Shown here: positions 1 through 64,000 of the stretch, in pieces
Layout of the letters: the number at the start of each line of letters is the position of its first letter
Numbering within the stretch: the first letter of the stretch is position 1
Assembly: GCF_900637185.1 (NCBI RefSeq)
Contig: NZ_LR134352.1
Span: 2,656,001 to 2,720,000 of the forward strand
Direction: 5' to 3'
From: Nocardia asteroides
GTDB taxonomy: Bacteria > Actinomycetota > Actinomycetes > Mycobacteriales > Mycobacteriaceae
DNA length: 64,000 nucleotides
Translations under genes and position numbers: made by a program
The notes under the pieces: model-generated
The model's input: the letters and a program-made list of their open reading frames with translations, nothing else
The model's database searches: none
Told to the model about the DNA's origin: nothing

Positions 1-187
1 CCTGGTCGTCGCGCATGGCCGCGCCGCAGCAGCGCAACCATTGGCGCAGACCGGTTTCCACCAGATCCCGCGGCTGCCACGGGCAGGTCTTGAAGATCGC
101 GTCGGGAAAGGTCAGGTCTGCCACGGCTCGGTCGACCGCGGTGAGATCGACCGGTCGCTGACCGCGTCGGAGGAACGAGAGCGCCAC
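1..187 (-). CDS. partial hypothetical protein (N-terminal 62 residues)
   Basis: The reading frame runs off the left edge of the window, so only the first 62 residues are visible. The only available start in the open frame is GTG at 187; an in-frame stop lies at 248-250. The visible part has no signal peptide and ends in a Trp/Cys-rich stretch (GLRQWLRCCGAAMRDD). This resembles the N-terminal part of small actinobacterial proteins that continue with an Asp-x-x-Trp-His motif, but that motif would lie outside the window. The function is unknown. It is divergent from the membrane protein gene at 261, about 70 bp away. Confidence 0.5.
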   Translation of the reverse strand, partial: MALSFLRRGQRPVDLTAVDRAVADLTFPDAIFKTCPWQPRDLVETGLRQWLRCCGAAMRDDQ

Positions 188-193
188 GATTTC

Positions 194-199
194 ACTGTA
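194..199 (-). promoter_or_regulatory. -10-like hexamer, leaderless type
   Basis: TACAGT on the minus strand lies 6 bases before the GTG at 187. No ribosome-binding site is present, which suggests a leaderless transcript. Confidence 0.35.
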
Positions 200-248
200 A
201 GCCCCTGGGCCGTCGCCCGGACGTGCTGCTCGGGACGACCGCGCCGGT

Positions 249-254
249 TAGCCT
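249..254 (+). promoter_or_regulatory. -10-like hexamer, leaderless type
   Basis: TAGCCT lies 6 bases before the ATG at 261, with no Shine-Dalgarno sequence between them. Transcription would begin at or next to the start codon. Confidence 0.4.
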
Positions 255-260
255 GCTGAC

Positions 261-638
261 ATGCTGTCCATGCTGTTGATCGTGCTCGCGTTCCTGGTGC
301 TCGGCGTCGGGATCCTGGTGACCACCATCGTGGTGCTGATCCGCAAACTGAGCCCGCCCCGCGTCGATCGTCCGCTGGACCCGCGCTGGACCGCGGGTGC
401 GGCCGGGACCACCGGGTTCTTCGACGCGTCGCCCGGGCATCCGTGGACCGGTTCGGGGTGCGCGGGGTCGGGCGACAGTTCCGGTGGTTGCGCCGCGAAC
501 AGCGGCTGCGGTGGCGGGTCGAGCAGCAGTTGCGGCGGCGGGTCCAGCAGCAGCTGTGGTGGTGGGAGCAGCAGCAGTTGCAGTTCCGGCAGTAGCAGCA
601 GCTGTGGCGGTGGCAGCAGCTGCGGCGGCGGTTCCTGA
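261..638 (+). CDS. small membrane protein with Cys/Ser/Gly-rich repeat tail
   Basis: This 125-residue protein has one N-terminal transmembrane helix (about residues 3-26), then a basic/Pro segment. About 60 C-terminal residues consist almost only of Ser, Cys and Gly in repeated SSSSCGGG units. The spacing of the Cys residues is regular, which could allow metal binding or disulfide cross-linking, but no known metal site is recognisable. Similar Gly/Cys-rich tails occur on actinobacterial membrane proteins of unknown function. The start is supported by a TAGCCT hexamer 6 bases upstream. I do not recognise the family. Confidence 0.7.
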   Translation: MLSMLLIVLAFLVLGVGILVTTIVVLIRKLSPPRVDRPLDPRWTAGAAGTTGFFDASPGHPWTGSGCAGSGDSSGGCAANSGCGGGSSSSCGGGSSSSCGGGSSSSCSSGSSSSCGGGSSCGGGS

Positions 639-729
639 TCGGTGTGATCCACATCGCAGCACCATTGACCTGAACTCGCCTCGAGGTTTCATGCTGGACG
701 CGTCCGGTGAACACCACGAGGGAGTCGCT

Positions 730-1728
730 ATGCGTGCGGTGCAGGTCAAGGAATTCGGTGGTCCAGAAGTGCTCGAGGTGCGGGATCTGCCCACGCCGCA
801 GCCGGGGCCGGGGGAAGTGGTCGTCGACGTCGAGGTGGCCGACGTGATGTTCCTCGACACCCGGTTGCGCAGCGGGTGGGGCCAGGACTACTTCCCACTG
901 AGCCTGCCGTATGTGCCCGGCGGCGCGATCGGCGGCGTCGTGTCCGCGATCGGCGCCGAGGTCGATCCGAGTCGGCTCGGCACGCGCGTCGTCACCCAGA
1001 CCGCGGCCAGTGGTGTCGGCGGCGGCCTGCCGATCGGCGGCTACGCCGAACAGTCCCTGGCCAAGGCCGACACCCTGGTCGAGATCCCCGACGGGCTGAG
1101 CACCGAGCAGGCCGTCGCGCTCGCCCACGACGGCCGCACCGCCTTCGCCGTGTTCGATCACGCCGGGGTGCAACCCGATTCGTGGGTGCTGATCACCGCC
1201 GCCGCGGGCGGCCTCGGCACCCTGCTCACCCAGCTGTCGGTCGCCGCGGGCGCCAAGGTGGTCGCCGCCGCGCGCGGCGCGGACAAACTCGCGCTCGCTG
1301 AGCGGCTCGGCGCGACCGCCGTGGTCGACTACTCCGCGGCGGACTGGGCCGCGCGGGTCAGGGAGATCACCGGCGGGGGAGCCGACGTCGTCTTCGACGG
1401 CGCGGGCGGCGCCCTCGGCGGACAGGCGCTCACCGCCACCGCCGACAACGGAAAATTCCTCGGATATGGTTCTGCCGCAGGTGATTTCGCTGACATTGAC
1501 ACAGCGGCCGCAGCCGCTCACGGGGTCACCGTGACCGGACTGTTCGACCTCGTGGCCGGGGATGTCGACTGGTCCGAGATCGCCCTGCGTGCCCAGGCGG
1601 AAGTGGCCGCAGGCAGGCTGAATGTGGTCATCGGACAGACGTTCCCGCTCGCGGAGGTGGCCCGCGCCCACGCGGTGATCGGGAGTCGATCGGCCCTCGG
1701 CCGCACCCTCTTGACGATCGGCGCGTGA
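730..1728 (+). CDS. zinc-independent NADPH:quinone oxidoreductase-like MDR protein
   Basis: This 332-residue member of the medium-chain dehydrogenase/reductase superfamily should reduce quinones or enones with NADPH in the cytosol. The N-terminal GroES-like domain (about 1-120) begins MRAVQVKEFGGPEVLEV, typical of quinone oxidoreductases, and lacks the catalytic Cys/His zinc ligands and the four-Cys structural zinc lobe. The Rossmann domain has the AAAGGLGTLLTQ nucleotide-binding loop near residue 157. Length is normal for the family. The start ATG is about 7 bases after GAGGGAG. It stands alone on the plus strand. The substrate cannot be read from the sequence. Confidence 0.88.
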   Translation: MRAVQVKEFGGPEVLEVRDLPTPQPGPGEVVVDVEVADVMFLDTRLRSGWGQDYFPLSLPYVPGGAIGGVVSAIGAEVDPSRLGTRVVTQTAASGVGGGLPIGGYAEQSLAKADTLVEIPDGLSTEQAVALAHDGRTAFAVFDHAGVQPDSWVLITAAAGGLGTLLTQLSVAAGAKVVAAARGADKLALAERLGATAVVDYSAADWAARVREITGGGADVVFDGAGGALGGQALTATADNGKFLGYGSAAGDFADIDTAAAAAHGVTVTGLFDLVAGDVDWSEIALRAQAEVAAGRLNVVIGQTFPLAEVARAHAVIGSRSALGRTLLTIGA

Positions 1729-1763
1729 TTGTAACTTGTTCAGCGCCGCAACGGAATACACGT

Positions 1764-1769
1764 TAAGTT
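1764..1769 (+). promoter_or_regulatory. -10-like hexamer, leaderless type
   Basis: TAAGTT lies 6 bases before the GTG at 1776; no ribosome-binding site is visible. This is the same layout as at 249, 14611 and 27598. Confidence 0.35.
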
Positions 1770-1775
1770 CATAGT

Positions 1776-1928
1776 GTGCAGGGACTTATTGTCATAGCGG
1801 TGATAGTGGCGGTTCTGTTGTTGGTAGTCGGCGTCATCAAGGTCGCCAGCAACCCCGGGGGCAGGGTCGAACACCGCGACCGCGAGGTGCGAGCACGGAT
1901 GCGCCAGCGTGACGTCGAAAAGGCTTAG
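1776..1928 (+). CDS. 50-residue single-pass membrane protein
   Basis: A short reading frame starts MQGLIVIAVIVAVLLLVVGV, a single hydrophobic helix at the very N-terminus. It is followed by about 28 highly charged residues (GRVEHRDREVRARMRQRDVEKA) predicted to face the cytoplasm. GTG start with a -10-like hexamer 6 bases upstream. The hydrophobic/charged segregation and clean frame argue for a real gene, although nothing in it points to a function. It lies between the quinone oxidoreductase and a large hairpin before tRNA-Met. Confidence 0.5.
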   Translation: MQGLIVIAVIVAVLLLVVGVIKVASNPGGRVEHRDREVRARMRQRDVEKA

Positions 1929-1960
1929 CTGCGTACCGCATTCGGATTCCTCACCCCACA

Positions 1961-2010
1961 CGGCGACCGGTCGCCGCGCCTTCCCCCGAAGGACGCGCGA
2001 CCGGTCGCCG
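1961..2010. terminator. large GC-rich hairpin, probable terminator
   Basis: Arms 1961-1983 and 1988-2010 are complementary at 19 of 23 positions around a CCCC loop. Each arm itself contains the self-complementary CGACCGGTCG core, and 1961-1976 is a perfect 16-bp palindrome. It lies between the 50-residue ORF and tRNA-Met. There is no T-tract, as is common in GC-rich actinobacteria. Confidence 0.5.
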
Positions 2011-2140
2011 TTCGACTGTCCGGCCCACTTTCCCCGCATCCCGACCACTACCACCTCCCACTCCACCCTCGACCTCACCGAGTGGTCATCGCCGCAGTGC
2101 ACCGGGTACCATCCACACGCGCGCGGGATACCCGCGGCCA

Positions 2141-2214
2141 GGGGCGGTAGCTCAGTCGGTTAGAGCCGCGGACTCATAATCCGCTGGTCGTGGGTTCGAG
2201 CCCCACCCGCCCCA
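2141..2214 (+). tRNA. tRNA-Met (anticodon CAT)
   Basis: A full cloverleaf can be drawn. The acceptor stem GGGGCGG pairs with CCGCCCC and the D stem is GCTC/GAGC. The anticodon stem GCGGA/TCCGC has loop CTCATAA, giving anticodon CAT, and the T arm is GTGGG-TTCGAGC-CCCAC. The discriminator is A and CCA is not encoded. It is probably elongator Met; tRNA-Ile with a lysidine-modified CAT cannot be excluded by eye. An initiator is unlikely because the acceptor 1-72 pair is G-C. Confidence 0.93.
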
Positions 2215-2680
2215 CTTTCCTCGTATGACCTGCGAATACTCTGTCTCGCTGCAGTCGTGTTGATCCAGTACAGCGCACCTGCGCCAATGGATTATCGACC
2301 GAGAAGGCGTGGACGGGGTTGCGAGTCCGGCATCCCGAGGTAACGGATGTAGTGATCATTATCGCTTCAGGATCGGTCGGCCGACGTGGTGCGAGGCTTG
2401 GGCAGTTCGGTCCAGACCGACACCAGCTGTACCGGCATCTACCACAACGGGCGGTACCGCGACATCGCCGTCGAGCTGGGTCTGGGAGTTGCGCAAACCA
2501 AGGATCGGGTTGGTTGGTCGCCGACATCGCCGACATCACCAACACGACCACCCAGGCGTAGCGCATCGAACGAGAGTTCGTAGGCGAAGGGGCTCATCGG
2601 CCGTTTTCGGCGAGTTTGTCAGTGCGTCGAGTTACCTTCGGACTCAGCCTGATTGGCGCACCAGAGGGGGTACGAAGGGG
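2215..2680. other. 466-bp stretch without a convincing gene
   Basis: Short frames run through it but none has a start with a ribosome-binding site. One plus-strand frame (about 2436-2510) reads YRDIAVELGLGVAQTKDRV, which loosely resembles the helix-turn-helix of sigma-factor region 4 and may be a gene relic. No direct copy of the tRNA-Met 3' end was found downstream, so there is no visible attachment-site pair. Confidence 0.4.
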
Positions 2681-3817
2681 ATGGCAGGAACAGGTGGGCT
2701 GACATGCCTCGGTACTGAGATGACGGCCGCGCGTGGTCAGTACGGCACTCTGGTCGACGTACGGGTCGAGGGAGCCTACGCCGAGTGGTCGGGACGAAAA
2801 GGTCTGACTTGTCTGCTGTGCAGGTGCCCGGTCGAGGTGTACTACCGCCGCAGTACTGGCAACGTCTTCGTCCGCCACGGGAAGAACACTCCAGCAGGGA
2901 CTATCCCGGCGGGTGGCAAGGTCTCCGAGACGTTCGAGCATGCTCGCCTCAAGCAATGGACTTGCGATCGTCTCGCGACGTTCGGGCTGGCCGACGTGGC
3001 GGTGGAACCTCGCATCGGTGACCAGTACCCCGATGTCTACGGGACCAGGGATGGTGTCTCCTATGCCGTCGAGATTCAGTGGAGCAACCTGGCTCCGGAT
3101 CGGGCTCGGGAACGAACCGCGGGCCTTCGAGCTGCCGGGTGCGACCAGGTCCTGTGGGTAACGCGGCATCGCCATTGGATCGAGAAGATTCCCGCGGTCA
3201 GTCTCGGTGAGTTCAAACGCACGGGTTCTGGTGGCGGCTACCGCATCCAATCCGGTTTCCTCACACCACGCACCTCTGCACGCACGAATCGGTTGGCGAT
3301 GGCCGACCGTCACTATCCGCTCGACAGCTTCCTCCAGCACTGGAGTACTCCAGGTGAGCTTGCCTGGGCGTACACCACACCTACGACCGCAGGATGGGCC
3401 ACCGTGACTGACTGGGAAACGCTCACCCGCGACCAGGCTGCCGAAATCGTGAAGAAGAGCCGTCAGCTCGCCGACGCGCTCGGCGAGCGCGACCGACTCC
3501 GGTACCAGGTCGAAACTGCCGAGGATGCGATCAAATCAAATGCTGCGACGATCGCCCGGCAGGCGCGCACGATCGATCATGCGATCGAGGAGCGGGTCGA
3601 ACTCACGAAGCGGGGCGATGACCTGACGGCTGCCCTGGCCGAGGCCGAGGATGCCCGAGCAGACAAGGTCGAGCGACTGCAGGCGGCCGAGGAAACGTTG
3701 ACCAAGGTCACCGCAGAGTTGCGTCGATTGCAGTCGAAGTTCAGGCGTCGGCGGGTCGTGATCATCGTCCTCCTCGTTCTGTGCAGTGTGCTTGGCGCGA
3801 CGTTGCTGCTCTGCTGA
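2681..3817 (+). CDS. CoiA-like PD-(D/E)XK nuclease with coiled coil and C-terminal membrane anchor
   Basis: This 378-residue protein has a CoiA-type layout. A CxxC pair (C44, C47) opens a zinc-finger-like segment, H66 lies in VRHGK, and H87 in ETFEHARLK. The nuclease core then follows, with D118 in YPDVYG and E131-x-Q133 in VEIQWSNL, then RERTAGLRAAGCDQVLWV. CoiA proteins are DNA-processing factors of natural competence with a PD-(D/E)XK fold. Unlike CoiA, this protein continues with a long charged coiled coil (about 245-350) and ends in one transmembrane helix (about 357-378). It could therefore hold a nuclease at the inner membrane. Start ATG 2681 follows AGAGGGGG by about 10 bases; ATG 2720 is an alternative. 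Base composition looks less GC-biased than neighbours, suggesting acquisition next to the tRNA. Confidence 0.65.
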   Translation: MAGTGGLTCLGTEMTAARGQYGTLVDVRVEGAYAEWSGRKGLTCLLCRCPVEVYYRRSTGNVFVRHGKNTPAGTIPAGGKVSETFEHARLKQWTCDRLATFGLADVAVEPRIGDQYPDVYGTRDGVSYAVEIQWSNLAPDRARERTAGLRAAGCDQVLWVTRHRHWIEKIPAVSLGEFKRTGSGGGYRIQSGFLTPRTSARTNRLAMADRHYPLDSFLQHWSTPGELAWAYTTPTTAGWATVTDWETLTRDQAAEIVKKSRQLADALGERDRLRYQVETAEDAIKSNAATIARQARTIDHAIEERVELTKRGDDLTAALAEAEDARADKVERLQAAEETLTKVTAELRRLQSKFRRRRVVIIVLLVLCSVLGATLLLC

Positions 3818-3901
3818 TTCTGTTGATTCCTAGGTATCGACAGAATGTGAGTGCCGAGGATATCGATGTGACGTCAAGACTGGCCCGGTCGGGAGGATCG
3901 A

Positions 3902-4084
3902 ATGCAATTGAACCAGTTCGGCGCGCTGTGCATCGGATGCCGGCAAGGTGTTCGGGAGCGCGGCGGATTCATCTACAGCCCAGGGGCCGGCAACCATGTC
4001 CTGTGCCTGCACTGTGCATACGTCGAGTGTGGCGAATCCCGCGGTCTGATAGTGCCGCTGCTACCGGACGTCGGGACCGACTGA
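3902..4084 (+). CDS. 60-residue zinc-ribbon protein
   Basis: The protein has two CxxC knuckles, C10-x2-C13 and C35-x2-C38, spaced 21 residues apart, as in a zinc ribbon or treble-clef finger, with an extra Cys at 43. A strong ribosome-binding site GGGAGGA sits about 5 bases before the ATG. It lies 84 bp downstream of the CoiA-like nuclease on the same strand and may be co-transcribed with it. The family is not recognised; nucleic acid or protein binding is possible. Confidence 0.6.
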   Translation: MQLNQFGALCIGCRQGVRERGGFIYSPGAGNHVLCLHCAYVECGESRGLIVPLLPDVGTD

Positions 4085-4177
4085 CGCTGTCGTGAGGAAG
4101 GCTGGCGAAGCGTCGGCCCAGGCTCCGCAGACCATGCGGAGGCGCCTGGGGCCGGTCGGTCGCGCCGCCCTCGTCGG

Positions 4178-4600
4178 TCAGTGGGAGCCGGTGGGGAAGA
4201 GTGCGGCGGAGCCGGTGTCGAGTTGGGGGTCGCCGGTGATTTCGAGGACAAGGGTTTTGGTGGAGGGGCCCTGGGTGGCGACGATGGTGTAGGTGCCCTT
4301 GGCCGGTGGGCGCCAGGTGCCGCGGAGGGCGCTGCGCTCGCGGTCCGGGTAGTCCAGGCGTTCGAGGGAAGTGAGTTCCTGGCCGTTGATCGTGACGGTG
4401 GCGGGTAGGGCGTAGTCGGGGCCGAACATGCGGGCCATGAGGGAGCAGTTGGCGCCCACGTAGTCGCAGGCGACGGGCATTTCGCTGTTGCCCCAGGCGT
4501 AGATGGTGATGTCTTCGACCTCCGCCGAGGCGGCGGGGGACAGGATGGCCGGGATGGCGAGTGCGCCCGCCGCGAGGGCGGTGAGTCCTGCGATTCGCAT
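4178..4600 (-). CDS. secreted protein of unknown function
   Basis: This 140-residue precursor has a typical signal peptide (MRIAGLTALAAGALAIPAIL...ASA) cut near residue 26. The mature domain of about 114 residues is rich in beta-strand-forming residues and contains two Cys (in PVACDYVGANCSL), probably a disulfide. GAAGGA-like ribosome-binding bases precede the ATG at 4600. It could be an Ig-like or beta-sandwich exported protein; no catalytic motif is seen. The start was moved inside a longer open frame because of the signal peptide. Confidence 0.7.
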   Translation of the reverse strand: MRIAGLTALAAGALAIPAILSPAASAEVEDITIYAWGNSEMPVACDYVGANCSLMARMFGPDYALPATVTINGQELTSLERLDYPDRERSALRGTWRPPAKGTYTIVATQGPSTKTLVLEITGDPQLDTGSAALFPTGSH

Positions 4601-4749
4601 GGGTTCGGTGGTCCTTCGCCTCGGAGTGGTCGGTTCCGGCGATCGCCCGGGAACCCTCGTGAAGCGGTAGCGTTCCACAGTTTTCGTGGGGTCGGTACCC
4701 CGAAAAGCCAGGTCTTGCCGCTGCGGGGAGTCGTCGGTGAGTAGGGATC

Positions 4750-5412
4750 TCAGGTGTTGTCGACAGGTGTCGAGGGCCGCGGGTCGGGGGCTCCGAAGCC
4801 GTTGATGGCGGCCAGGCACAGATTCGTGCATTGGCGGGCCAAATCGGGGGCCGACTCGGTGGGGTCGCGGAGCCAGTGATCGAGAACCATCGAGACGCCG
4901 CCGACGGTGAACAGCGCGCCGCGCCGGATGTCGGCGGCGCCGGGAAGGTCGATGTCGAGCAGGCCGGTGCCGTGGGTCAGCACCAATTCGGTGAGCTGGT
5001 CGAGGGTTTCGTTGCGCATCTGGACCAATGGCTCGGCGGTGGCCCAGTCGGCGACGATCCGGTGCAGGGTGCGGTCGGTGGCGAGGAGTTCGAACAGGGC
5101 GGTGAGGGCCGCGAGCAGTTTGGGGCGCAGGCGGCCGGGGGTGGCCAGGCTGGTGCCGACCAGGAGATCGAGTACCTCGGTGCGCGCGTCCTCGGCGACC
5201 TGGACGATCAGCTTCTCGCGATCGGTGAAGTGCTCGTAGAAGTAGCGCGGGGTCAGGCCGGCGGCGGTGCAGACGCCGCGCACGGTGACCTGGCCGATGC
5301 CGGACTCCCCCCAGATCTGCCGGGCGGCGGTGAGCAGTTTGCGACGGCGCTCGTCGCGGCGGGTGTCGGCGCTGCGACCGCCGTAGTCGCGCACAACCTC
5401 GGTTCGGGACAT
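4750..5412 (-). CDS. TetR family transcriptional regulator
   Basis: 220 residues. The N-terminal helix-turn-helix reads ESGIGQVTVRGVCTAAGLTPRYFYEHFTDREKLIV (about residues 38-72, HTH core VCTAAGLTPRYFYEHF). The C-terminal ligand-binding domain is helical and typical in length. ATG 5412 was chosen over the upstream GTG codons. The gene is divergent from the MpaB/rubber-oxygenase-like gene at 5490, and the 77-bp gap holds a perfect palindrome. It most likely represses that gene and itself. The ligand is unknown. Confidence 0.85.
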   Translation of the reverse strand: MSRTEVVRDYGGRSADTRRDERRRKLLTAARQIWGESGIGQVTVRGVCTAAGLTPRYFYEHFTDREKLIVQVAEDARTEVLDLLVGTSLATPGRLRPKLLAALTALFELLATDRTLHRIVADWATAEPLVQMRNETLDQLTELVLTHGTGLLDIDLPGAADIRRGALFTVGGVSMVLDHWLRDPTESAPDLARQCTNLCLAAINGFGAPDPRPSTPVDNT

Positions 5413-5434
5413 TGACACCACGATACTGCCGCCC

Positions 5435-5458
5435 TAGTTTGGATAACGCATGTTATCC
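5435..5458 (+). promoter_or_regulatory. -10 hexamer and TetR operator palindrome
   Basis: GGATAACGCATGTTATCC (5441-5458) has perfect 7-bp arms around GCAT. It directly follows a -10-like TAGTTT (5435-5440), so a bound repressor would cover the transcription start of the gene at 5490. The adjacent divergent TetR gene is the probable binder. Confidence 0.6.
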
Positions 5459-5489
5459 ACTTTGATTTGATGCTCAACGAGGAGTCGTC

Positions 5490-6707
5490 ATGTCCCAGTC
5501 CGTGCCGTCGCGGCATCCCGCGCAGCCCCAACCGGTGCCCGGGGTGGTCCGCGCCCTGGCCTTCACGCTCGGAGTGCGTGGGCCCGACTCCGCGCAGTTC
5601 CGGCAGCTGGGCGAGCTGCTGACGGTCGGGGACGAGCCGATGGATCGGCTGGTCGAGTGGATGTATCAGGTCGGGATGCGCACGGCCCGGCCGCTGTTCG
5701 AGCAGGCGCTGGCGGAGGGGGTCGACGCACTGGACGCGCCGCCGGAACCGTTGCGGCAGTTCTTCGCCGGAATCGAGGCGACCCCGGACTGGGTCGACGA
5801 GGACGAGCTCGCGCGGGCCGCGCTGGTCATGCGTGGCCTCGGCGCCGACGGCATGTATGTCGCGCGAGATGTGGCGCTGCTGGGCGGCTATCAATTCGCC
5901 GGTTTCAATCAGACCCTGCTGCGCACCGGCGCGCTGGAGAAGGGGTCCAACGCACGCTTCGCCGAGACGATGCAGTGGGGGCTGGACGTCGCCTCGCGGG
6001 ACGGTCTGCGGCACTTCGGCACCGGGTATCGATCCACCCTGCGCGTGCGGTTGATCCACGCGTTCGTGCGGCGGCACGTGAGCGGGCTGCCCGACTGGCG
6101 ACCGGAGCGGTGGGGTCTGCCGGTGAACCAGACAGACATGGCCGCGACGCTGGTCGGCGCGCTCATCGTGCCGGTCGTCGGCGGGTTGGGAATGGGCAGG
6201 CTGCTCCCGCGCGCCGATCTCGAGGCCGTCGCGCACCTCACCCGGTACACGGGCTGGCTCATCGGCGTCGACGAGCGGTTCCTGCCCACGTCCTTCGCCG
6301 ACGCGGTCCGCGTGCTCTACCACACCACCGCCGCGCTGGCGGCGGCCGACGAGACCACGCGGCGCCTGGCCGCGCCGATGGTCGACGACCCGCTGAGCTG
6401 GCACTACGACCGGTTCCCGCAGGTGCGCAGGCGGATCGCGCGCTCGGCGCACCTGTCGGTCACCGCCACCGTCCTCGGCCCCGGGGCCATGCGCAGGCTG
6501 GGCCTGTCGCCCTTCGTCCTCCCGTGGTATCCGCTACTGCGCCTGCCGATCAACCTGAGCAGATCCGTCGCCGCCTACGCCCTGCCCGGCGGGATGCATC
6601 GCGCGGCGGCGCGGGGCGATCGGGAGAACGCCGCCTTCCTGCGGACGCTGACCGACGGTCACGCGACACTCGGCGCGGCGGCCGAGCACCTGGCGAAGAG
6701 CGCCTGA
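5490..6707 (+). CDS. MpaB/rubber oxygenase (DUF2236) family protein
   Basis: 405 residues, matching the all-helical oxygenase family that includes latex-clearing protein Lcp and fungal MpaB. These are b-type haem enzymes that cleave C=C bonds oxidatively. Visible family features are a central RVRLIHAFVRRHV segment with the probable haem-ligand His, the LPVNQTDMAATLVG motif, and a conserved Arg/Thr region upstream (GTGYRSTLR). Ribosome-binding site GAGGAG precedes the ATG by 7 bases. It is probably controlled by the divergent TetR repressor. The true substrate is unknown; most actinobacterial paralogues are uncharacterised. Confidence 0.8.
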   Translation: MSQSVPSRHPAQPQPVPGVVRALAFTLGVRGPDSAQFRQLGELLTVGDEPMDRLVEWMYQVGMRTARPLFEQALAEGVDALDAPPEPLRQFFAGIEATPDWVDEDELARAALVMRGLGADGMYVARDVALLGGYQFAGFNQTLLRTGALEKGSNARFAETMQWGLDVASRDGLRHFGTGYRSTLRVRLIHAFVRRHVSGLPDWRPERWGLPVNQTDMAATLVGALIVPVVGGLGMGRLLPRADLEAVAHLTRYTGWLIGVDERFLPTSFADAVRVLYHTTAALAAADETTRRLAAPMVDDPLSWHYDRFPQVRRRIARSAHLSVTATVLGPGAMRRLGLSPFVLPWYPLLRLPINLSRSVAAYALPGGMHRAAARGDRENAAFLRTLTDGHATLGAAAEHLAKSA

Positions 6708-6729
6708 CGCCGCCCCGGCGTCCCGGTGC

Positions 6730-7317
6730 TCAACGATCGCCGGCGACGGGCCAGATGGCGCGCAGCGGGCGCAGCCCGTCCTCGACATAGTCGGCGACGG
6801 GCCGCTCGCCGCCGTCGAGATACCACTGCTCGAGAGCGGCGAAATAGCCGAAGGCCAGGGCGTTCGCGGCGACCCGCGCCTGCGTCTCGGTGAGCTTTCC
6901 GGTGGACGCGATGAGCGGCATCAAGCGCTGCGCGGTCCGGTCGGCGGACGCGCACGCGGCCATCCGGACCGAGGGCTCGGTGAAGTGATACCGCACGCGC
7001 CGCCACGGCCCCTGTTCGGGCGCTTCGGCCGGGGCCGCCTCGTCGGTGCGGACCGACCGCAGCAGGCTCGCGATGGGGTCGTGCGGGTCGACCATCGCGC
7101 CGATCTCCTCCGCGCTCAAAGTGTCGAACTCGTCGGCGACGATGATCCCTTCCTTCGTGCCGAACAGGCGGTAGACCGTCGACGGCGAGACCTCGGCGGC
7201 GGCGGCGATCTCGTCGATGGTGACGGCGCCGAACCCCTTCTCGTCGAACAGGTCCAGGGCACGTTCCTGGATGGTGTGCACGGCCTTGCGCCGCCAGCGT
7301 TCGCGAAGTCCGGACAT
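6730..7317 (-). CDS. TetR family transcriptional regulator
   Basis: 195 residues with a TetR helix-turn-helix (FDEKGFGAVTIDEIAAAAEVSPSTVYRLFGTKEGII, about residues 24-59). It is divergent from the two-gene ABC transporter at 7463. The 145-bp intergenic region carries two separate inverted repeats, so this protein is likely the local repressor of the transporter and perhaps itself. It lies just downstream of, and convergent with, the MpaB-like gene. Confidence 0.85.
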   Translation of the reverse strand: MSGLRERWRRKAVHTIQERALDLFDEKGFGAVTIDEIAAAAEVSPSTVYRLFGTKEGIIVADEFDTLSAEEIGAMVDPHDPIASLLRSVRTDEAAPAEAPEQGPWRRVRYHFTEPSVRMAACASADRTAQRLMPLIASTGKLTETQARVAANALAFGYFAALEQWYLDGGERPVADYVEDGLRPLRAIWPVAGDR

Positions 7318-7362
7318 GCGGGCAGGTTATCAGATAGTGACTGTCTCTGGACCATTGCTGTC

Positions 7363-7385
7363 TTTCAGACATTGACTGTCTGAAA
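7363..7385. promoter_or_regulatory. inverted repeat, probable TetR operator 1
   Basis: Perfect 9-bp arms TTTCAGACA and TGTCTGAAA around a 5-base spacer, in the gap between the divergent TetR and ABC transporter genes. Confidence 0.5.
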
Positions 7386-7397
7386 ATCGATCCCTAC

Positions 7398-7421
7398 AGT
7401 CACTCTCTAGAGAAAGTGACT
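7398..7421. promoter_or_regulatory. inverted repeat, probable TetR operator 2
   Basis: AGTCACT...AGTGACT arms with a CTAG-centred core, 24 bp in total. It lies about 40 bp before the ABC transporter start. A further AGTGACTGTCTC half-site lies at about 7336-7347, closer to the tetR start. Confidence 0.45.
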
Positions 7422-7462
7422 TTCTCAAACGCCGCTCGGGTGTCACCGGGAGAGGGAGAGCG

Positions 7463-9226
7463 ATGACCACCACCGACCTGGCCGTGGCGCCGAAGCGAAC
7501 CGCGCCGCCACCGGATCCCGTCCCCGCCGCGCCGGGACTCGGGGTCCTGCTCCGTCCTCACGCAGGCGGATTCGCCGTGGTCGTGGCCTTGCAGATCGTC
7601 GGCGCCGTCGCCGGGCTGGCGCCGTTGCTCGCGGTGGTCGAGCTGGGCCGCGCGGTGCTGGCGCCCGGCCCGATCGATGAGGGCCGCGTCTGGTCGGCGG
7701 TAGCTTTCGGCGCCCTCGGCCTCCTGGTGAAACTGCTGTTCACCACAGCCTCGGCCGGGCTCGGGCATCTGCTCGACGGCCGGGTGCAGCTGTCGCTGCG
7801 CCGGCTGCTGGCCACCCAGCTGGGCCGGGTGCCGATCGGCTGGTTCTCCCGGCGCCGCACCGGAGAACTGGCCAAGGTGGTCGGGGAGGACGTGAGCGCG
7901 GTGCATCCATTCCTCGCGCACGCGCCCGGCGAACTGGTCGCGGCCTTCGTGGTGCCGCTGGTTTCACTGGTCTACCTGCTCACCGTCGACTGGCGGCTGA
8001 CCCTGATCGCGCTCGTCCCGGTCCTGCTGGCGGTGCTGCTGGTGCCGCTCATGATGACGCCCACCCGGCAACGCGAGCAGGCCGATTTCGATGCCGCGCT
8101 GGGCCGGATCGCCGACGCGGTGGTGGAGTTCGTGCAGGGCATCGCCGTGGTGAAAGCCTTCGGCGGCGGTGACCGCGCGCACCGCCGATTCCGCACGGCG
8201 GTGGACGAATTCGCCGACACCTTCCTGCGCTGGGCGCGCGGATTGTCGCCGATCGCGGCGGGCATGCAGCTGGTGCTGTCGCCGCCGTTCGTGCTGCTGG
8301 TGATCCTCGTCGGCGGTGCGTTCCTGATCACCGGCGGCTCGCTGGCACCGGTCGATCTGCTGCCGTTCCTGCTGCTGGGCCTCGGGCTGACCGCCCCGGT
8401 CGCGGCGCTCGGGCACGGCTTCGACGATCTCCAGGCGGCGGGGCGCGCGGTCGGCCGGATCCGGGCGGTGCTGGCCGTCGCGCCGTTGCCCGAGCCGTTG
8501 GATCCTGTTGCGCCACAGGGGCATCGCGTGGAACTGCGCGACGTCCGTTTCGGCTACGACGCAGATCGCGAGGTGCTACGTGGGATCGATCTGGTGCTCG
8601 AACCGGGCACGACGACGGCGCTGGTCGGTCCGTCCGGCAGCGGCAAATCGACGCTCGTGCAACTACTTCCCCGGTTCTTCGATCCGACGCACGGCTCGAT
8701 CACCCTCGGCGGAGTCGATCTGCGCGAGATCGGCAGCCGCGAGCTCTACCGCACGGTGTCGTTCGTCTTCCAGGACGTACGGCTGCTGCGCGCCTCGGTC
8801 GCCGACAACATCGCCCTGGCGGTTCCGGACGCGGACCGCGACCAGGTGGTGCGGGCCGCCCGGCTGGCCGGGATCCACGACCGGATCCTGGATTTGCCCC
8901 ACGGCTACGAGACGGTGCTCGGCGAGGAAACCAGGCTGTCCGGCGGCGAGGCTCAGCGACTCGCCCTCGCCCGCGCGTTGCTGGCCGACACCCCGGTCCT
9001 CGTCCTCGACGAGGCGACCGCGTTCGCCGACCCGCAGACCGAACAGGCCGTGCGGCACACCCTGTCCGGCCTGCGCGGGGACCGGACCGTGCTGGTCATC
9101 GCGCACCGGCTGGAAACCATCGCCGACGCCGACACCGTCGTCATGATGACCGACGGCGTGATCGTGGAGCGCGGTGCTCCGGCCCACCTGCTGTCCGGCG
9201 ACGGCCCCTTCGCCGAATTCCGGTGA
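7463..9226 (+). CDS. ABC transporter ATP-binding/permease protein, IrtA/YbtP-like half
   Basis: 587 residues: six transmembrane helices (about 20-320) then a nucleotide-binding domain. Walker A is GPSGSGKST, the signature LSGGEAQRLALARA, Walker B VLVLDEATA with catalytic Glu, and the H-loop AHRLETI. The FADPQTE stretch after Walker B is typical of the YbtPQ/IrtAB group of siderophore-linked transporters, which are exporter-fold proteins that import iron-siderophores. No siderophore-interacting domain precedes the membrane part. The ribosome-binding site GGGAGAGGGAG is strong. The stop is 20 bp before the partner gene, forming a heterodimer operon under the divergent TetR gene. Confidence 0.85.
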   Translation: MTTTDLAVAPKRTAPPPDPVPAAPGLGVLLRPHAGGFAVVVALQIVGAVAGLAPLLAVVELGRAVLAPGPIDEGRVWSAVAFGALGLLVKLLFTTASAGLGHLLDGRVQLSLRRLLATQLGRVPIGWFSRRRTGELAKVVGEDVSAVHPFLAHAPGELVAAFVVPLVSLVYLLTVDWRLTLIALVPVLLAVLLVPLMMTPTRQREQADFDAALGRIADAVVEFVQGIAVVKAFGGGDRAHRRFRTAVDEFADTFLRWARGLSPIAAGMQLVLSPPFVLLVILVGGAFLITGGSLAPVDLLPFLLLGLGLTAPVAALGHGFDDLQAAGRAVGRIRAVLAVAPLPEPLDPVAPQGHRVELRDVRFGYDADREVLRGIDLVLEPGTTTALVGPSGSGKSTLVQLLPRFFDPTHGSITLGGVDLREIGSRELYRTVSFVFQDVRLLRASVADNIALAVPDADRDQVVRAARLAGIHDRILDLPHGYETVLGEETRLSGGEAQRLALARALLADTPVLVLDEATAFADPQTEQAVRHTLSGLRGDRTVLVIAHRLETIADADTVVMMTDGVIVERGAPAHLLSGDGPFAEFR

Positions 9227-9246
9227 TCCCAGCGAGGAGACGAACG

Positions 9247-10950
9247 ATGATCCGAATCCTGTTGCGCGTACTCGGAAATCGGTACGCCGGCCCGGTGCGG
9301 CGCACGGTCGTGCTGATGACGGTCACCGCGATCGTGGAGGGTCTGTCCTACCTCCTGCTGGTCCCGGTCCTGCGGGAATTGTTCGGCGACGATCCCGGTG
9401 CCGCCCGGCCGTGGCTGGTCGGGTTCGGCGGTGCGGTCGCCTGCTACGCGGTGCTGCGGTATGTCAGCGACCTCGCCGGATTCCGCGCGGGCACCACCCT
9501 GTTGCGCGGCACCTATCACCGGCTCGGCGATCACCTGGCCCGGCTGCCCATCGGCTGGTACGGGCCCGACCGGGTCGGCGAGGTGTCGGTGCTGGCCAGC
9601 CGGGGCGTACTCGAGGCGATGAGCGTGATCGCGCATCTGCTCGCCCCGTTCGTAGCGGCCGCGGTGACACCGGCGACGATCGTCGTGGTGATGCTGGTCT
9701 TCGATTGGCGGCTCGGGCTGGCCGCGCTGCTCGCCGTCCCACTCGTCGTGCTGATCCAGTCCCGGGCCGGGCGGGCGACGGCCGCCGCCGACACCGAACG
9801 CCACGAGCGCGACCGGCAGGCCGCGGGCCGGGTCATCGAATACCTGCAGGCCCAGCCGGTCCTGCGAGCGGGCGGCCGCACGACCGAGCGCTTCGGCCTG
9901 CTCGACGACGCGCTGCACGGCATCCAGCGCTCCGCGCGCCGCTCGGCCTTCGCGGCGCTGCCCGGCATCCTCGGGCTCACCCTCGCGGTGCAGGCGGTGT
10001 TCACCGCGCTGCTGGCGCTGGGGGCCTGGCTGGCGCTGGGCGGTCGCCTCGGGGCCGCCGAGCTGCTGGCGATCCTGGTGCTGGCGGCGCGCTGTGCCGA
10101 TCCGCTGCTGTCGCTGGCCGAGATCGGCGGCAAGCTGCGCAGCGCCCGCGCCCAGCTGGACCGGCTCGACACCCTGCTGCGCACCGAGCCGCTGCCAGAA
10201 CCCGCCCACCCGCTCCGGCCCGAAAGCCACGACCTGGCCTTCGACGCGGTCACCTTCCGGCACGGCGACCGCACAGTGGTCGACGACCTGAGCCTGACCG
10301 TCCCCGCCGGCCACCGGGTCGCGATCGTCGGCCCGTCCGGCGCGGGCAAGAGCACCTTGCTCCAGCTGCTCGCGCGCTTCCACGACGTGCACGCCGGAAC
10401 GGTCCGCCTCGGCGGTGTCGACGTCCGCCAGATCGACACCGCGACCCTGATGGACCGGATCGCCATCGTCTTCCAGCAGGTCTACCTGTTCGACGGCACC
10501 ATCGAGGACAACATCCGGCTCGGCCGTCCCGACGCCACCGACGCCGAGGTGCGCGCGGCGGCGACGGCGGCCCGCCTCGACGAGGTGATCGAGCGGCTCC
10601 CCGGCGGCTGGTCCGCCGCGGTCGGCGAGGGTGGTGCGCTGCTGTCCGGCGGTGAACGCCAACGGGTTTCGATCGCGCGTGCCCTGCTGAAGGACGCGCC
10701 CGTCGTCCTGCTCGACGAGGTCACCTCCGCGCTGGACCCGGTCAACGAGGCCGCCGTGCACCAGGGCATCGACCAGCTGATGGCGGGCCGCACGGTGGTG
10801 CTGGTGGCGCACCGCCTGCGCACCGTGCAGACCGCCGATCAGGTCGTCTTCGTCGACCAGGGCCGCATCGCCGAAACGGGGACCCATCGGGAACTGCTCG
10901 ACCGCGGTGGCCGCTACGCCGACTTCTGGGCCGTCACCGCGGGGCGATAG
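9247..10950 (+). CDS. ABC transporter ATP-binding/permease protein, IrtB/YbtQ-like half
   Basis: 567 residues with a six-helix membrane domain (about 15-300) and an ATPase domain. Walker A is GPSGAGKST, the signature LSGGERQRVSIARA, Walker B VVLLDEVTS, and the H-loop AHRLRTV. All catalytic residues are intact in both halves, so no degenerate ATP site is evident. ATG 9247 is preceded by GAGGAGA; an in-frame GTG at 9223 lies upstream of that site and is less likely. The gene ends overlapping the convergent oxidoreductase gene by 17 bp. Partner of the upstream half; substrate probably a siderophore or other amphipathic compound. Confidence 0.85.
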   Translation: MIRILLRVLGNRYAGPVRRTVVLMTVTAIVEGLSYLLLVPVLRELFGDDPGAARPWLVGFGGAVACYAVLRYVSDLAGFRAGTTLLRGTYHRLGDHLARLPIGWYGPDRVGEVSVLASRGVLEAMSVIAHLLAPFVAAAVTPATIVVVMLVFDWRLGLAALLAVPLVVLIQSRAGRATAAADTERHERDRQAAGRVIEYLQAQPVLRAGGRTTERFGLLDDALHGIQRSARRSAFAALPGILGLTLAVQAVFTALLALGAWLALGGRLGAAELLAILVLAARCADPLLSLAEIGGKLRSARAQLDRLDTLLRTEPLPEPAHPLRPESHDLAFDAVTFRHGDRTVVDDLSLTVPAGHRVAIVGPSGAGKSTLLQLLARFHDVHAGTVRLGGVDVRQIDTATLMDRIAIVFQQVYLFDGTIEDNIRLGRPDATDAEVRAAATAARLDEVIERLPGGWSAAVGEGGALLSGGERQRVSIARALLKDAPVVLLDEVTSALDPVNEAAVHQGIDQLMAGRTVVLVAHRLRTVQTADQVVFVDQGRIAETGTHRELLDRGGRYADFWAVTAGR

Positions 10951-12160
10951 TCGGCCGAGTGCGCGCGTGCTCCGCCGTGTGCGGCAGGGTCGGGCCGCCG
11001 GTCCGGTTCTGCAGCACCAGCTTTCGTCCCGCGTCTGCGGCCCAGGTGTGGTTGCCCGGGGTGCGGGCCTCGTCGGCCAGCTGCTTGATGGTGTGGGCGC
11101 AGACGAACTCCTTGAGCTTGGCGCCCGGCCTGCCGCGCAGGTGGTACCACTTCGCGGTGTCGTCCTTGGCCGCGAACTGGAAGATCCCACCACCGCGGCC
11201 CAGGCTGATGCACTGACCGGCGAAACCCAGGTTCACCGGCGCGGGTATGGCGCCCGCGATCCGGGCCAGCACGGTGTCGGCGGCGTGCGCGCCCAGCGGG
11301 CCCGCCGCCTGGCAGCTCATCCGGAACGGCAGATCCGACGGTGCCGCCGAATCGCCCGCGGCGACGATGCGGGGGTCGTCCACGCTGGTCAGGGTTTCGT
11401 CGGTGAGCAGGCGGCCGACGGCATCGGTGCGCAGGCCGCTGTGTGCGGCCAGCCGCGGCACCCCGAAGCCGGCGGTCCAGATGGTCACCGCGCTGCGCAC
11501 GCGGTGGCCGCCGCTGAGTCGCACGGTCTCGCGGGTCACCTCGACGACCTTCGCGTCGGGGCCGTCCAGGATGGTCACCCCGAGCGCGGTCAGCTTGCGG
11601 GCGACCGCGCGCCTGCCGCGCGGATGCAGGTAGGGGCCGAGCACGTCGCCGCAGATCAGGGTCACCTGCCGACCCGCCTCGGCCAGCTCGGCGGCGGTCT
11701 CGATGCCGGTCGGGCCCGCGCCGACCACCGTCACCGGGGCGTCCTGCCGTGCGGCGGCGAGTGTCGTGCTCAGCCGCTGAGCCTGTTCCAGACTCGCTAT
11801 CGGATAGGCGAATTCGGCCGCACCTGGTACCCGGGGCTCGGCACTGCCGCTGCCGACCGCGTAGATCAGGTAGTCGTAGCCGAGCGCGGCGCCGCCGGAC
11901 AGTTCCACCCGCCGGTTGCCGGCGTCGATGAGGTCCACGGCGTCGACCACCAGCTCGACACCGCGCGCCAGCACGGTATCGAAGCCGGTGACGGCGTCGT
12001 CGGTGCCGCCGACCAGCTGATGCAACCGGATCCGTTCGACGAAGCTGCCTCGCGGATTGATCACCGTCACCGCCACGTCATCGCGCTGGGTCAGGCGGTT
12101 CGCGGCCATCACGCCCGCGTACCCGCCGCCGACCACGACCACTTCGATCTTCTCGCTCAT
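10934..12160 (-). CDS. FAD-dependent NAD(P)H oxidoreductase (NDH-2/AIF-like)
   Basis: 408 residues. The N-terminal FAD-binding motif is VVVVGGGYAGVMAA (residues 7-20) and the second dinucleotide fold is VTVVGAGPTGIETAAEL (about residue 143). A conserved AAGDSA motif sits near the FAD. The family includes type II NADH dehydrogenases and ferroptosis-suppressor/AIF-like quinone reductases. No C-terminal membrane helix is obvious. GAGGCG-like bases precede the start. It lies in tandem, same strand, downstream of a TetR gene at 12239-12811 and may be in its operon. The electron acceptor is unknown. Confidence 0.85.
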   Translation of the reverse strand: MSEKIEVVVVGGGYAGVMAANRLTQRDDVAVTVINPRGSFVERIRLHQLVGGTDDAVTGFDTVLARGVELVVDAVDLIDAGNRRVELSGGAALGYDYLIYAVGSGSAEPRVPGAAEFAYPIASLEQAQRLSTTLAAARQDAPVTVVGAGPTGIETAAELAEAGRQVTLICGDVLGPYLHPRGRRAVARKLTALGVTILDGPDAKVVEVTRETVRLSGGHRVRSAVTIWTAGFGVPRLAAHSGLRTDAVGRLLTDETLTSVDDPRIVAAGDSAAPSDLPFRMSCQAAGPLGAHAADTVLARIAGAIPAPVNLGFAGQCISLGRGGGIFQFAAKDDTAKWYHLRGRPGAKLKEFVCAHTIKQLADEARTPGNHTWAADAGRKLVLQNRTGGPTLPHTAEHARTRPTIAPR

Positions 12161-12238
12161 GAGCGCCTCCTCAGCCGCACCAGGGGTTCGGTCATAAGAC
12201 GCCGACCGGCCGGGGTTTGTGACGAGGCGTGAGCCAGG

Positions 12239-12811
12239 TCACCGCGCGCGTAACCCCCGCACCAGCAGTGCGACCACCCGCCGGGGCTGATAGCGCGGAT
12301 TGGCGCCCGCGCCGATGCACAGGTTGCCGACGGCACGCAGGAATTCGTACGGGTCGGTGCCCGGCGTGATCTCGCCCGCCGCCGCGGCCGCGTCGAGGAG
12401 TTCGGCGCAGACCGGCAGGAGACGGTCGAGGAAATATGTGTGCAGGGTCTCGAACGCGGCGTCGTCGGACTGCAGCGCTTCGGCGAGACCGTGTTTGGTG
12501 CCGAGGAAGTCGACGAACAGCTCGATCCAGGCGCCGAGTGCCGCGTGCGGGGAGGCGCTGCTCGCCAGCAGTTCGGGACCGGCCGCGGCGCACGCCTCCA
12601 CCTGGTGCCGGTAGACGGCGACGATGAGATCGGCGCGGGTCGGGAAATGCCGGTAGATCGTGCCGACCCCGACTCCCGCCGACGCCGCGATCTCCCGCAC
12701 CGGCACGTCGACGCCCGAGGCGACGAACGCCGCCGCGGCCGCGTCGAGCAGCGACTGCTGATTGCGCCGCGCGTCGGCGCGTTTGCGCGGCGTCGCGCTG
12801 TCGTTCTGCAC
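12239..12811 (-). CDS. TetR family transcriptional regulator
   Basis: 190 residues from GTG 12811, which lies 7 bases after a clear GGAGG. A longer open frame upstream runs through the operator and is not used. The HTH reads VREIAASAGVGVGTIYRHFPTRADLI (about residues 35-60). It is divergent from the aldo/keto reductase at 12935. Two nearly identical 15-bp palindromes lie between them. It probably represses both directions, and the downstream oxidoreductase may follow in the same transcript. Confidence 0.87.
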   Translation of the reverse strand: MQNDSATPRKRADARRNQQSLLDAAAAAFVASGVDVPVREIAASAGVGVGTIYRHFPTRADLIVAVYRHQVEACAAAGPELLASSASPHAALGAWIELFVDFLGTKHGLAEALQSDDAAFETLHTYFLDRLLPVCAELLDAAAAAGEITPGTDPYEFLRAVGNLCIGAGANPRYQPRRVVALLVRGLRAR

Positions 12812-12837
12812 CACCGGACCTCCGAAGGGTTGGCAAG

Positions 12838-12878
12838 CGGAACAATGTTCCGTATGTTGATAGCGGAACATTGTTCCG
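12838..12878. promoter_or_regulatory. two tandem 15-bp palindromic operators flanking a -10
   Basis: CGGAACAATGTTCCG (12838-12852) and CGGAACATTGTTCCG (12864-12878) differ only in the centre. Their centres are 26 bp apart. Between them lies a -10-like TATGTT (12853-12858) for the reductase gene. This is a strong candidate binding region for the adjacent TetR protein. Confidence 0.65.
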
Positions 12879-12934
12879 TTTTGTTCAGGATGTCAGATCG
12901 GACGTCCGGAACCAAGTCTCTCGGAGGAGCAGTC

Positions 12935-13954
12935 ATGCAGTACCGCACCCTCGGCCGCACCGGCGTCCAGGTCAGCAGCCTCGTCCTCGGCGCGATGAAT
13001 TTCGGCTGGCTCGGCGGCGCCACCCAGGACGAGGCGACCGCCATCGTCGACGCGGCGCTCGAAGAGGGCGTCAACCTGATCGACACCGCCGACATGTACG
13101 GGCAGGGCGCGTCGGAGGAGGTGGTCGGCAAGGCCATTGCCGGTCGCCGCGACGACATCGTGCTGGCCACCAAGGCGAGCATGCCGATGGGGGAGGAACG
13201 CAATCACCGCGGCGGTTCGCGTCGCTGGCTGGTCACCGCGCTCGACGACAGCCTGCGCCGCCTCGGCGTCGACCACGTGGACCTGTACCAGATCCATCGC
13301 TGGGACCCGAGCGTCAGCGACGAGGAGACGCTGTCGGCGCTGACCGATCTGCAACGCGCGGGCAAGATCCGCTACTTCGGTTCCTCGACCTTCCCCGCGT
13401 ACCGCATCGTCCAGGCGCAGTGGGCGGCGCGCGAACATCGTCTCGGCCGCTATGTCACCGAGCAGCCCAACTACTCGATCCTGCAGCGCGGCATCGAATC
13501 CCACGTCCTGCCGGTCACCCGGGAATACGGGCTCGGGGTGCTGGTGTGGAGTCCGCTCGCCTCGGGCTGGCTGTCGGGCGCGATCCGCGCCGACCGCGCG
13601 ATGACCACCAACCGGGCCGCCCTCATGCCGCACCGTTTCGACACCACCATCCCGGCCAACCAGGCCAAACTGGCTGCCGTCGAACAGCTGGCCGACATCG
13701 CCGACCAGGCCGGCCTGACCCTGATCCAGCTGGCCCTCGGCTTCACCACCGCCCACCCCGCCGTCACCAGCGCCATCATCGGCCCCCGCACCCTCGACCA
13801 CCTGCGCGCCCAGTTGTCCGCCGCCGACACCGTTCTGCCCGCCGACGTCCTCGACGCCATCGACAAGGTGGTCACTCCCGGCACCGATCTCGCCCCCGAC
13901 GAAAAGCACGACACCCCACCGTCTCTCCTCGACCCCGCCCTGCGCCGCCGCTGA
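12935..13954 (+). CDS. aldo/keto reductase
   Basis: 339 residues, NADPH-dependent carbonyl reductase of the AKR superfamily ((beta/alpha)8 barrel, cytosolic). The catalytic tetrad is readable: D50 in LIDTADMY, Y55, K80 in ATKAS and H121 in YQIHRWD. The C-terminal SAIIGPRTLDHLRAQL motif binds the cofactor 2'-phosphate region. GGAGGAG precedes the ATG by about 6 bases. It is under the tandem palindromes and divergent TetR regulator. Substrate not inferable. Confidence 0.9.
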   Translation: MQYRTLGRTGVQVSSLVLGAMNFGWLGGATQDEATAIVDAALEEGVNLIDTADMYGQGASEEVVGKAIAGRRDDIVLATKASMPMGEERNHRGGSRRWLVTALDDSLRRLGVDHVDLYQIHRWDPSVSDEETLSALTDLQRAGKIRYFGSSTFPAYRIVQAQWAAREHRLGRYVTEQPNYSILQRGIESHVLPVTREYGLGVLVWSPLASGWLSGAIRADRAMTTNRAALMPHRFDTTIPANQAKLAAVEQLADIADQAGLTLIQLALGFTTAHPAVTSAIIGPRTLDHLRAQLSAADTVLPADVLDAIDKVVTPGTDLAPDEKHDTPPSLLDPALRRR

Positions 13955-13961
13955 CAGCGGA

Positions 13962-14582
13962 TCAGGCCAGGAGTTCGCGGGGCAGGACGGCGGCCCACCA
14001 GTTCTCGACCCGGTCGGGCGACCAGCCGCGTTCGGCGGTGAGGGTGGTGAAGACGTCGATGGTGCACAGGGTGGCGTAGATGTCGACGGAGGTGGTGAGG
14101 TCCTCGCGCAGGGTGCCCGCGGGCCATGCGGAGAAGATCTCGACGCGGATGTCGTCGGCGCGACGACGGGCGTCGATGTAGGTGGTGGCCAGCTCGGGTT
14201 CGGTCCGGCCTGCCTCACGGACCAGGGTGATCACGTCGTCGGCGCGCTCGAACAGGCGGCGGTCGTAGGCCGACATGGCGGCGAGCTGGCGGGTCGGGTC
14301 GCCGGCCGCCGCCTCCAGCTCGGCGAGCATCCGCGGGGCGTCGGCCGACAGGTCGGCGGCGTCGACGATGGCCTGCACCAAGCCGGTCTTGTTGCCGTAG
14401 GCGGCGTACACGGTGGGCACGGAAACGCCTGCTTCCCTGGCGACTTCGCGAATCGTGGTCGCCGCCCAGCCCCGCGCGACGAACAGACGGCGCGCGGCCC
14501 GGGCGATTTCGGCGCTGGTCGCCTCGGCCTGCAGAGTGCGGCGAAGCGACTCGTAGCGGCGGCGGGGCTGATCGCTGGACAC
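13962..14582 (-). CDS. TetR family transcriptional regulator
   Basis: 206 residues from GTG 14582. The HTH is WAATTIREVAREAGVSVPTVYAAYGNKTGLV (about residues 38-68). Convergent with the aldo/keto reductase and divergent from the membrane protein at 14623. The two starts are only 40 bp apart, so one operator could control both. An ATATT-CAA-AATAT palindrome overlaps the membrane gene's start. Confidence 0.85.
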   Translation of the reverse strand: MSSDQPRRRYESLRRTLQAEATSAEIARAARRLFVARGWAATTIREVAREAGVSVPTVYAAYGNKTGLVQAIVDAADLSADAPRMLAELEAAAGDPTRQLAAMSAYDRRLFERADDVITLVREAGRTEPELATTYIDARRRADDIRVEIFSAWPAGTLREDLTTSVDIYATLCTIDVFTTLTAERGWSPDRVENWWAAVLPRELLA

Positions 14583-14610
14583 GGGGGTTCCTCTTTCGGT
14601 TTACGGTACC

Positions 14611-14624
14611 TATATTCAAAATAT
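14611..14624 (+). promoter_or_regulatory. leaderless-type promoter overlapping a palindrome
   Basis: TATATT (14611-14616) lies 6 bases before the ATG at 14623. A palindrome ATATT-CAA-AATAT (14612-14624) overlaps both and could be the TetR site. Confidence 0.4.
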
Positions 14625-15306
14625 GACAGATAAACCCGAAGGGGAAGGATTTCGGCGCCTCGCGGGTCTTGCCGGAATCGGGTTCGCCCTGGTCATCGTC
14701 GGCGCGAATCTCATCCTGGTGCCCGCCGGCCTACCGAAACCCGGCACCGATGCCGACCAAGCGGTCACCTTCTTCCAGGACCACCGTGATCTCGTGTCGC
14801 CCGCTCTGGCGCTGACCCCGGCGGCCTGGTTCTGCGCCGTGCTGTTTGGCGCTGGCGTGCTCGCGACGCTGCGATCGACGGAACGGGATATCGGCACCGG
14901 CTGGTCGATGGTCGGGTTCGCCGGCCTCCTCTTGCAGAACGCCACCTTCACCGTGATCGTCGGCCTGCGCTACGCGCTCTCGACCGCCGCCGGCGCGGTG
15001 CCCGCGCTGTGGGTGCTGCAGGACGCGCTGCTCGCGCTCAACGGCACTTTCCTCGCGCTCGCCCTCGTCGGGTTCACGCTGGCGGGCAAGGTGGGTGGCC
15101 TGGTTCGGACCTGGCATGCCGCTATCGGATTCCTCGCCACCGCAATGCAATTCGCTGGCGCAGTCCTGACGCCCTGGGTCATCGATGGTCCGGGGACGCT
15201 CGGATGGGTCGGGCTGTCGGGCTGGCTGCTGTGGGTCGTCTGGTTCGTGGCCTACGGCATCGCACTGGTCCGTGGCACCCCGTCGCCTGCTGTTCAGCGG
15301 CCCTGA
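14623..15306 (+). CDS. six-helix integral membrane protein (DUF4386-like)
   Basis: 227 residues with about six hydrophobic segments, at roughly 14-36, 60-80, 92-112, 130-150, 160-180 and 195-218. The layout matches small actinobacterial membrane proteins of the DUF4386 kind, for which no activity is known. No Shine-Dalgarno is seen; a TATATT hexamer 6 bases upstream suggests leaderless expression. Divergent from the TetR gene, which probably controls it. Confidence 0.7.
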   Translation: MTDKPEGEGFRRLAGLAGIGFALVIVGANLILVPAGLPKPGTDADQAVTFFQDHRDLVSPALALTPAAWFCAVLFGAGVLATLRSTERDIGTGWSMVGFAGLLLQNATFTVIVGLRYALSTAAGAVPALWVLQDALLALNGTFLALALVGFTLAGKVGGLVRTWHAAIGFLATAMQFAGAVLTPWVIDGPGTLGWVGLSGWLLWVVWFVAYGIALVRGTPSPAVQRP

Positions 15307-15382
15307 ACCTGCGCATCGTCCGGCAAACGTCGGCCCGTGGACCTAGGGTGTGGGCACGGCTGGACTAGACGAGGGAGTGGCG

Positions 15383-16624
15383 GTGGCTGCTGCGCTGGTG
15401 AAGGGGCAGAACGCGGGGATCGCAGCCGGGGAGGTGGTGCTGAGCGTGCGCGGCGGGGTGGCGGCGGATCTGTCGGCACTGCTGGTGACCGCGGCGGGCA
15501 CCGTGCGCTCCGACGCGGACTTCGTGTTCTTCAATCAGCCGGTGGCACCGGGGGTTCGGTTGGACGGGCCGGGGATCGCCGTCACCTTCGCCGGAGTGCC
15601 CGCGGCGATCGAGCAGATCCGGGCGGTGATCACCGTTGCGGCCGAGGGGGATACGTTCGGCTCGGGGTCATCGCCGGTCGCCTCGGTGGCCGACCGGGCG
15701 GGAAACAGCCTGTACGAGTACGTGATCGACGGTCTCGACAGCGAGTCGGTGGTGATCGCGCTCGAGCTGTATCGGCGCGGTGACCAGTGGAAGGTGCGCG
15801 CCGTCGGGCAGGGGTACGCCGGCGGGTTCGCGGATCTGGTGACCGACCACGGCGTCAGCGTCGACGACGAGCCGGAAACCGGGGCGGTACCGGAGATCCG
15901 GACCGTGCCCGGGGAGGCGGCCCTCTCGTTCGAGAAGCGGCAGAAGCTCGACCTGCGCAAACGCGAGGTCGCGAAGGTGCTCATCGACGAGCGCGCGTTC
16001 GGGGTACGCGCCCGGGTGGTGCTGGTGATCGACAAGACCGGCAGCATGCAGAAGCTGTACCGCGGCGGCACCGTGCACCGGGTGGTGGAACGGATGATCC
16101 CCATCGCCACCCAGCTCGACGACGACGGCACCCTCGAGGCGTACCTGTACGCCCTCACCTACGCCCGGCTGCCCGACATCACCGTCGCCGGCGCCGACCG
16201 GTGGACCCAGACCTACCTCCACCTCACCGGCACCCACGACGGCATCGACTACGACGCCATCGGCGGCCGCAACGACGAACTGCCCGTCATGCGCGCCGTC
16301 ATCGACACCCTCACCGCCACCACCGCACCCACCCTGGTCCTGTTCTTCACCGACGGCGGCTTCGCCAAGAAACGCGACATCGCCACCCTGATGCGGGAAG
16401 CCAGCCACCTGCCTGCCTTCTGGCAGTTCATCGGCCTCGGCAGAGCCAACTTCGGCGTCCTGCGCACCCTCGACGAACTCGACGGCCGCCGCGTGGACAA
16501 CGCCGGCTTCTTCGCCGTCGACGACATCGACCACACCGACGACCCCACCCTCTACCGCCACCTCCTCACCGAATTCCCCGCCTGGCTCCGCGCCGCCCGA
16601 GCCGAGGGCATCGTCAGCGAGTAG
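15383..16624 (+). CDS. TerD domain plus vWA domain protein (TerF-like)
   Basis: 413 residues from GTG 15383, with GAGGGA 6 bases upstream (GTG 15377 is an alternative). An N-terminal TerD domain (about 1-165) has the calcium-site-like SDADFVFFNQP segment and LELYRRGDQWKVRAVGQGY. A C-terminal von Willebrand A domain (about 215-410) has the MIDAS motif DKTGSMQ and the TLVLFFTDGG strand. TerD proteins bind calcium and act in tellurite, chemical-stress and phage-inhibition systems; vWA partners act in metal-dependent assembly. It stands alone without terB/terC/terE neighbours. Confidence 0.82.
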   Translation: MAAALVKGQNAGIAAGEVVLSVRGGVAADLSALLVTAAGTVRSDADFVFFNQPVAPGVRLDGPGIAVTFAGVPAAIEQIRAVITVAAEGDTFGSGSSPVASVADRAGNSLYEYVIDGLDSESVVIALELYRRGDQWKVRAVGQGYAGGFADLVTDHGVSVDDEPETGAVPEIRTVPGEAALSFEKRQKLDLRKREVAKVLIDERAFGVRARVVLVIDKTGSMQKLYRGGTVHRVVERMIPIATQLDDDGTLEAYLYALTYARLPDITVAGADRWTQTYLHLTGTHDGIDYDAIGGRNDELPVMRAVIDTLTATTAPTLVLFFTDGGFAKKRDIATLMREASHLPAFWQFIGLGRANFGVLRTLDELDGRRVDNAGFFAVDDIDHTDDPTLYRHLLTEFPAWLRAARAEGIVSE

Positions 16625-16690
16625 CCGCGCGGAGTCGTCGATCGTCGGTTCGTCTGAACCATTTCCGGGGCAGCCGCGTTCTATCCGGTC

Positions 16691-17218
16691 ATGACGAGCA
16701 CATACGGCGAGATCGGCGACCTGGCGGTGCGATCGATGCGGATCATGGCGACCGGCGAACCGGGCGACTTCGAGGACGTGGTCCATCCGGAGGCGTTCAA
16801 CCGCGAGGGAGTGCAGGAACCGCCCGCGTGCCGAGGGCTGGGTCCGGAAGCCTTCTACGCGACCGCGCTGTGGCTGCGGCAGGCCTACGCGGACCTGCGG
16901 TGGGACGTGCACACGGTGGTGACGGAGGGCGACCTCGTCGTCGTGCACGCGACGATGTCGGGGCGGCAGGTCGGGCCCTTCGTCGCCTATGACGAGGCGG
17001 GCGAGGTGGCGCAGGTGTTTCCCGCGACCGGCAAGTCGTTCGCCACCACGCAGACCCACTGGATCCGGGTCGCCGACGGCAAGGTCATCGAGCATTGGGC
17101 CAATCGCGACGATCTCGGCACGTCCATCCAGCTCGGCTGGAACCCGCCTTCGCCGGGCTATCTGCTGCGCATGCGGCGCGCGACCAAGCGGGCTCGCCGC
17201 GCGGCCGCCGCGGGCTGA
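16691..17218 (+). CDS. SnoaL-like/ester cyclase fold protein
   Basis: 175 residues with the NTF2-like cone fold pattern of SnoaL polyketide cyclases. The N-terminal helix pair ends in VHPEAFNREG, then come alternating strands and a C-terminal WIRVADGKVIEHWANRDDL signature. The catalytic Asp/His of true cyclases cannot be assigned surely. Such proteins are common stand-alone genes in actinobacteria with unknown small-molecule substrates. A basic Arg/Ala tail follows the domain. Confidence 0.72.
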   Translation: MTSTYGEIGDLAVRSMRIMATGEPGDFEDVVHPEAFNREGVQEPPACRGLGPEAFYATALWLRQAYADLRWDVHTVVTEGDLVVVHATMSGRQVGPFVAYDEAGEVAQVFPATGKSFATTQTHWIRVADGKVIEHWANRDDLGTSIQLGWNPPSPGYLLRMRRATKRARRAAAAG

Positions 17219-17232
17219 CGGGGCGGACCGCC

Positions 17233-18204
17233 CTACGGCAGGGTCCAGAACACTCGCGTCACCAGGTAGAAGAACAGCGCCGCGAGGGTCAGGAAACCCA
17301 CCGAGCAGACGAGTCCCAGCAGGTCGGTGCGGGGATCGGGGGCGGTTCGCGGGCGCATCCAGAACCCCAGCGCCCGGGTGACGACGGGCATCACCACCCA
17401 GGTCAGCAGGCTGACCGACAGGATGTTCCCGATGAGCAGGCTCAGCCACAGCGGCGCGCTCGGCCAGAGCTCGTCGATGGCCAGGGTCAGGATCACCACC
17501 GTCGGATACAGGCCGACCAGGACCGACAGCGCCGTCTTCCACGACGCGGGGCTCTGATCGGACCCGGACCCGGTCGGCGGGAACCAGGAGCCGTAGGGGT
17601 TGGCGATGCGGTGGACCTCGAAATCGCGGAAGTCGGGCGCTTCCGCGAGCAACTCCTTGCGCTGCGGCGACGCGAGCCAGCGGTCGAGGTGCTCGGCCGA
17701 GGCGTAGGAGTAGACGATCGTCCACTCGTCCTGCACGCCGGGAATCGGGCGGTGCAGCTCGGACCCGCGGAAGCCGCTGAAGGTCCGCTCGGCCTCGGTC
17801 ATGCGGTCTTGCCAGGCGACGAACTCGGCCTCGCGCCCGGGCGCGACGGGATGCGCGACGACGACGGTCGCCACTTCCTCGTCCGGCTCGTCGACCAGCA
17901 CATGCTGGGTCGAGGGCTGCTCGAAGAACCCGGTGCCGCGCGCGAGCAGATCGCGGCGCGTGGCGCTGTCGAGCCAATGTTTCAGATGCGCGACGTCGTC
18001 GAACCGGTACAGGACCGACCACTCGGCTCCGGCGTCGCCCGGCGGCGTGACCTCGGCGCCGAGGAACCCGGGGAAGGTGGCAGCGGCGTCGTTCACCTCC
18101 GCCTGCCACCGCCGGAACTCGGGCTCGCGACCGGCCCGGAGCCGCTGGGTGATGACCACCGTGGCCGGCGCGGGCCGCGGCGGGGACGCTTTCGCCGCCG
18201 GCAT
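17233..18204 (-). CDS. tandem antibiotic-biosynthesis-monooxygenase-like domains with membrane tail
   Basis: 323 residues. Two ferredoxin-like ABM domains in tandem (about 14-100 and 111-200) each show the pattern hydrophobic strand, GREPEFRRWQ or GREAEFVAWQ, then FPGFLGAE or FSGFRGSE, and W..(L/I)YRF/YSYA...L..WL. Two or three transmembrane helices follow (about 225-320). ABM domains are cofactor-free oxygenases or haem-degrading/small-molecule binding folds. The start is 1 bp after the stop of the deaminase gene, so the two are translationally coupled. Confidence 0.78.
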   Translation of the reverse strand: MPAAKASPPRPAPATVVITQRLRAGREPEFRRWQAEVNDAAATFPGFLGAEVTPPGDAGAEWSVLYRFDDVAHLKHWLDSATRRDLLARGTGFFEQPSTQHVLVDEPDEEVATVVVAHPVAPGREAEFVAWQDRMTEAERTFSGFRGSELHRPIPGVQDEWTIVYSYASAEHLDRWLASPQRKELLAEAPDFRDFEVHRIANPYGSWFPPTGSGSDQSPASWKTALSVLVGLYPTVVILTLAIDELWPSAPLWLSLLIGNILSVSLLTWVVMPVVTRALGFWMRPRTAPDPRTDLLGLVCSVGFLTLAALFFYLVTRVFWTLP

Positions 18205-18205
18205 G

Positions 18206-18772
18206 TCAGTACGGGTGCTTGTCGGGCTTCTCGGCCCACGCCTTGTAGGCGACGGCGCCCAGATCCCGGCGGAACTGCTCGATCTTCACGCGCCGCTCGG
18301 ACAGCGGCCGGGTGAAGTCCTCGTATTGGAACGCGTCGTCGAAACCGATTTCGCTGGTGTCGGCCAAGTCGCTCGCGAAATGCACGGCGTCGAGCCGCGC
18401 CCAATAGATCGCGCTCATGCACATGGGGCAGGGCGCGCCGCTGATGAAGATCTCCATTCCCATCAACATCTTCGCGCGTTCGGGCAGTTTGTCGGCCGAC
18501 CCCGCGGGTCGCGGCACCAATTCGAGCGTCGATTCGTTCTGGTGTTCGGTGGAAATGGAAGGCGCTTCGGCATTGAGTACCTGGACCGCCTTGCGGATGG
18601 TCTCGATCTCGGCGTGCGCGGTGATGTCACCGGTGAGCAGCACCCGGTTCTGGCCGCGCGCGACGATCTCGCCGTCCTTGGCGATGACAGCGCCGAACGG
18701 CCCGCCCCAATCGTTGTCGACCGACTCCTTGGCCAGTCTGCACGCCTCTTCCATGAGTTCGTCCGGTGTCAT
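18206..18772 (-). CDS. cytidine/guanine-deaminase-like nucleoside deaminase
   Basis: 188 residues, zinc-dependent deaminase of the CDA/TadA/guanine deaminase superfamily. The zinc site is visible as TAHAEIE (His ligand and proton-shuttle Glu) and APCPMCMSA (two Cys). An insertion of about 35 residues separates the two halves (LNAEAPSI...PERAKML), longer than in TadA or guanine deaminase, so the base or nucleoside substrate is uncertain. First gene of a two-gene operon with the downstream ABM-membrane protein. Confidence 0.82.
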   Translation of the reverse strand: MTPDELMEEACRLAKESVDNDWGGPFGAVIAKDGEIVARGQNRVLLTGDITAHAEIETIRKAVQVLNAEAPSISTEHQNESTLELVPRPAGSADKLPERAKMLMGMEIFISGAPCPMCMSAIYWARLDAVHFASDLADTSEIGFDDAFQYEDFTRPLSERRVKIEQFRRDLGAVAYKAWAEKPDKHPY

Positions 18773-19078
18773 CGGAAATCGTCCTCGCAGTGTCGGTGTC
18801 ACGGCTGCTGTTCGATTCGCGGACAGCGAAGTCGAGAGTATGGGCGTAATTTCTCGGACGCGCGGAGGGTATTCCGGTGTCCTGGCGACGGCTCCTCGGT
18901 GCCGTAATGGCGACGGTGACACGAACAAATCCGCCGCCTCCCGAATCTACCTCCGGACCGGTGCACGCGGAATAGTGCGGAGTCGACGCCGAGGTCACGC
19001 GACGGAAAATCGCTTGTCGTCCGCGCGGCGCGTCGTTAGCCTGGCTACCGTTTGTCTCCGACACCGAAAGGACACCCC
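18773..19078. other. 306-bp divergent intergenic region
   Basis: The left part should hold the deaminase promoter but I see no convincing hexamers there. The right part holds a well-spaced promoter for the FBP gene (annotated separately). No gene is visible. Confidence 0.5.
19014..19042 (+). promoter_or_regulatory. sigma-A-like promoter for the FBP gene
   Basis: TTGTCG (19014-19019), a 17-bp spacer and TAGCCT (19037-19042), followed 36 bases later by the ATG with AAAGGA as ribosome-binding site. Confidence 0.5.
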
Positions 19079-19567
19079 ATGGAACCCGTCACCGAACGCG
19101 ACATCAGGTCGTCGTTCGTCAACTGTTCGAAGGGCGACGCCAAACGGCTCTCCGTCCCGCGCGACCTCGACGATCGCCCCTGGGACGATCTCGACTTCCT
19201 CGGCTGGACCGACCCGTCGTACCCGGGCCGCTGCTATCTCACCGTCCCGCGCGACGGCGAGCTGCTCAGCGTGGCGCTGCGGCACGAGACCGGTGGCACG
19301 GGCAAGTCGCAGATGTGCGCGCTGTGCCTGACCACGCACACCGGCGGCGGCGTCTCGCTGATGACCGCGAACAAGGCCGGTGAATCCGGCCGGCGCGGCA
19401 ACACCGTGGGCAGCTACATGTGCACCGACCTGGCGTGCTCGCTGTACGCGCGCAACAAGAAGCGGCCCGCCCTGGGCAGCCGCTACCGCGAGGACCTGAC
19501 GCCGGAGGAGAAGGCGCAGCGGGTCCGCGAGAACCTGTTCGCCTTCCTGGATCGCCTCTACACCTAG
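19079..19567 (+). CDS. FBP domain protein (FusB-like EF-G binding fold)
   Basis: 162 residues. The FBP domain occupies most of the chain: N-terminal helical ERDIRSSFVNCSKGDAKRL, then a C-terminal zinc finger with CALC (about residue 79) and CTDLAC (about residue 115) supplying four Cys. Related FusB/FusC proteins bind elongation factor G and free it from fusidic acid on the ribosome; actinobacterial FBP proteins are mostly untested. ATG 19079 follows AAAGGA. It is bounded downstream by a strong hairpin that separates it from the convergent small membrane gene. Confidence 0.8.
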   Translation: MEPVTERDIRSSFVNCSKGDAKRLSVPRDLDDRPWDDLDFLGWTDPSYPGRCYLTVPRDGELLSVALRHETGGTGKSQMCALCLTTHTGGGVSLMTANKAGESGRRGNTVGSYMCTDLACSLYARNKKRPALGSRYREDLTPEEKAQRVRENLFAFLDRLYT

Positions 19568-19634
19568 CCGACCCGGCCCAGCGCACGCGAGGAGGTAGCT
19601 GCCATGTGCCGACACTCGAGACCCGACACGCCGG

Positions 19635-19675
19635 ACGACCCGAGTTCTGTTGCCGAACAACAGGACTCGGGTCGT
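19635..19675. terminator. bidirectional terminator hairpin
   Basis: 18-bp arms ACGACCCGAGTTCTGTTG and CAACAGGACTCGGGTCGT with one mismatch around a 5-base CCGAA loop. It lies between the convergent FBP gene and the small membrane protein gene ending at 19735. Confidence 0.65.
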
Positions 19676-19734
19676 GGTGCCTCGCCGGTCGAGGTGGCCC
19701 GGAGTTGTCCGGACCGCCTGCGAGCGGACAGGGA

Positions 19735-20007
19735 TCAGAGCATGGCGTTCATGATGGTGCCCGCGCTGGTGGCGACCGCGCCGCCGATCATCGCGCCCGC
19801 GATCATCTTCGGCGACTCGAGCCCGCCGCCGGTCCACTTCTCCCAAGCGAACCTGCCGCCCGCGTAGGTGATGGCGATGACGCCCGAGAGCAGGATGAAC
19901 CAGGTGAAATAGCGCACCAGCTGCAAGATCTTGTCCGACATCGGGGGTGCTTCGGGCGTCGGATTGCCGATCTGCGCCAGGGTATCGGTGACGGCGGCCA
20001 GAATCAT
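19735..20007 (-). CDS. two-helix small membrane protein, paralogue A
   Basis: 90 residues from ATG 20007 (an in-frame GTG lies at 20019). A polar N-terminus with GNPTPEAPPMSDKI precedes a first helix (about 34-54, TWFILLSGVIAITYAGG), the loop RFAWEKWTGGGLESPK, and a second helix (about 68-88). The layout resembles VirB2/TrbC pilin-like proteins of conjugation systems, or a small pore-former, but no maturation signal or secretion neighbour is seen. It is a clear paralogue of the divergent gene at 20213, sharing most residues in the loop and second helix. Confidence 0.72.
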   Translation of the reverse strand: MILAAVTDTLAQIGNPTPEAPPMSDKILQLVRYFTWFILLSGVIAITYAGGRFAWEKWTGGGLESPKMIAGAMIGGAVATSAGTIMNAML

Positions 20008-20212
20008 GTTTGCTCTCACTCGGTACTCGGGGGGAACGGCGATGAACTGCTGTCGCTGATGGTATCCGGTCGAATCGGGTGGCGCAGCCGCCCACCCGGA
20101 GCGGACCGATCGGTTTTGTTGGCGTGCCGGGGGTTTGCGCCCCTATCCTGGACTCGTCCGAATACGGCAGTGCTGGAACGTAGTTCGCATCACGCGAAAA
20201 GGGGAGCAGGCT

Positions 20213-20503
20213 ATGAGCATCATCCTGACGTCGATGGCCGATACTGTCACGACGTTCGCGCAGGTCGGCAACCCCACACCCGAGGCGCCGCCGCTGTCGG
20301 ACAAGATCATGCAGATGGTCCAGTACCTGACCTGGTTCATGATCCTGTCCGGTGTGCTGGCCATCACCGTCGCCGGCGGTAAGTTCGCCTGGGAGAAGTG
20401 GAACGGCAGCGCCATGGAGTCGCCGAAGATGATCGCGGGCGCCATGATCGGCGGCGTGGTCGCCACCAGCGGCGGCACCATCATGAACGCGATTCTCGGC
20501 TAG
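20213..20503 (+). CDS. two-helix small membrane protein, paralogue B
   Basis: 96 residues, ATG 20213 preceded by GGGGAG. The shared core is GNPTPEAPPLSDKI, then a first helix (TWFMILSGVLAITVAGG), GKFAWEKWNGSAMESPK and MIAGAMIGGVVATSGGTIMNA. The Gly-rich second helix suggests oligomer packing. It is divergent from paralogue A with a 205-bp gap, and its stop shares a CTAG with the stop of the convergent TerD-HNH gene. The function is unknown; a VirB2-like or holin-like role is only a hypothesis. Confidence 0.75.
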   Translation: MSIILTSMADTVTTFAQVGNPTPEAPPLSDKIMQMVQYLTWFMILSGVLAITVAGGKFAWEKWNGSAMESPKMIAGAMIGGVVATSGGTIMNAILG

Positions 20504-22260
20504 ATCCGGGCGCCCTTGGCGCGGTTGCAGGCCCGGCACAGGATCTGCAGGTTCGCCGCGCTCGTCGCGCCACCCCGGCTGAGCGGGATGACGTGGTCGA
20601 ACTCCAGGTAGTGGCCGTCGCCGCATTCCACGCAGCGGCCGCCGTCGCGTTGCCACACCTGGGCTTTCACGTCCTGCGGGATGCTGCGGCTGTCGCGTTG
20701 GCCGGGCGTGAGGACCAGGCGCTTGGCTACCCGCAGCGCGCCTTCCAGCGCGGCCGCCACATAGTCGGGGTCGGTCACGCCGAAGGTGGCGCCGCCGCGC
20801 GCCGAGGTCGCCGCGAGGACCACGGTGCCGTGCTCGGGGTGCACCGAAACGACCCGGTTCCACGGCAGTTCGATACCGGTGCCGTCGCCGACGAACCGGA
20901 GCTTCTTGGAGCTGCCGATCAGCCTGCCCTCGGTGTTGCGTGGGCCGCGCGCGAGCATCCGGATGTGCACGGCGGGCAGGTCCAGGTGCACCCTTTCCTC
21001 CGGGTCCAGGTGCAGGCCGGGGGTGTCGATGGTGGGCAGTTCGCCTGCCCGTAGCCGGGACAGGGTGCGGCCGCGATGCATCCGGCGGCGCAGGTCCTCG
21101 ACCACCGGGCCGGTCAGGGCGAGTTCACCGACCACGTGCTCGAACGCGTCGAGCTCGTCGGCGAACACCTCGCCGTCGGCGAAGGCGAAGGCGACCATGC
21201 GCTCCACCTGGGTCAGCCCGGCCTCGCGCAGCACCTCGCGGCCGAGCTCCTCGTCGATGCGCTGGTAGCGCAGCGACGCCCACACCTGGATCCACTCCTC
21301 GGACAGGGTGCCCGGTCCGGTGAGTACCCGGCGCGCCCGGGTACGCCAGTGCGTGAGGAATTCCTCGACCTCGTCCGCGCACGAGCGGCATCGGCCGTGC
21401 CCGCCGAAGAGTTTGCGCCGCAGCGGGTTGCCGCAGCGTGGGCAGCGGGTCCGGTGATCCTGGCGGTGCGGGCGGGTGCTGGTGGTCCACTCGTCGCCGT
21501 CCCACCAGCGCAGCTGGTCGGGGACCTGCGGGTCGGGATGCCAGTCGGCCAGTTCCGGGTTCGGCGGTGGTGGGGGCGGGACATCGATGACGCGGCGGGT
21601 CAGCGCGGGCGGACGTGGATGACCCGGGTAGGTGTCGGGAGCCTCACCCGCGGTGTCCTGCGGAAACGGGCTCAGCTCCCTGCGCGATGCGGTGGCCGCG
21701 GCCTGGCGGGAAGGCGCGGCCGGCACGGGGCGGTCGCCACCGGCTCGCCCGGCGCCGGGTTCGTCCACCGTGACACCGAATTCGGTCGCCAGTCCGGCCA
21801 GCCCACCCGCCCAGCCCTGCCCGATCGCCCGGAAGCGCCACTGCCCGTCGCGCCGGTAGAACTCGCCGAACATCATCGCCTGCACGTCCTCGATGCCGTC
21901 GAGGGTGAAGCGGGCGACCGGGCCGTCGGCGGCCTGCACCGTCAAGGTGAGCCCGGTGAGCTCATCGAAGGTGCCCTCGTCCAGCGACGCGCTCACCACG
22001 ATCCGCGCGACCTCCGCCTCCGTGCGCGGCAACGACACGCTCAGCCGCGCGGTGCCGGGCGCGGGCTCCTGATCCAGGGTCACCGCCTGCGAGGCGTGCC
22101 GTGGCGCGTTGAAGAACACGAAATCCCGGTCGCCGCGCACCAGCCCCGACTCGGTGACCAGCAGCGCGTGCGCGTCGACGGCATGCGCCGAGCGCCATGA
22201 AAGGACCACGGCGAGAAGCGATGTCGGGACCGGCGCGTGCGCGCCCTTACGGAGTTCCAT
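20500..22260 (-). CDS. TerD-DUF2510-zinc ribbon-TerB-like-PH-like-HNH endonuclease
   Basis: 586 residues from ATG 22260. Domains in order: TerD (about 1-172, with RGDRDFVFFNAPRH); a Pro-rich linker; DUF2510 (about 255-285, WHPDPQVPDQLRWWDGDEWT); a four-Cys zinc ribbon (CPRCG...CRSC, about 290-315). Next is a helical segment with AFADGEVFADELDAFEHVV resembling TerB (about 370-420). A beta-rich GRLIGSSKKLRFVGD...VVLAAT stretch resembling a PH-like domain follows (about 450-515). Last is an HNH nuclease (about 530-586) with CVECGDGHYLEFDHVIPLSRGG and CRACNRAKG. Known Ter systems link calcium-binding TerD to DNA processing and stress or phage response; this fusion puts sensor and nuclease in one chain. 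Confidence 0.82.
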   Translation of the reverse strand: MELRKGAHAPVPTSLLAVVLSWRSAHAVDAHALLVTESGLVRGDRDFVFFNAPRHASQAVTLDQEPAPGTARLSVSLPRTEAEVARIVVSASLDEGTFDELTGLTLTVQAADGPVARFTLDGIEDVQAMMFGEFYRRDGQWRFRAIGQGWAGGLAGLATEFGVTVDEPGAGRAGGDRPVPAAPSRQAAATASRRELSPFPQDTAGEAPDTYPGHPRPPALTRRVIDVPPPPPPNPELADWHPDPQVPDQLRWWDGDEWTTSTRPHRQDHRTRCPRCGNPLRRKLFGGHGRCRSCADEVEEFLTHWRTRARRVLTGPGTLSEEWIQVWASLRYQRIDEELGREVLREAGLTQVERMVAFAFADGEVFADELDAFEHVVGELALTGPVVEDLRRRMHRGRTLSRLRAGELPTIDTPGLHLDPEERVHLDLPAVHIRMLARGPRNTEGRLIGSSKKLRFVGDGTGIELPWNRVVSVHPEHGTVVLAATSARGGATFGVTDPDYVAAALEGALRVAKRLVLTPGQRDSRSIPQDVKAQVWQRDGGRCVECGDGHYLEFDHVIPLSRGGATSAANLQILCRACNRAKGARI

Positions 22261-22359
22261 GGTCCTCGCATGATGCCACGACCCGCCGACACGGTTTCGC
22301 GGCCCGGAGACACACGTCCGCGAGGAGGGCGCATCCCGGCGTCGCGGGCGTCCGTGCGG

Positions 22360-22365
22360 CACAGT
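22360..22365 (+). promoter_or_regulatory. -10-like hexamer, leaderless type
   Basis: CACAGT lies 6 bases before the ATG at 22372; no ribosome-binding site is present. Confidence 0.25.
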
Positions 22366-22371
22366 GGTGGC

Positions 22372-22860
22372 ATGACGAACCCGAAGAAGCGGGGACGCGC
22401 GCCGGAGCCGCCGCCGCAGGCCCGCAAGGTGCCGGGCGCCGATCTGCTCTCGGCGGCCCAGGCGGCGGTGGGCGCCGCGCAGACCGCGGCCGGGCAGGCC
22501 ATCGACGCGGCGCAGCAGACGGCGGGCTACGCCTTCGACGCGGCGGTGCGGTTGCCACCGGCCTCCGCGCAGCTGGCCGCGCAGCTGCCGGACCTGGTGG
22601 AGAACCTGTCGATCGCCGTCGACCGGCTCAACAGCACCATCGACCGCCTCGACCGCACCCTCGCCCTGGCCGACCCGGTCTTCGCCACCTACGACCGGCT
22701 GCTGCCCCGGCTCGAGGCGATGATCTCGCTGGGCGAGGACCTGTTCGGCGCGCTCGCGAAGCTGCCGGGCGTCGGCCTGCTCGGGCGCATCACCGGCCGG
22801 GCGGGCGAGGAACCGCCCGCCGAACCGGAGAAGCGCAAGCGTCCGGGAACCCGGCGCTAG
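22372..22860 (+). CDS. hypothetical Ala-rich helical protein
   Basis: 162 residues. A basic Pro-rich N-terminus (MTNPKKRGRAPEPPPQARK) is followed by an Ala/Gln-rich amphipathic helix (about 25-70), then heptad-like repeats with IAVDRLNSTIDRLDRTLALAD suggesting a coiled coil, and a basic C-terminal tail. The composition resembles phasin-like or nucleoid/surface-associating helical proteins, but no family is recognised. Divergent from the TerD-HNH gene with a 111-bp gap; its stop overlaps the convergent monooxygenase stop through a shared CTAG. Confidence 0.55.
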   Translation: MTNPKKRGRAPEPPPQARKVPGADLLSAAQAAVGAAQTAAGQAIDAAQQTAGYAFDAAVRLPPASAQLAAQLPDLVENLSIAVDRLNSTIDRLDRTLALADPVFATYDRLLPRLEAMISLGEDLFGALAKLPGVGLLGRITGRAGEEPPAEPEKRKRPGTRR

Positions 22861-24284
22861 GCCGGCAGCGGACCGCAGCGGACGCCGAAGCGGTCGTGGA
22901 CGGTGTCGAGTGCCTGCCGCAGGTGCTCGCGGTCGCGGCGGTGGGTGAGCGCGAACCGGGCGACCGCCAGCATTCGGCGCGGCAGCGGATACCAGCGATC
23001 CAGGTCGAGTCCACAGTCGCGGAAGGTCGTGAAGGGGATGGTGTCGTAGAGCAGGCTGACGTTGTACTGGGTGAGGGCGAACAGCGCGTACGGCATGACG
23101 GTGGGGGCTTTGCGCTGGAGGTCGGGCACGTCGAGTTCGTACAGCGGCGTCTCGGTGAGCTTGCCCGAGAACATCAGGTGGGTCATGAAATAGGCGATCA
23201 TCGTGGTCAGATACAGAGTGGCCGAGCGCGGCTGGACCGACAGGACCGCGCCGCTCGGCGAGGTGTACGGCTCGTAGGGGTGGTCGTGCCGCATGACGTA
23301 ACCGGTGCAGTTGACGATCACGCTGTCCGCGGGCACGGCGACGGTGGCGCCGCTACGGAAGACCAGCCGGGTCGTGTCGTGCTCGTCGACCGCGTCGACG
23401 AGATAGTCCATGACGACGCTGCGCAGGCCCGCGCCGATCCGTGCGGCCTCCGACTCCGAGAGCACACCCAGCAGGAACCGTCCCGTCTCCGGCGTCACGG
23501 AATTGCCGTAGGTGGCGGCGTGCCACGCCCAGATCTCGGCTTCGTTGGTGCCGTCGAAACGGCGGCTGACCTCGCGCAACAGATCGCTGGCCAGTTGACC
23601 GGCCCACCACCGCCGGGCGCCGGTCGGGAAGAACAGATCGCGGTTGTGGAAGAACGTGCCCGCCCCGGCCACGAGATGCACCTCCCGGCCGGGATAGCGC
23701 GTGATGACCTCGAGCGCGGTGTCCATACCGGTCTTGCCGCCGCCGACGATCCACACCGGGCCGGTGCCGGGCGCGAGGTCGGTGCCGCAGCAGTTCGGCG
23801 ACACCGAGCGGACACGGGTGCTGGACAGCGGCAGCGGCTCGTTCGGCGTGATCCGGAAACCGCACGCCTTGATCAGCCGTTTCGTCTCGATCACCTCGGT
23901 CGCGCCATCGACGGTTTCGCAGACGACCCGGACGGCGCCGTCGGTCTCGGTGTCCGAGACCATGGTCGCGCCGAGCAGTTCGTCGACCTGGACGCGCTGT
24001 TCGATGGTGTCGAGGCAGTGCTCCAGGTGCCCGAGGACTTCGGGTCCGGCGGCCAGGTAGGAGGGATCGGCGCCGAGTGTCCAGTCGATGTTTCCCGCCG
24101 TGAACATGCGGTGTGGCTGATGCAGGCGGACATAGGGGTAGGTGTCGGTCCACATGCCGCCGACCCGGTCCCTGCGGTCGACGAGGACGATCTTCTGTTC
24201 GCGATCCAGATACCGGCTCGCGGCGAACAACGCGTTCAGCCCCGCCGCGCCCGCCCCGACGATGCAGACGTCGCACTCTCTCAT
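22857..24284 (-). CDS. FAD/NAD(P)-binding flavin monooxygenase-like oxidoreductase
   Basis: 475 residues. The FAD fold starts at residue 5 (CDVCIVGAGAAGLNAL); a second dinucleotide motif VWIVGGGKTGMDTALEVI is near residue 178, as in class B flavin monooxygenases and related ornithine/lysine N-oxygenase-like proteins. The Baeyer-Villiger fingerprint FxGxxxHxxxW/P is not evident. GMWTDTYPYVRLHQPHRMF is a substrate/FAD-side segment typical of the group. It faces an inverted repeat in the 82-bp upstream gap. Substrate unknown. Confidence 0.78.
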   Translation of the reverse strand: MRECDVCIVGAGAAGLNALFAASRYLDREQKIVLVDRRDRVGGMWTDTYPYVRLHQPHRMFTAGNIDWTLGADPSYLAAGPEVLGHLEHCLDTIEQRVQVDELLGATMVSDTETDGAVRVVCETVDGATEVIETKRLIKACGFRITPNEPLPLSSTRVRSVSPNCCGTDLAPGTGPVWIVGGGKTGMDTALEVITRYPGREVHLVAGAGTFFHNRDLFFPTGARRWWAGQLASDLLREVSRRFDGTNEAEIWAWHAATYGNSVTPETGRFLLGVLSESEAARIGAGLRSVVMDYLVDAVDEHDTTRLVFRSGATVAVPADSVIVNCTGYVMRHDHPYEPYTSPSGAVLSVQPRSATLYLTTMIAYFMTHLMFSGKLTETPLYELDVPDLQRKAPTVMPYALFALTQYNVSLLYDTIPFTTFRDCGLDLDRWYPLPRRMLAVARFALTHRRDREHLRQALDTVHDRFGVRCGPLPA

Positions 24285-24331
24285 GATCTGGCCTTCCGCC
24301 GCCGGCCCCGATTCGAGTATCCACCGGCGGA

Positions 24332-24359
24332 GTAGCCGAAAAGTAGCGTAGTCGGCTAC
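24332..24359. promoter_or_regulatory. inverted repeat upstream of flavin monooxygenase gene
   Basis: GTAGCCG (24332-24338) and CGGCTAC (24353-24359) with a 14-base spacer containing a CTACGCTAC-like promoter stretch on the minus strand. Possible operator for the gene starting at 24284. Confidence 0.3.
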
Positions 24360-24366
24360 GTGCGGC

Positions 24367-26424
<2,058 letters not shown>

Positions 26425-26470
26425 CCTGAGCAGAAACCCTACGCCGGGCACATGGCGGGCCCGCCTCGGG

Positions 26471-26476
26471 CACAAT
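26471..26476 (+). promoter_or_regulatory. -10-like hexamer, leaderless type
   Basis: CACAAT lies 7 bases before ATG 26484, the same hexamer and spacing as before the DNA methyltransferase at 62040. Confidence 0.3.
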
Positions 26477-26483
26477 GATCGCC

Positions 26484-27539
26484 ATGTCTGTTTCGCAACC
26501 GGTCGAGGTCGACCCGACGATCGCGGATTTCGCGGCCATCGGGCATTTGATGGACGAGCGCGGCCTGCCCGGCGGCGTTTTCGGCGAGGTCACCGCGATC
26601 GGCGGCGGCACGCAGAACATCATGCTGCGGTTCACCCGCGGCGACCGCGAGTACGTGTTGCGCCGTGGCCCCAAGCACCTGCGCGCCAAGAGCAACGACG
26701 TGATCCGGCGCGAGTCACGACTGCTCGGCGCGCTCGACGGCACCGAGGTACGCGCGCCCCGGGTGATCGCCGCCTGCGACGACGACACCGTGATCGGCGC
26801 GGTCTTCTATCTGATGGAACCGATCCACGGTTTCAACCCGCAAACCGAACTGCCCGAACTGCACGCCGGTGACCCGGAGATTCGCAGGCAGATGGGCCTG
26901 TCGGCGGTGGAGGCCATCGCCCGGCTGGGGTCGCTCGACTACGAGAAGCTGGGTCTGGCCGACTACGGCAAGCCCGAGGGATTCCTGGAACGTCAGGTGC
27001 CGCGCTGGCTGCGCGAACTCGACTCCTACGCCGCCAACGAGAACTACCCCGGCCCGCAGATCCCCGGCGTCGACCGGGTCGGCGACTGGCTCGAGCGCAA
27101 CCGCCCGGCCGCCTGGACCCCCGGCATCATGCACGGCGACTGTCATCTGGCGAACATGATGTTCGAGTACGACAGCCCGCAGGTGGCGGCGATGGTCGAC
27201 TGGGAGATGTCCACCATCGGCGACCCGCTGCTCGACCTCGGCTGGCAGCTGGCGACCCGGCCGGTGCCGGGCACGGTCGGCGCGGGCCTGATGGGCACCC
27301 TCGGTACGGTCGGCGGACTGCCGACGCCGGCGGAGATGATCGAGCACTACGGCACCTTCTCCGAGCGCGATCTGAGCGCTGTCACCTGGTACGAGGTGCT
27401 GGCCTGCTTCAAGCTCGGCATCGTCTTGGAGGGCACGCACGCCCGCGCCTTCGCGGGCAAGGCGCCCAAGCGGGTCGGCGACTTCCTGCACGCGGTGACC
27501 CTGGAACTGTTCGACAAGGCGCAGCAGCTCATCGCCTGA
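26484..27539 (+). CDS. aminoglycoside-phosphotransferase-fold kinase (ACAD10/11-like)
   Basis: 351 residues of the APH/choline-kinase-like fold. The catalytic loop reads MHGDCHLANMMF (near residue 215) and the metal-binding Asp lies in AMVDWEMSTIGDPLLDLGWQL. The ATP-side GGGTQNIMLRFTRG motif is near residue 40. The stretch after DWE is typical of the acyl-CoA-dehydrogenase-associated phosphotransferases of actinobacteria, which may phosphorylate hydroxyacyl substrates, rather than drug-modifying enzymes. ATG 26484 was chosen because of the CACAAT hexamer 7 bases upstream; ATG 26475 is possible. Confidence 0.85.
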   Translation: MSVSQPVEVDPTIADFAAIGHLMDERGLPGGVFGEVTAIGGGTQNIMLRFTRGDREYVLRRGPKHLRAKSNDVIRRESRLLGALDGTEVRAPRVIAACDDDTVIGAVFYLMEPIHGFNPQTELPELHAGDPEIRRQMGLSAVEAIARLGSLDYEKLGLADYGKPEGFLERQVPRWLRELDSYAANENYPGPQIPGVDRVGDWLERNRPAAWTPGIMHGDCHLANMMFEYDSPQVAAMVDWEMSTIGDPLLDLGWQLATRPVPGTVGAGLMGTLGTVGGLPTPAEMIEHYGTFSERDLSAVTWYEVLACFKLGIVLEGTHARAFAGKAPKRVGDFLHAVTLELFDKAQQLIA

Positions 27540-27597
27540 TGCCCGGATCTCGGCGATGGTTGGCGGAATATCGATGGACCGCAATATGCGGACATCC

Positions 27598-27603
27598 TAG
27601 GCT
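27598..27603 (+). promoter_or_regulatory. -10-like hexamer, leaderless type
   Basis: TAGGCT lies exactly 6 bases before ATG 27610; no Shine-Dalgarno sequence is seen. Confidence 0.4.
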
Positions 27604-27609
27604 GTGAGC

Positions 27610-28134
27610 ATGATCGTTCCCGACACCAAGAACTGGACCTGGGTCCTCGAACGCCCCTGCGCGGACTGCGGTTTCGACGCCGAGGAGATCGCCTACGCGG
27701 CGGTGCCCGAGCGCACGCTCGACAGCGCCGCCCGGCTCGGCGCCGCCCTCGAGCGGGCCGACGCCCGGGTGCGCCCGGACGACGCCACCTGGTCGGTGCT
27801 CGAGTACGGCGCGCACGTGCGCGACGTCTGCCGGATCTTCGAGACCCGGGTCGCCCTGATGTGCGACGGTGACGGCGTGGAGCCCGCGCGGTTCGCGGGC
27901 TGGGATCAGGACGCGACCGCGATCGCCGACCGCTACGACGAACAGGATCCGGCGCGCGTGGCGGAGGAGCTCGCCGCAGCCGCCGAGCGGATCGCGGCCA
28001 CCTTCGCCGCGGTGCCCGCGGATCGGCTCGAATATCGCGGCGCCCGCAGCGACGGATCGGCGTTCACGGTGGTTTCGCTGTCCCGGTACTTCCTGCACGA
28101 CCTCGTCCATCACGTCCATGACGTGCGCGGATAG
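27610..28134 (+). CDS. DinB/maleylpyruvate-isomerase-fold protein
   Basis: 174 residues with the four-helix DinB-like fold. The putative metal-binding His residues are in VLEYGAHVRDV (about 75) and HDLVHHVHDV at the C-terminus. Homologues include mycothiol-dependent enzymes and bacillithiol/mycothiol transferases, which suits a mycothiol-producing actinobacterium, but the exact reaction is unknown. ATG 27610 preferred over GTG 27604 because of the -10-like hexamer 6 bases before it. Confidence 0.75.
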   Translation: MIVPDTKNWTWVLERPCADCGFDAEEIAYAAVPERTLDSAARLGAALERADARVRPDDATWSVLEYGAHVRDVCRIFETRVALMCDGDGVEPARFAGWDQDATAIADRYDEQDPARVAEELAAAAERIAATFAAVPADRLEYRGARSDGSAFTVVSLSRYFLHDLVHHVHDVRG

Positions 28135-28154
28135 ATAATTCTCGGCAATATTTC

Positions 28155-28168
28155 TAGAACGTGTTTCA
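28155..28168. promoter_or_regulatory. KstR-like operator box
   Basis: TAGAACGTGTTTCA fits the actinobacterial KstR consensus TnnAACnnGTTnnA at every fixed position. It lies 73 bp before the alcohol dehydrogenase start. KstR represses sterol-catabolism genes; no kstR gene is in the window. Confidence 0.45.
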
Positions 28169-28240
28169 GAATCCGGCGATTCTTCGTTAGGGTGAGTGCA
28201 ATCACAACGTGGCACAAGCTTGGCGAGAGGTCGACCGGAC

Positions 28241-29371
28241 ATGAAGACGAAGGGCGCGATCCTGTGGGGCACCGACCAGCAGTGGTCGGTGGAGGAGATC
28301 GAGGTCGGCGATCCCGTCGCCGGTGAAGTGCAGATCCGGATGGAAACGGCGGGCATGTGCCACTCCGACCATCACATCGTCACCGGCGCCACGCCGATGC
28401 CGTCGTTCCCCGTGATGGGTGGCCACGAGGGCGCGGGCGTCATCACCAAGCTGGGCCCGAACTGCCCGAGCGACCTGGCGGTGGGCGACCACGTCATCCT
28501 GTCGTTCATCCCGGCCTGCGGCCGCTGTCCCGCCTGCGTCGCCGGCCACATGGCCCTGTGCGACCTGGGCGCCGGCCTGCTGATGGGCCAGGCGATCTCC
28601 GACGGCACCTACCGCATCCAGGCGCGCGGCGAGAACGTCATCCCGATGTGCCTGCTCGGCACCTTCGCCCCGTACATGACGGTGCACCACACCTCGGTCG
28701 TGAAGATCGACCCGACCATCCCGTTCGAGGTCGCCTGCCTCGTCGGCTGCGGCGTGCCCACCGGCTTCGGCTCCTCGACCCACGTCGCCGAGGTGCAGCC
28801 GGGCGAGACCGTGGTCATCGCCGGTATCGGCGGCGTCGGCATGAGCGCGCTGCAGGGCGCGGTGCTGTCGGGCGCCTCGAAGGTCGTCGCGATCGATCCG
28901 AACCCGTGGAAGCGGGAGCAGGCGCAGAAGTTCGGCGCCACCCACACCTACGAGAGCATGGCCGCCGCGATCATGCCGCTGATGGACGCGACCGAGGGCC
29001 GGATGGCCGAGAAGGTCATCCTCACCATGGGCGAGATGCACGGCGACTACGTCGAAGAGGGCCTGATCCTCACCGGCAAGGCGGGCACCCTGGTGGTCAC
29101 CTCGATGGGCCGCATGGACGCCGGCGACGTCAAGATGAACAGCTTCCTGCTGTCGATGCTGCAGAAGACGGTGAAGGGCTGCATCTTCGGCGGCGGCAAC
29201 GCCCGTCAGGACGCGCCGCGCCTGCTGTCGCTGTACAAGGCCGGTCAGCTCAACCTGGACGACATGGTCACCCGCAGCTACTCGCTGGAGGAGATCAACC
29301 AGGGCTACCAGGACATGCTGGACGGCAAGAACATTCGCGGCATCATCCGCTACACCGAAGCCGACTGGTAG
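28241..29371 (+). CDS. zinc-dependent alcohol dehydrogenase, NDMA-dependent type
   Basis: 376 residues of the zinc MDR family. Catalytic zinc ligands are C40 in GMCHSDHH, the His of GGHEGAG and a later Cys; the structural zinc lobe CGRCPACVAGHMALC is complete. The coenzyme motif is GIGGVGMSALQGA. The overall sequence matches nicotinoprotein/NDMA-dependent alcohol dehydrogenases of Rhodococcus, Amycolatopsis and Mycobacterium. These hold NAD tightly and in many species depend on mycofactocin as electron acceptor. No mycofactocin genes are in this window. GCGAGAGG lies about 12 bases before the ATG. A KstR-like box upstream suggests a link to lipid or sterol catabolism. Confidence 0.88.
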   Translation: MKTKGAILWGTDQQWSVEEIEVGDPVAGEVQIRMETAGMCHSDHHIVTGATPMPSFPVMGGHEGAGVITKLGPNCPSDLAVGDHVILSFIPACGRCPACVAGHMALCDLGAGLLMGQAISDGTYRIQARGENVIPMCLLGTFAPYMTVHHTSVVKIDPTIPFEVACLVGCGVPTGFGSSTHVAEVQPGETVVIAGIGGVGMSALQGAVLSGASKVVAIDPNPWKREQAQKFGATHTYESMAAAIMPLMDATEGRMAEKVILTMGEMHGDYVEEGLILTGKAGTLVVTSMGRMDAGDVKMNSFLLSMLQKTVKGCIFGGGNARQDAPRLLSLYKAGQLNLDDMVTRSYSLEEINQGYQDMLDGKNIRGIIRYTEADW

Positions 29372-29728
29372 TCACCGGTCGCGTTCCCGTTCGGCGAGCC
29401 GGACCGCGGCCTGGGCGATCAGGTCGTACGGAATCGGTTCCCCGAGCGGGAATTTCAGTGTGCCCCGGCCGGATCGGTACGGTTCGACGGCACGATCGAA
29501 CGCCTCGTCCCCCTCGGGGACGGGATACACGCTCACATGCGCCTTCCAGCCGGCGAAGGACATGAACGCCCGGCCGTCCAGTGTGACGGCCGGGATGGCG
29601 TAACTGATCTTCTCGCCGGTTTCCGGTAGCACCCGGTGGATGGTCTCGCGAATGCGCTGCAGGACAGCGCGTGTCGCCTCGGGCTGCTCGGCCAGGTAGG
29701 CGTCGACCGATATCGGTGTCGCGGCCAT
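29372..29728 (-). CDS. DUF1801 family protein (YdhG-like)
   Basis: 118 residues with the DUF1801/YdhG fold: an N-terminal YLAEQPEATRAVLQRIRETIHRVLPETGEKISYAIP helix-strand signature and a central MSFAGWKAHVSVYPVP. The fold resembles CyaY/frataxin-like small proteins, and some members have been suggested as iron chaperones, but no activity is established. Convergent with, and immediately adjacent to, the alcohol dehydrogenase stop. Confidence 0.85.
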   Translation of the reverse strand: MAATPISVDAYLAEQPEATRAVLQRIRETIHRVLPETGEKISYAIPAVTLDGRAFMSFAGWKAHVSVYPVPEGDEAFDRAVEPYRSGRGTLKFPLGEPIPYDLIAQAAVRLAERERDR

Positions 29729-29779
29729 GGTTGTCCTCCTGCTGCGGGACGCGCGGGTGGAGCCGGTGCGCGGCCGATT

Positions 29780-30457
29780 CTACGGCCGGGCGCCGACCTC
29801 GTCGGCGTGACTCGCGGCGGTGATCCGCCCGCCGTCCAGCCGTAGGAGCAGGTCGGCCCGCTGCGCCTCAGCCGGGTCGTGGGTCGCCTGGACGACCGTC
29901 ACCCCGGCGGCGGTGGCCTCGGCCAGTACCGCGGCGATGGCTGCCTGTGAGGCCGCGTCCAGGCCGGTCGCCGGCTCGTCGAGCAGCAGCAGGTCCGACT
30001 CCTGGGCCAGCGCCTGGGCCAGCAGCGCGCGCTGGCGTTGTCCACCCGAGAGGGTGTCGAGCCGCCGGGCCGCGAGCGCGGTGAGGTCCAGCAGCTCCAG
30101 GCACTCGGTCGTGATCGCGCGGTCGGCGCGGGTCAGCCGCCGCCACGGGCCGCGGTGCGCCCACCGGCCCATGGCCACGGTCTCGCGCACGGTGATCGGC
30201 AGCGTCGGCGGAATCGCGGTGTGCTGCACCACGAACGCGGGTCGACGCGCGGTGGCGTGGTGGACATCGCCCGCCCGCACCGGCACGGTCCCGGCCAGCA
30301 CGCCGAGCAGCGTCGACTTGCCCGACCCGTTGGGTCCCACGATCGCGGTGACGTGCCCGCGCGGAATCGTCGCCGACACCTCCGACAGCACCGGCGTCGC
30401 GCCGTAGCCTGCCGTCACGCGCTCGATCCGGATCGCCGCGTCCGCTGTGTGCTGCAT
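29780..30457 (-). CDS. aztA: zinc ABC transporter ATP-binding protein AztA
   Basis: 225 residues. Walker A is VGPNGSGKSTLL, the signature LSGGQRQRALLAQALA, Walker B LLLLDEPATGL, and the H-loop ATHD. It energises the AztB permease in high-affinity zinc uptake. ATG 30457 has GGGAG 5 bases upstream; the longer open frame is not used. It is divergent from the permease gene with a 49-bp gap holding a Zur-like palindrome, so both sides are probably zinc-repressed. The identification as Azt rather than Mn/Zn-type ZnuC or MntB rests mainly on the neighbours aztC and aztD. Confidence 0.82.
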   Translation of the reverse strand: MQHTADAAIRIERVTAGYGATPVLSEVSATIPRGHVTAIVGPNGSGKSTLLGVLAGTVPVRAGDVHHATARRPAFVVQHTAIPPTLPITVRETVAMGRWAHRGPWRRLTRADRAITTECLELLDLTALAARRLDTLSGGQRQRALLAQALAQESDLLLLDEPATGLDAASQAAIAAVLAEATAAGVTVVQATHDPAEAQRADLLLRLDGGRITAASHADEVGARP

Positions 30458-30469
30458 CTCACTCCCATT

Positions 30470-30498
30470 TGAAACGATAACCATTTTCAGTATAGCCT
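30470..30498. promoter_or_regulatory. Zur-like operator and promoter between aztA and aztB
   Basis: Twenty bases from 30470 to 30489 begin TGAAA and end TTTCA around a 10-base AT-rich core (the minus strand starts TGAAAATGGTTATC), like actinobacterial Zur boxes. A -10-like TAGCCT (30493-30498) lies directly downstream, 8 bases before the permease ATG. Confidence 0.5.
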
Positions 30499-30506
30499 CT
30501 CGCGTC

Positions 30507-32720
30507 ATGGATTGGCTGTTCGTCCCGTTCGAGGTGGCATTCGTGCAGCGCGCGCTGTGGGGCGGGCTGCTCGTCTCCTGCGTCTGCGCGCTCGCGGGCA
30601 CCTGGGTGGTGGTGCGCGGCATGGCCTTTCTGGGTGACGCGATGGCGCACGGGATGCTGCCCGGTGTCGCGGTGGCGGCGCTGCTCGGCGGGAATCTGAT
30701 CCTCGGAGCCGCGATCAGCTGCGCCGCCATGGCTTTCGGTGTGTCCGTCCTGGCGCGCAGCAAACGCATCGCGCCGGACACCGGGATCGGACTGCTGTTC
30801 GTCGGCATGCTGGCGGCGGGGGTGATCATCGTGTCGCGCTCGCAGTCCTTCGCCGTCGACCTGACGGGTTTCCTCTTCGGTGACGTGCTCGCCGTGCGGC
30901 CGCGCGATCTCGCCTATCTCGCGGTGGCACTGGTGATCGCGCTGGTGGTGACGGTGCTGGGGCATCGCGCGTTCGTGGCGTCGACCTTCGATCCGCGCAA
31001 GGCGCACACCCTCGGCCTGTCGCCGAAGGTCGCGCAGGTGGCGCTGGTCGGCCTGGTGACGCTGGCGATCGTGGCGTCGTTCCATGTCGTCGGGACGCTG
31101 CTGGTGTTCGGGCTGCTCATCGCGCCGCCCGCGGCCGCCCTGTACTGGTCGGACCGGATTCCTGTGGTGATGGCGGTGGCGGCGCTGATCGGCGGGCTGT
31201 CCACCGCGGTGGGCCTGCTGATCTCGTGGCATGCGCAGACCGCGGCCGGTGCGACCATCGCGGCCGTCGCCGTGGCGTCGTTCTTCCTGTCGGCGGCCGT
31301 CTCCGCGCTGCGCGATCGGTTCGGGTCGCGCCGGGCGGGAGCCGCGGCGGTGGCCGCGCTCGCGGTGCTGCCGCTGGCCGGGTGCGGGTCGGGGGAGGAG
31401 CCCGCGGTGGTGGCGGAGACGCCGCACGGGTTCGTCGAAGGCGCCGAGGAGATGTCGGAGGCACAGACCCGGCTGATCGTGACCGACGTGCGCACGGGGG
31501 AGACACGGGTCGTGGATCTGCTGTCGGAAGAGGTGACGCCGATTCCCGCCGGAAGTGTGGTGGCACAGTCCGGTTCCGACACGGTGCCGACGCGCCTGGC
31601 CGGGGACGGCCGGTTCGGATTCCTGAGTTCCGGCGGGCGGTACACGATCGTGGACGGCGGCGCGTGGACCGTCGACCACGGCGATCACCGGCACTACTAC
31701 AGCGCGCCGATCCGCGCGGTCGGTGGGGATTCGGCCGGGCCGTCGGAAGGATCGTCCGGTGCTGCGGGAGGTTCGCCGGGTTCCGTGGGATCGTCCGGTG
31801 CTGAGGGGCGATCACCGGACTCCGAGGGATCAACCGGTGCTGCGGAAGAGGCGCCGGGTTCCGTGCGACCGTCTGGTGCTGCGGAAAGGCCGTCCGCCGA
31901 ATCGCCCGATGCGGCGGAGGGGTCGCCGGGTTCCGGCGACCGCGGCGGTGTGTGGGTTTCGGCGCACAGTGACGCCGTGCTCACGGTCGCGGTCTCGGCG
32001 GCCGGTGAGTCGTCGGTGTTCGATCGCGCGGCGCTGGGTGCGGGGACGGTCGCGACGCCGCGGCGGATCGAGGGCATCGCCGTGCCGTATGCGGAGCGGC
32101 TGGTCGTCGTCGACCGGGCCGGACAGGTGACGACGCGCGAGCGCGACGGGTCGGCGGCACAGACGCAGCCGGTCACCTGCGCCGATCCGCGGGGGCAGGC
32201 GGTGACCCGGCGTGGTGTCGTCTTCGGCTGCGCCGACGGCGCACTCGTCGTCGCCCAGCGCGACGGCGCGTTCGTCGCCGAGAAGATCCCGTACCCGGCT
32301 CCGCCCGCCGACCGCGCCACCGCGTTCACCCATCGGCCCGGCAGCACCACGCTGACCGCGCTCGCCGGCCGGCACGGTGTGTGGACCCTCGACATCAGGG
32401 CCAAGACCTGGACGCTGACACCCGTCGCCGACGCGGTGGCGGTGAACACCGCGGGCGAAGGCGCGTCGCTGCTGGTCCTCACCCGAGACGGTGTCCTGCG
32501 CGGACTCGACCCGGTGACCGGTGCGGAGACCGCGCGGCTCGCCCTGCTCGCCGGCCCGGCCGACGAGCACGCCACGATCCACGTCGACCCGGATCGCGCC
32601 TATGTCAACGACGCCCGCGCCCGCACCGTCCACGAGATCGCCTACAACGACAACCTGCGGGTCGCCCGCACCTTCCCGCTGGACATCGACCCGACCCTGA
32701 TGGTGGAGACCGGATTGTGA
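30507..32720 (+). CDS. aztB: AztB zinc permease fused to an exported propeller-like domain
   Basis: 737 residues. Residues 1 to about 280 are an ABC-3 family permease with eight or nine helices (FLGDAMAHGMLPGVAVAALLG is the conserved metal-permease loop). It then continues in frame through SRRAGAAAVAALAVLPLAGCGSG, which looks exactly like a lipoprotein signal peptide with Cys293. A large extracytoplasmic beta-rich domain (about 300-737) follows, carrying a DHGDHRHYY metal-binding motif near 390 and propeller-like repeats. A 13-residue tandem repeat interrupts it at about 416-467. In relatives the two parts are probably separate genes; no stop or frameshift separates them here. An internal GTG could also produce the lipoprotein alone. 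Confidence 0.75.
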   Translation: MDWLFVPFEVAFVQRALWGGLLVSCVCALAGTWVVVRGMAFLGDAMAHGMLPGVAVAALLGGNLILGAAISCAAMAFGVSVLARSKRIAPDTGIGLLFVGMLAAGVIIVSRSQSFAVDLTGFLFGDVLAVRPRDLAYLAVALVIALVVTVLGHRAFVASTFDPRKAHTLGLSPKVAQVALVGLVTLAIVASFHVVGTLLVFGLLIAPPAAALYWSDRIPVVMAVAALIGGLSTAVGLLISWHAQTAAGATIAAVAVASFFLSAAVSALRDRFGSRRAGAAAVAALAVLPLAGCGSGEEPAVVAETPHGFVEGAEEMSEAQTRLIVTDVRTGETRVVDLLSEEVTPIPAGSVVAQSGSDTVPTRLAGDGRFGFLSSGGRYTIVDGGAWTVDHGDHRHYYSAPIRAVGGDSAGPSEGSSGAAGGSPGSVGSSGAEGRSPDSEGSTGAAEEAPGSVRPSGAAERPSAESPDAAEGSPGSGDRGGVWVSAHSDAVLTVAVSAAGESSVFDRAALGAGTVATPRRIEGIAVPYAERLVVVDRAGQVTTRERDGSAAQTQPVTCADPRGQAVTRRGVVFGCADGALVVAQRDGAFVAEKIPYPAPPADRATAFTHRPGSTTLTALAGRHGVWTLDIRAKTWTLTPVADAVAVNTAGEGASLLVLTRDGVLRGLDPVTGAETARLALLAGPADEHATIHVDPDRAYVNDARARTVHEIAYNDNLRVARTFPLDIDPTLMVETGL
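31752..31907 (+). repeat. 39-bp minisatellite, four units, in frame
   Basis: Units at 31752, 31791, 31830 and 31869 encode diverged 13-residue repeats of the SSGAAGGSPGSVG type inside the aztB fusion. The first unit is closest to the second and third; the fourth degrades after the SGAAE core. Confidence 0.7.
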
Positions 32721-32866
32721 ACGCGCCCATCGACGCCGTTGGTCGAGACCGGATCCCGGACCCGCGGATCGACGCTACTGGCGAAGGCCGCGCCGTGGAC
32801 TTGCGCATCGGCGCTGACGGTGGTGGCCGGATCGCGAACGCGCGTATCGGTGCCGATGGCGTAGGC
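32717..32866 (+). repeat. second 39-bp tandem repeat, three full units and one partial
   Basis: Units at 32750, 32789 and 32828 encode RIPDPRIDATGEG, RAVDLRIGADGGG and RIANARIGADGVG in the aztC frame, after a partial unit from GTG 32717. That GTG overlaps the aztB stop. The tract lies before the likely aztC start, so it is either untranslated spacer or an N-terminal extension. Confidence 0.6.
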
Positions 32867-32980
32867 GGGATTGCCTATGCGGCAGTGCATGATTCGCCGA
32901 GCCTTAAGGACCGGCGTGGCACGGAGAGAAGTGTGGAGTGCGGGCGCGCAACGGTGGCGCGCCGGCCAGGGGCGGGCTGG

Positions 32981-33955
32981 ATGCGCGCTCGGCGAAAGTC
33001 GCTGTCCTCGTTCGCTTCCCGAACCCGCCGCCTGCGCCGCGCGAGGGTGATCGCGTCGGGAATCCTCCTGGCGTTGACGATGTCGTCGGCGGTCGCCTGC
33101 TCGACCGATGCCGACCGCACCGGGATCGTCGTGACGACGAATATTCTCGGCGATCTGACCAGGGCGGTCGTCGGTGACACCGTGCCGGTGACGGTGCTCA
33201 TGCAGGCGGGGGCCGATCCGCATTCGTTCGCGATCTCCGCGCGGCAGGCAGCCGAGGTCGAACGGTCGGCGCTGGTGGTGCACAACGGGCTCGGGCTCGA
33301 GGAAGGCATCGCCAGGCACGTGACCGCGGCGGCGGACGCGGGGGTGCCGACGCTGGCGGTCGCCGAACAGGTCGACCCGATCGCGTACACCTCCGACGAG
33401 TCGGCGGGCCTGCCGGACCCGCACTTCTGGACCGATCCGCAGCGGGTGCGCCGCGCGGTCGAGGCCATCAGCGGCGAAGTCATCGCCCGCGTCGCGGGCG
33501 TGGACACGGCGGCGGTGCGCGCCAATACCGACCGCTACCTCGCCGAACTCGATCAGCTCGACCGGTTCATGACCGACCGCTTCGCCGCGATCCCGCCCGA
33601 GCGCAGGCAACTCGTCACCGACCACCACGTGTTCGGCTATCTCGCCCAGCGTTTCGGCTTCCGGGTGATCGGCGCGGTGATCCCCAGCGGCACCACCCTG
33701 GCCTCGCCCAGCGCGGCCGACCTGGACGGGCTGGCCGCCGCGATCCGCGCCGCGGGCGTGGGCGCGATCTTCGCCGATTCCGCCCAGCCCGACCGGCTGT
33801 CGCGCGTGCTCGCCGAACACACCGGGCTGCGGGTGCGGGTGATCGCCCTGCACACCGAATCGCTGACCGCGCCCGGCGGCGGCGCCGCCACCTACCTGGA
33901 GATGGCCCGCGCCAACACCGAGGCCATCGCCGGCGGCCTGGGCGCCACGACGTAG
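32981..33955 (+). CDS. aztC: zinc ABC transporter substrate-binding lipoprotein AztC
   Basis: 324 residues, cluster A-I solute-binding protein. The signal peptide has a long basic n-region, a hydrophobic core and lipobox SAVAC (C40). Zinc ligands fit the family: H81 in ADPHSF, His in DPHFWTDP, His in TDHHVFGYLAQRFGF, and an acidic residue in IFADSAQP. It binds zinc outside the membrane and hands it to AztB. ATG 32981 was chosen because the signal peptide must be terminal; a coupled GTG at 32717 would add 88 repeat-bearing residues. Confidence 0.85.
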   Translation: MRARRKSLSSFASRTRRLRRARVIASGILLALTMSSAVACSTDADRTGIVVTTNILGDLTRAVVGDTVPVTVLMQAGADPHSFAISARQAAEVERSALVVHNGLGLEEGIARHVTAAADAGVPTLAVAEQVDPIAYTSDESAGLPDPHFWTDPQRVRRAVEAISGEVIARVAGVDTAAVRANTDRYLAELDQLDRFMTDRFAAIPPERRQLVTDHHVFGYLAQRFGFRVIGAVIPSGTTLASPSAADLDGLAAAIRAAGVGAIFADSAQPDRLSRVLAEHTGLRVRVIALHTESLTAPGGGAATYLEMARANTEAIAGGLGATT

Positions 33956-33981
33956 TTCACGCACGAGAAATGGAGCAGCAC

Positions 33982-35148
33982 ATGCACAGACGGTCACGGA
34001 CCGCCACCCTGGCGGCGATGTCCGGTGTCGTGGTCACGGTGATGGCGCTGAGTGGTTGTGGCGGTGAGGAATCCGGCCACGAGCACGCGCACACCCCCGG
34101 CGCCGAGCCGATCGTCCTCACCTACGCCGGCGGCCTCTACGTCCTCGACGGCGCCACCCTCGCCCAGCAGGCCGATGTGCCGCTGGACGGCTACAACCGG
34201 ATCAACCCCGCCGGCGACGACGACCACATGATGGTGTCGACCAAGGACGGGTTCCGCGTCTTCGACGCCTACGACAAGGCCTTCACCGGCACCGAGTTCC
34301 CGGCGGCCAAGCCGGGCCACGTCGTGCGGCACGCGGGCAAGACCGTGCTGTTCGCCGACGGCTCGGGCGAGGTCACCATCGTCGACTCGGCCCAGCTCGG
34401 CCAGGACAAACCGCAGACCAGCACCTACAAGGCGGCCGCCCCGCACCACGGTGTCGCGATCGAACTGAGCGACGGACAGCTGGTGGTGACCCTGGGCACC
34501 GAGGACAAGCGCGTCGGCGCGGCCGCGCTCGACGGCAAGCGCGCCGAACTCGCCCGCACCGAGGACTGCCCCGGCGTGCACGGGGAAGCCACCGCGCAGG
34601 GCGAGGCCGTGGTGATCGGCTGCCAGACCGGTGCCGTGGTCTACCGCGACGGGAAGTTCACCAAGGTCGCCAGCCCCACGCCGTACGGCCGAATCGGCAA
34701 CATGTCCGGCAGCGAGGTCTCCCCGATCGTGCTCGGCGACTACAAGGTCGACAAGGACGCCGAACTCGAACGGCCGCAGCGGGTCTCGCTGGTGAACACC
34801 ACCGACGGGACACTGCGCCTGGTCGACCTCGGCACCAGCTACACCTTCCGCTCGCTGGGCCGTGGCCCGCAGGGCGAGGCGCTGGTGCTGGGCACCGACG
34901 GCAAGATCCATGTCCTCGACCCGGTCGCGGGCACCGTCACCCGGACCATCCCGGTGCTGGGCAGCTGGCAGGAACCCCTGGACTGGCAGGACGCGCGGCC
35001 CGCGCTGTTCGTGCGCGGCGGCATCGCCTATGTCACCGATCCGGGCGCCAAGCAGGTGCATCGCGTGGACCTCGCGGACGGGAAGGTCACGGCCACGGTG
35101 ACCTTGCCGGCAGCGCCGAACGAGATCAGCGGCGTCACCGCCCACTGA
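33982..35148 (+). CDS. aztD: zinc metallochaperone AztD
   Basis: 388 residues. Lipoprotein signal ends MALSGC, followed by a His-rich metal-binding stretch (GHEHAH) and a seven-bladed beta-propeller-like domain with repeated strand motifs (VLTYAGGLYVLDG, VHGEATAQGEAVVIGC, LVLGTDGKIHVLDP). In the described Azt system AztD is an exported zinc chaperone that loads AztC. ATG 33982 has GGAG 8 bases upstream; ATG 33970 is an alternative. Last gene of the azt operon, 26 bp after aztC, and ends at a strong hairpin. Confidence 0.85.
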   Translation: MHRRSRTATLAAMSGVVVTVMALSGCGGEESGHEHAHTPGAEPIVLTYAGGLYVLDGATLAQQADVPLDGYNRINPAGDDDHMMVSTKDGFRVFDAYDKAFTGTEFPAAKPGHVVRHAGKTVLFADGSGEVTIVDSAQLGQDKPQTSTYKAAAPHHGVAIELSDGQLVVTLGTEDKRVGAAALDGKRAELARTEDCPGVHGEATAQGEAVVIGCQTGAVVYRDGKFTKVASPTPYGRIGNMSGSEVSPIVLGDYKVDKDAELERPQRVSLVNTTDGTLRLVDLGTSYTFRSLGRGPQGEALVLGTDGKIHVLDPVAGTVTRTIPVLGSWQEPLDWQDARPALFVRGGIAYVTDPGAKQVHRVDLADGKVTATVTLPAAPNEISGVTAH

Positions 35149-35156
35149 TCCGATCC

Positions 35157-35196
35157 GCGCGGCGTGCCCGGCGTTCGTCGCCGGCGCACGCCGCGC
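35157..35196. terminator. bidirectional terminator hairpin
   Basis: A long GC-rich stem, GCGCGGCGTGC pairing with GCACGCCGCGC plus an inner CCGGCG/CGCCGG, around TTCGT. It lies between convergent aztD and the serine hydrolase gene. Confidence 0.6.
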
Positions 35197-35200
35197 CAGG

Positions 35201-36400
35201 TCAGCGCGTGGCGCAGCGCAGGACCGCGTCGCGTAGCTTGCGGCTGCGCACGTCGTCGAGAATCGCCATGCCCAGCCGGTTCATGCTGTAACCGAAGCCG
35301 AGACCCGTCGTGGGATCGGCGAACCCGAACGAGCCGCCCAAGCCGGTGGTGCCGTACGCGCGCTTGTCGGAACCGAACCGGAAACTGCCGCGCGACTTGC
35401 GGAAACCGAGGTGGTAACGGCTCTTGGTGTGCAGCACCAGATCGTCGGCGGGGACGTCGTCGGCGGTGTCGGCGGCGGCCAGCAGATCCAGGACGGCGTC
35501 GTCGATCGGCAGCGCACCCGTGCGCCCCGCCGCCGCGCCGTAGACCCGGGCCAGCGCGCGGGCATTGCCCACCCCGTTCATGCCGGGCCACTCGATCTCG
35601 AGGAACTCGCGCCGCGCGGCCCTGGCCGGGGCGCCGGGGCGCGGATTGGTGAGCGCCGCATAGGAATAACCACGCTTGGCGTAGACCTCGGCGCCGATCC
35701 GCAGCGGGATGTCGGCGAGCTCGTAGCGCAGGATGTCGAGGCCCTTGGTGGCCGAGAGCTGCGCGATCCGCTCCATCGGCTGCTCGGCGGGCAGGCCGAT
35801 GAACAGGTCGGCCTCGACCGGCGCCGCGATCTCCTCGGCGAAGAACCGGCCCAGGCTGCGGCCCGCCGGATCGACCCGGCGCAGCAGCTCGCTCTGGTAC
35901 AGGCCCAGGGTGAGCGCGTGATAGCCGTGCCGGGTGCCCGGCCGCCAGGCCGGCTTCTGCGCCGCCAGCAGCGCGCCCAGGGTGTCGCGGTCGACGAGTT
36001 CGCCCAGCTTCACGATCCGGTCCAGCCTGGACAGGCCCGCCTGATGGTCGATCAGCTGCCGCACGGTGACCGTGTCCTTGCCGTTGGCCGCGAACTCCGG
36101 CCAGTACTTCGCCACCGGCTGCTCGTAGTCGAGCAGGCCGCGCGAGACCGCCACCGCGATCGTGAACGCCGACATCCCCTTCGACGAGGAGAACACCGGC
36201 ACGATGGTGTCGCGCTCCCACGGCACCTCCCGGCGCCGGTCGCGATGGCCCGCCCACAGATCGACCAGGGGCTCGTCACCCGCGTAGACGGCGACGGCGG
36301 CGCCGATCTCGGCGTGCTCGGTGAAGTTGCGGCGGAAGGCGTCGGCGACGGGGCCGAAACCGGCCGCCACGTCGCCGTGGATCGATGGTGCGGCACTCAT
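35201..36400 (-). CDS. serine hydrolase of the beta-lactamase/EstB-like fold
   Basis: 399 residues of the class C beta-lactamase/penicillin-binding-protein fold. The nucleophile motif is SSSKG (S72-x-x-K) and the second motif Tyr lies in the GYHALTLG region. No signal peptide is visible, so a cytosolic esterase (EstB/LipE-like) is more likely than a secreted beta-lactamase. It is back to back with another serine hydrolase gene on the plus strand; the two are not close paralogues. Substrate unknown. Confidence 0.83.
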   Translation of the reverse strand: MSAAPSIHGDVAAGFGPVADAFRRNFTEHAEIGAAVAVYAGDEPLVDLWAGHRDRRREVPWERDTIVPVFSSSKGMSAFTIAVAVSRGLLDYEQPVAKYWPEFAANGKDTVTVRQLIDHQAGLSRLDRIVKLGELVDRDTLGALLAAQKPAWRPGTRHGYHALTLGLYQSELLRRVDPAGRSLGRFFAEEIAAPVEADLFIGLPAEQPMERIAQLSATKGLDILRYELADIPLRIGAEVYAKRGYSYAALTNPRPGAPARAARREFLEIEWPGMNGVGNARALARVYGAAAGRTGALPIDDAVLDLLAAADTADDVPADDLVLHTKSRYHLGFRKSRGSFRFGSDKRAYGTTGLGGSFGFADPTTGLGFGYSMNRLGMAILDDVRSRKLRDAVLRCATR

Positions 36401-36426
36401 GGTGCCTCGATCGTAGCGGCGTTCCG

Positions 36427-36432
36427 TACGCT
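36427..36432 (+). promoter_or_regulatory. -10-like hexamer, leaderless type
   Basis: TACGCT lies 6 bases before ATG 36439 and no ribosome-binding site is seen. Confidence 0.3.
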
Positions 36433-36438
36433 GCCGGT

Positions 36439-37254
36439 ATGCGCGCGTTCGAGCAGATACAGCAGTGGCCGGTCGGCAACGCGGCCGCGGCGGTCGTCAC
36501 CGCCGACGGCGTGACCAGCACCGGCGACACCGCGCGGGTGTTCCGGCTCGCCTCGGTGACCAAGCCACTGGTCGCCTATGCCGCCCTGGTCGCGATCGAA
36601 GAGGGCGCGGTGGAGCTGGACCAGCCGGCCGGGCCGCCCGGGTCCACCGTGCGGCACCTGCTCGCGCACACTTCCGGTGTCGCCTTCGCCACCCCCGAGG
36701 TCATCGCCGCGCCCGGTGCCCGCCGCATCTACTCCAGCGCCGGTTTCGAACTGCTCGCCGATTTCCTCACCGCCGAAACGGGTATCGAATTCCCGCGCTA
36801 TCTGCATGACGCGGTTTTCGCGCCGCTGGGCATGACCGGCGCGGTCCTCGACGGATCCGCTGGGCACGCGTGCCGGGCCTCGGTCGACGACCTCGCCCGA
36901 TTCGCCGCCGAGTTGCTGAACCCCCGATTGATCGCGCGGCAAACCCTCGACGACGCGACCTCGGTGCAATTCCCCGGCCGCGACGGCGTGCTGCCCGGAT
37001 ACGGTTCCCAGCGTCCCAACGACTGGGGATTGGGTTTCGAAATCCGCGACGGGAAAACCCCGCATTGGACGGGCGCGGGTAATTCCGGACGGACTTACGG
37101 ACACTTCGGGCAGTCCGGAACCTTCCTCTGGGTGGACCCCGAAATCCGGGTGGCGACGATCGCGCTGAGCGACGAGAATTTCGGCGACTGGGCTCGAGCG
37201 GCGTGGCCGAAATTCAGCGATTCCGTGATCGCAGAGACACACAACACGCTGTGA
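36439..37254 (+). CDS. serine hydrolase (beta-lactamase-like fold)
   Basis: 271 residues, shorter than the usual 350-400 for the fold. SxxK motif SVTK (near residue 42), YSS motif in RRIYSSAGFELLADF, and a C-terminal HFGQSGTFLWVDP in place of the KTG strand. The LLAHTSG signature is the family hallmark. No signal peptide. Probably a small esterase or peptidase. It is separated by 38 bp from the divergent EstB-like gene, so the two promoters overlap. Confidence 0.83.
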   Translation: MRAFEQIQQWPVGNAAAAVVTADGVTSTGDTARVFRLASVTKPLVAYAALVAIEEGAVELDQPAGPPGSTVRHLLAHTSGVAFATPEVIAAPGARRIYSSAGFELLADFLTAETGIEFPRYLHDAVFAPLGMTGAVLDGSAGHACRASVDDLARFAAELLNPRLIARQTLDDATSVQFPGRDGVLPGYGSQRPNDWGLGFEIRDGKTPHWTGAGNSGRTYGHFGQSGTFLWVDPEIRVATIALSDENFGDWARAAWPKFSDSVIAETHNTL

Positions 37255-37355
37255 AGTAACACCCGCAACACCGAACACTTCAGTACACTCGGGCCACGCC
37301 AGTCCGACGGACCGTTGGGGAAGACGCTCCTTGTCGAGGCTGGAGGTGTTGTGTA

Positions 37356-37892
37356 GTGCGCGCATCGAGTCAGTTCGCTGATGCGACGGCGGGTGTGGTC
37401 TACATCCACTCATCGCCCGCCGCGTTGTGCCCGCACGTCGAATGGGCGCTGTCGACCGCGTTGTCCTCGCCCGCGAAATTGCGCTGGACCGCGCAACCGG
37501 CCGACGGACAACTGCGCGCCAGCAGCGACTGGATCGGCCCGGTGGGCACCGCGTCCCGGATTGCCCAATCATTGCGCGCCTGGCCGGTGCTGCGCTTCGA
37601 GGTCACCGAGGATCCCAGCGACGGCGTCGACGGTGAGCGCTACAGCTTCGTCCCCGCCCTCGGCCTGTGGCACGGATCCACCGGCGCCAACGGCGATGTG
37701 ATGCTCGGCGAGATGCGATTACGTGCCTTACTGCAAGCCGCCAGGGAACTGGGCGGTCACGGCACCTACGACCTGTCCGCCGAAATCGACCGGGCCCTGG
37801 GCACCGCCTGGGACGACGACCTCGAGGCCTACCGCCAGGGCACCGACTGCGTCGGCGCCGAGGTCACCTGGCTGCGCCGCGACGTCGGCTGA
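37356..37892 (+). CDS. DUF3145 protein, conserved in actinobacteria
   Basis: 178 residues from GTG 37356. The sequence FADATAGVVYIHSSPAALCPHVEWALSTAL with internal WTAQPADGQLRA and LGEMRLRALLQAARE matches the DUF3145 family, found widely in mycolic-acid bacteria and other actinobacteria without an assigned function. No signal peptide or membrane helix; predicted cytosolic. GGAGG lies about 8 bases before the start. No operon partner. Confidence 0.85.
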   Translation: MRASSQFADATAGVVYIHSSPAALCPHVEWALSTALSSPAKLRWTAQPADGQLRASSDWIGPVGTASRIAQSLRAWPVLRFEVTEDPSDGVDGERYSFVPALGLWHGSTGANGDVMLGEMRLRALLQAARELGGHGTYDLSAEIDRALGTAWDDDLEAYRQGTDCVGAEVTWLRRDVG

Positions 37893-37940
37893 CCGACCGG
37901 GATCGGTCCGGCCGCGTTGGTTCCCGGCCCGGTTCGCTGC

Positions 37941-37946
37941 TAGCGT
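37941..37946 (+). promoter_or_regulatory. -10-like hexamer, leaderless type
   Basis: TAGCGT lies 7 bases before ATG 37954. Confidence 0.35.
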
Positions 37947-37953
37947 CCACGAC

Positions 37954-38310
37954 ATGACACGTGGGGGAGCGGGATTCGGGTTGTTCGTCGTGGTGGCCGG
38001 TGCGGTGCTGGCCGCGGCAGGCTGTTCCGGGACCGAGCAGGGCACGGCCACACCGGCATCGTCGGCCGCCGCCGCGTCGACGACCAAGCCGGGGACCTCG
38101 ACAGCACCGGTCCCGGCCGGCGACCTGACCACGATGACCTGTGCCCAGTTCCTGGCCCTCGACGACCCCACGCAGAAGTCGACCCTGGTGGCGCTGGCCG
38201 ACCAGCTCGGCTATCAGACGAAGGTGAATCCGGGCAATTACAAGATCGTGCAGGCGATGTGCAAGGCCGACGGCACGAAGCTGGTGAAGGACTGGCTCGG
38301 GCGCGCCTGA
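37954..38310 (+). CDS. small lipoprotein, HdeA-like domain
   Basis: 118 residues. Lipoprotein signal peptide (GLFVVVAGAVLAAAGC, lipid-modified Cys near 24), a Thr/Ser/Ala linker, then a small domain beginning TCAQFLALDDPTQKSTLVALADQLGY with a second Cys in MCKADGT. The two-Cys helical pattern resembles HdeA-type acid-stress proteins found in actinobacterial lipoproteins. Probably exported and anchored at the membrane. Ends 3 bp from the convergent acetyltransferase. Confidence 0.75.
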   Translation: MTRGGAGFGLFVVVAGAVLAAAGCSGTEQGTATPASSAAAASTTKPGTSTAPVPAGDLTTMTCAQFLALDDPTQKSTLVALADQLGYQTKVNPGNYKIVQAMCKADGTKLVKDWLGRA

Positions 38311-38313
38311 TCG

Positions 38314-38913
38314 CTACGCGGGGCCGTCGGTTTCGGCCGCGCGGGCGTCCATGACCCAGCACATGCCGCGGCCCGATTCGCCCGGGGTCTTCCGGGGGCG
38401 GGGCCCGGTGCTCGCCAATCGATAGCCCAGTCGCCGGGGGATCGCGGCGCTGCGGAGGTTGGCGGCGTCGCAGCGGATTTCGACGCGGGTGATGCCGGGC
38501 AACGCCAGGGCGATGTCGGTCAACGCACCGGCGGCGCGGGTGATGACGCCCTTGCCGACATGGTCGACGTGGCACCAGTAGCCCAGTTCGAGGGTGGCCG
38601 GGCCGACCCGGTCGTGCAGGCCGATCACGCCGAGCACGGTGCCGTCGGGGGCGAAGATGCCGTAGTCGAAGCCGCCGTCGGGGGTCGGCCAGTGCGCGGT
38701 GAGGCGGTCGTGGACGGCGCTGAGGTCATCGGGCGTCGGCGGGTGCGCGGCCCAGTCCATCCACCGATGCAGGTGTTCGTGCGAGGCGGTGATGGCCGCG
38801 GTCATGGCGGCGAGGTCGTCGGCGTGCCGGCGGCGGATGACCAGGTCGTCGACGACCAGCCGCTGCGGCGGCGTGACGCCGGGAGCCAGGGCGGGCGGAT
38901 AGTCGATGGCCAT
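38314..38913 (-). CDS. GNAT family N-acetyltransferase, RimJ/RimL-like
   Basis: 199 residues from ATG 38913. The acetyl-CoA-binding core is visible as LELGYWCHVDHVGKGVITRAAGALTDIAL and the following VEIRCDAANLRSAAIPRRLGYRL. The N-terminal part RLVVDDLVIRRRHADDLAAM fits RimJ/RimL-type protein N-terminal or small-molecule acetyltransferases. The usual Q/R-x-x-G-x-G/A loop reads HVGKGV. A longer open frame extends upstream without a better start. Acceptor unknown. Confidence 0.83.
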   Translation of the reverse strand: MAIDYPPALAPGVTPPQRLVVDDLVIRRRHADDLAAMTAAITASHEHLHRWMDWAAHPPTPDDLSAVHDRLTAHWPTPDGGFDYGIFAPDGTVLGVIGLHDRVGPATLELGYWCHVDHVGKGVITRAAGALTDIALALPGITRVEIRCDAANLRSAAIPRRLGYRLASTGPRPRKTPGESGRGMCWVMDARAAETDGPA

Positions 38914-38962
38914 CCGTCGATGGTGGCCGACCTCGCCGGCCCGCGGCAACGACGTTTCCGGA

Positions 38963-39778
38963 TCAGGGCGCGAGGAAGCGGGCGGCGTTGTCGGCGGCCC
39001 ACTGCGCGAAGGTGGTGGCGGGCTTGCCGGTGATGTCTTCCACGCTGGTGACCGGCAGGGTGGCCGGGTCCGGGCTGTACCCGGTCAGGACATTGTCGAC
39101 GTACCAGGTGGTGTTGTCGCCCATCGTGGGTGTCAGGGCGGCGACGGTGTCGTCGCGGGAGGCCTGGCGGAAGGTGATCTCGCGGCCGAGGGCGGCGGCG
39201 ATCCGGCCGACGAGGTCGGTGCGCGACAGCACCTCGGGACCGCCCAGGGACAGCGCGCGACCGTGCCAGGTGTCGTCCAGCAGGGCGGTGGCGGCCACGG
39301 CGGCGATGTCGTCCATGGCGATGGGCGCGGTCGCCGCGTCGGGGAACGGTTCGCTGACCGAGCCGGTCTCGCGGATCTGGTGCGCCCAGGTGAGCGTGTT
39401 CTCCATGAAGTCCGCGGGCCACAGATGCGTCCAGGCCAGGCCGCTGTCCTCGACCGCCGTGCACACCGTGCCCCACCAGCTGTCCGGTTCACCGGACAGG
39501 TCGACCACGTGCCGGATGCCCGCCGCGCGCGCCAGCTCCAGCACTGCGCCGACGGTGTCCGGCGTGGGCGCCAGGTACATCCGGTCCACGCCGTCGAAGG
39601 CCGCGGGCAGACTCCCGGGCCGCCGCAGATAGCCCTCGACCACGTCCACTCCGGCGGGCAGCGCGGCCCGGCGCGGGTCGGTGGTGAGCGCGCGGACATC
39701 GGTGTGGCCCGCGGTGAGCAGGTGGTCGACGACCTTGCGGCCGATATTGGCGGTGGCCCCGGTTACCAGGATGGTCAT
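38963..39778 (-). CDS. NAD(P)H-binding NmrA/QorB-like protein
   Basis: 271 residues, atypical short-chain dehydrogenase. The cofactor motif is MTILVTGATANIGRKVVDHLLTAG at the extreme N-terminus. HVVDLSG and LWPADFMENTL are typical of the NmrA-like/quinone oxidoreductase QorB group, which act either as redox sensors or reductases. The catalytic YxxxK is not evident. ATG 39778 has GGAAGG-like bases about 6 bases upstream. No clear operon link. Confidence 0.83.
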   Translation of the reverse strand: MTILVTGATANIGRKVVDHLLTAGHTDVRALTTDPRRAALPAGVDVVEGYLRRPGSLPAAFDGVDRMYLAPTPDTVGAVLELARAAGIRHVVDLSGEPDSWWGTVCTAVEDSGLAWTHLWPADFMENTLTWAHQIRETGSVSEPFPDAATAPIAMDDIAAVAATALLDDTWHGRALSLGGPEVLSRTDLVGRIAAALGREITFRQASRDDTVAALTPTMGDNTTWYVDNVLTGYSPDPATLPVTSVEDITGKPATTFAQWAADNAARFLAP

Positions 39779-39915
39779 GTGTTTCCTTCCGGTGCGGCTC
39801 GGTGACCTACCGATTCTGCCAACGGAATTCGGGGCCCGCACGTAGCAAATCACCGCCCGGCGATCACTCCGGCCGGTGCTGCGGACTCGTCCGGATCGTC
39901 GTGCAGACTCCTGCG

Positions 39916-40863
39916 TCACCACGACTTACGGCGGTCCGGATCGAGCCAGACGGGGAGTGGTTCCCGGGCGGCACGCCAGGCGAGCGGCACACCGCGCGCG
40001 CCGGGCCGATCGCCGATTCCGGTGTGGGCGGCCACGATTCCGCCGACGATCGCGCCGGTGGTGTCCATGTCGCCGTCCGCCTCGAGACACGCGGCGACGG
40101 CGGCCGGGTAGTCGTCGAGGTGGGTCGCCGCGGCCCACAGGGTGAACGGCACGGTCTGCTGAGCCGTCACCCGCGAGCCGTTCCCCAGCCCCCGCGCCGC
40201 CTCGGCGACCGTCGCGCCGAGCAGATCCCGGGCCCGGTGAATCCCTCCGGCCGTGTCGCCGGGTTCCAGCCGGTCGAGCACTGTGCCGAGGAATTCGGCA
40301 GGTGCGGGACGGATTTCGTTTCGCCGCGCGTCGGCGGCGAGACCGGCCGCCAGGGCGACGGCCACCGCCCCGGCCACGCCTTCGGGATGCAGGTGGGTCA
40401 CCTCGGCGGACCGGATCGCCTCGGACACGATCCGCGCCGGGTCGTCGGCGAAGTACGCCCCGAGCGGGGCGACCCGCATGGCCGCGCCGTTGCCGCACGA
40501 CCCCTGCCCCTCGAACACGGCACCGGCCGCCTGCCGCCACGGCATGCCCTCCCGGATCCGCCGCAGGGTCGCGACGGCCGAGTGGCCGTAGTCGCGTGCG
40601 GGATCGCAGCGCCGGGCGAAGCGCGCCGCCAGCCGATCCTGGTCGATCGTGCCGTGGCGCCGGAGTTCGGCCACCACGCCCGCCGCCATCTCGGTGTCGT
40701 CGGTCCACACCCATGGCCCCTCCGGTGGGCGGCCGGTCCGCAGCGCGGTGAGTGACCGGCCCATGAGGAAGAACTGCGCGCCGAGCGCATCGCCGACCGA
40801 CAGGCCCTCGAGCGCGTCGAGCATCGGCGCTTCGTCGCGGCCGCGCGCACGCCACCAGCGCAT
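39916..40863 (-). CDS. ADP-ribosylglycohydrolase (DraG family)
   Basis: 315 residues, all-helical ADP-ribosyl-glycohydrolase fold that removes ADP-ribose from proteins, nucleic acids or small molecules. Metal-binding motifs are readable: GDALGAQF, WTDDTEMA (T54-E58), and the C-terminal GDMDTTGAIVGGIVAAHTG. GGAGGGAGG precedes the ATG at 40863; the longer frame is not used. The usual partner DraT or an ADP-ribosyltransferase toxin is not next to it. Confidence 0.88.
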   Translation of the reverse strand: MRWWRARGRDEAPMLDALEGLSVGDALGAQFFLMGRSLTALRTGRPPEGPWVWTDDTEMAAGVVAELRRHGTIDQDRLAARFARRCDPARDYGHSAVATLRRIREGMPWRQAAGAVFEGQGSCGNGAAMRVAPLGAYFADDPARIVSEAIRSAEVTHLHPEGVAGAVAVALAAGLAADARRNEIRPAPAEFLGTVLDRLEPGDTAGGIHRARDLLGATVAEAARGLGNGSRVTAQQTVPFTLWAAATHLDDYPAAVAACLEADGDMDTTGAIVGGIVAAHTGIGDRPGARGVPLAWRAAREPLPVWLDPDRRKSW

Positions 40864-41031
40864 CACGACGCCTCCCTCCGCGAACGGCTCCCGCTCGTCT
40901 CCCCGCGAATCTAGTGCGCGCATCCACCCATCGGTGGCGCGTCCCGGATGGGTAGATCGCCCGATGCGGTGGTCCGCCGTCGATTCCTAGCGTCGGAAGT
41001 CAGGCAGAACCCAGCTATCGAGGAGGTCGTC

Positions 41032-42138
41032 ATGACCACGCAGTACATCGAGACACTCGTCATCGGGGCCGGTCAGGCCGGGTTGACGACGGGCAGCGCG
41101 CTGCGGCGGGCCGGGCGCCCCTTCCTGATCGTCGACCGGTCCGACCGCATCGGCGACAACTGGCGCCGCCACTACGACTCGCTGCGGCTCTACACCCCGG
41201 CCAAGTACGACGGCCTGCCCGGCCTGCCGTTCCCCGCGGACACGTGGAGCTATCCGGGCAAGGACGAGGTGGCCGCCTACCTCGAGCAGTACGCCCTGCA
41301 CTGGGACCTGCCGGTGCGGATGAAGACCGGCGTCGACCGGCTCTCGCCCCGCCCCGGCGGCGGCTACCTGGCACACCTCGGGGCCGACGTCATCCACTGC
41401 GACAATGTGGTCGTCGCGACCGGCACCTTCGGCCGCACGCCGCGCGTCCCGGACTTCGCCGCCGAGCTGAATCCCGCCATCACACAGCTGCATTCGAGTC
41501 GATACCGCAGGCCCGGCCAGCTGAGCGAGGGTTCGGTCCTGGTGGTGGGCGCCTCGCATTCGGGCACCGACATCGCCTACGAACTCGCCGCCACCCGGCC
41601 GACCATCCTCTGCGGGCGCGACTGCGGGCAGATCCCGCTGCGCTGGGATGCGCGTGCGATCAAGGTGGCGCTGCCGGTCCTGGTGTTCCTGTGGCGTCAC
41701 GTCCTCACCCGGCGTACACCGATGGGCCGCAAGGAGATGCGCGAGACGCGGGTCCACGGCGGGCCCATGCTGCGGGTCAAGCGCGCCGACCTCGCCGCAC
41801 GCGGCGTCGAACGGATCACCCAGCGGGTGCGCGGCGTGCGCGACGGCCGCCCGCAACTCGACGACGGCACCGTCCTCGATGTCGAGAACATCGTGTGGGC
41901 CACGGGATTCCGGCAGGTGTTCGACTGGATCGACCTGCCCGTGTTCGGCCCCGACGGCTGGCCGACGGAATACCGCGGCGTGGTCGCCGACGCGCCGGGC
42001 CTGTTCTTCTGCGGCCTGAGTTTCCAGTACGCGTTCTCCTCGATGGTCTTTCCCGGCGTCGGCCGCGACGCCGCCTATATCGCGGATCGCATCGTGAAAC
42101 GGGCGGCCCGTACCGGCGGAATGGCCGCCGCCGCGTGA
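41032..42138 (+). CDS. flavin-containing monooxygenase-like oxidoreductase
   Basis: 368 residues. FAD motif TLVIGAGQAGLTTGSALRRAG at the N-terminus and NADP-side motif VLVVGASHSGTDIAYELA near 180; WATGFR is the conserved late motif. The length and motifs match YUCCA/CzcO-type single-component monooxygenases. GAGGAGG precedes the ATG, and a TAGCGT -10-like hexamer is at 40988-40993. An ACCCATC/GATGGGT inverted repeat (40926-40953) lies in the promoter. The LuxR-type regulator gene follows 49 bp downstream on the same strand, suggesting joint function. Substrate unknown. Confidence 0.82.
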   Translation: MTTQYIETLVIGAGQAGLTTGSALRRAGRPFLIVDRSDRIGDNWRRHYDSLRLYTPAKYDGLPGLPFPADTWSYPGKDEVAAYLEQYALHWDLPVRMKTGVDRLSPRPGGGYLAHLGADVIHCDNVVVATGTFGRTPRVPDFAAELNPAITQLHSSRYRRPGQLSEGSVLVVGASHSGTDIAYELAATRPTILCGRDCGQIPLRWDARAIKVALPVLVFLWRHVLTRRTPMGRKEMRETRVHGGPMLRVKRADLAARGVERITQRVRGVRDGRPQLDDGTVLDVENIVWATGFRQVFDWIDLPVFGPDGWPTEYRGVVADAPGLFFCGLSFQYAFSSMVFPGVGRDAAYIADRIVKRAARTGGMAAAA

Positions 42139-42187
42139 TCGCGACCGCCGCCGACCTGCGCGTATCCTGCTAGACAGGTGATGTGCG

Positions 42188-43813
42188 ATGAGCGTGGTCG
42201 ACAGCTTGCTGCGGGCTCGGGAGGCGTACGAGCGCCGGGAATGGGTGGCGGCCTTCGAGGCGCTGTCCGCCACCGACGCCGACCTGCTGCGCGCCGACGA
42301 TTTCGCCCGGCTCGCCTCCGCCGCCCAGCTCACCGGCCGGACCAACGACGGCATCCAGGCCATGCAGCGCGCCTATCAGCTGAACCTGGACGCCGGCGCC
42401 GTCGCGGCGGCGGCGCGCTGCGCGTTCTGGCTCGCCATGACCCTGCTCTCCAGCGGGGAAGCCGCCGTCGGCGGCGGCTGGGTGGCGCGAGCGCAGCGGC
42501 TGCTGGCGGACCTGCCGGAGGAGGTCGTCGAGCACGGCTACGTGTGGGTGGCGGTCCTGCACCGGCACCTGGCCGCCGGTGAATTCGCCGAGATGGCCGC
42601 CTGCGCGGATCGCGTCACCGCCATCGGACGCCGCTTCGAGGTGCCGGAGCTGATCGCGATGGGCCTGTCGACGCAGGGCAGGCTGGCCATCTACGCGGGC
42701 CGGGTGCGCGCGGGCCTCGAGCTGCTGGACGAGGCGATGGCCGCCGTCACTGCGGGCGAGGTCTCCACCCTGTTCGCCGGCGAGATCTACTGCTCACTGG
42801 TCGAAGCCTGCCAGGAGATCTCCGATTTCGCGCGGATGGAACAGTGGACGCTGGCGCTGACCACCTGGTGCGCCGACCAGCCGGGGCTGGTGCCGTTCAC
42901 CGGGCAGTGCGCGGTCCATCGTGGCCAGCTGATGCGGGTGCACGGCGCCTACGACGCCGCGCTGGAGGAATTCGAGTCGGCGCTCGGCCGCTATGTCGCC
43001 GCCGGCAGCGTCGCGCCGGCCGGCCTCGCGCAGGCTGAACGCGGCGATGTCCTGCGCCTGCGTGGCGCCTTCGCCGAGGCCGACGACGCCTACGCCGCGG
43101 CCGTCGGGTTCGGCTACGACCCGCAACCCGGGCTGGCCCTGCTCTGGGCCGACCGGGGGCGGACCGGCGCCGCACGCGCCACCGTGCGGCGGCTCGTCGC
43201 CGAGACGCCCGATCCGGTCCATCGCTGCCGGGTGCTGCCCGCCGCCGTCGACATCCTGCTCGCGTGCGGTGAGTCCGCCGAGGCCGTCGAGCTGAGCGCC
43301 GAATTGCACACCATCGCCACGGGATTCGGCTGCGCGGCGCTGCGAGCCGCGGCCGCGCGGGCGGCGGGATGCGTCGCGGTGGCTCGCGGCGAGCCCGCCG
43401 TGGCGGTCGGCGAGCTCCGGCGCGCGGCGCGGCTGTGGTCGGCGCTGGACGCGCCCTACGAGACCGCCCGCTGCCGTGCCGATCTCGGCCGCGCGCTGCG
43501 GGCACTCGACGACGAGGACTCCGCGCGCCTCGAATTCGCCGCCGCCCACCAGGTTTTCACGCGGCTGGGCGCCGCTCCCGCCGCCGCCGAGGTGGCCCGG
43601 CTGCTGGCCCCCGCGCTGCCCGGTGGGCTCACCGAACGCGAGGCCGAAGTACTGCGGCTGGTGGCGGCCGGACACAGCAATCCGCAGATCGCGGGGGAGC
43701 TGGTGGTGAGCGAGAAGACCGTCGCCCGGCACCTGTCCAACATCTTCGGCAAACTCGAGGTCGGCTCGCGGACCGCGGCCGCCGCCTTCGCCTTCGAGCA
43801 CAACCTCACCTGA
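42188..43813 (+). CDS. LuxR-family regulator with TPR-like sensor domain
   Basis: 541 residues. About 460 residues of helical tetratricopeptide-like repeats (Ala-rich pairs of helices) are followed by a C-terminal LuxR/NarL helix-turn-helix (about 478-540): [44 protein letters not shown]. It lacks the N-terminal NACHT/AAA domain of the large LAL regulators. Same strand as the upstream flavin monooxygenase gene. The repeat domain presumably binds a partner or ligand that is not known. Confidence 0.83.
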
Positions 43814-43959
43814 ATCCGGCCGCATTCGGCGATGTTTTTCCGGTATCACCGCTGGTGGGGTTCCGCTTGATCCTTGCCGATGCGAAAATGTTCGCGGATC
43901 GAGATCCGGTCCAGCAGAGGATGTTCCGCCGATCTCGGCGGGCAGACTGGAGGGGCAAG

Positions 43960-44535
43960 ATGATTTTCTCGTCTCGAACGGGCTCCGGCGCACGGCGATT
44001 CGGCACTGTCGCCGTACTCGCGGCAGGGGCACTCGGCCTCGCGGCCACCACCGCGCACGCCGGACCGGCAGCAGCGGTTCCGGCCGTCCAGGGCGTCGAA
44101 GGGGGAGTGGCGTTCACGGCGAGTCCACTCGCCGACGGTTCCGGACTCACCACCTCCGTCACCGACGGCACGTTCCAGCTCGCCGGGGGCGTGGTCACCC
44201 TCAGCGACCGGACGGGCCGCGTGGTCGCGGCCGTGCCGACCCGCATCGTCACCGGCGCGGGCGATTTCGACCTGGCCGCGGGGATCGCCGCCGACGGGCA
44301 GTCGGTCACCTTACGTCCGGTCGCCGCGCCGGCCGTGGTCACCGACAACCTGGCCTCCTTCGTCGACGAGGCGAGCGACACCCTGGCCCGCAAGCAGCAC
44401 AACGCGGGTATCGGCGCGCTCGTCGGCGCGGGTATCGGCGCGGTGCTCGGCTTCTTCCTCGGCGGTGTCGGCGCGCTGATCACCATCCCGATCGGTGCGG
44501 GCATCGGCGCCCTCATCGGCTACTCGACGCCGTAG
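43960..44535 (+). CDS. secreted protein with C-terminal glycine-zipper helices
   Basis: 191 residues. Signal peptide (ARRFGTVAVLAAGALGLAATTAHA, cut near 35), a beta-rich middle (about 45-130), then KQHNAGIGALVGAGIGAVLGFFLGGVGALITIPIGAGIGALIGYS. This last part holds two Gly-zipper hydrophobic segments that could insert in or associate with membranes. Such tails occur in exported actinobacterial proteins of unknown role. GGAGGGGC precedes the ATG by about 4 bases. Followed by a perfect 16-bp hairpin terminator. Confidence 0.75.
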   Translation: MIFSSRTGSGARRFGTVAVLAAGALGLAATTAHAGPAAAVPAVQGVEGGVAFTASPLADGSGLTTSVTDGTFQLAGGVVTLSDRTGRVVAAVPTRIVTGAGDFDLAAGIAADGQSVTLRPVAAPAVVTDNLASFVDEASDTLARKQHNAGIGALVGAGIGAVLGFFLGGVGALITIPIGAGIGALIGYSTP

Positions 44536-44541
44536 TGCGGT

Positions 44542-44579
44542 GCGTGTGGTGACCGGCTCACGGGCCGGTCACCACACGC
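44542..44579 (+). terminator. perfect 16-bp hairpin terminator
   Basis: GCGTGTGGTGACCGGC pairs perfectly with GCCGGTCACCACACGC around a 6-base loop. It begins 6 bp after the secreted protein gene. Confidence 0.7.
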
Positions 44580-44627
44580 CGCCCGCGCCGCGTGGTGTGA
44601 TGGAGGTTCGGACCCCGAGAGAACGCG

Positions 44628-45425
44628 GTGACGGTGATGCCCGATGTGCCCCGGCAGTCGGCCGAGACGGACCTGTTCGACTACGACGCCGAACTTCGCC
44701 CCCACAACGCGCTGCTGCGCGCCGCCGCGCGCGTCGGCCCCGGTGACCGGGTGCTCGACATCGGCTGCGGCACCGGCCTGACCACGCGCGAAGCCGCCCG
44801 CGCCGCCGTCGACGGCAGCGCGCTCGGCGTCGACATCGCCGCGCCGATGCTCGCCCGCGCCCGCTTGCTCGGCGAGGCCGAGGGGCTGTCGAACATCGAA
44901 TTCCTGCTGGCGGACGCGCAGACACACCCGTTCCCGCACGCCGCGTTCGACCTGTGCCTGAGCCGCTTCGGCGCCATGTTCTTCGCCGACCCGGTGGCCG
45001 CGTTCACCAATTTCGCGGGCGCGCTCCGCCCCGGCGCCCGGCTCGTGCTGCTGGTCTGGCAGGGCCACGACCGCAACGAATGGGCCACCGCGCTGGTCCG
45101 GATCCGCGCCGCGACACCGGCCGACGGCCCCGGCCCGTTCGCCCTCGCCGACCCGATCGTCACCGACGGCATCCTGACGGCGGCCGGCTTCACCGACATC
45201 GAGTTCACCGAGGTGCACGAACCGGTCCACTACGGCGCGGACAGCGCGTCGGCCCTCGACAATCTGCTGCGCCTGCAAGGCTTCCGCGACCTGTTCGCCA
45301 CGCTCGACCCCGACACGGCGGCCCGCACCCGCACCCGGCTGCTGGAGACCCTCGCCGAGCACACCACCGCCGAGGGCGTGCGCTTCGATTCGCGGGCCTG
45401 GATCGTCACCGCGCGCAAGCCCTGA
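44628..45425 (+). CDS. class I SAM-dependent methyltransferase
   Basis: 265 residues from GTG 44628 (ATG 44640 is an alternative). SAM-binding motif I is VLDIGCGTGLTTREAA, motif II the ALGVDIAAPMLARAR acidic position, and motif III LCLSRFGAMFFADP. The type resembles UbiE/menaquinone and small-molecule methyltransferases of actinobacteria. The C-terminal part carries a variable acceptor-binding region ending RTRLLETLAEHTTAEGVRF. Acceptor unknown. Confidence 0.85.
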   Translation: MTVMPDVPRQSAETDLFDYDAELRPHNALLRAAARVGPGDRVLDIGCGTGLTTREAARAAVDGSALGVDIAAPMLARARLLGEAEGLSNIEFLLADAQTHPFPHAAFDLCLSRFGAMFFADPVAAFTNFAGALRPGARLVLLVWQGHDRNEWATALVRIRAATPADGPGPFALADPIVTDGILTAAGFTDIEFTEVHEPVHYGADSASALDNLLRLQGFRDLFATLDPDTAARTRTRLLETLAEHTTAEGVRFDSRAWIVTARKP

Positions 45426-45496
45426 ATCCTTTCGGCCGCCCGCCGCCTCTTATCCCTGTCCCGACACAATGGCGGGACCGGATACGGAGGTTTGTT

Positions 45497-45586
45497 GTGA
45501 TCATCGGAATCGGTGTCGTCGTCGGCCTGATCGCGCTGTGCACCTGCACGGTCGTGGTGCGGCGCAAACGAGCCGGACGTGGCTGA
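45497..45586 (+). CDS. 29-residue membrane peptide upstream of a sigma factor
   Basis: GTG 45497 is preceded by GGAGG. The peptide is one hydrophobic helix with a CTC motif (MIIGIGVVVGLIALCTCTVVV) and a basic tail RRKRAGRG. Its stop lies within the start of the sigma-factor gene: GTGGCTGA carries both, so translation of the two is coupled. A leader-type or membrane-regulatory peptide is possible; this short frame is easy to miss. Confidence 0.5.
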   Translation: MIIGIGVVVGLIALCTCTVVVRRKRAGRG

Positions 45587-46145
45587 GCCGGCCTGGCCCG
45601 ACCAGCGGCTGATCGTCGCGGCGCAGGGCGGTGACGTGGATTCGATCGCGGCGCTGGTGTCGGGCGCGCACCCGAACATCCAGCGCTTCGCCCGATCCCT
45701 GTGCGCCACACCGGAAGACGCCGAGGACGCGGCGCAGGAAGCCCTGATCATCCTGTACCGCAAGATCGGCATGCTGCGAGCGTCGGGCGCGCTGGCGTCG
45801 TGGATGTTCCGCATCGTCCGCAACGAGTGCCTGCGGCGCGCGCGGACGCGGCTGCCGTACACGCCGGTGCCCGAGATCGCCGCGGCGGCCTCGGTCGAGG
45901 ACGAGGTGCTGCAACGGCTGGAAGCGGGACGGGTGGCGGCCGCGGTCGCCGCCCTGCCCGCCGACCAGCGCCGCGTGCTGATCATGCGCGACATCCAGGG
46001 CCACAGCGGCCGGATGGTCGCCGACGCCCTCGGCCTGAGTTCGGCCGCGATGAAATCCCGCCTGCACCGTGCGCGCGCCGCGGTGCGCGACACCCTGCAA
46101 TCCGACCCGGTACCAGGAGGACCCGATGACCGGAACGAAACCTGA
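45579..46145 (+). CDS. ECF-type sigma-70 family RNA polymerase sigma factor
   Basis: 188 residues with sigma region 2 (about 15-85, with DAEDAAQEALIILYRKIGMLRASGALASWMFRIVRNECLR) and region 4 (about 120-175, AALPADQRRVLIMRDIQGHSGRMVADALGLSSAAMKSRLHRARAAV). Region 3 is absent. The gene overlaps a 29-residue membrane-peptide frame upstream and a Cys-containing membrane protein downstream, so a three-gene operon is likely. The downstream protein might act as sensor or anti-sigma factor. Confidence 0.87.
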   Translation: MAEPAWPDQRLIVAAQGGDVDSIAALVSGAHPNIQRFARSLCATPEDAEDAAQEALIILYRKIGMLRASGALASWMFRIVRNECLRRARTRLPYTPVPEIAAAASVEDEVLQRLEAGRVAAAVAALPADQRRVLIMRDIQGHSGRMVADALGLSSAAMKSRLHRARAAVRDTLQSDPVPGGPDDRNET

Positions 46146-46419
46146 CGGCGCCGACTTCGCGAGTTCGTCGCTGCCGAGACACCTGCTGCGCGGCGCACTC
46201 GGCTTCGGCGCCCTGACCGGCTCGGTCGCCCTGATCCCGGTCCTCGGGTTCCTCAGCCTGCTGCTGTTGCCCGTCGGCCTGCTCGCCCTGCGCGGCTGTC
46301 CGACCTGCTGGGCGATCGGGCTCGCGCAGACGATCTCGCGCGGCAAACTGGAACGCTCCTGCGCGGACGGCGTGTGCACACTGCGCGTCGCCGGAGGCGA
46401 GAAGCAGGGCGTTTCCTGA
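46126..46419 (+). CDS. small Cys-containing membrane protein, overlaps sigma factor
   Basis: 97 residues. ATG 46126 overlaps the sigma-factor gene by 20 bp and is preceded by AGGAGG. One or two transmembrane helices (about 20-60) are followed by RGCPTCWAIGL and RSCADGVCTLRV, four Cys that could form a redox or metal site. The position after an ECF sigma factor suggests a signal-sensing partner, but no anti-sigma domain is recognised. Confidence 0.65.
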   Translation: MTGTKPDGADFASSSLPRHLLRGALGFGALTGSVALIPVLGFLSLLLLPVGLLALRGCPTCWAIGLAQTISRGKLERSCADGVCTLRVAGGEKQGVS

Positions 46420-46513
46420 CCGCCTGACACGCGTGCTCGCACCGGCGAATCGCGACGCGTCGGGGCACCGGAAACGGTTGGGGAGTGGGCCGGGGGTGAT
46501 CTCGCGTGCCGGA

Positions 46514-46855
46514 CTACCCGGTGCGGCGCAGCTGCTCCCGGTACTGCTCGCCCCAGTCCTCCATCAGCGCGATGATCGGGACCAGACCGCGGCCGAAGGT
46601 GGTCAGCTCGTACTCCACCCGGGGCGGGACCTCGGGAAATACCGTGCGGGTGAGGACGCCGTCCCGCTCGAGCTCGCGCAGCTGCGCGGTGAGCATCCGC
46701 TGCGTCACCGGCGGCATCGCGCGGCGCATCTCGTTGAAGCGGGCAGGCCCCTCGCTCAGGTGGTAGACGATCATGCCCTTCCACTTGCCGCCGATCACAT
46801 CGAGGGTGACCTCGACCGGGCAGAAGAAATCGAGATCCTGCTTACGTTGCGTCAT
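46514..46855 (-). CDS. HxlR family transcriptional regulator
   Basis: 113 residues from ATG 46855. Winged helix of the HxlR family: CPVEVTLDVIGGKWKGMIVYHLSEGPARFNEMRRAMPPVTQRMLTAQLRELERDGVLTR. A Cys at the family's characteristic N-terminal position (FFCPVE) may serve redox or electrophile sensing, as in YodB/QorR. Divergent from the azoreductase gene and probably its repressor; the intergenic region contains repeated GGTA(T/C) motifs. Confidence 0.88.
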   Translation of the reverse strand: MTQRKQDLDFFCPVEVTLDVIGGKWKGMIVYHLSEGPARFNEMRRAMPPVTQRMLTAQLRELERDGVLTRTVFPEVPPRVEYELTTFGRGLVPIIALMEDWGEQYREQLRRTG

Positions 46856-46880
46856 GCCTCGTCCTCGTCTCACCGGCAAA

Positions 46881-46905
46881 GGTATGGAAAAGGGTACCGG
46901 GTATC
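46881..46905. promoter_or_regulatory. candidate HxlR binding repeats
   Basis: GGTAT (46881-46885), GGTAC (46893-46897) and GGTATC (46900-46905) recur in the gap between the HxlR and azoreductase genes, like the GTATC-type half-sites of HxlR/YodB regulators. Confidence 0.3.
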
Positions 46906-46989
46906 AGAAATGTGCGTTCTTACGCGGATATTCCCGGTCGGGCAGGCTCGGATCCCGTCAGCCGATCCAGTTCCGACAGGAGTTCACCG

Positions 46990-47640
46990 ATGGCCCAGCT
47001 ACTTCAGCTCGATGCCAGCCCGCGCGGGTCGCGTTCGCACACCCGCACGCTGGTCCGGGAGTTCGTCGACCGCTGGGTGGCGGCTCGCCCCGGCGACACG
47101 GTGATCCGCCGCGACCTCGGCCACCAACCGCCGCCACACGTCACCGAGGAGTGGATCGCCGCCGCGTTCACCACCCCCGCCCAGCGCACCCCGGCCATGC
47201 GCGCCACCCTGGCGTACAGCGACCATCTGGTGGACGAGCTGCTCGCCACCGATGTGCTGATCCTCGGAGTCCCCATGTACAACTTCGGGATACCGGCGAT
47301 GCTGAAGGCCTATCTCGACAGCGTCATCCGGGTCGGCCGCACCTTCGCCTTCGATCCCGAGGCCGCGTCGCCGTACACGCCACTCACCGCGGGCAAACGC
47401 GCCTTCGTCGTCGTCGGCACCGGCGACACCGGCTACGAACGCGGCGGCCCCCTGGCCCACATGAATCATGTTGAGCCACACCTACGTACGGCCCTGGAAT
47501 TCATCGGCATCGACGAGATCGACTTCGTCTACACGGGCAACGACGAATTCGGCGGCGACCGCCTGCGCCGATCCCTGGACTCCGCCCGGAACCGGATCGC
47601 GGCCTTGACCGCCGAGCGCGACACGGCGACGGCGTCATGA
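46990..47640 (+). CDS. azoR: FMN-dependent NADH-azoreductase
   Basis: 216 residues of the flavodoxin-like AzoR family. FMN phosphate site LDASPRGSRSHT, then the MYNFGIPAMLKAYLDSVIRVGRTF motif (the PMYNFGIPA loop is diagnostic) and VVGTGDTGYERGGP. It reduces azo dyes and quinones with NADH by a two-electron mechanism, protecting against quinone stress. AGGAG precedes the ATG by about 6 bases. Likely controlled by the divergent HxlR protein. Confidence 0.9.
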   Translation: MAQLLQLDASPRGSRSHTRTLVREFVDRWVAARPGDTVIRRDLGHQPPPHVTEEWIAAAFTTPAQRTPAMRATLAYSDHLVDELLATDVLILGVPMYNFGIPAMLKAYLDSVIRVGRTFAFDPEAASPYTPLTAGKRAFVVVGTGDTGYERGGPLAHMNHVEPHLRTALEFIGIDEIDFVYTGNDEFGGDRLRRSLDSARNRIAALTAERDTATAS

Positions 47641-47641
47641 G

Positions 47642-47713
47642 TGGGCGCAGAGGGGATCGAACCCCCGACCGCTGGTGTGTAAAACCAGTGCTCTACCGCT
47701 GAGCTATACGCCC
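47642..47713 (-). tRNA. tRNA-Val (anticodon TAC)
   Basis: Minus-strand cloverleaf: acceptor GGGCGTA/TGCGCCC, D stem GCTC/GAGC, and anticodon stem CTGGT/ACCAG with loop TTTACAC giving anticodon TAC. The T arm is GGGGG-TTCGATC-CCCTC (one G-T pair) and the discriminator A. CCA is not encoded. It starts 2 bp after the azoreductase stop, on the opposite strand. Confidence 0.93.
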
Positions 47714-47716
47714 TGG

Positions 47717-47740
47717 CACCGCCGGCGGGAACCGGCGGTG
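47717..47740 (-). terminator. hairpin between ahpE and tRNA-Val
   Basis: CACCGCCGG pairs with CCGGCGGTG around a 6-base loop, 5 bp downstream of the ahpE stop in the direction of its transcription. It would separate ahpE from tRNA-Val. Confidence 0.45.
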
Positions 47741-47745
47741 ACGGT

Positions 47746-48210
47746 TTATGAATCTAGCGCGGCGAGCGCTTTCTCCCAAGCCGCCTGGTCACGGGCCTCT
47801 CCCGGGCCGTTCATCTCCGCGAAAGTGATGTGACCGGTCTTGTCGACGACGAAGGTGCCGCGGTTGGGATAACCGGACTTCTCGTTGAAGACGTCGTAAG
47901 CTTGGGTGACGGCGCCGTGCGGCCAGAAGTCCGACAGCAGCGGGAACAGGTAGCCCTGTTCGGCCGCCCAGATCTTGTGGGTGGGTGGTGGGCCGACGGA
48001 GATCGCGAGGATCTCGGCGTCGTCGTTCTGGAATTTGGGCAGCTCGTCACGCACCTTGCACAGCTCACCCTGACAGATGCCGGTGAAGGCGAGCGGATAG
48101 AACACCAGCAGCACGTTCTTCTTGCCGCGATAGTCCGACAGCGTGACGGGCTGGTTGTTCTGATCCTTGAGCGTGAAGTCCGGCGCGAGAGTGCCAACCT
48201 CTAGCGGCAT
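47746..48210 (-). CDS. ahpE: peroxiredoxin AhpE
   Basis: 154 residues, reducing peroxides and peroxynitrite. Active-site motif FYPLAFTGICQGEL with peroxidatic C46 matches M. tuberculosis AhpE (Rv2238c), as does the gene order that follows. Odd point: a second Cys, C51 (CQGELC), where I recall Asp in the mycobacterial protein, which is classed as 1-Cys. The extra Cys could be a resolving residue. GGAGGATTC precedes the ATG. Confidence 0.9.
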   Translation of the reverse strand: MPLEVGTLAPDFTLKDQNNQPVTLSDYRGKKNVLLVFYPLAFTGICQGELCKVRDELPKFQNDDAEILAISVGPPPTHKIWAAEQGYLFPLLSDFWPHGAVTQAYDVFNEKSGYPNRGTFVVDKTGHITFAEMNGPGEARDQAAWEKALAALDS

Positions 48211-48283
48211 ACAGCGAATCCTCCGTCGTGTCGGGTCTCAGCCGAGCGTTCTCGTCCGGCTGAGACCTTAGCGAACGGTGGAT

Positions 48284-48706
48284 TCAGCGCTGTTTGGACG
48301 GTGCCTTCGGCTGGACCAGGCGCGAGCCCGTCCAGCTGCCGAGACTGATGGTCGAGGTCTGGGTCAGGCCGGCCGTGGGCGCGGCTTCGGCGATCTCGCT
48401 CGGATCGACGTGTCCCGGTTGACCGGTCTTGGGGGTGAGTACCCAGATGAAGCCCTCGTCGGCCAGCGGACTGATGGCATCCATCAGCTCGTCGGCCAGA
48501 TCGCCGTCACCTTCTCGCCACCACAGCAGGACGGCGTCCACGACCTCGTCGGAGTCCACGTCGACCATCTCGCCGCCGCTGACCTCCTCGATCTCGGCGC
48601 GCAATGCGTCGTCTGTGTCCTCGTCCCAGCCCAATTCCTGAACGACCAAGCCGTGAGAAATGCCAAGCTTCTGAGCGTAGTTCTGCGCGTCCGCCGCGGC
48701 GACCAC
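48284..48706 (-). CDS. DUF3052 protein (Rv2239c-like)
   Basis: 140 residues from GTG 48706, with GGGAGG 8 bases upstream. LGISHGLVVQELGWDEDTDDALRAEIEEVSGGEMVDVDSDEVVDAVLLWWREGDGDLADELMDA is the strongly acidic DUF3052 core; a Ser/Thr-rich tail follows. Function unknown. In mycobacteria the same gene lies between ahpE and the Rv2240c/aceE region, as here. Confidence 0.88.
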   Translation of the reverse strand: MVAAADAQNYAQKLGISHGLVVQELGWDEDTDDALRAEIEEVSGGEMVDVDSDEVVDAVLLWWREGDGDLADELMDAISPLADEGFIWVLTPKTGQPGHVDPSEIAEAAPTAGLTQTSTISLGSWTGSRLVQPKAPSKQR

Positions 48707-48823
48707 GGTGGTGTCCTCCCTAAACTGCCGACAGTAGATACGTGCAAGCGAACATGGTTATCGGCCGCAGCGCAAGCCGATCGGATGAATTGGGACCGTA
48801 TGCCGCGTGTCGGCGGGACGAAT

Positions 48824-49381
48824 TCAGCGGCTCTGGCAGGCGTCGTGGACGTCGGTGCGGGCCTGGTTGATCTTGCGGCTGGCGTCGTTGAGCTTGGCCA
48901 CCTGGGAGCTGTAGGTCATCTTCCTGGTCTCGGCGGACAGTTCGCGCGCGGCGACCACGTAGGCGGTGAATTTCTCGCCCAGGTCGGCGGGCAGGGCGCC
49001 CGCGGCGGCGGTGACGCCGGTCTCGACCTTGGTGGCGGCGTTGTCGAGGGTGGTGGCCGCGGTCTCGCGCTTGGCGGCGTAGTCGGGGGTGTTGCGGTCG
49101 TGCGCGGTGACGAACTCGTTGAAGGCGGTCACGCCCGCGCCGGTGGTGGTGGGGAACTGGGTGCAGTTGTCGGTGATCGCCTTGGCCTGCGCGGCGGCGG
49201 CCTTGGACGCGGCGGCGGCGGAGGAGGACGCGGCGGCGGCGGTCTTGTACGCGGCGACCTCGGCGGCGTCGGTGGTCGGGGTGCCCGGCACCTGCTTGCC
49301 GCACCCGGCCACGACCATGCCCGCGGTCACGGCGACGGCGGCGCAGACCAGCCCCAGTCTGCGCGTGTCCAGCAGCCTCAT
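48824..49381 (-). CDS. lipoprotein, Rv2240c-like
   Basis: 185 residues from ATG 49381, with GGGGGAA just upstream. Lipoprotein signal with lipobox VVAGC (Cys near 28), then an Ala/Ser/Lys-rich, probably helical segment (AAAASSSAAAASKAAAAQAKA) and an alpha-helical domain with two Cys (NCTQFP and DACQSR at the very end) likely joined in a disulfide. It corresponds in position to Rv2240c of M. tuberculosis. Function unknown; probably an exported helical protein. Confidence 0.8.
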   Translation of the reverse strand: MRLLDTRRLGLVCAAVAVTAGMVVAGCGKQVPGTPTTDAAEVAAYKTAAAASSSAAAASKAAAAQAKAITDNCTQFPTTTGAGVTAFNEFVTAHDRNTPDYAAKRETAATTLDNAATKVETGVTAAAGALPADLGEKFTAYVVAARELSAETRKMTYSSQVAKLNDASRKINQARTDVHDACQSR

Positions 49382-49718
49382 CGTTCCCCCGATTCCTCTC
49401 GCTCGCCCGATCGCTCTCATGGTTCCATACCGGCCATCGCCGTCGTGCCGCGCTGTGGCTTTGTTCGGCTGTCATTCGATAGTCGGGTGATATGAATATG
49501 CTGCGTGTGCGGGGAAATGGGCCCGCGGGGGAGTGGCACGCCGTGGTCCGGCGGGGATACCGGGCAGTACCTGTTCGGCAGGGATGACCCGGGCAGCCTT
49601 TTCGGTAAGGATGGGAGTGCGCCCGAAACTTTCGTGACGGGTGGCCCGCACACCAAGCGGGCAGGCCCGGGGATAGCGACGCCAACAAGCAGTTCAGCCC
49701 CCAGTACGAGGAGCAGAT
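49382..49718. other. 337-bp divergent intergenic region before aceE
   Basis: It should hold the promoters of the minus-strand lipoprotein gene and of aceE. I see no hexamer pair with good spacing and no long palindrome. GAGGAG at about 49709 is the aceE ribosome-binding site. Confidence 0.45.
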
Positions 49719-52604
49719 TTGACCGACCTGATCCACTCTGATTCAGCGAATACCGCGAACGATCCCGCTGCGGCGGCACCCGCAGAGTCCGCCGCCAAGC
49801 CCACCGGTGAGCGCGTACGGGTGATCCGCGAGGGAGTGGCGTCGTATCTTCCGGATATCGACCCCGAAGAGACCAGCGAATGGCTGGAGTCCTTCGACGA
49901 CATGCTCGACCGCGAAGGTCCGGGACGCGCCCGCTATCTGATGCTGCGATTGCTCGAGCGCGCCGGTGAACGTCGCGTCTCGATTCCCGCGCTCACCTCC
50001 ACCGACTACGTCAACACCATTCCGACCGAGAACGAGCCGTGGTTCCCCGGCGACGAGGAGGTCGAGCGCCGCTACCGCGCCTGGATCCGGTGGAACGCCG
50101 CGATCATGGTGCACCGCGCGCAGCGCCCCGGCATCGGCGTCGGCGGGCACATCTCCACCTACGCGTCCTCGGCGGCGCTCTACGAGGTGGGCTTCAACCA
50201 CTTCTTCCGCGGCAAGGACCATCCCGGCGGCGGCGACAGCATCTTCATCCAGGGTCACGCCTCGCCCGGTATCTACGCGCGCGCCTTCATGGAGGGCCGC
50301 CTGAGCACCGACCGGCTCGACGGTTTCCGGCAGGAGTACAGCCACGGCGGACCGGGCCACGGCCTGCCGTCCTACCCGCATCCGCGGCTGATGCCGGACT
50401 TCTGGGAATTCCCCACGGTGTCGATGGGCCTGGGCCCGATGAACGCTATCTACCAGGCCCGGTTCAACCACTACCTGCACGATCGCGGCATCAAGGACAC
50501 CTCGGACCAGCACGTCTGGGCGTTCCTCGGCGACGGCGAGATGGACGAGCCGGAATCGCGCGGCCTGATCCAGGTGGCCGCCAACGAGGCGCTGGACAAC
50601 CTGACCTTCGTGATCAACTGCAACCTGCAGCGGCTCGACGGTCCGGTGCGCGGCAACGGCAAGATCATCCAGGAGCTGGAGTCGTTCTTCCGCGGCGCGG
50701 GCTGGAACGTCATCAAGGTGGTCTGGGGCCGCGAGTGGGACGCGCTGCTCGGCGCCGACCGCGACGGCGCGCTGGTGAACCTGATGAACACCACCCCCGA
50801 CGGCGACTTCCAGACCTACAAGGCCAACGACGGCGCCTACGTGCGCGACCACTTCTTCGGTCGCGACCCGCGCACCAAGGCGCTGGTCCAGAACATGTCC
50901 GACAGCGACATCTGGAACCTCAAGCGCGGCGGGCACGACTACCGCAAGGTCTACGCGGCCTACGCGGCGGCGATGGCGCACAAGGGCCAGCCGACGGTGA
51001 TCCTGGCCAAGACCATCAAGGGCTACACCCTCGGCAAGCACTTCGAGGGCCGCAACGCCACCCATCAGATGAAGAAGCTGGCGCTGCAGGACCTCAAGGA
51101 CTTCCGCGATCTGCAGCGCATCCCGATCACCGACGCCGAGTTGGAGAAGGATCCGTACCTGCCGCCGTACTACCACCCCGGCATGGACAATCCGGCCATC
51201 CAGTACATGCTCAGCCGGCGCCAGTCGCTCGGTGGGTTCGTGCCGGAGCGGCGCACGGCGCCCAAGCCGCTGACCCTGCCCGGCGACGAGGCCTACCGCT
51301 CGGTCCGCAAGGGTTCGGGCAAGCAGAAGGTGGCGACCACCATGGCGCTGGTGCGCCTGGTCAAGGAGCTGCTGCGGGACAAGGAGATCGGCAAGCGGAT
51401 CGTGCCGATCATCCCCGACGAGGCCCGCACCTTCGGCATGGACTCGTGGTTCCCGACGCTGAAGATCTACAACCGCAACGGCCAGCTCTACACCTCGGTC
51501 GACGCGGAACTGATGCTCGCCTACAAGGAGAGCACCGTCGGCCAGATCATGCACGAGGGCATCAACGAGGCCGGTTCCACCGCGACCTTCACCGCGGCGG
51601 GCACCTCCTACGCCACTCACGGCGAGCCGATGATCCCGCTCTACATCTTCTATTCGATGTTCGGCTTCCAGCGCACCGGCGACAGCTTCTGGGCCGCCGC
51701 CGACCAGCTGGCGCGCGGTTTCGTCCTCGGTGCCACCGCGGGCCGCACCACGCTCACCGGCGAGGGCCTGCAGCACAACGACGGACAGTCGCTGCTGCTG
51801 GCGTCGTCGAACCCGGCGGTGGTGACCTACGACCCGGCGTTCTCCTTCGAGATCGCGCACATCATGCGCGACGGTCTGCGCCGGATGTACGGCGGTGCCA
51901 CCCCCGAGCACAGCGAGCTGCCCGGCACGAACCCGCCCGAGAACGGCGCGTTCGCGGGGGAGAACATCTTCTACTACATCACCCTGTACAACGAGCCCTA
52001 CCAGCAGCCCGCCGAGCCGGACGACCTCGACGTGGCCGGTCTGCTCAAGGGTCTCTACCTGTACCAGCGCGGTGGTGAGGGCAGTATCCGCGCCCAGATC
52101 CTGGTCTCCGGCGTCACCGTGCCCGACGGTCTGCGCGCGCAGGAGATCCTGGCGCAGGAGTGGGGCGTGGCCGCCGACGTGTGGTCGGTGACCTCCTACG
52201 GCGAGCTGCGCCGGGAGGCGCTGGACAAGGAGATCCAGGCGCTCAAGCACCCCGACACCGATCCGGGCGTCCCCTACGTCACCCAGGCGCTCGCGCCGAC
52301 GCAGGGCCCGGTTGTGGCGGCCACCGACTGGATGCGCGCGGTCTCCGACCAGATCCGGCAGTGGGTGCCCGGCGACTACATCACCTTGGGCACCGACGGG
52401 TTCGGTTTCTCCGACACCCGCCCGGCCGCCCGCCGGGTGTTCAACGTCGACGCGCAGTCGATCGTGGTCGCGGTGCTCGAGGGCCTGGTCAAGGACGGCA
52501 CCCTGGACAAGGCGAAGGCGGTGGAGGCGGCGGCGAAATACCGCATCGACGACGTCGCCGCCGCGCCGAAGCCCAGTGCGGACGCGGGCGAGGAACTCGC
52601 GTAG
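49719..52604 (+). CDS. aceE: pyruvate dehydrogenase E1 component (homodimeric)
   Basis: 961 residues, thiamine-diphosphate enzyme that decarboxylates pyruvate and acetylates the lipoyl E2 partner. The ThDP motif reads [12 protein letters not shown] followed by [36 protein letters not shown] and [20 protein letters not shown] are family hallmarks. Translation starts at TTG 49719, a rare start, 7 bases after GAGGAG. Actinobacterial AceE works with SucB/DlaT-type E2 encoded elsewhere. The regulator gene fasR follows 14 bp downstream, linking acetyl-CoA supply to fatty acid synthesis. Confidence 0.96.
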
Positions 52605-52618
52605 CGGACTATTGGACT

Positions 52619-53950
52619 GTGGAGCGCAAACCGCCGCGGCCCCGTCGGATCACCGAGGGCACCAGCGAACACGAGGTCTATCTGCCGACCGGGGCACTGT
52701 CCCCGAATCGGCAGACTCGTGATCCGCTGCCCGACACGCTGCTCAAGCGGGTCAAACAGTTCTCGGGCCGGCTGTCCACCGAGGCGGTGGGGTCGATGCA
52801 GGATCGGCTGCCGTTCTTCGCCGATCTGGACGCCGCGCAGCGCGCGGGCGTGCAGATGCTGGTGCAGACGGCGGTCGTGAACTTCCTGGAGTGGTTGCAG
52901 GATCCCGACTCCGACATCCGCTTCAGCCTGGACGCGTTCCAGGTGATCCCGCAGGATCTGGCGCGGCGGCTCACGCTGCGCCAGACCGTGGACATGGTCC
53001 GGGTGGCCATGGACTTCTTCGAGCAGTGGCTGCCCGCGCTGGCGCGCAACGACCGGCAGCTGGTGGCGCTCACCGAGGCGGTGCTGCGATACGGGCGCGA
53101 GCTCGGCTTCGCGGCCGCCTCGGTGTACGCCAGCGCGGCGGAGTCGCGGGGCGCCTGGGACACCAGGCTGGAGGCGCTGGTGGTCGACGCGGTGGTCCGC
53201 GGCGACACCGGCCCCGACATGCTCTCCCGGGCCGCCACGCTGAACTGGGACGCCACCGCGCCCGCCACCGTGCTGGTGGGGACGCCGCCCGCGGATCAGG
53301 GCGTGTCCACCGTGGGCGCGGTGCACGCCATCGCGACCAGGCACGGCCGGGCCGCGCTGGCGGTGGTGCAGGGCGCCCGGCTGGTGATGGTGGTCAGCGG
53401 CCATCTCGGGGACGCGGGCATCGGCTCGCCGTTCCTGTCCGATCTGCTGGCCGACGTGTTCTCCGACGGCCCGGTGGTGATCGGTCCGACCATGCGCACC
53501 CTCGGCGCCGCGCACGCCAGCGCCATCGAAGCGCTGGCGGGGATGGAGGCCGTGGTGGGCTGGCGAGCCGCGCCAAGGCCCGTTCACGCCTCGGAGTTGC
53601 TGCCCGAACGCGCCCTGCTGGGCGATAGAGCTGCGATCGAGGCGCTGAACGAGTATCTTGTGCTCCCGTTGGCATCGGCCGGATCTTCGTTATCCGACAC
53701 ACTCGACGCCTACCTGGATTGTGGCGGAGCAGTAGAAACGTGCGCGCGTCAGCTGTACGTCCATCCAAATACCGTTCGGTACCGTCTCAAACGAATCGGC
53801 GAGATCACCGGACGTGATCCCATGAATCCCCGAGACGCTTATGTGCTCCGAATCGCGGCCACAGTGGGCCGTTTGACACGAACCCATAACGAATCGTCAC
53901 CCCCCGTCACAGAAACACCGCCTACCTCAGTGGGCCACGACCCCCTGTAA
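52619..53950 (+). CDS. fasR: PucR/CdaR-family transcriptional regulator FasR
   Basis: 443 residues from GTG 52619 (no clear ribosome-binding site; start uncertain). The middle holds a GGDEF-like/CdaR sensory region and the C-terminus the PucR HTH, LDCGGAVETCARQLYVHPNTVRYRLKRIGEITGRDP. In mycobacteria FasR (Rv2242) activates the fas and acpS genes and senses long-chain acyl-CoA. The gene order aceE-fasR-fabD-acpM-kas-accD6 is the same. A 21-bp palindrome lies between it and fabD. Confidence 0.9.
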   Translation: MERKPPRPRRITEGTSEHEVYLPTGALSPNRQTRDPLPDTLLKRVKQFSGRLSTEAVGSMQDRLPFFADLDAAQRAGVQMLVQTAVVNFLEWLQDPDSDIRFSLDAFQVIPQDLARRLTLRQTVDMVRVAMDFFEQWLPALARNDRQLVALTEAVLRYGRELGFAAASVYASAAESRGAWDTRLEALVVDAVVRGDTGPDMLSRAATLNWDATAPATVLVGTPPADQGVSTVGAVHAIATRHGRAALAVVQGARLVMVVSGHLGDAGIGSPFLSDLLADVFSDGPVVIGPTMRTLGAAHASAIEALAGMEAVVGWRAAPRPVHASELLPERALLGDRAAIEALNEYLVLPLASAGSSLSDTLDAYLDCGGAVETCARQLYVHPNTVRYRLKRIGEITGRDPMNPRDAYVLRIAATVGRLTRTHNESSPPVTETPPTSVGHDPL

Positions 53951-53991
53951 CGAGATCGGCGAATCGGTCGATCGGGACAGCCCACCTCGGA

Positions 53992-54012
53992 TTTTGTGGG
54001 ACCCCTACAAAA
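53992..54012. promoter_or_regulatory. palindrome before fabD, candidate FasR operator
   Basis: TTTTGT (53992-53997) and ACAAAA (54007-54012) flank a GGGACCCCT core; the symmetry extends outward to TCGG/CCGA. It is the only AT-rich palindrome in the fasR-fabD gap. Both a hairpin and a regulator site are possible. Confidence 0.45.
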
Positions 54013-54077
54013 CCGATCCGAAAGCTTCATTCGCGCCGACATCTCGTGCGGCGGGGGTCACAGTGTTTTCTTAGGGA

Positions 54078-54992
54078 GTGATCGCGTTGTTCGCCCCTGG
54101 ACAGGGGTCCCAGACACCCGGCATGCTCGCGCCCTGGCTCGCCCTCCCCGGTGCGACCGACCGCCTAGAGCTGTGGTCGAAGGCCGCAGGCCTCGACCTG
54201 GTCCGTCTCGGTACCACCGCGACGGCCGAGGAGATCGTCGACACCGCGGTGACCCAGCCGCTGGTCGTGGCGGCCGCGTTGCTCGCGTTCGCCGAAATCG
54301 CCCCCGAAACGATTCCGGCCGATACGATCGTCGCCGGACACTCGGTCGGCGAATTCGCCGCAGCCGCTGTCGCCGGCGTCATCTCCGCCGACGAGGCGGT
54401 CACCCTGGCCGCCATCCGCGGCAGGGAGATGGCCAAGGCGTGTGCGCTGGAGCCGACCGGCATGTCCGCAGTGCTCGGTGGTGATGAGGCCACCGTGCTC
54501 GCACGGCTCGCCGAGCTCGATCTCGTCCCGGCCAACCGCAACGCGGTCGGCCAGATCGTGGCGGCGGGTCGCCTGGAAGCTCTGGCGGAGCTCGCCGCGA
54601 ACCCGCCCGAGAAGGCACGGGTCCGCGCATTGCCCGTCGCCGGTGCCTTCCACACCGCTTTCATGGCCCCGGCCCAGGATGCTGTCGCCGATGCCATCGC
54701 CCAGATCACGCCGAACGACCCGACCCGGACGCTGCTGTCGAACTTCGACGGCAAGCCGGTAACCTCGGGCGCCGACGCGATCGCCAAGCTCGCCGCCCAG
54801 GTCACCCGCCCCGTGCGGTGGGACCTGTGCACCGAGACCGTCCGCGCGGCAGCCGTCTCGGCTGTGGCCGAACTGCCACCGGCGGGCACCCTCGTCGGCA
54901 TCGCGAAACGGGAGCTGAAGGGCACGCCCAACCTGGCCCTGAAGACTCCGGAAGACCTCCCCGCGTTGGCCGAAGCGGCCATCTCCGGTTAG
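54078..54992 (+). CDS. fabD: malonyl-CoA:ACP transacylase
   Basis: 304 residues from GTG 54078. The nucleophile elbow is GHSVGE with S89, the catalytic His lies in AGAFHTAFM, the oxyanion-side motif is FAPGQGSQ, and the malonyl-carboxylate Arg is in IRGREM. It loads malonate onto AcpM for the FAS-II elongation that makes meromycolate chains. TTAGGGAG precedes the start. First gene of the fabD-acpM-kas-accD6 operon. Confidence 0.95.
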   Translation: MIALFAPGQGSQTPGMLAPWLALPGATDRLELWSKAAGLDLVRLGTTATAEEIVDTAVTQPLVVAAALLAFAEIAPETIPADTIVAGHSVGEFAAAAVAGVISADEAVTLAAIRGREMAKACALEPTGMSAVLGGDEATVLARLAELDLVPANRNAVGQIVAAGRLEALAELAANPPEKARVRALPVAGAFHTAFMAPAQDAVADAIAQITPNDPTRTLLSNFDGKPVTSGADAIAKLAAQVTRPVRWDLCTETVRAAAVSAVAELPPAGTLVGIAKRELKGTPNLALKTPEDLPALAEAAISG

Positions 54993-55073
54993 CTTTCCCC
55001 CCGGCGGCCGCGCACGACGAGGTGCCGACCGTTCAGACCCCCTACAAATGAGAACAAGAAGGGAGCCACCAAA

Positions 55074-55373
55074 GTGGCCGCTCTGACCCAGGAACAGATC
55101 GTCGAAGAGCTCGGCAAGATCATCGAAGAGGTTACGGGTATCGAACCCTCCGAGGTGACTATCGAGAAGTCCTTCGTCGACGACCTGGACATCGACTCGC
55201 TGTCCATGGTCGAGATCGCTGTGCAGACCGAGGACAAGTACGGCGTCAAGATCCCCGACGAGGATCTCGCCAGCCTGAAGACCGTGGGTGACGCGGTCTC
55301 CTACATCCAGAAGCTCGAGGCGGAGAACTCCGACGCCGCCGCGGAGCTCAAGGCCAAGTTCGACGCCGAGTAG
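55074..55373 (+). CDS. acpM: meromycolate extension acyl carrier protein AcpM
   Basis: 99 residues from GTG 55074. The phosphopantetheine attachment site is [10 protein letters not shown] with S42. The C-terminal extension after the ACP core ([23 protein letters not shown]) is longer than in ordinary AcpP and is characteristic of AcpM in mycolic-acid bacteria. It carries acyl intermediates between FAS-II enzymes. AAGGGAG lies upstream with a long spacer of about 9 bases. Confidence 0.95.
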
Positions 55374-55383
55374 GGCTGAACCA

Positions 55384-56634
55384 GTGACCACTCCTTCCAC
55401 CTTGAACGGGAATTTCCCCAACGTCGTCGTCACCAGCATGGCGGCGACCACGTCGATCGCGGGTGATGTCGATGCGACGTGGAAGGGACTCCTCAACGGT
55501 GAGAGCGGAATCGACGTTCTCGAGGATTCCTTCATCGAGGAATACGACCTGCCGGTGCGCATCGGCGGTCACCTGAAAGTCAGCCCCGACACCCTCCTGA
55601 GCCGGGTCGAGATCCGCCGTATGGCGTATGTCGAGCGCTTGGCGACCGTCCTCGGTCGCGAGGTGTGGAAGAACGCGGGCAGCCCGGAGGTCGACCCCGA
55701 CCGCCTGGGCGTCGCGATCGGCACCGGCCTCGGTGGCGGCGACGCGCTGATCGACTCGGTCGACAAGCTGAAGAACGGCGGCTACCGCAAGATCTCGCCG
55801 CTGGCTGTTCAGATGGTCATGCCGAACGGTCCGTCGGCCGTCGTCGGTCTCGAGCTGAAGGCCAGGGCGGGAGTGGTCACTCCGGTCTCGGCGTGCTCGT
55901 CGGGTTCGGAAGCCATCGCCAACGCGTGGCGGATGATCGTGATGGGTGACGCCGACATGGTCGTCACCGGCGGTGTCGAGGGTTTCATCGACTCCGTGCC
56001 GATCGCGGCGTTCTCCATGATGCGGGCGATGAGTACGCGCAACGACGATCCCAAGGGTGCTTCGCGTCCGTTCGACAAGGACCGTGACGGTTTCGTCTTC
56101 GGCGAGGCCGGCGCGCTCATGACGATCGAGACCGAGGAGCACGCGAAGGCTCGCGGTGCCACCATCCACGCGCGTCTGCTGGGTGCCGGCATCACGTCCG
56201 ACGGCTTCCACCTGGTCGCCCCCGATCCCGAGGGCACCGGTGCGGCCAGGGCGATGACCCGCGCGATGCAGACCGCCGGTCTGTCCAAGCAGGACATCAC
56301 CCACATCAACGCCCACGCGACCGCGACCCCCATCGGCGACACCGCCGAGGCCAACGCGATCAACAAGGCTGTGGGCAACCACGCTTCGGTGTACGCGCCG
56401 AAGTCGGCACTGGGCCACTCGATCGGCGCCGTCGGTGCTCTCGAGTCCGTGCTCACCGTGCTCGCCATCAGGGACGGCGTCGTTCCGCCGACGCTGAACC
56501 TGGACAACCAGGATCCGGAGATCGACCTCGACGTGGTGCACGGGCAGGCCCGTCACCAGGAGATCGAGTACGCGATCAACAATTCCTTCGGTTTCGGTGG
56601 GCACAACGTCGCGCTCGCCTTCGGTCGGGCCTAG
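55384..56634 (+). CDS. kasA: beta-ketoacyl-ACP synthase, KasA-type
   Basis: 416 residues from GTG 55384, 10 bp after acpM. Catalytic C171 in [10 protein letters not shown] has the same number as in mycobacterial KasA. The two His lie in [12 protein letters not shown] and [10 protein letters not shown], with the Lys in PKSAL. The gatekeeper and [10 protein letters not shown] motifs are intact. It elongates acyl-AcpM in FAS-II. M. tuberculosis has both kasA and kasB here; this locus has a single ketosynthase directly before accD6. Confidence 0.94.
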
Positions 56635-56765
56635 CCGCACCGATCGACTGCATCAACGATCTCCGGTGGGGGTCGCGCCAACTGAATGGCTCGACCCCCA
56701 CCGGCGTTTCGCCTTACGCAGCCGCCGCCGCGGCGAGAATCTCAACGAAGGTAGGAGTGCACGCG

Positions 56766-58196
56766 ATGACCATCATTGCTCCCGCATTTCACGACGCAAC
56801 GACCGATCCGCGTGATCCGCTGGGCAGGCTCCAGCGCTTCTTCGACCCGGGCACGGTCCTTCCCTTGCATCCGCGGGACAAGTCCGGCGTGCTGGCCGCG
56901 ATCGGCGAGGTCGACGGTGTCCGCACCGTGGCCTACTGCTCCGACGCGACCGTCATGGGCGGCGCGATGGGCGTCGAAGGCTGCAAGCACATCGTCGACG
57001 CGATCGACACCGCCATCGAGTCCGACCTCCCGGTCGTCGGGCTGTGGCACTCCGGCGGCGCCCGCCTGGCCGAGGGCGTCGAGGCGCTGCACGCGGTCGG
57101 CCTGGTCTTCGAGGCCATGGTCCGCGCGTCCGGCCTGGTCCCGCAGATCTCGGTGGTGCTCGGTTTCGCCGCCGGTGGCGCGGCCTACGGCCCGGCGCTG
57201 ACCGACATCGTCATCATGGCGCCCGAGGGGCGGGTCTTCGTCACCGGTCCCGACGTGGTGCGTTCGGTGACCGGCGAGAACGTCGACATGGAGACCCTGG
57301 GCGGTCCCACCACACACTTCAAGAAGTCCGGCGTGTGCCACATCGCCGCCGACGACGAGGCCGATGCCCTGCATCGCGCCCGCAGGCTGGTCTCGATGTT
57401 CGCCGAGCAGGGCGAGTTCGACCTGGCGGTCGCCGCGCACGGCGACGTCGACCTGAAGGCGATGCTGCCCGCTTCGCCGCGGCGCGCCTACGACGTGAAG
57501 CCGATCATCCACGAGCTGCTCGACAACGTCGACGGCGAATCCTCCTTCGAGGAGCTGCAGGGCGGGTACGCGCGCAGCATGGTCGTCGGCTTGGGCCGCC
57601 TCGGTGGCCGCACCGTCGGCGTGCTCGCCAACAACCCGCTGCGGCTGGGCGGCTGCCTGAACTCCGAAAGTGCCGAGAAGGCTTCGCGTTTCGTGCGCCT
57701 GTGCGACGCGTTCGGTATCCCCCTGATCGTCGTCACCGATGTGCCCGGCTACCTGCCCGGTGTGGGTCAGGAGCTCGAGGGCGTCGTGCGCCGTGGCGCG
57801 AAGCTGCTGCACGCCTTCGCCGAGGCTCGCGTTCCCCGCGTCACCCTGGTGACCCGCAAGATCTACGGCGGCGCCTACATCGCCATGAACGCCCGCGCGC
57901 TCGGCGCGACCGCCGTGTACGCCTGGCCCGGTTCCGAGGTCGCCGTCATGGGCGCCAAGGCCGCGGTCGGCATCCTGCACAAGAAGGCGCTCGCCGCCGC
58001 CCCCGACGACGAGCGCGAAGCCCTGCACGAGCGCCTCACCGCCGAGCACGAGCAGATCGCGGGCGGCGTCGAACGTGCTGTCGCCATCGGTGTCGTCGAC
58101 GAGGTCATCGACCCCGCCAAGACCCGCAGCACCATCGCCGCCGCCCTCGCCTCGGCCCCGGCCCGCAAGAGCCACCACAAGAACATCCCGCTCTGA
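56766..58196 (+). CDS. accD6: acyl-CoA carboxylase carboxyltransferase beta subunit AccD6
   Basis: 476 residues from ATG 56766, with GTAGGAG about 9 bases upstream. Carboxyltransferase (crotonase-fold) domains: the N-terminal half with GFAAGGAAYGPALTD and HLAADDE-like FKKSGVCHIAADDEADAL; the C-terminal half with VTDVPGYLPGVGQE and RKIYGGAYIAMN. In mycobacteria AccD6 with AccA3 makes malonyl-CoA for FAS-I and FAS-II. It closes the operon and is followed by a perfect terminator hairpin. Confidence 0.95.
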   Translation: MTIIAPAFHDATTDPRDPLGRLQRFFDPGTVLPLHPRDKSGVLAAIGEVDGVRTVAYCSDATVMGGAMGVEGCKHIVDAIDTAIESDLPVVGLWHSGGARLAEGVEALHAVGLVFEAMVRASGLVPQISVVLGFAAGGAAYGPALTDIVIMAPEGRVFVTGPDVVRSVTGENVDMETLGGPTTHFKKSGVCHIAADDEADALHRARRLVSMFAEQGEFDLAVAAHGDVDLKAMLPASPRRAYDVKPIIHELLDNVDGESSFEELQGGYARSMVVGLGRLGGRTVGVLANNPLRLGGCLNSESAEKASRFVRLCDAFGIPLIVVTDVPGYLPGVGQELEGVVRRGAKLLHAFAEARVPRVTLVTRKIYGGAYIAMNARALGATAVYAWPGSEVAVMGAKAAVGILHKKALAAAPDDEREALHERLTAEHEQIAGGVERAVAIGVVDEVIDPAKTRSTIAAALASAPARKSHHKNIPL

Positions 58197-58218
58197 CCCC
58201 AGCGCGGTAGCTCATTCC

Positions 58219-58259
58219 CGACCGTCGCCTCTTCCCGAAAACGGAAGAGGCGACGGTCG
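58219..58259 (+). terminator. perfect 17-bp hairpin terminator after accD6
   Basis: CGACCGTCGCCTCTTCC and GGAAGAGGCGACGGTCG pair perfectly around a 7-base loop and are followed by TTTCG. This is the clearest terminator in the window. Confidence 0.85.
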
Positions 58260-58352
58260 TTTCGCATCCGTTCCCACGCGCTACGCCGAAAATTCGCGTG
58301 CGGTCCGATGCGCCGATCCCTAGCGTGGCCGCCACAGGCGAATGGAGGATCG

Positions 58353-58670
58353 GTGGTTCGGCGGAGTCCGCAGGAGAAGAAGGCGCTCAGTTACGCGCGG
58401 GATCGGCGTAACTGTTATGGGGAGAACGACAAGAGTTCGCGGAAGAACATTCCGTTGCGGAAGCGGCTGCGGAATCGGGTTGATCGGCGGCGGGAAGGTG
58501 TCTTCATCGGTGCGGTCGGGGCGGTGGATCTGGTGGCTGCCGAGCAGTGTGAGATCGACATGCTGGCCAAGGGGCGGCCGTCGTACTGGCGGAAGAGGCC
58601 GGACTTGCCGCTCGGTGAGGTCGTGGCGTTCAAGATGCGGCGGCGGTCGGGCGTGCGGCCGTCGTGGTGA
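58353..58670 (+). CDS. basic conserved hypothetical protein
   Basis: 105 residues from GTG 58353, with GGAGGA 4-5 bases upstream and a TAGCGT -10-like hexamer at 58320-58325. Very basic throughout: SPQEKKALSYARDRRNCYGENDKSSRKNIPLRKRLRNRVDRRRE, then a short hydrophobic patch and an Arg-rich tail. The N-terminal DRRN(C)YGEN...KNIPLRK block resembles small conserved actinobacterial proteins of unknown role. Nucleic acid binding is possible from charge alone. Confidence 0.7.
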   Translation: MVRRSPQEKKALSYARDRRNCYGENDKSSRKNIPLRKRLRNRVDRRREGVFIGAVGAVDLVAAEQCEIDMLAKGRPSYWRKRPDLPLGEVVAFKMRRRSGVRPSW

Positions 58671-58700
58671 CACCTGACCTCCGGGTTCGGCTCAGGCGCG

Positions 58701-58706
58701 CATAAT
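58701..58706 (+). promoter_or_regulatory. -10-like hexamer, leaderless type
   Basis: CATAAT lies 6 bases before GTG 58713, with no ribosome-binding site. Confidence 0.35.
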
Positions 58707-58712
58707 GGCAGG

Positions 58713-59171
58713 GTGCGCTACGAAGAACTCGCCGAGGTCCCGTGCTCGATCACGCGACCGCTGGTGATCTTCGGGGACCGGTGGACGCTGCTGATCCTCA
58801 AGTACTGCTTCACCGGAATCCGCCGGTTCAACGCGTTCCAGGGCGCGCTGGGGATCTCCCGTAGCCGGTTGCAGGATCGGCTCGACCGCCTGATCGAGCA
58901 CGAGATCCTCGTCAAGCAGCCCGCGAAAGAGGGTGCCTACGAGGAATACCGGCTCACCGAGAAGGGCCACGCCATCTACCCGATCCTGATGGCCATCCGC
59001 GACTGGGGCGACACCTACATGGCCCCTGACGGCCCGCCGGTCGAGTACCGCCACAAGAATTGCACCGGCGAAGGACACGTCCACCTCACCTGCGACGAAT
59101 GCGGCAACGAGGTCACCGCACGCGACATCGCCCCGGAACCGGGCCCGGGGCTCGCCGCGCGTTCGGCCTGA
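58713..59171 (+). CDS. HxlR family transcriptional regulator with Cys-rich tail
   Basis: 152 residues from GTG 58713. HxlR winged helix: CSITRPLVIFGDRWTLLILKYCFTGIRRFNAFQGALGISRSRLQDRLDRLIEHEIL. After the wing it carries KNCTGEGHVHLTCDECGNEVTARD, a C/H-x-C-x2-C zinc-ribbon-like tail seen in a subset of HxlR proteins. The convergent nitroreductase gene next door has a perfect palindrome over its promoter, and this protein is the natural candidate binder. Confidence 0.87.
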   Translation: MRYEELAEVPCSITRPLVIFGDRWTLLILKYCFTGIRRFNAFQGALGISRSRLQDRLDRLIEHEILVKQPAKEGAYEEYRLTEKGHAIYPILMAIRDWGDTYMAPDGPPVEYRHKNCTGEGHVHLTCDECGNEVTARDIAPEPGPGLAARSA

Positions 59172-59183
59172 GGTTCTCGTCCG

Positions 59184-59873
59184 TCAGCTCGTGTGCCAGG
59201 TGATCTGGTCTTCGAGGGGGGCTCGGGCGGTGCGGAAGGTGTTGACGGGGTGGGTGGGGTCGGGGTAGCCGAAGGAGACGCCGAAGACGACCTTGCGGTG
59301 GGCGGGGAGGTCGAAGAAGTCGTGGAGGAAGGGGGAGTAGGAGGCCAGGGCGGCTTGGGGCGCGGCGCCGAGGCCCAGGGCCTGGGCGCCGAGCAGGAAG
59401 CTCTGGAGCCAGAGGCCGCAGTCGACGGCGCCGTAGACGCCGAGATCGGCTTCGGAGGTGACGATGGCGACGTGCGGTGCGTCGAACAGCTCGAAATTGC
59501 GCACCATCTGGCGCATCGTCTTCTCGTGGTCGCCCTTGGCGATGCCGACGCTGTCGTAGAGCTGGAAACCGCACGCCCGCCTGCGCTCCCGGTACACGCC
59601 CTCGTACTGGGCGGGGAACTCGAAATCCGGTGCGGTGCCGCTGGTCTGGATGTGTGCGAGCAGTTCCTTGCGGAAGCGCTCGGTGCCCTCGCCCGCGGTG
59701 ACGACGACCTGCCACGGCTGGGTGTTGCACCACGACGGCGTGCGCCGGGTGAGGTTCAGCAGCCGGTCGATCAGCGCGCGGTCGACCTCGTCGGGCAGGA
59801 ACTGCCTGCAGGACCAGCGGTCGTCGGCCAGGCGCTCGAGCGCGCCGAAGTCGGTGGGGTCGGACGGCGCCAT
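59184..59873 (-). CDS. nitroreductase family protein
   Basis: 229 residues, FMN-dependent NAD(P)H oxidoreductase of the nitro/flavin reductase fold. FMN-phosphate motif RWSCRQFLPD, and RTPSWCNTQPWQVVVTAG is the family signature near residue 45. The C-terminal FGVSFGYPDPTHPVNTFRTAR segment is typical of the group. It could reduce nitroaromatics, quinones or flavins. GGAG lies upstream of the ATG. Under a perfect palindromic operator. Confidence 0.87.
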   Translation of the reverse strand: MAPSDPTDFGALERLADDRWSCRQFLPDEVDRALIDRLLNLTRRTPSWCNTQPWQVVVTAGEGTERFRKELLAHIQTSGTAPDFEFPAQYEGVYRERRRACGFQLYDSVGIAKGDHEKTMRQMVRNFELFDAPHVAIVTSEADLGVYGAVDCGLWLQSFLLGAQALGLGAAPQAALASYSPFLHDFFDLPAHRKVVFGVSFGYPDPTHPVNTFRTARAPLEDQITWHTS

Positions 59874-59902
59874 GGGTCGGCTCCTTCACTCGGCCAGAAG
59901 AT

Positions 59903-59927
59903 CTGGTCTCATTTTGAGACCAGGCTA
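59903..59927 (-). promoter_or_regulatory. perfect palindromic operator with -10 for the nitroreductase
   Basis: CTGGTCTCA (59903-59911) and TGAGACCAG (59915-59923) are perfect 9-bp arms with a TTT/AAA centre. The minus-strand -10-like TAGCCT is 59922-59927, so the palindrome covers the expected transcription start. Confidence 0.6.
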
Positions 59928-59950
59928 GCAGGAGGGCCGGAAACACGGAA

Positions 59951-59984
59951 CCCGTCCGCACCCGGAAATCCGGGCGCGGACGGG
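59951..59984 (-). terminator. hairpin terminator after the vWA gene
   Basis: CCCGTCCGC/GCGGACGGG and inner CCCGG/CCGGG arms around AAAT, with one mismatch. It lies 11 bp beyond the stop of the gene at 59996 in its direction of transcription. Confidence 0.55.
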
Positions 59985-59995
59985 CTCGTCGGCGA

Positions 59996-61843
59996 TCAGG
60001 CGCGGCGCCGGGCGACGACCCGGATCGCCACTCCGATACCGATCAGCGCGACCACGCCGACACCGATACCGACAATCGCCGCCCACGGCGTGCCCGACTC
60101 CGAACCGCCGACCGCGACAGCCTTTTCGGTGTCCGCCTGCGAGCCGGGCACGTCGGGCGTTCCGCCGAGATAGACCGGCCCGGCCTCCACGTCGCCCGCG
60201 ACGGTGAGGTCGAGTTCGATCGGCGTCGGCGGCATGGCGGTGGCTCCCGACGGCATGCCGACCTTCACCGCGATGTAGTACCACCCGGCCACCGACTGAC
60301 GCTGCGCCGAGGTCACGCTGGAGTCCCGGTTGGCGTAGCGGATCGGCACGGTCGCGCCCGCGAGTTCGGTGGCCTGGCGCCCGGAGAACGAGTTCGTGTC
60401 CTCGTCGATCTCGCCGCCCAGCGGCGAGTACAGGGTCGTGGTGACGTTCGTGGCGGTGGTGTATCCGGCCCCGCCGGTCTCGGTGAACCGCACCCGGTAG
60501 GCCAGCCCCTGGCCCCAGCCGAGGCGCACCTTGTAGAAGACGTACTCGCCGGACTGGATCGTGTCGGTGTATGCGCCGCTGCCGTCCAGGGCCGTGGCGA
60601 CGGTGAACGAACCGCCGCCGGTGACCGGTGCCGCCGGTCCCGCCGGTGCGGTGAAGGCGGTTTCCTTCGTGACCGCGCCGGGGCCGGGATCGGTGACGCC
60701 CGGTTCGATGCCGACGAGCAGTTCCACCAGGAGGCGCGCGGGCAATCCGGTGGGGGCCTCGTCCCAGTTCAGTTCGTAGTAGTAGCGGCCGCCGCCCTGG
60801 CAGGAGTCGGCACTGCCACCGGAGGGCTGATCCGTGGCCCGCGTCAGGATGTTGCCGATGGTGAACGCGACGCCATCGCCGGTGCGGGATTCGAGTTCGC
60901 GCTCCCGGATATTGCAGTACGCGCCGTCATGTCCGTAGATCCGCATCTCCAGCACCGCGATGCCCTCGGTGCTCGCGCCGAGGCTCGCTCGCGGGAACGA
61001 GACGATCCCGGTGACGTACGCGGTCGCCCCGGTGGGCACGTCCACCGCGTACCAGCGCTTCTCGTGCTGACCGATGGTGTCGACGTACTGACCCGGGGCC
61101 GCGACCGGCGCGGTGCCGAAGGTGTCGGTGCCGGTGATCGGTGTGCCCGTGGCCTGGTAGTTGCGCAGCGCCGACGCGCTGACCCGGGGCAGGATCCGTT
61201 CCAGCGCGGCGCCGTCGACGGCATCGCTGTAGGTGCCGCCGGTGGTTTCGGCCACGCAGGTCAGCTGGGCGCGGGCCTTGTCGTCGACGGCGAACCCGAT
61301 CGAGTGGACGATCAGGTCGAGACCCTGCTGCTTCAACTCCGCGGCCACCTGGCACGGATCCGGCGGCGCGCAGGTGTCGTCACCGTCGGAGACCAGCACG
61401 ATCGAGCGCGGGCCCGAGGACGGCAGCGACTCGGCGGCCTGGCGCAGAGCGGTGCCCATCGGGGTCCACCCGCGCGCCTGGATGCCGTCGACGGCGCCGG
61501 TGAGCGCGGCCTTGTCGAGGGTGGCCGCCTGCCGCAGGATCTGCACGTCGCGGCAACCGGCCTCCTTCTCGGCGTCGGTGTTGCCGGTGCCGGTGCCGTA
61601 GGTCGTCAGACCCACCTTCGATTCGGCGGGCGCCGAGTCGACGAAGGCGCGGACCGCCCGCTTGGCCGAGTCCATCATGGTGGCGCCCTGGTCGGGACGC
61701 TGCATGGATCCGGACGCGTCCAGGATGAGCATGGTGGGCGCGTATTGCGCGGGTTCGGCGTGCGCGATCGCGGGCAGTGCCGCGGGCAGCAGGGTGAGCG
61801 CGGCGGCGGTGGCGGCCGCGGTCAGGGTGCGAAATCTCGACAT
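59996..61843 (-). CDS. secreted, membrane-anchored vWA domain protein
   Basis: 615 residues. Signal peptide (1 to about 29, ending AHA), then a von Willebrand A domain (about 37-215) with intact MIDAS LDASGSM and VLVSDGDDTC. A long beta-rich region with several Cys follows (about 230-560, including DGAYCNIRERE and DSCQGGG). One C-terminal transmembrane helix (about 585-608) and a basic tail close it. It resembles exported actinobacterial vWA proteins that may bind metal and protein partners at the cell surface. The ligand is unknown. Confidence 0.85.
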   Translation of the reverse strand: MSRFRTLTAAATAAALTLLPAALPAIAHAEPAQYAPTMLILDASGSMQRPDQGATMMDSAKRAVRAFVDSAPAESKVGLTTYGTGTGNTDAEKEAGCRDVQILRQAATLDKAALTGAVDGIQARGWTPMGTALRQAAESLPSSGPRSIVLVSDGDDTCAPPDPCQVAAELKQQGLDLIVHSIGFAVDDKARAQLTCVAETTGGTYSDAVDGAALERILPRVSASALRNYQATGTPITGTDTFGTAPVAAPGQYVDTIGQHEKRWYAVDVPTGATAYVTGIVSFPRASLGASTEGIAVLEMRIYGHDGAYCNIRERELESRTGDGVAFTIGNILTRATDQPSGGSADSCQGGGRYYYELNWDEAPTGLPARLLVELLVGIEPGVTDPGPGAVTKETAFTAPAGPAAPVTGGGSFTVATALDGSGAYTDTIQSGEYVFYKVRLGWGQGLAYRVRFTETGGAGYTTATNVTTTLYSPLGGEIDEDTNSFSGRQATELAGATVPIRYANRDSSVTSAQRQSVAGWYYIAVKVGMPSGATAMPPTPIELDLTVAGDVEAGPVYLGGTPDVPGSQADTEKAVAVGGSESGTPWAAIVGIGVGVVALIGIGVAIRVVARRRA

Positions 61844-62026
61844 GTCCTCGACTTCGTGAACAAGGATGAAAACCGGGCATACGTTACCGATCGGTCAAGA
61901 ATCCCTCCACCCCGGAAAGTGGTGGCACACACCATCGTTTACCGGCGAAATTCCTGTTCCGGCAGGTCCGCTTCGATTCTTCGGCCGGACCCCTCGCGCC
62001 TGCCGCACGGCGACGATCACGCGGGG

Positions 62027-62032
62027 CACAAT
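62027..62032 (+). promoter_or_regulatory. -10-like hexamer, leaderless type
   Basis: CACAAT lies 7 bases before ATG 62040; the same layout occurs at 26471. Confidence 0.3.
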
Positions 62033-62039
62033 CGACGCC

Positions 62040-63845
62040 ATGGCTTCGCAGGCCCGGGACGCGCAGGAGCGCAAACGGCACGGCAGGCACTACACCCCGC
62101 CGGCGCTCGCCCGGTTCCTGGCGCGCCGGGCGCTGCTGCACGCGCCCCGCGACCGCGAATTGCGGGTCCTCGACCCGGCCTGCGGCGACGGCGAGCTACT
62201 GCTCGCGGTGCACGACGAACTGGCCGCGCGGGCACCCGGCGTCACGGTCCGGTTGACCGGATACGACCTGGACCGGCGGGCCGTCGACGACGCGGTCGCC
62301 CGTGCCGCCGCCCGCGGTGTCACCATCGACGGCCGGGCCGGTGACTTCCTCGCCGCGTCGGGGCGGCTCCCGGCCGGTTCCTTCGACCTGGTGATCAGCA
62401 ATCCGCCGTACGTGCGGACGCAGCAGCTCGGCGGGTCGACCGCCCAGCTGCTGAGCAAGCAGTTCGGGTTGCGTGGCCGCATCGACCTCACCCATCCGTT
62501 CGTGGCCGTCGCGCCCCGGCTGCTCGCCGCCGACGGCGTCCTCGGATTGCTCTGCGCCAACCGGTTTCTCACCACCAGGGCCGGTGCCAACCTGCGCCGG
62601 ATCCTGACCAGCGAGCTGCATCCGGCCGAGCTGTACGACCTCGGTGACACCAAGCTGTTCGCGGCCGCCGTGCTGCCCGCGATCACGGTCGCGACGCGGT
62701 CGCCCCGGGAACGCGAGTGCCGGTATGTCTCCGCCTACGAACAGCTCGGCGCCGAACCCGACTGTGCCGCCGGCTTGTTCGACGCGCTGGCCGGGGAGGC
62801 GGCGTGCCTGGTCGGGGCGGGTGGGCGGGTGTTCGCCGTCGAGGTGGGGGTGCTGTCCACCGGGGCCGAGGTGGACAAGGCTCGCACGGTGCCGGGCACG
62901 TCTGCGCGCGCCGCTTCCGAGCGGCCGGGGCGGTCCACCCGGCCGAGCCGGGACCTGCCACGGCGGCCCGGACTCTCCACCCGGCCGGCCAAAGCCATGC
63001 CCCCGGACTCGTCGCGCCCCGGCTCCGACACCGTCTGGCGGATGTCCCGCCCCGGCGTCGACCGGTGGCTGGCCGCCATCGCCGAGCGCACCTGGCGCAC
63101 CTTCGGTGACACCGCCCGCATCCGGGTCGGCATCAAGACGACCGCCGACCGGGTGTTCATCTCCGACCGGTGGGACCAGATGGACCCCGCCCCGGAGCCG
63201 GAACTGTTGCGGCAGTTGATCACCCACCACGATCTGCAACCGTGGCGGATCGGGCGGGATCGTGGAACGCGGGTGCTGTACCCCTACGACGTCATGCAGC
63301 CCCGCCGAACGCCCATCGATCTCGCCGAATTCCCCGGTGCGGCACAGTATCTGCGCGCGCACGAGCAGGTGCTGTCCGGGCGGCGGTACGTGCTCGACGG
63401 CGGGCGCAAGTGGTTCGAGATCTGGGTGCCGCAGCGTCCGCATCTGTGGCGGGCGCCGAAACTGGTGTTCCCCGACATCAGTGAGCGGCCGCGGTTCGCG
63501 CTCGATCGGTCGGGGGCGGTGGTGAACGGGGACTGCTATTGGATCTCGCTGACCGACCTCGGGACCGGCCCGCAGGCGACCGATCTGGCGTATCTGCTGA
63601 TGGGCGTGGCGAATTCGGCGCTGGGGCTGCGGTTCTACGACGCGGTGTGCGGGAACCGGCTGTATTCGGGCAGGCGGCGCTGGATCACCCAGTACGTGGC
63701 CAGGCTGCCGGTGCCGGATCCGGCCCATCCCGCCTCAGCCGCCCTCGTCGCCCGGGTGCGCGCCGTGGTGGAGGAGGGCGCGGCCGCGGCGGAGGCGGGG
63801 ATCGACGACGCCGTCGCCGCCGCGTTCGGGGTGCGGGCTCAGTGA
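62040..63845 (+). CDS. Eco57I/TaqI-type N6-adenine DNA methyltransferase
   Basis: 601 residues. SAM motif I is LDPACGDGELL (about 44-54) and the catalytic motif NPPYV (121-125) defines an N6-adenine enzyme; HYTP at 17-20 is the usual N-terminal motif of the gamma class. A probable target-recognition region spans about 280-560, with a variable Pro/Arg/Ser-rich linker near 285-330. No endonuclease domain is present and none is encoded beside it in the window, so it looks solitary. In M. tuberculosis MamA is a solitary enzyme of the same type. The 3' end overlaps the convergent TetR gene by 7 bp. Confidence 0.87.
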   Translation: MASQARDAQERKRHGRHYTPPALARFLARRALLHAPRDRELRVLDPACGDGELLLAVHDELAARAPGVTVRLTGYDLDRRAVDDAVARAAARGVTIDGRAGDFLAASGRLPAGSFDLVISNPPYVRTQQLGGSTAQLLSKQFGLRGRIDLTHPFVAVAPRLLAADGVLGLLCANRFLTTRAGANLRRILTSELHPAELYDLGDTKLFAAAVLPAITVATRSPRERECRYVSAYEQLGAEPDCAAGLFDALAGEAACLVGAGGRVFAVEVGVLSTGAEVDKARTVPGTSARAASERPGRSTRPSRDLPRRPGLSTRPAKAMPPDSSRPGSDTVWRMSRPGVDRWLAAIAERTWRTFGDTARIRVGIKTTADRVFISDRWDQMDPAPEPELLRQLITHHDLQPWRIGRDRGTRVLYPYDVMQPRRTPIDLAEFPGAAQYLRAHEQVLSGRRYVLDGGRKWFEIWVPQRPHLWRAPKLVFPDISERPRFALDRSGAVVNGDCYWISLTDLGTGPQATDLAYLLMGVANSALGLRFYDAVCGNRLYSGRRRWITQYVARLPVPDPAHPASAALVARVRAVVEEGAAAAEAGIDDAVAAAFGVRAQ

Positions 63846-64000
63846 GCGGTGCGGATCCCGACCATCGGCAGCAGGGTGCGGCGAGCGAAGTCGCGGCCCG
63901 CCTCGACGTCGTCCAGCGGGATCAGGCCGTCCGGGGTGAGCGCCAGCGACAGGGCCAGCCGGGCCATGATCTCGGCGACCAGATCCGGATCGAAGTCGGG
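63839..64000 (-). CDS. TetR family regulator, C-terminal part (runs off the window)
   Basis: Only the last 53 residues are visible: DLVAEIMARLALSLALTPDGLIPLDDVEAGRDFARRTLLPMVGIRTAH. The LTPDGLIPLDD...ARDFARR pattern is a common C-terminal end of actinobacterial TetR proteins. The stop overlaps the end of the DNA methyltransferase gene. The DNA-binding domain lies outside the window. Confidence 0.6.
   Translation of the reverse strand, partial: PDFDPDLVAEIMARLALSLALTPDGLIPLDDVEAGRDFARRTLLPMVGIRTAH

Follow-up and report, generated by a model that had tools for sequence, protein, structure and literature searches.

One chromosomal gene of Nocardia asteroides was found to encode, in a single intact chain, a TerD domain, a DUF2510 segment, a zinc ribbon, a TerB-like helical segment, a PH/GRAM-fold domain and an HNH nuclease domain. 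The protein is tentatively read here as a single-chain nuclease effector of the Ter pathway that would act on incoming (or damaged) DNA, a reading that is given a probability of roughly 0.4. Ter input domains joined to a nuclease in one chain that is intact across the genus would provide a direct handle on the way in which the Ter system converts stress or phage signals into an output. The gene was studied in a window of 64,000 nucleotides, i.e., the whole stretch of DNA that was analysed, which comes from a genome of 6.98 Mb in a single contig; all positions in Table 1 are those of the window.

Table 1. Positions of the TerD-HNH gene, its domains and two neighbouring genes in the window
Feature	Positions	Strand	Basis or remark
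Whole gene, TerD-DUF2510-zinc ribbon-TerB-like-PH/GRAM-HNH	20500..22260	(-)	586 codons + stop
TerD domain, residues 4-161	21778..22251	(-)	Pfam PF02342, E 9.4e-30
DUF2510, residues 240-267	21460..21543	(-)	Pfam PF10708, E 8.9e-7
Zinc ribbon, Cys 273, 276, 291, 294	21379..21444	(-)	four cysteines, conserved
TerB-like helical segment, residues 292-404, motif D362...E369	21049..21387	(-)	profiles, motif
PH/GRAM-fold domain, residues 410-519	20704..21033	(-)	
HNH nuclease domain, residues 543-585, C-terminus	20506..20634	(-)	Pfam PF01844, E 1.4e-12
TerD-vWA (TerF-like) gene, possible partner	15377..16624	(+)	PF10138, E 1.9e-77; PF02342, E 1.5e-22
162-residue gene, possible partner	22372..22860	(+)	divergent, 111 bases from TerD-HNH start

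The frame runs without interruption on the minus strand from an ATG at 22260 to a stop at 20500-20502. The original prediction of one chain of domains in a frame of 586 residues was borne out to the exact coordinates, as were the TerD start and the C-terminal HNH domain, both of which exceed their Pfam cut-offs (103.9 bits against 25.3 for TerD, PF02342; 48 bits against 21.4 for HNH, PF01844). The TerD structure 2kxt in the PDB also matches the protein (E 4.3e-19). A profile search of each segment, which had been proposed as a check, succeeded for TerD, DUF2510 and HNH, all above the Pfam cut-offs, and fell short for the zinc ribbon (E 0.32 only) and for the stretch between the zinc ribbon and HNH, where Pfam gave no match, TerB (PF05099) included. 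A fast-evolving linker (residues 166-239) precedes DUF2510.

The four zinc-ribbon cysteines are invariant in all 15 aligned rows, and the CxxC-CxxC pattern is present in 126 of the 127 listed proteins. The two acidic residues of the TerB-like motif, D362 and E369, are likewise invariant in 15 of 15 rows, with a stricter form of the D...E pattern in 108/127. The assignment of this segment as TerB-like, which had been made in the original prediction, stands on sequence profiles: one Nocardia relative matches Pfam TerB at E 0.29, in a set of ten relatives six match it at E<=1, one of them above the cut-off (L169, 1.3e-8), and the family profile matches 2ou3 at E 5.5e-6, a match built from two weak stretches. 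The window protein itself gave no Pfam TerB match. A model of the segment was helical (pLDDT 95), and fold comparison of this model returned no clear relative. The next domain shows the PH/GRAM superfold, with seven strands and a C-terminal helix in the PH order. At the C-terminus, the HNH residues (Cys pairs, DH, N, CN) are all present, and the family profile matches the HNH domains of McrA, Cas9 and IscB structures.

Intact HNH residues had been claimed from the outset, and in fact all 127 listed proteins retain the HNH pattern; two of them (P0123 and P0127) are short records that lack TerD. It is also kept in 26 of 29 more distant proteins (P0128-P0156; P0157-P0167 were left out of the count); two of the three misses are records that stop before HNH is complete, and the third has one residue changed. 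One record in this range, P0139, comes from a contig of 1696 bases and couples a peptidase-like start to half of a core; it was excluded as probably chimeric.

Selection was followed in six ortholog comparisons, which gave dN/dS ratios of 0.05-0.15 for TerD, 0.13-0.22 for the zinc ribbon plus TerB, 0.00-0.22 for PH and 0.01-0.19 for HNH. The linker plus DUF2510 gave 0.25-0.85 and had the highest dN in each of the six comparisons. No internal stops were found in the six orthologs, and the window gene is under purifying selection. Erosion of the architecture was rejected for the main gene, with its intact frame and the HNH pattern in every listed protein, and none of the outcomes that had been named as fatal to the original prediction (no TerD, no HNH, only eroded copies) was encountered. 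A second copy of the architecture in the same genome (L066:7062-8567), about 58% identical in the core, is without the first half of TerD and retains HNH above the Pfam cut-off.

The original prediction had also proposed a chemical or calcium sensor, and the calcium part of this proposal was not sustained. The acidic loop of canonical TerD is reported to bind calcium, from structure work on KP-TerD. Two canonical TerD proteins of the N. asteroides genome carry this loop (GDN..GxGxGDDE), and there is a gap at its place in the window TerD. The loop was found in none of the 127 listed proteins (125 of them showing the TerD strand) and in none of four fusions from other groups, as against 4 of the 17 TerD matches in this genome. 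Since the acidic loop is missing, calcium sensing by the fused TerD was rejected as the default, and an arm that binds a protein or a ligand is more likely here than a calcium switch. A TerD gene that does have the acidic loop lies directly upstream of a TerD-HNH gene of the second Nocardia group (L159:7110-7616; see below for the groups).

The 17 TerD matches of this genome include fusions with vWA, with AIM24 (L073:5122-6531), with a second TerD and with an exonuclease plus BRCT, which shows TerD to be a commonly reused arm here. The last of these, an exonuclease (RNase_T)-BRCT-TerD protein (L071:12980-14773), is a second case of TerD joined to a nucleic-acid enzyme. The densest TerD cluster, three TerD genes within 13 kb, is about 2 Mb from the window gene, which is not part of a Ter operon; a single TerD-vWA gene lies about 4 kb away, and its vWA half is found near the TerD-HNH gene in 12 of 26 Nocardia loci. 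pabAB is nearby in 19 of the 26 loci, i.e., in 19 of the 20 with a full upstream flank, the exception (L022) falling in the second group of the tree, and the divergent 162-residue gene, to which Pfam gave no match, is present in 18 of the 26 (18 of the 20 with a full upstream flank). The Nocardia TerD-HNH gene is a vertically kept core gene at a fixed place. No defence island was seen around it, and PADLOC gave no whole-protein match, all of its 14 matches at E<=1 being to the HNH end only (best E 5e-5). Two small hydrophobic proteins, similar to each other and encoded in opposite orientation beside the gene (19735-20007, minus strand, and 20213-20503, plus strand), occur in 14/26 loci and match no Pfam family above the cut-off.

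The nearest named protein is from N. asteroides (96%), followed by those of other Nocardia (88%). With a profile of the zinc ribbon, TerB and PH parts, the core was recognized in 144 of 150 Nocardia genomes. Across the family it was present in 61 of 401 genomes (51 Nocardia and 10 from seven other genera). A phylum sample of 396 genomes gave four with the core, three of them Nocardia, counting this genome, and one in which the match was weak and partial. Among the ten copies outside Nocardia, TerD is present in L146, L147, L150, L153 and L154 and absent from L149, L151, L152 and L106, and L148 is interrupted inside HNH. Wider relatives were found in Rhodococcus, a Mycobacterium and Acidobacteriota, in one protein of Abditibacteriota, which has TerD, and on two Deinococcus replicons, each with a TerD-bearing homolog. 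The zinc ribbon-TerB-PH-HNH core was thus found to occur without TerD as well.

On a tree of 54 cores, 28 with TerD and 26 without, at least five gains or losses of TerD are required, four of them forced by well-supported branches, with L169 (which joins a long prophage branch), the Abditibacteriota protein and L146 on long branches of unsure placement; the minimum number of such events is thus four or five. The Nocardia copies form two groups, the window gene belonging to the one at the fixed place and the second including the partly truncated L066 and the prophage-borne L162. Forms of one core that differ in having or lacking TerD offer natural controls for the contribution of this domain.

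A link to the Ter system was found in Deinococcus. On pRadio2 of D. radiophilus, the homolog is a member of a Ter operon, as the first gene in the run TerD-HNH, TerD, vWA, TerD, TerD, DUF475, which is divergent from genes for ATP-grasp, phosphoribosyltransferase, HAD, AIM24, StiP-domain and aldolase-family proteins. According to PMC7824862, the Ter system is involved in phage resistance and includes phosphoribosyltransferase, HAD and TerD proteins and the vWA protein TerF. A tblastn search of D. radiodurans with an actinobacterial core (P0131) recovered a homolog at 34% identity over 92% of the query (E 1e-38); annotated as a 'TerD family protein', it has TerD, cysteine pairs and TerB-like, PH-like and HNH parts in the same order as the Nocardia protein. 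None of the 15 other annotated features in the 17 kb stretch around it is named as a ter gene. In the proteins P0168 and P0169, TerD and HNH score above the cut-off and TerB below it. The idea of a Ter module wired to a nuclease, put forward in the original prediction, draws support from the D. radiophilus operon, the vWA half near the Nocardia gene and the prophage relatives described next, with the calcium sensor removed from it.

Viral contigs were scanned with the core, and the best 80 of 134 relatives were analysed; a search of the same kind with the window protein gave no relative. By domain models, among whose source sequences were L165, L166, L167 and L172, TerD-TerB-PH-HNH was found in three of these 80 loci (L162, L167, L172), TerB-PH-HNH in five (L163-L166, L168), TerB-HNH in L182 and PH-HNH in L170 and L171, and L169 has a frame (L169:7359-8720) with doubled TerB-like segments, a PH-like part and HNH. 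The remaining loci among the 80 have an HNH match only, and 84 open frames in the 80 match the HNH model alone. Against PHROGs, 19 of 20 neighbours of the viral-contig relatives were matched, among them an integrase and a head protein beside L162, endolysin and tail beside L163, integrase and tail beside L164, anti-repressors, tail, neck, portal and head beside L167, and an anti-repressor and baseplate beside L172.

Six phage records, all from Acinetobacter, match the flank of L167, with no more than 5% of this flank covered, and the flank of L172 matches 170 records from many hosts, the best being an Acinetobacter phage (38% covered, 67% identity). Used as queries, the L167 and L172 proteins recovered no loci but each other and one HNH-only locus. 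L162 groups with Nocardia in the tree, and L163 and L164 have long stretches in common with L149, which has the same genus code as a genome encoding a named Rhodococcus protein. The rare relatives therefore probably sit in prophages of Acinetobacter, Rhodococcus and Nocardia, as far as the putative hosts can be read from these matches. In the Rhodococcus cases the gene adjoins the integrase, close to one boundary of the predicted prophage, and these copies could be just outside it; the sequence common to L163 and L149 begins about 25 bases upstream of the gene and continues, with gaps, through the integrase and tail genes, but L164 also has the upstream gene in common with L149. A prophage-like region of L149 encodes, after its TerD-less HNH gene, a separate DUF2510 protein (L149:9586-10248), a domain that is fused in Nocardia. 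TerD-bearing prophage copies are real but rare.

Taken as an effector of the Ter pathway, the TerD-HNH protein may be a nuclease that is switched on by stress or phage attack. The HNH domain would be the working end that cuts DNA, held and positioned by the zinc ribbon-TerB-PH core, whose PH/GRAM fold might dock on a partner protein or the inner membrane. TerD would serve as an accessory input arm, through which the nuclease would be coupled to other Ter proteins or to some Ter signal that is not calcium, and TerD and the TerB-like part would both receive their input from the Ter machinery. Once the Ter complex had been triggered by chemical stress or by the entry of phage DNA, the nuclease would be released or recruited to cut incoming phage or plasmid DNA or damaged DNA. 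DNA as the substrate, docking at the membrane, the nature of the signal and defence as the benefit are all presumptive here. This reading is favored by the intact frame, domains and catalytic residues, by the low dN/dS in TerD, PH and HNH, by the Ter operon and prophage contexts of relatives, by the repeated gain and loss of TerD, and by the TerB-like protein of the anti-phage system Shango, as described in part of PMC10250203. Against it stand the fixed core position in Nocardia, unlike that of most mobile defence genes, the distance of some 2 Mb to the TerD cluster, the lack of named ter neighbours within 17 kb in D. radiodurans, the confinement of PADLOC matches to the HNH part, and the rarity of viral TerD-bearing copies (three loci in the best 80 of 134).

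A bolder form of the idea, which we regard as possible but rather doubtful, is that the zinc ribbon-TerB-PH-HNH unit is a portable nuclease core (of actinobacteria, Acidobacteriota, Deinococcus, Abditibacteriota and a few prophages) into which a TerD without the calcium loop was plugged several times. It would then be a one-gene, membrane-docked entry-exclusion nuclease that prophages used against rivals and that became fixed as a core gene in Nocardia.

Alternatively, the protein could be a nuclease of the DNA-damage or desiccation response, whose Ter part would sense oxidative or chemical damage and whose HNH domain would process damaged host DNA, with no role against phages. The presence of the family in D. 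radiodurans and D. radiophilus and of a core gene in Nocardia would fit this, the fixed locus and purifying selection fit a housekeeping function, and a table in PMC1274311 gives resistance to DNA-damaging agents as a possible effect of the TerZ family. The upstream regions, scanned with consensus motifs, argue against it. No mycobacterial-type SOS box was found in 20 of them, the best having 3-5 mismatches compared with 3-6 in 200 shuffles of the window's region, and no RDRM with <4 mismatches was found in the 20 regions or in 2 Deinococcus regions (a scan run without a shuffle control). In a text search of the available part of PMC8533742, on the RDR regulon, the terms TerD, HNH, tellurium and DRA0057 were absent. 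With an SOS scan no better than shuffles and no RDRM below 4 mismatches, SOS/RDR regulation was rejected; carriage by prophages would also be left unexplained, and a damage response is considered unlikely.

The Ter genes are known from tellurite resistance, and this background, together with cysteine sites in the core that would bind metal, could suggest a protein of chemical (metal or oxidant) stress with a nuclease fold used for regulation, its HNH domain acting on RNA or doing no more than binding metal. The catalytic residues are, however, kept in all 127 listed and 26 of the 29 further proteins, and the family profile matches the HNH domains of the McrA, Cas9 and IscB structures, which makes this distinctly improbable. 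Finally, a selfish or homing-type HNH gene, fixed after it had acquired Ter domains, is very improbable: HNH frames of the same type are indeed common in viral contigs (the 84 HNH-only frames in the best 80 of 134 loci), but in those aligned rows whose end is complete a large conserved core terminates in the HNH domain, the Nocardia neighbourhood is fixed, and a homolog occurs in a Ter operon.

Among known systems, the McrA-type HNH endonucleases (e.g., 6ghc) include the solved structure that gave the family profile its best HNH match (E 1e-7). Modified bases are recognized in McrA by a reader of its own; here the match is confined to the HNH part, and no match to a modified-base reader was seen. 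Shango, which contains a TerB-like protein and inhibited several phages, differs in being made of three genes (TerB-like, helicase, ATPase), with no TerD, PH or HNH part named in the available portion of PMC10250203. The Ter stress-response and anti-phage system (Anantharaman, Iyer, Aravind 2012) is closer, with TerD and TerB as ligand-binding domains and with vWA, phosphoribosyltransferase and HAD partners, as summarized in part of PMC7824862, and the D. radiophilus copy lies inside such an operon. In contrast, the Nocardia gene lies outside the TerD cluster, its output is a fused HNH nuclease and its TerD is without the acidic loop. A literature search by terms, over the portions of text available, did not find the Nocardia gene, the PH and TerB parts, the TerD-less forms or the prophage copies, and the 2012 Ter paper may well describe TerD-HNH or TerB-HNH fusions.

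The TerD-endonuclease fusion is not new as a kind, for DRA0057 of D. radiodurans is in print as an endonuclease fused to the TerDEXZ/CABP family (in the available part of PMC10614293, citing Makarova 2001). The D. radiodurans homolog found here is presumably DRA0057, and the window protein shares its layout, i.e., TerD followed in one chain by the zinc ribbon-TerB-PH-HNH core with its cysteine pairs in the same order. The Nocardia protein adds DUF2510 and a long linker, and its gene is chromosomal and lies beside pabAB, with the actinobacterial core being 34% identical to that of the Deinococcus protein.
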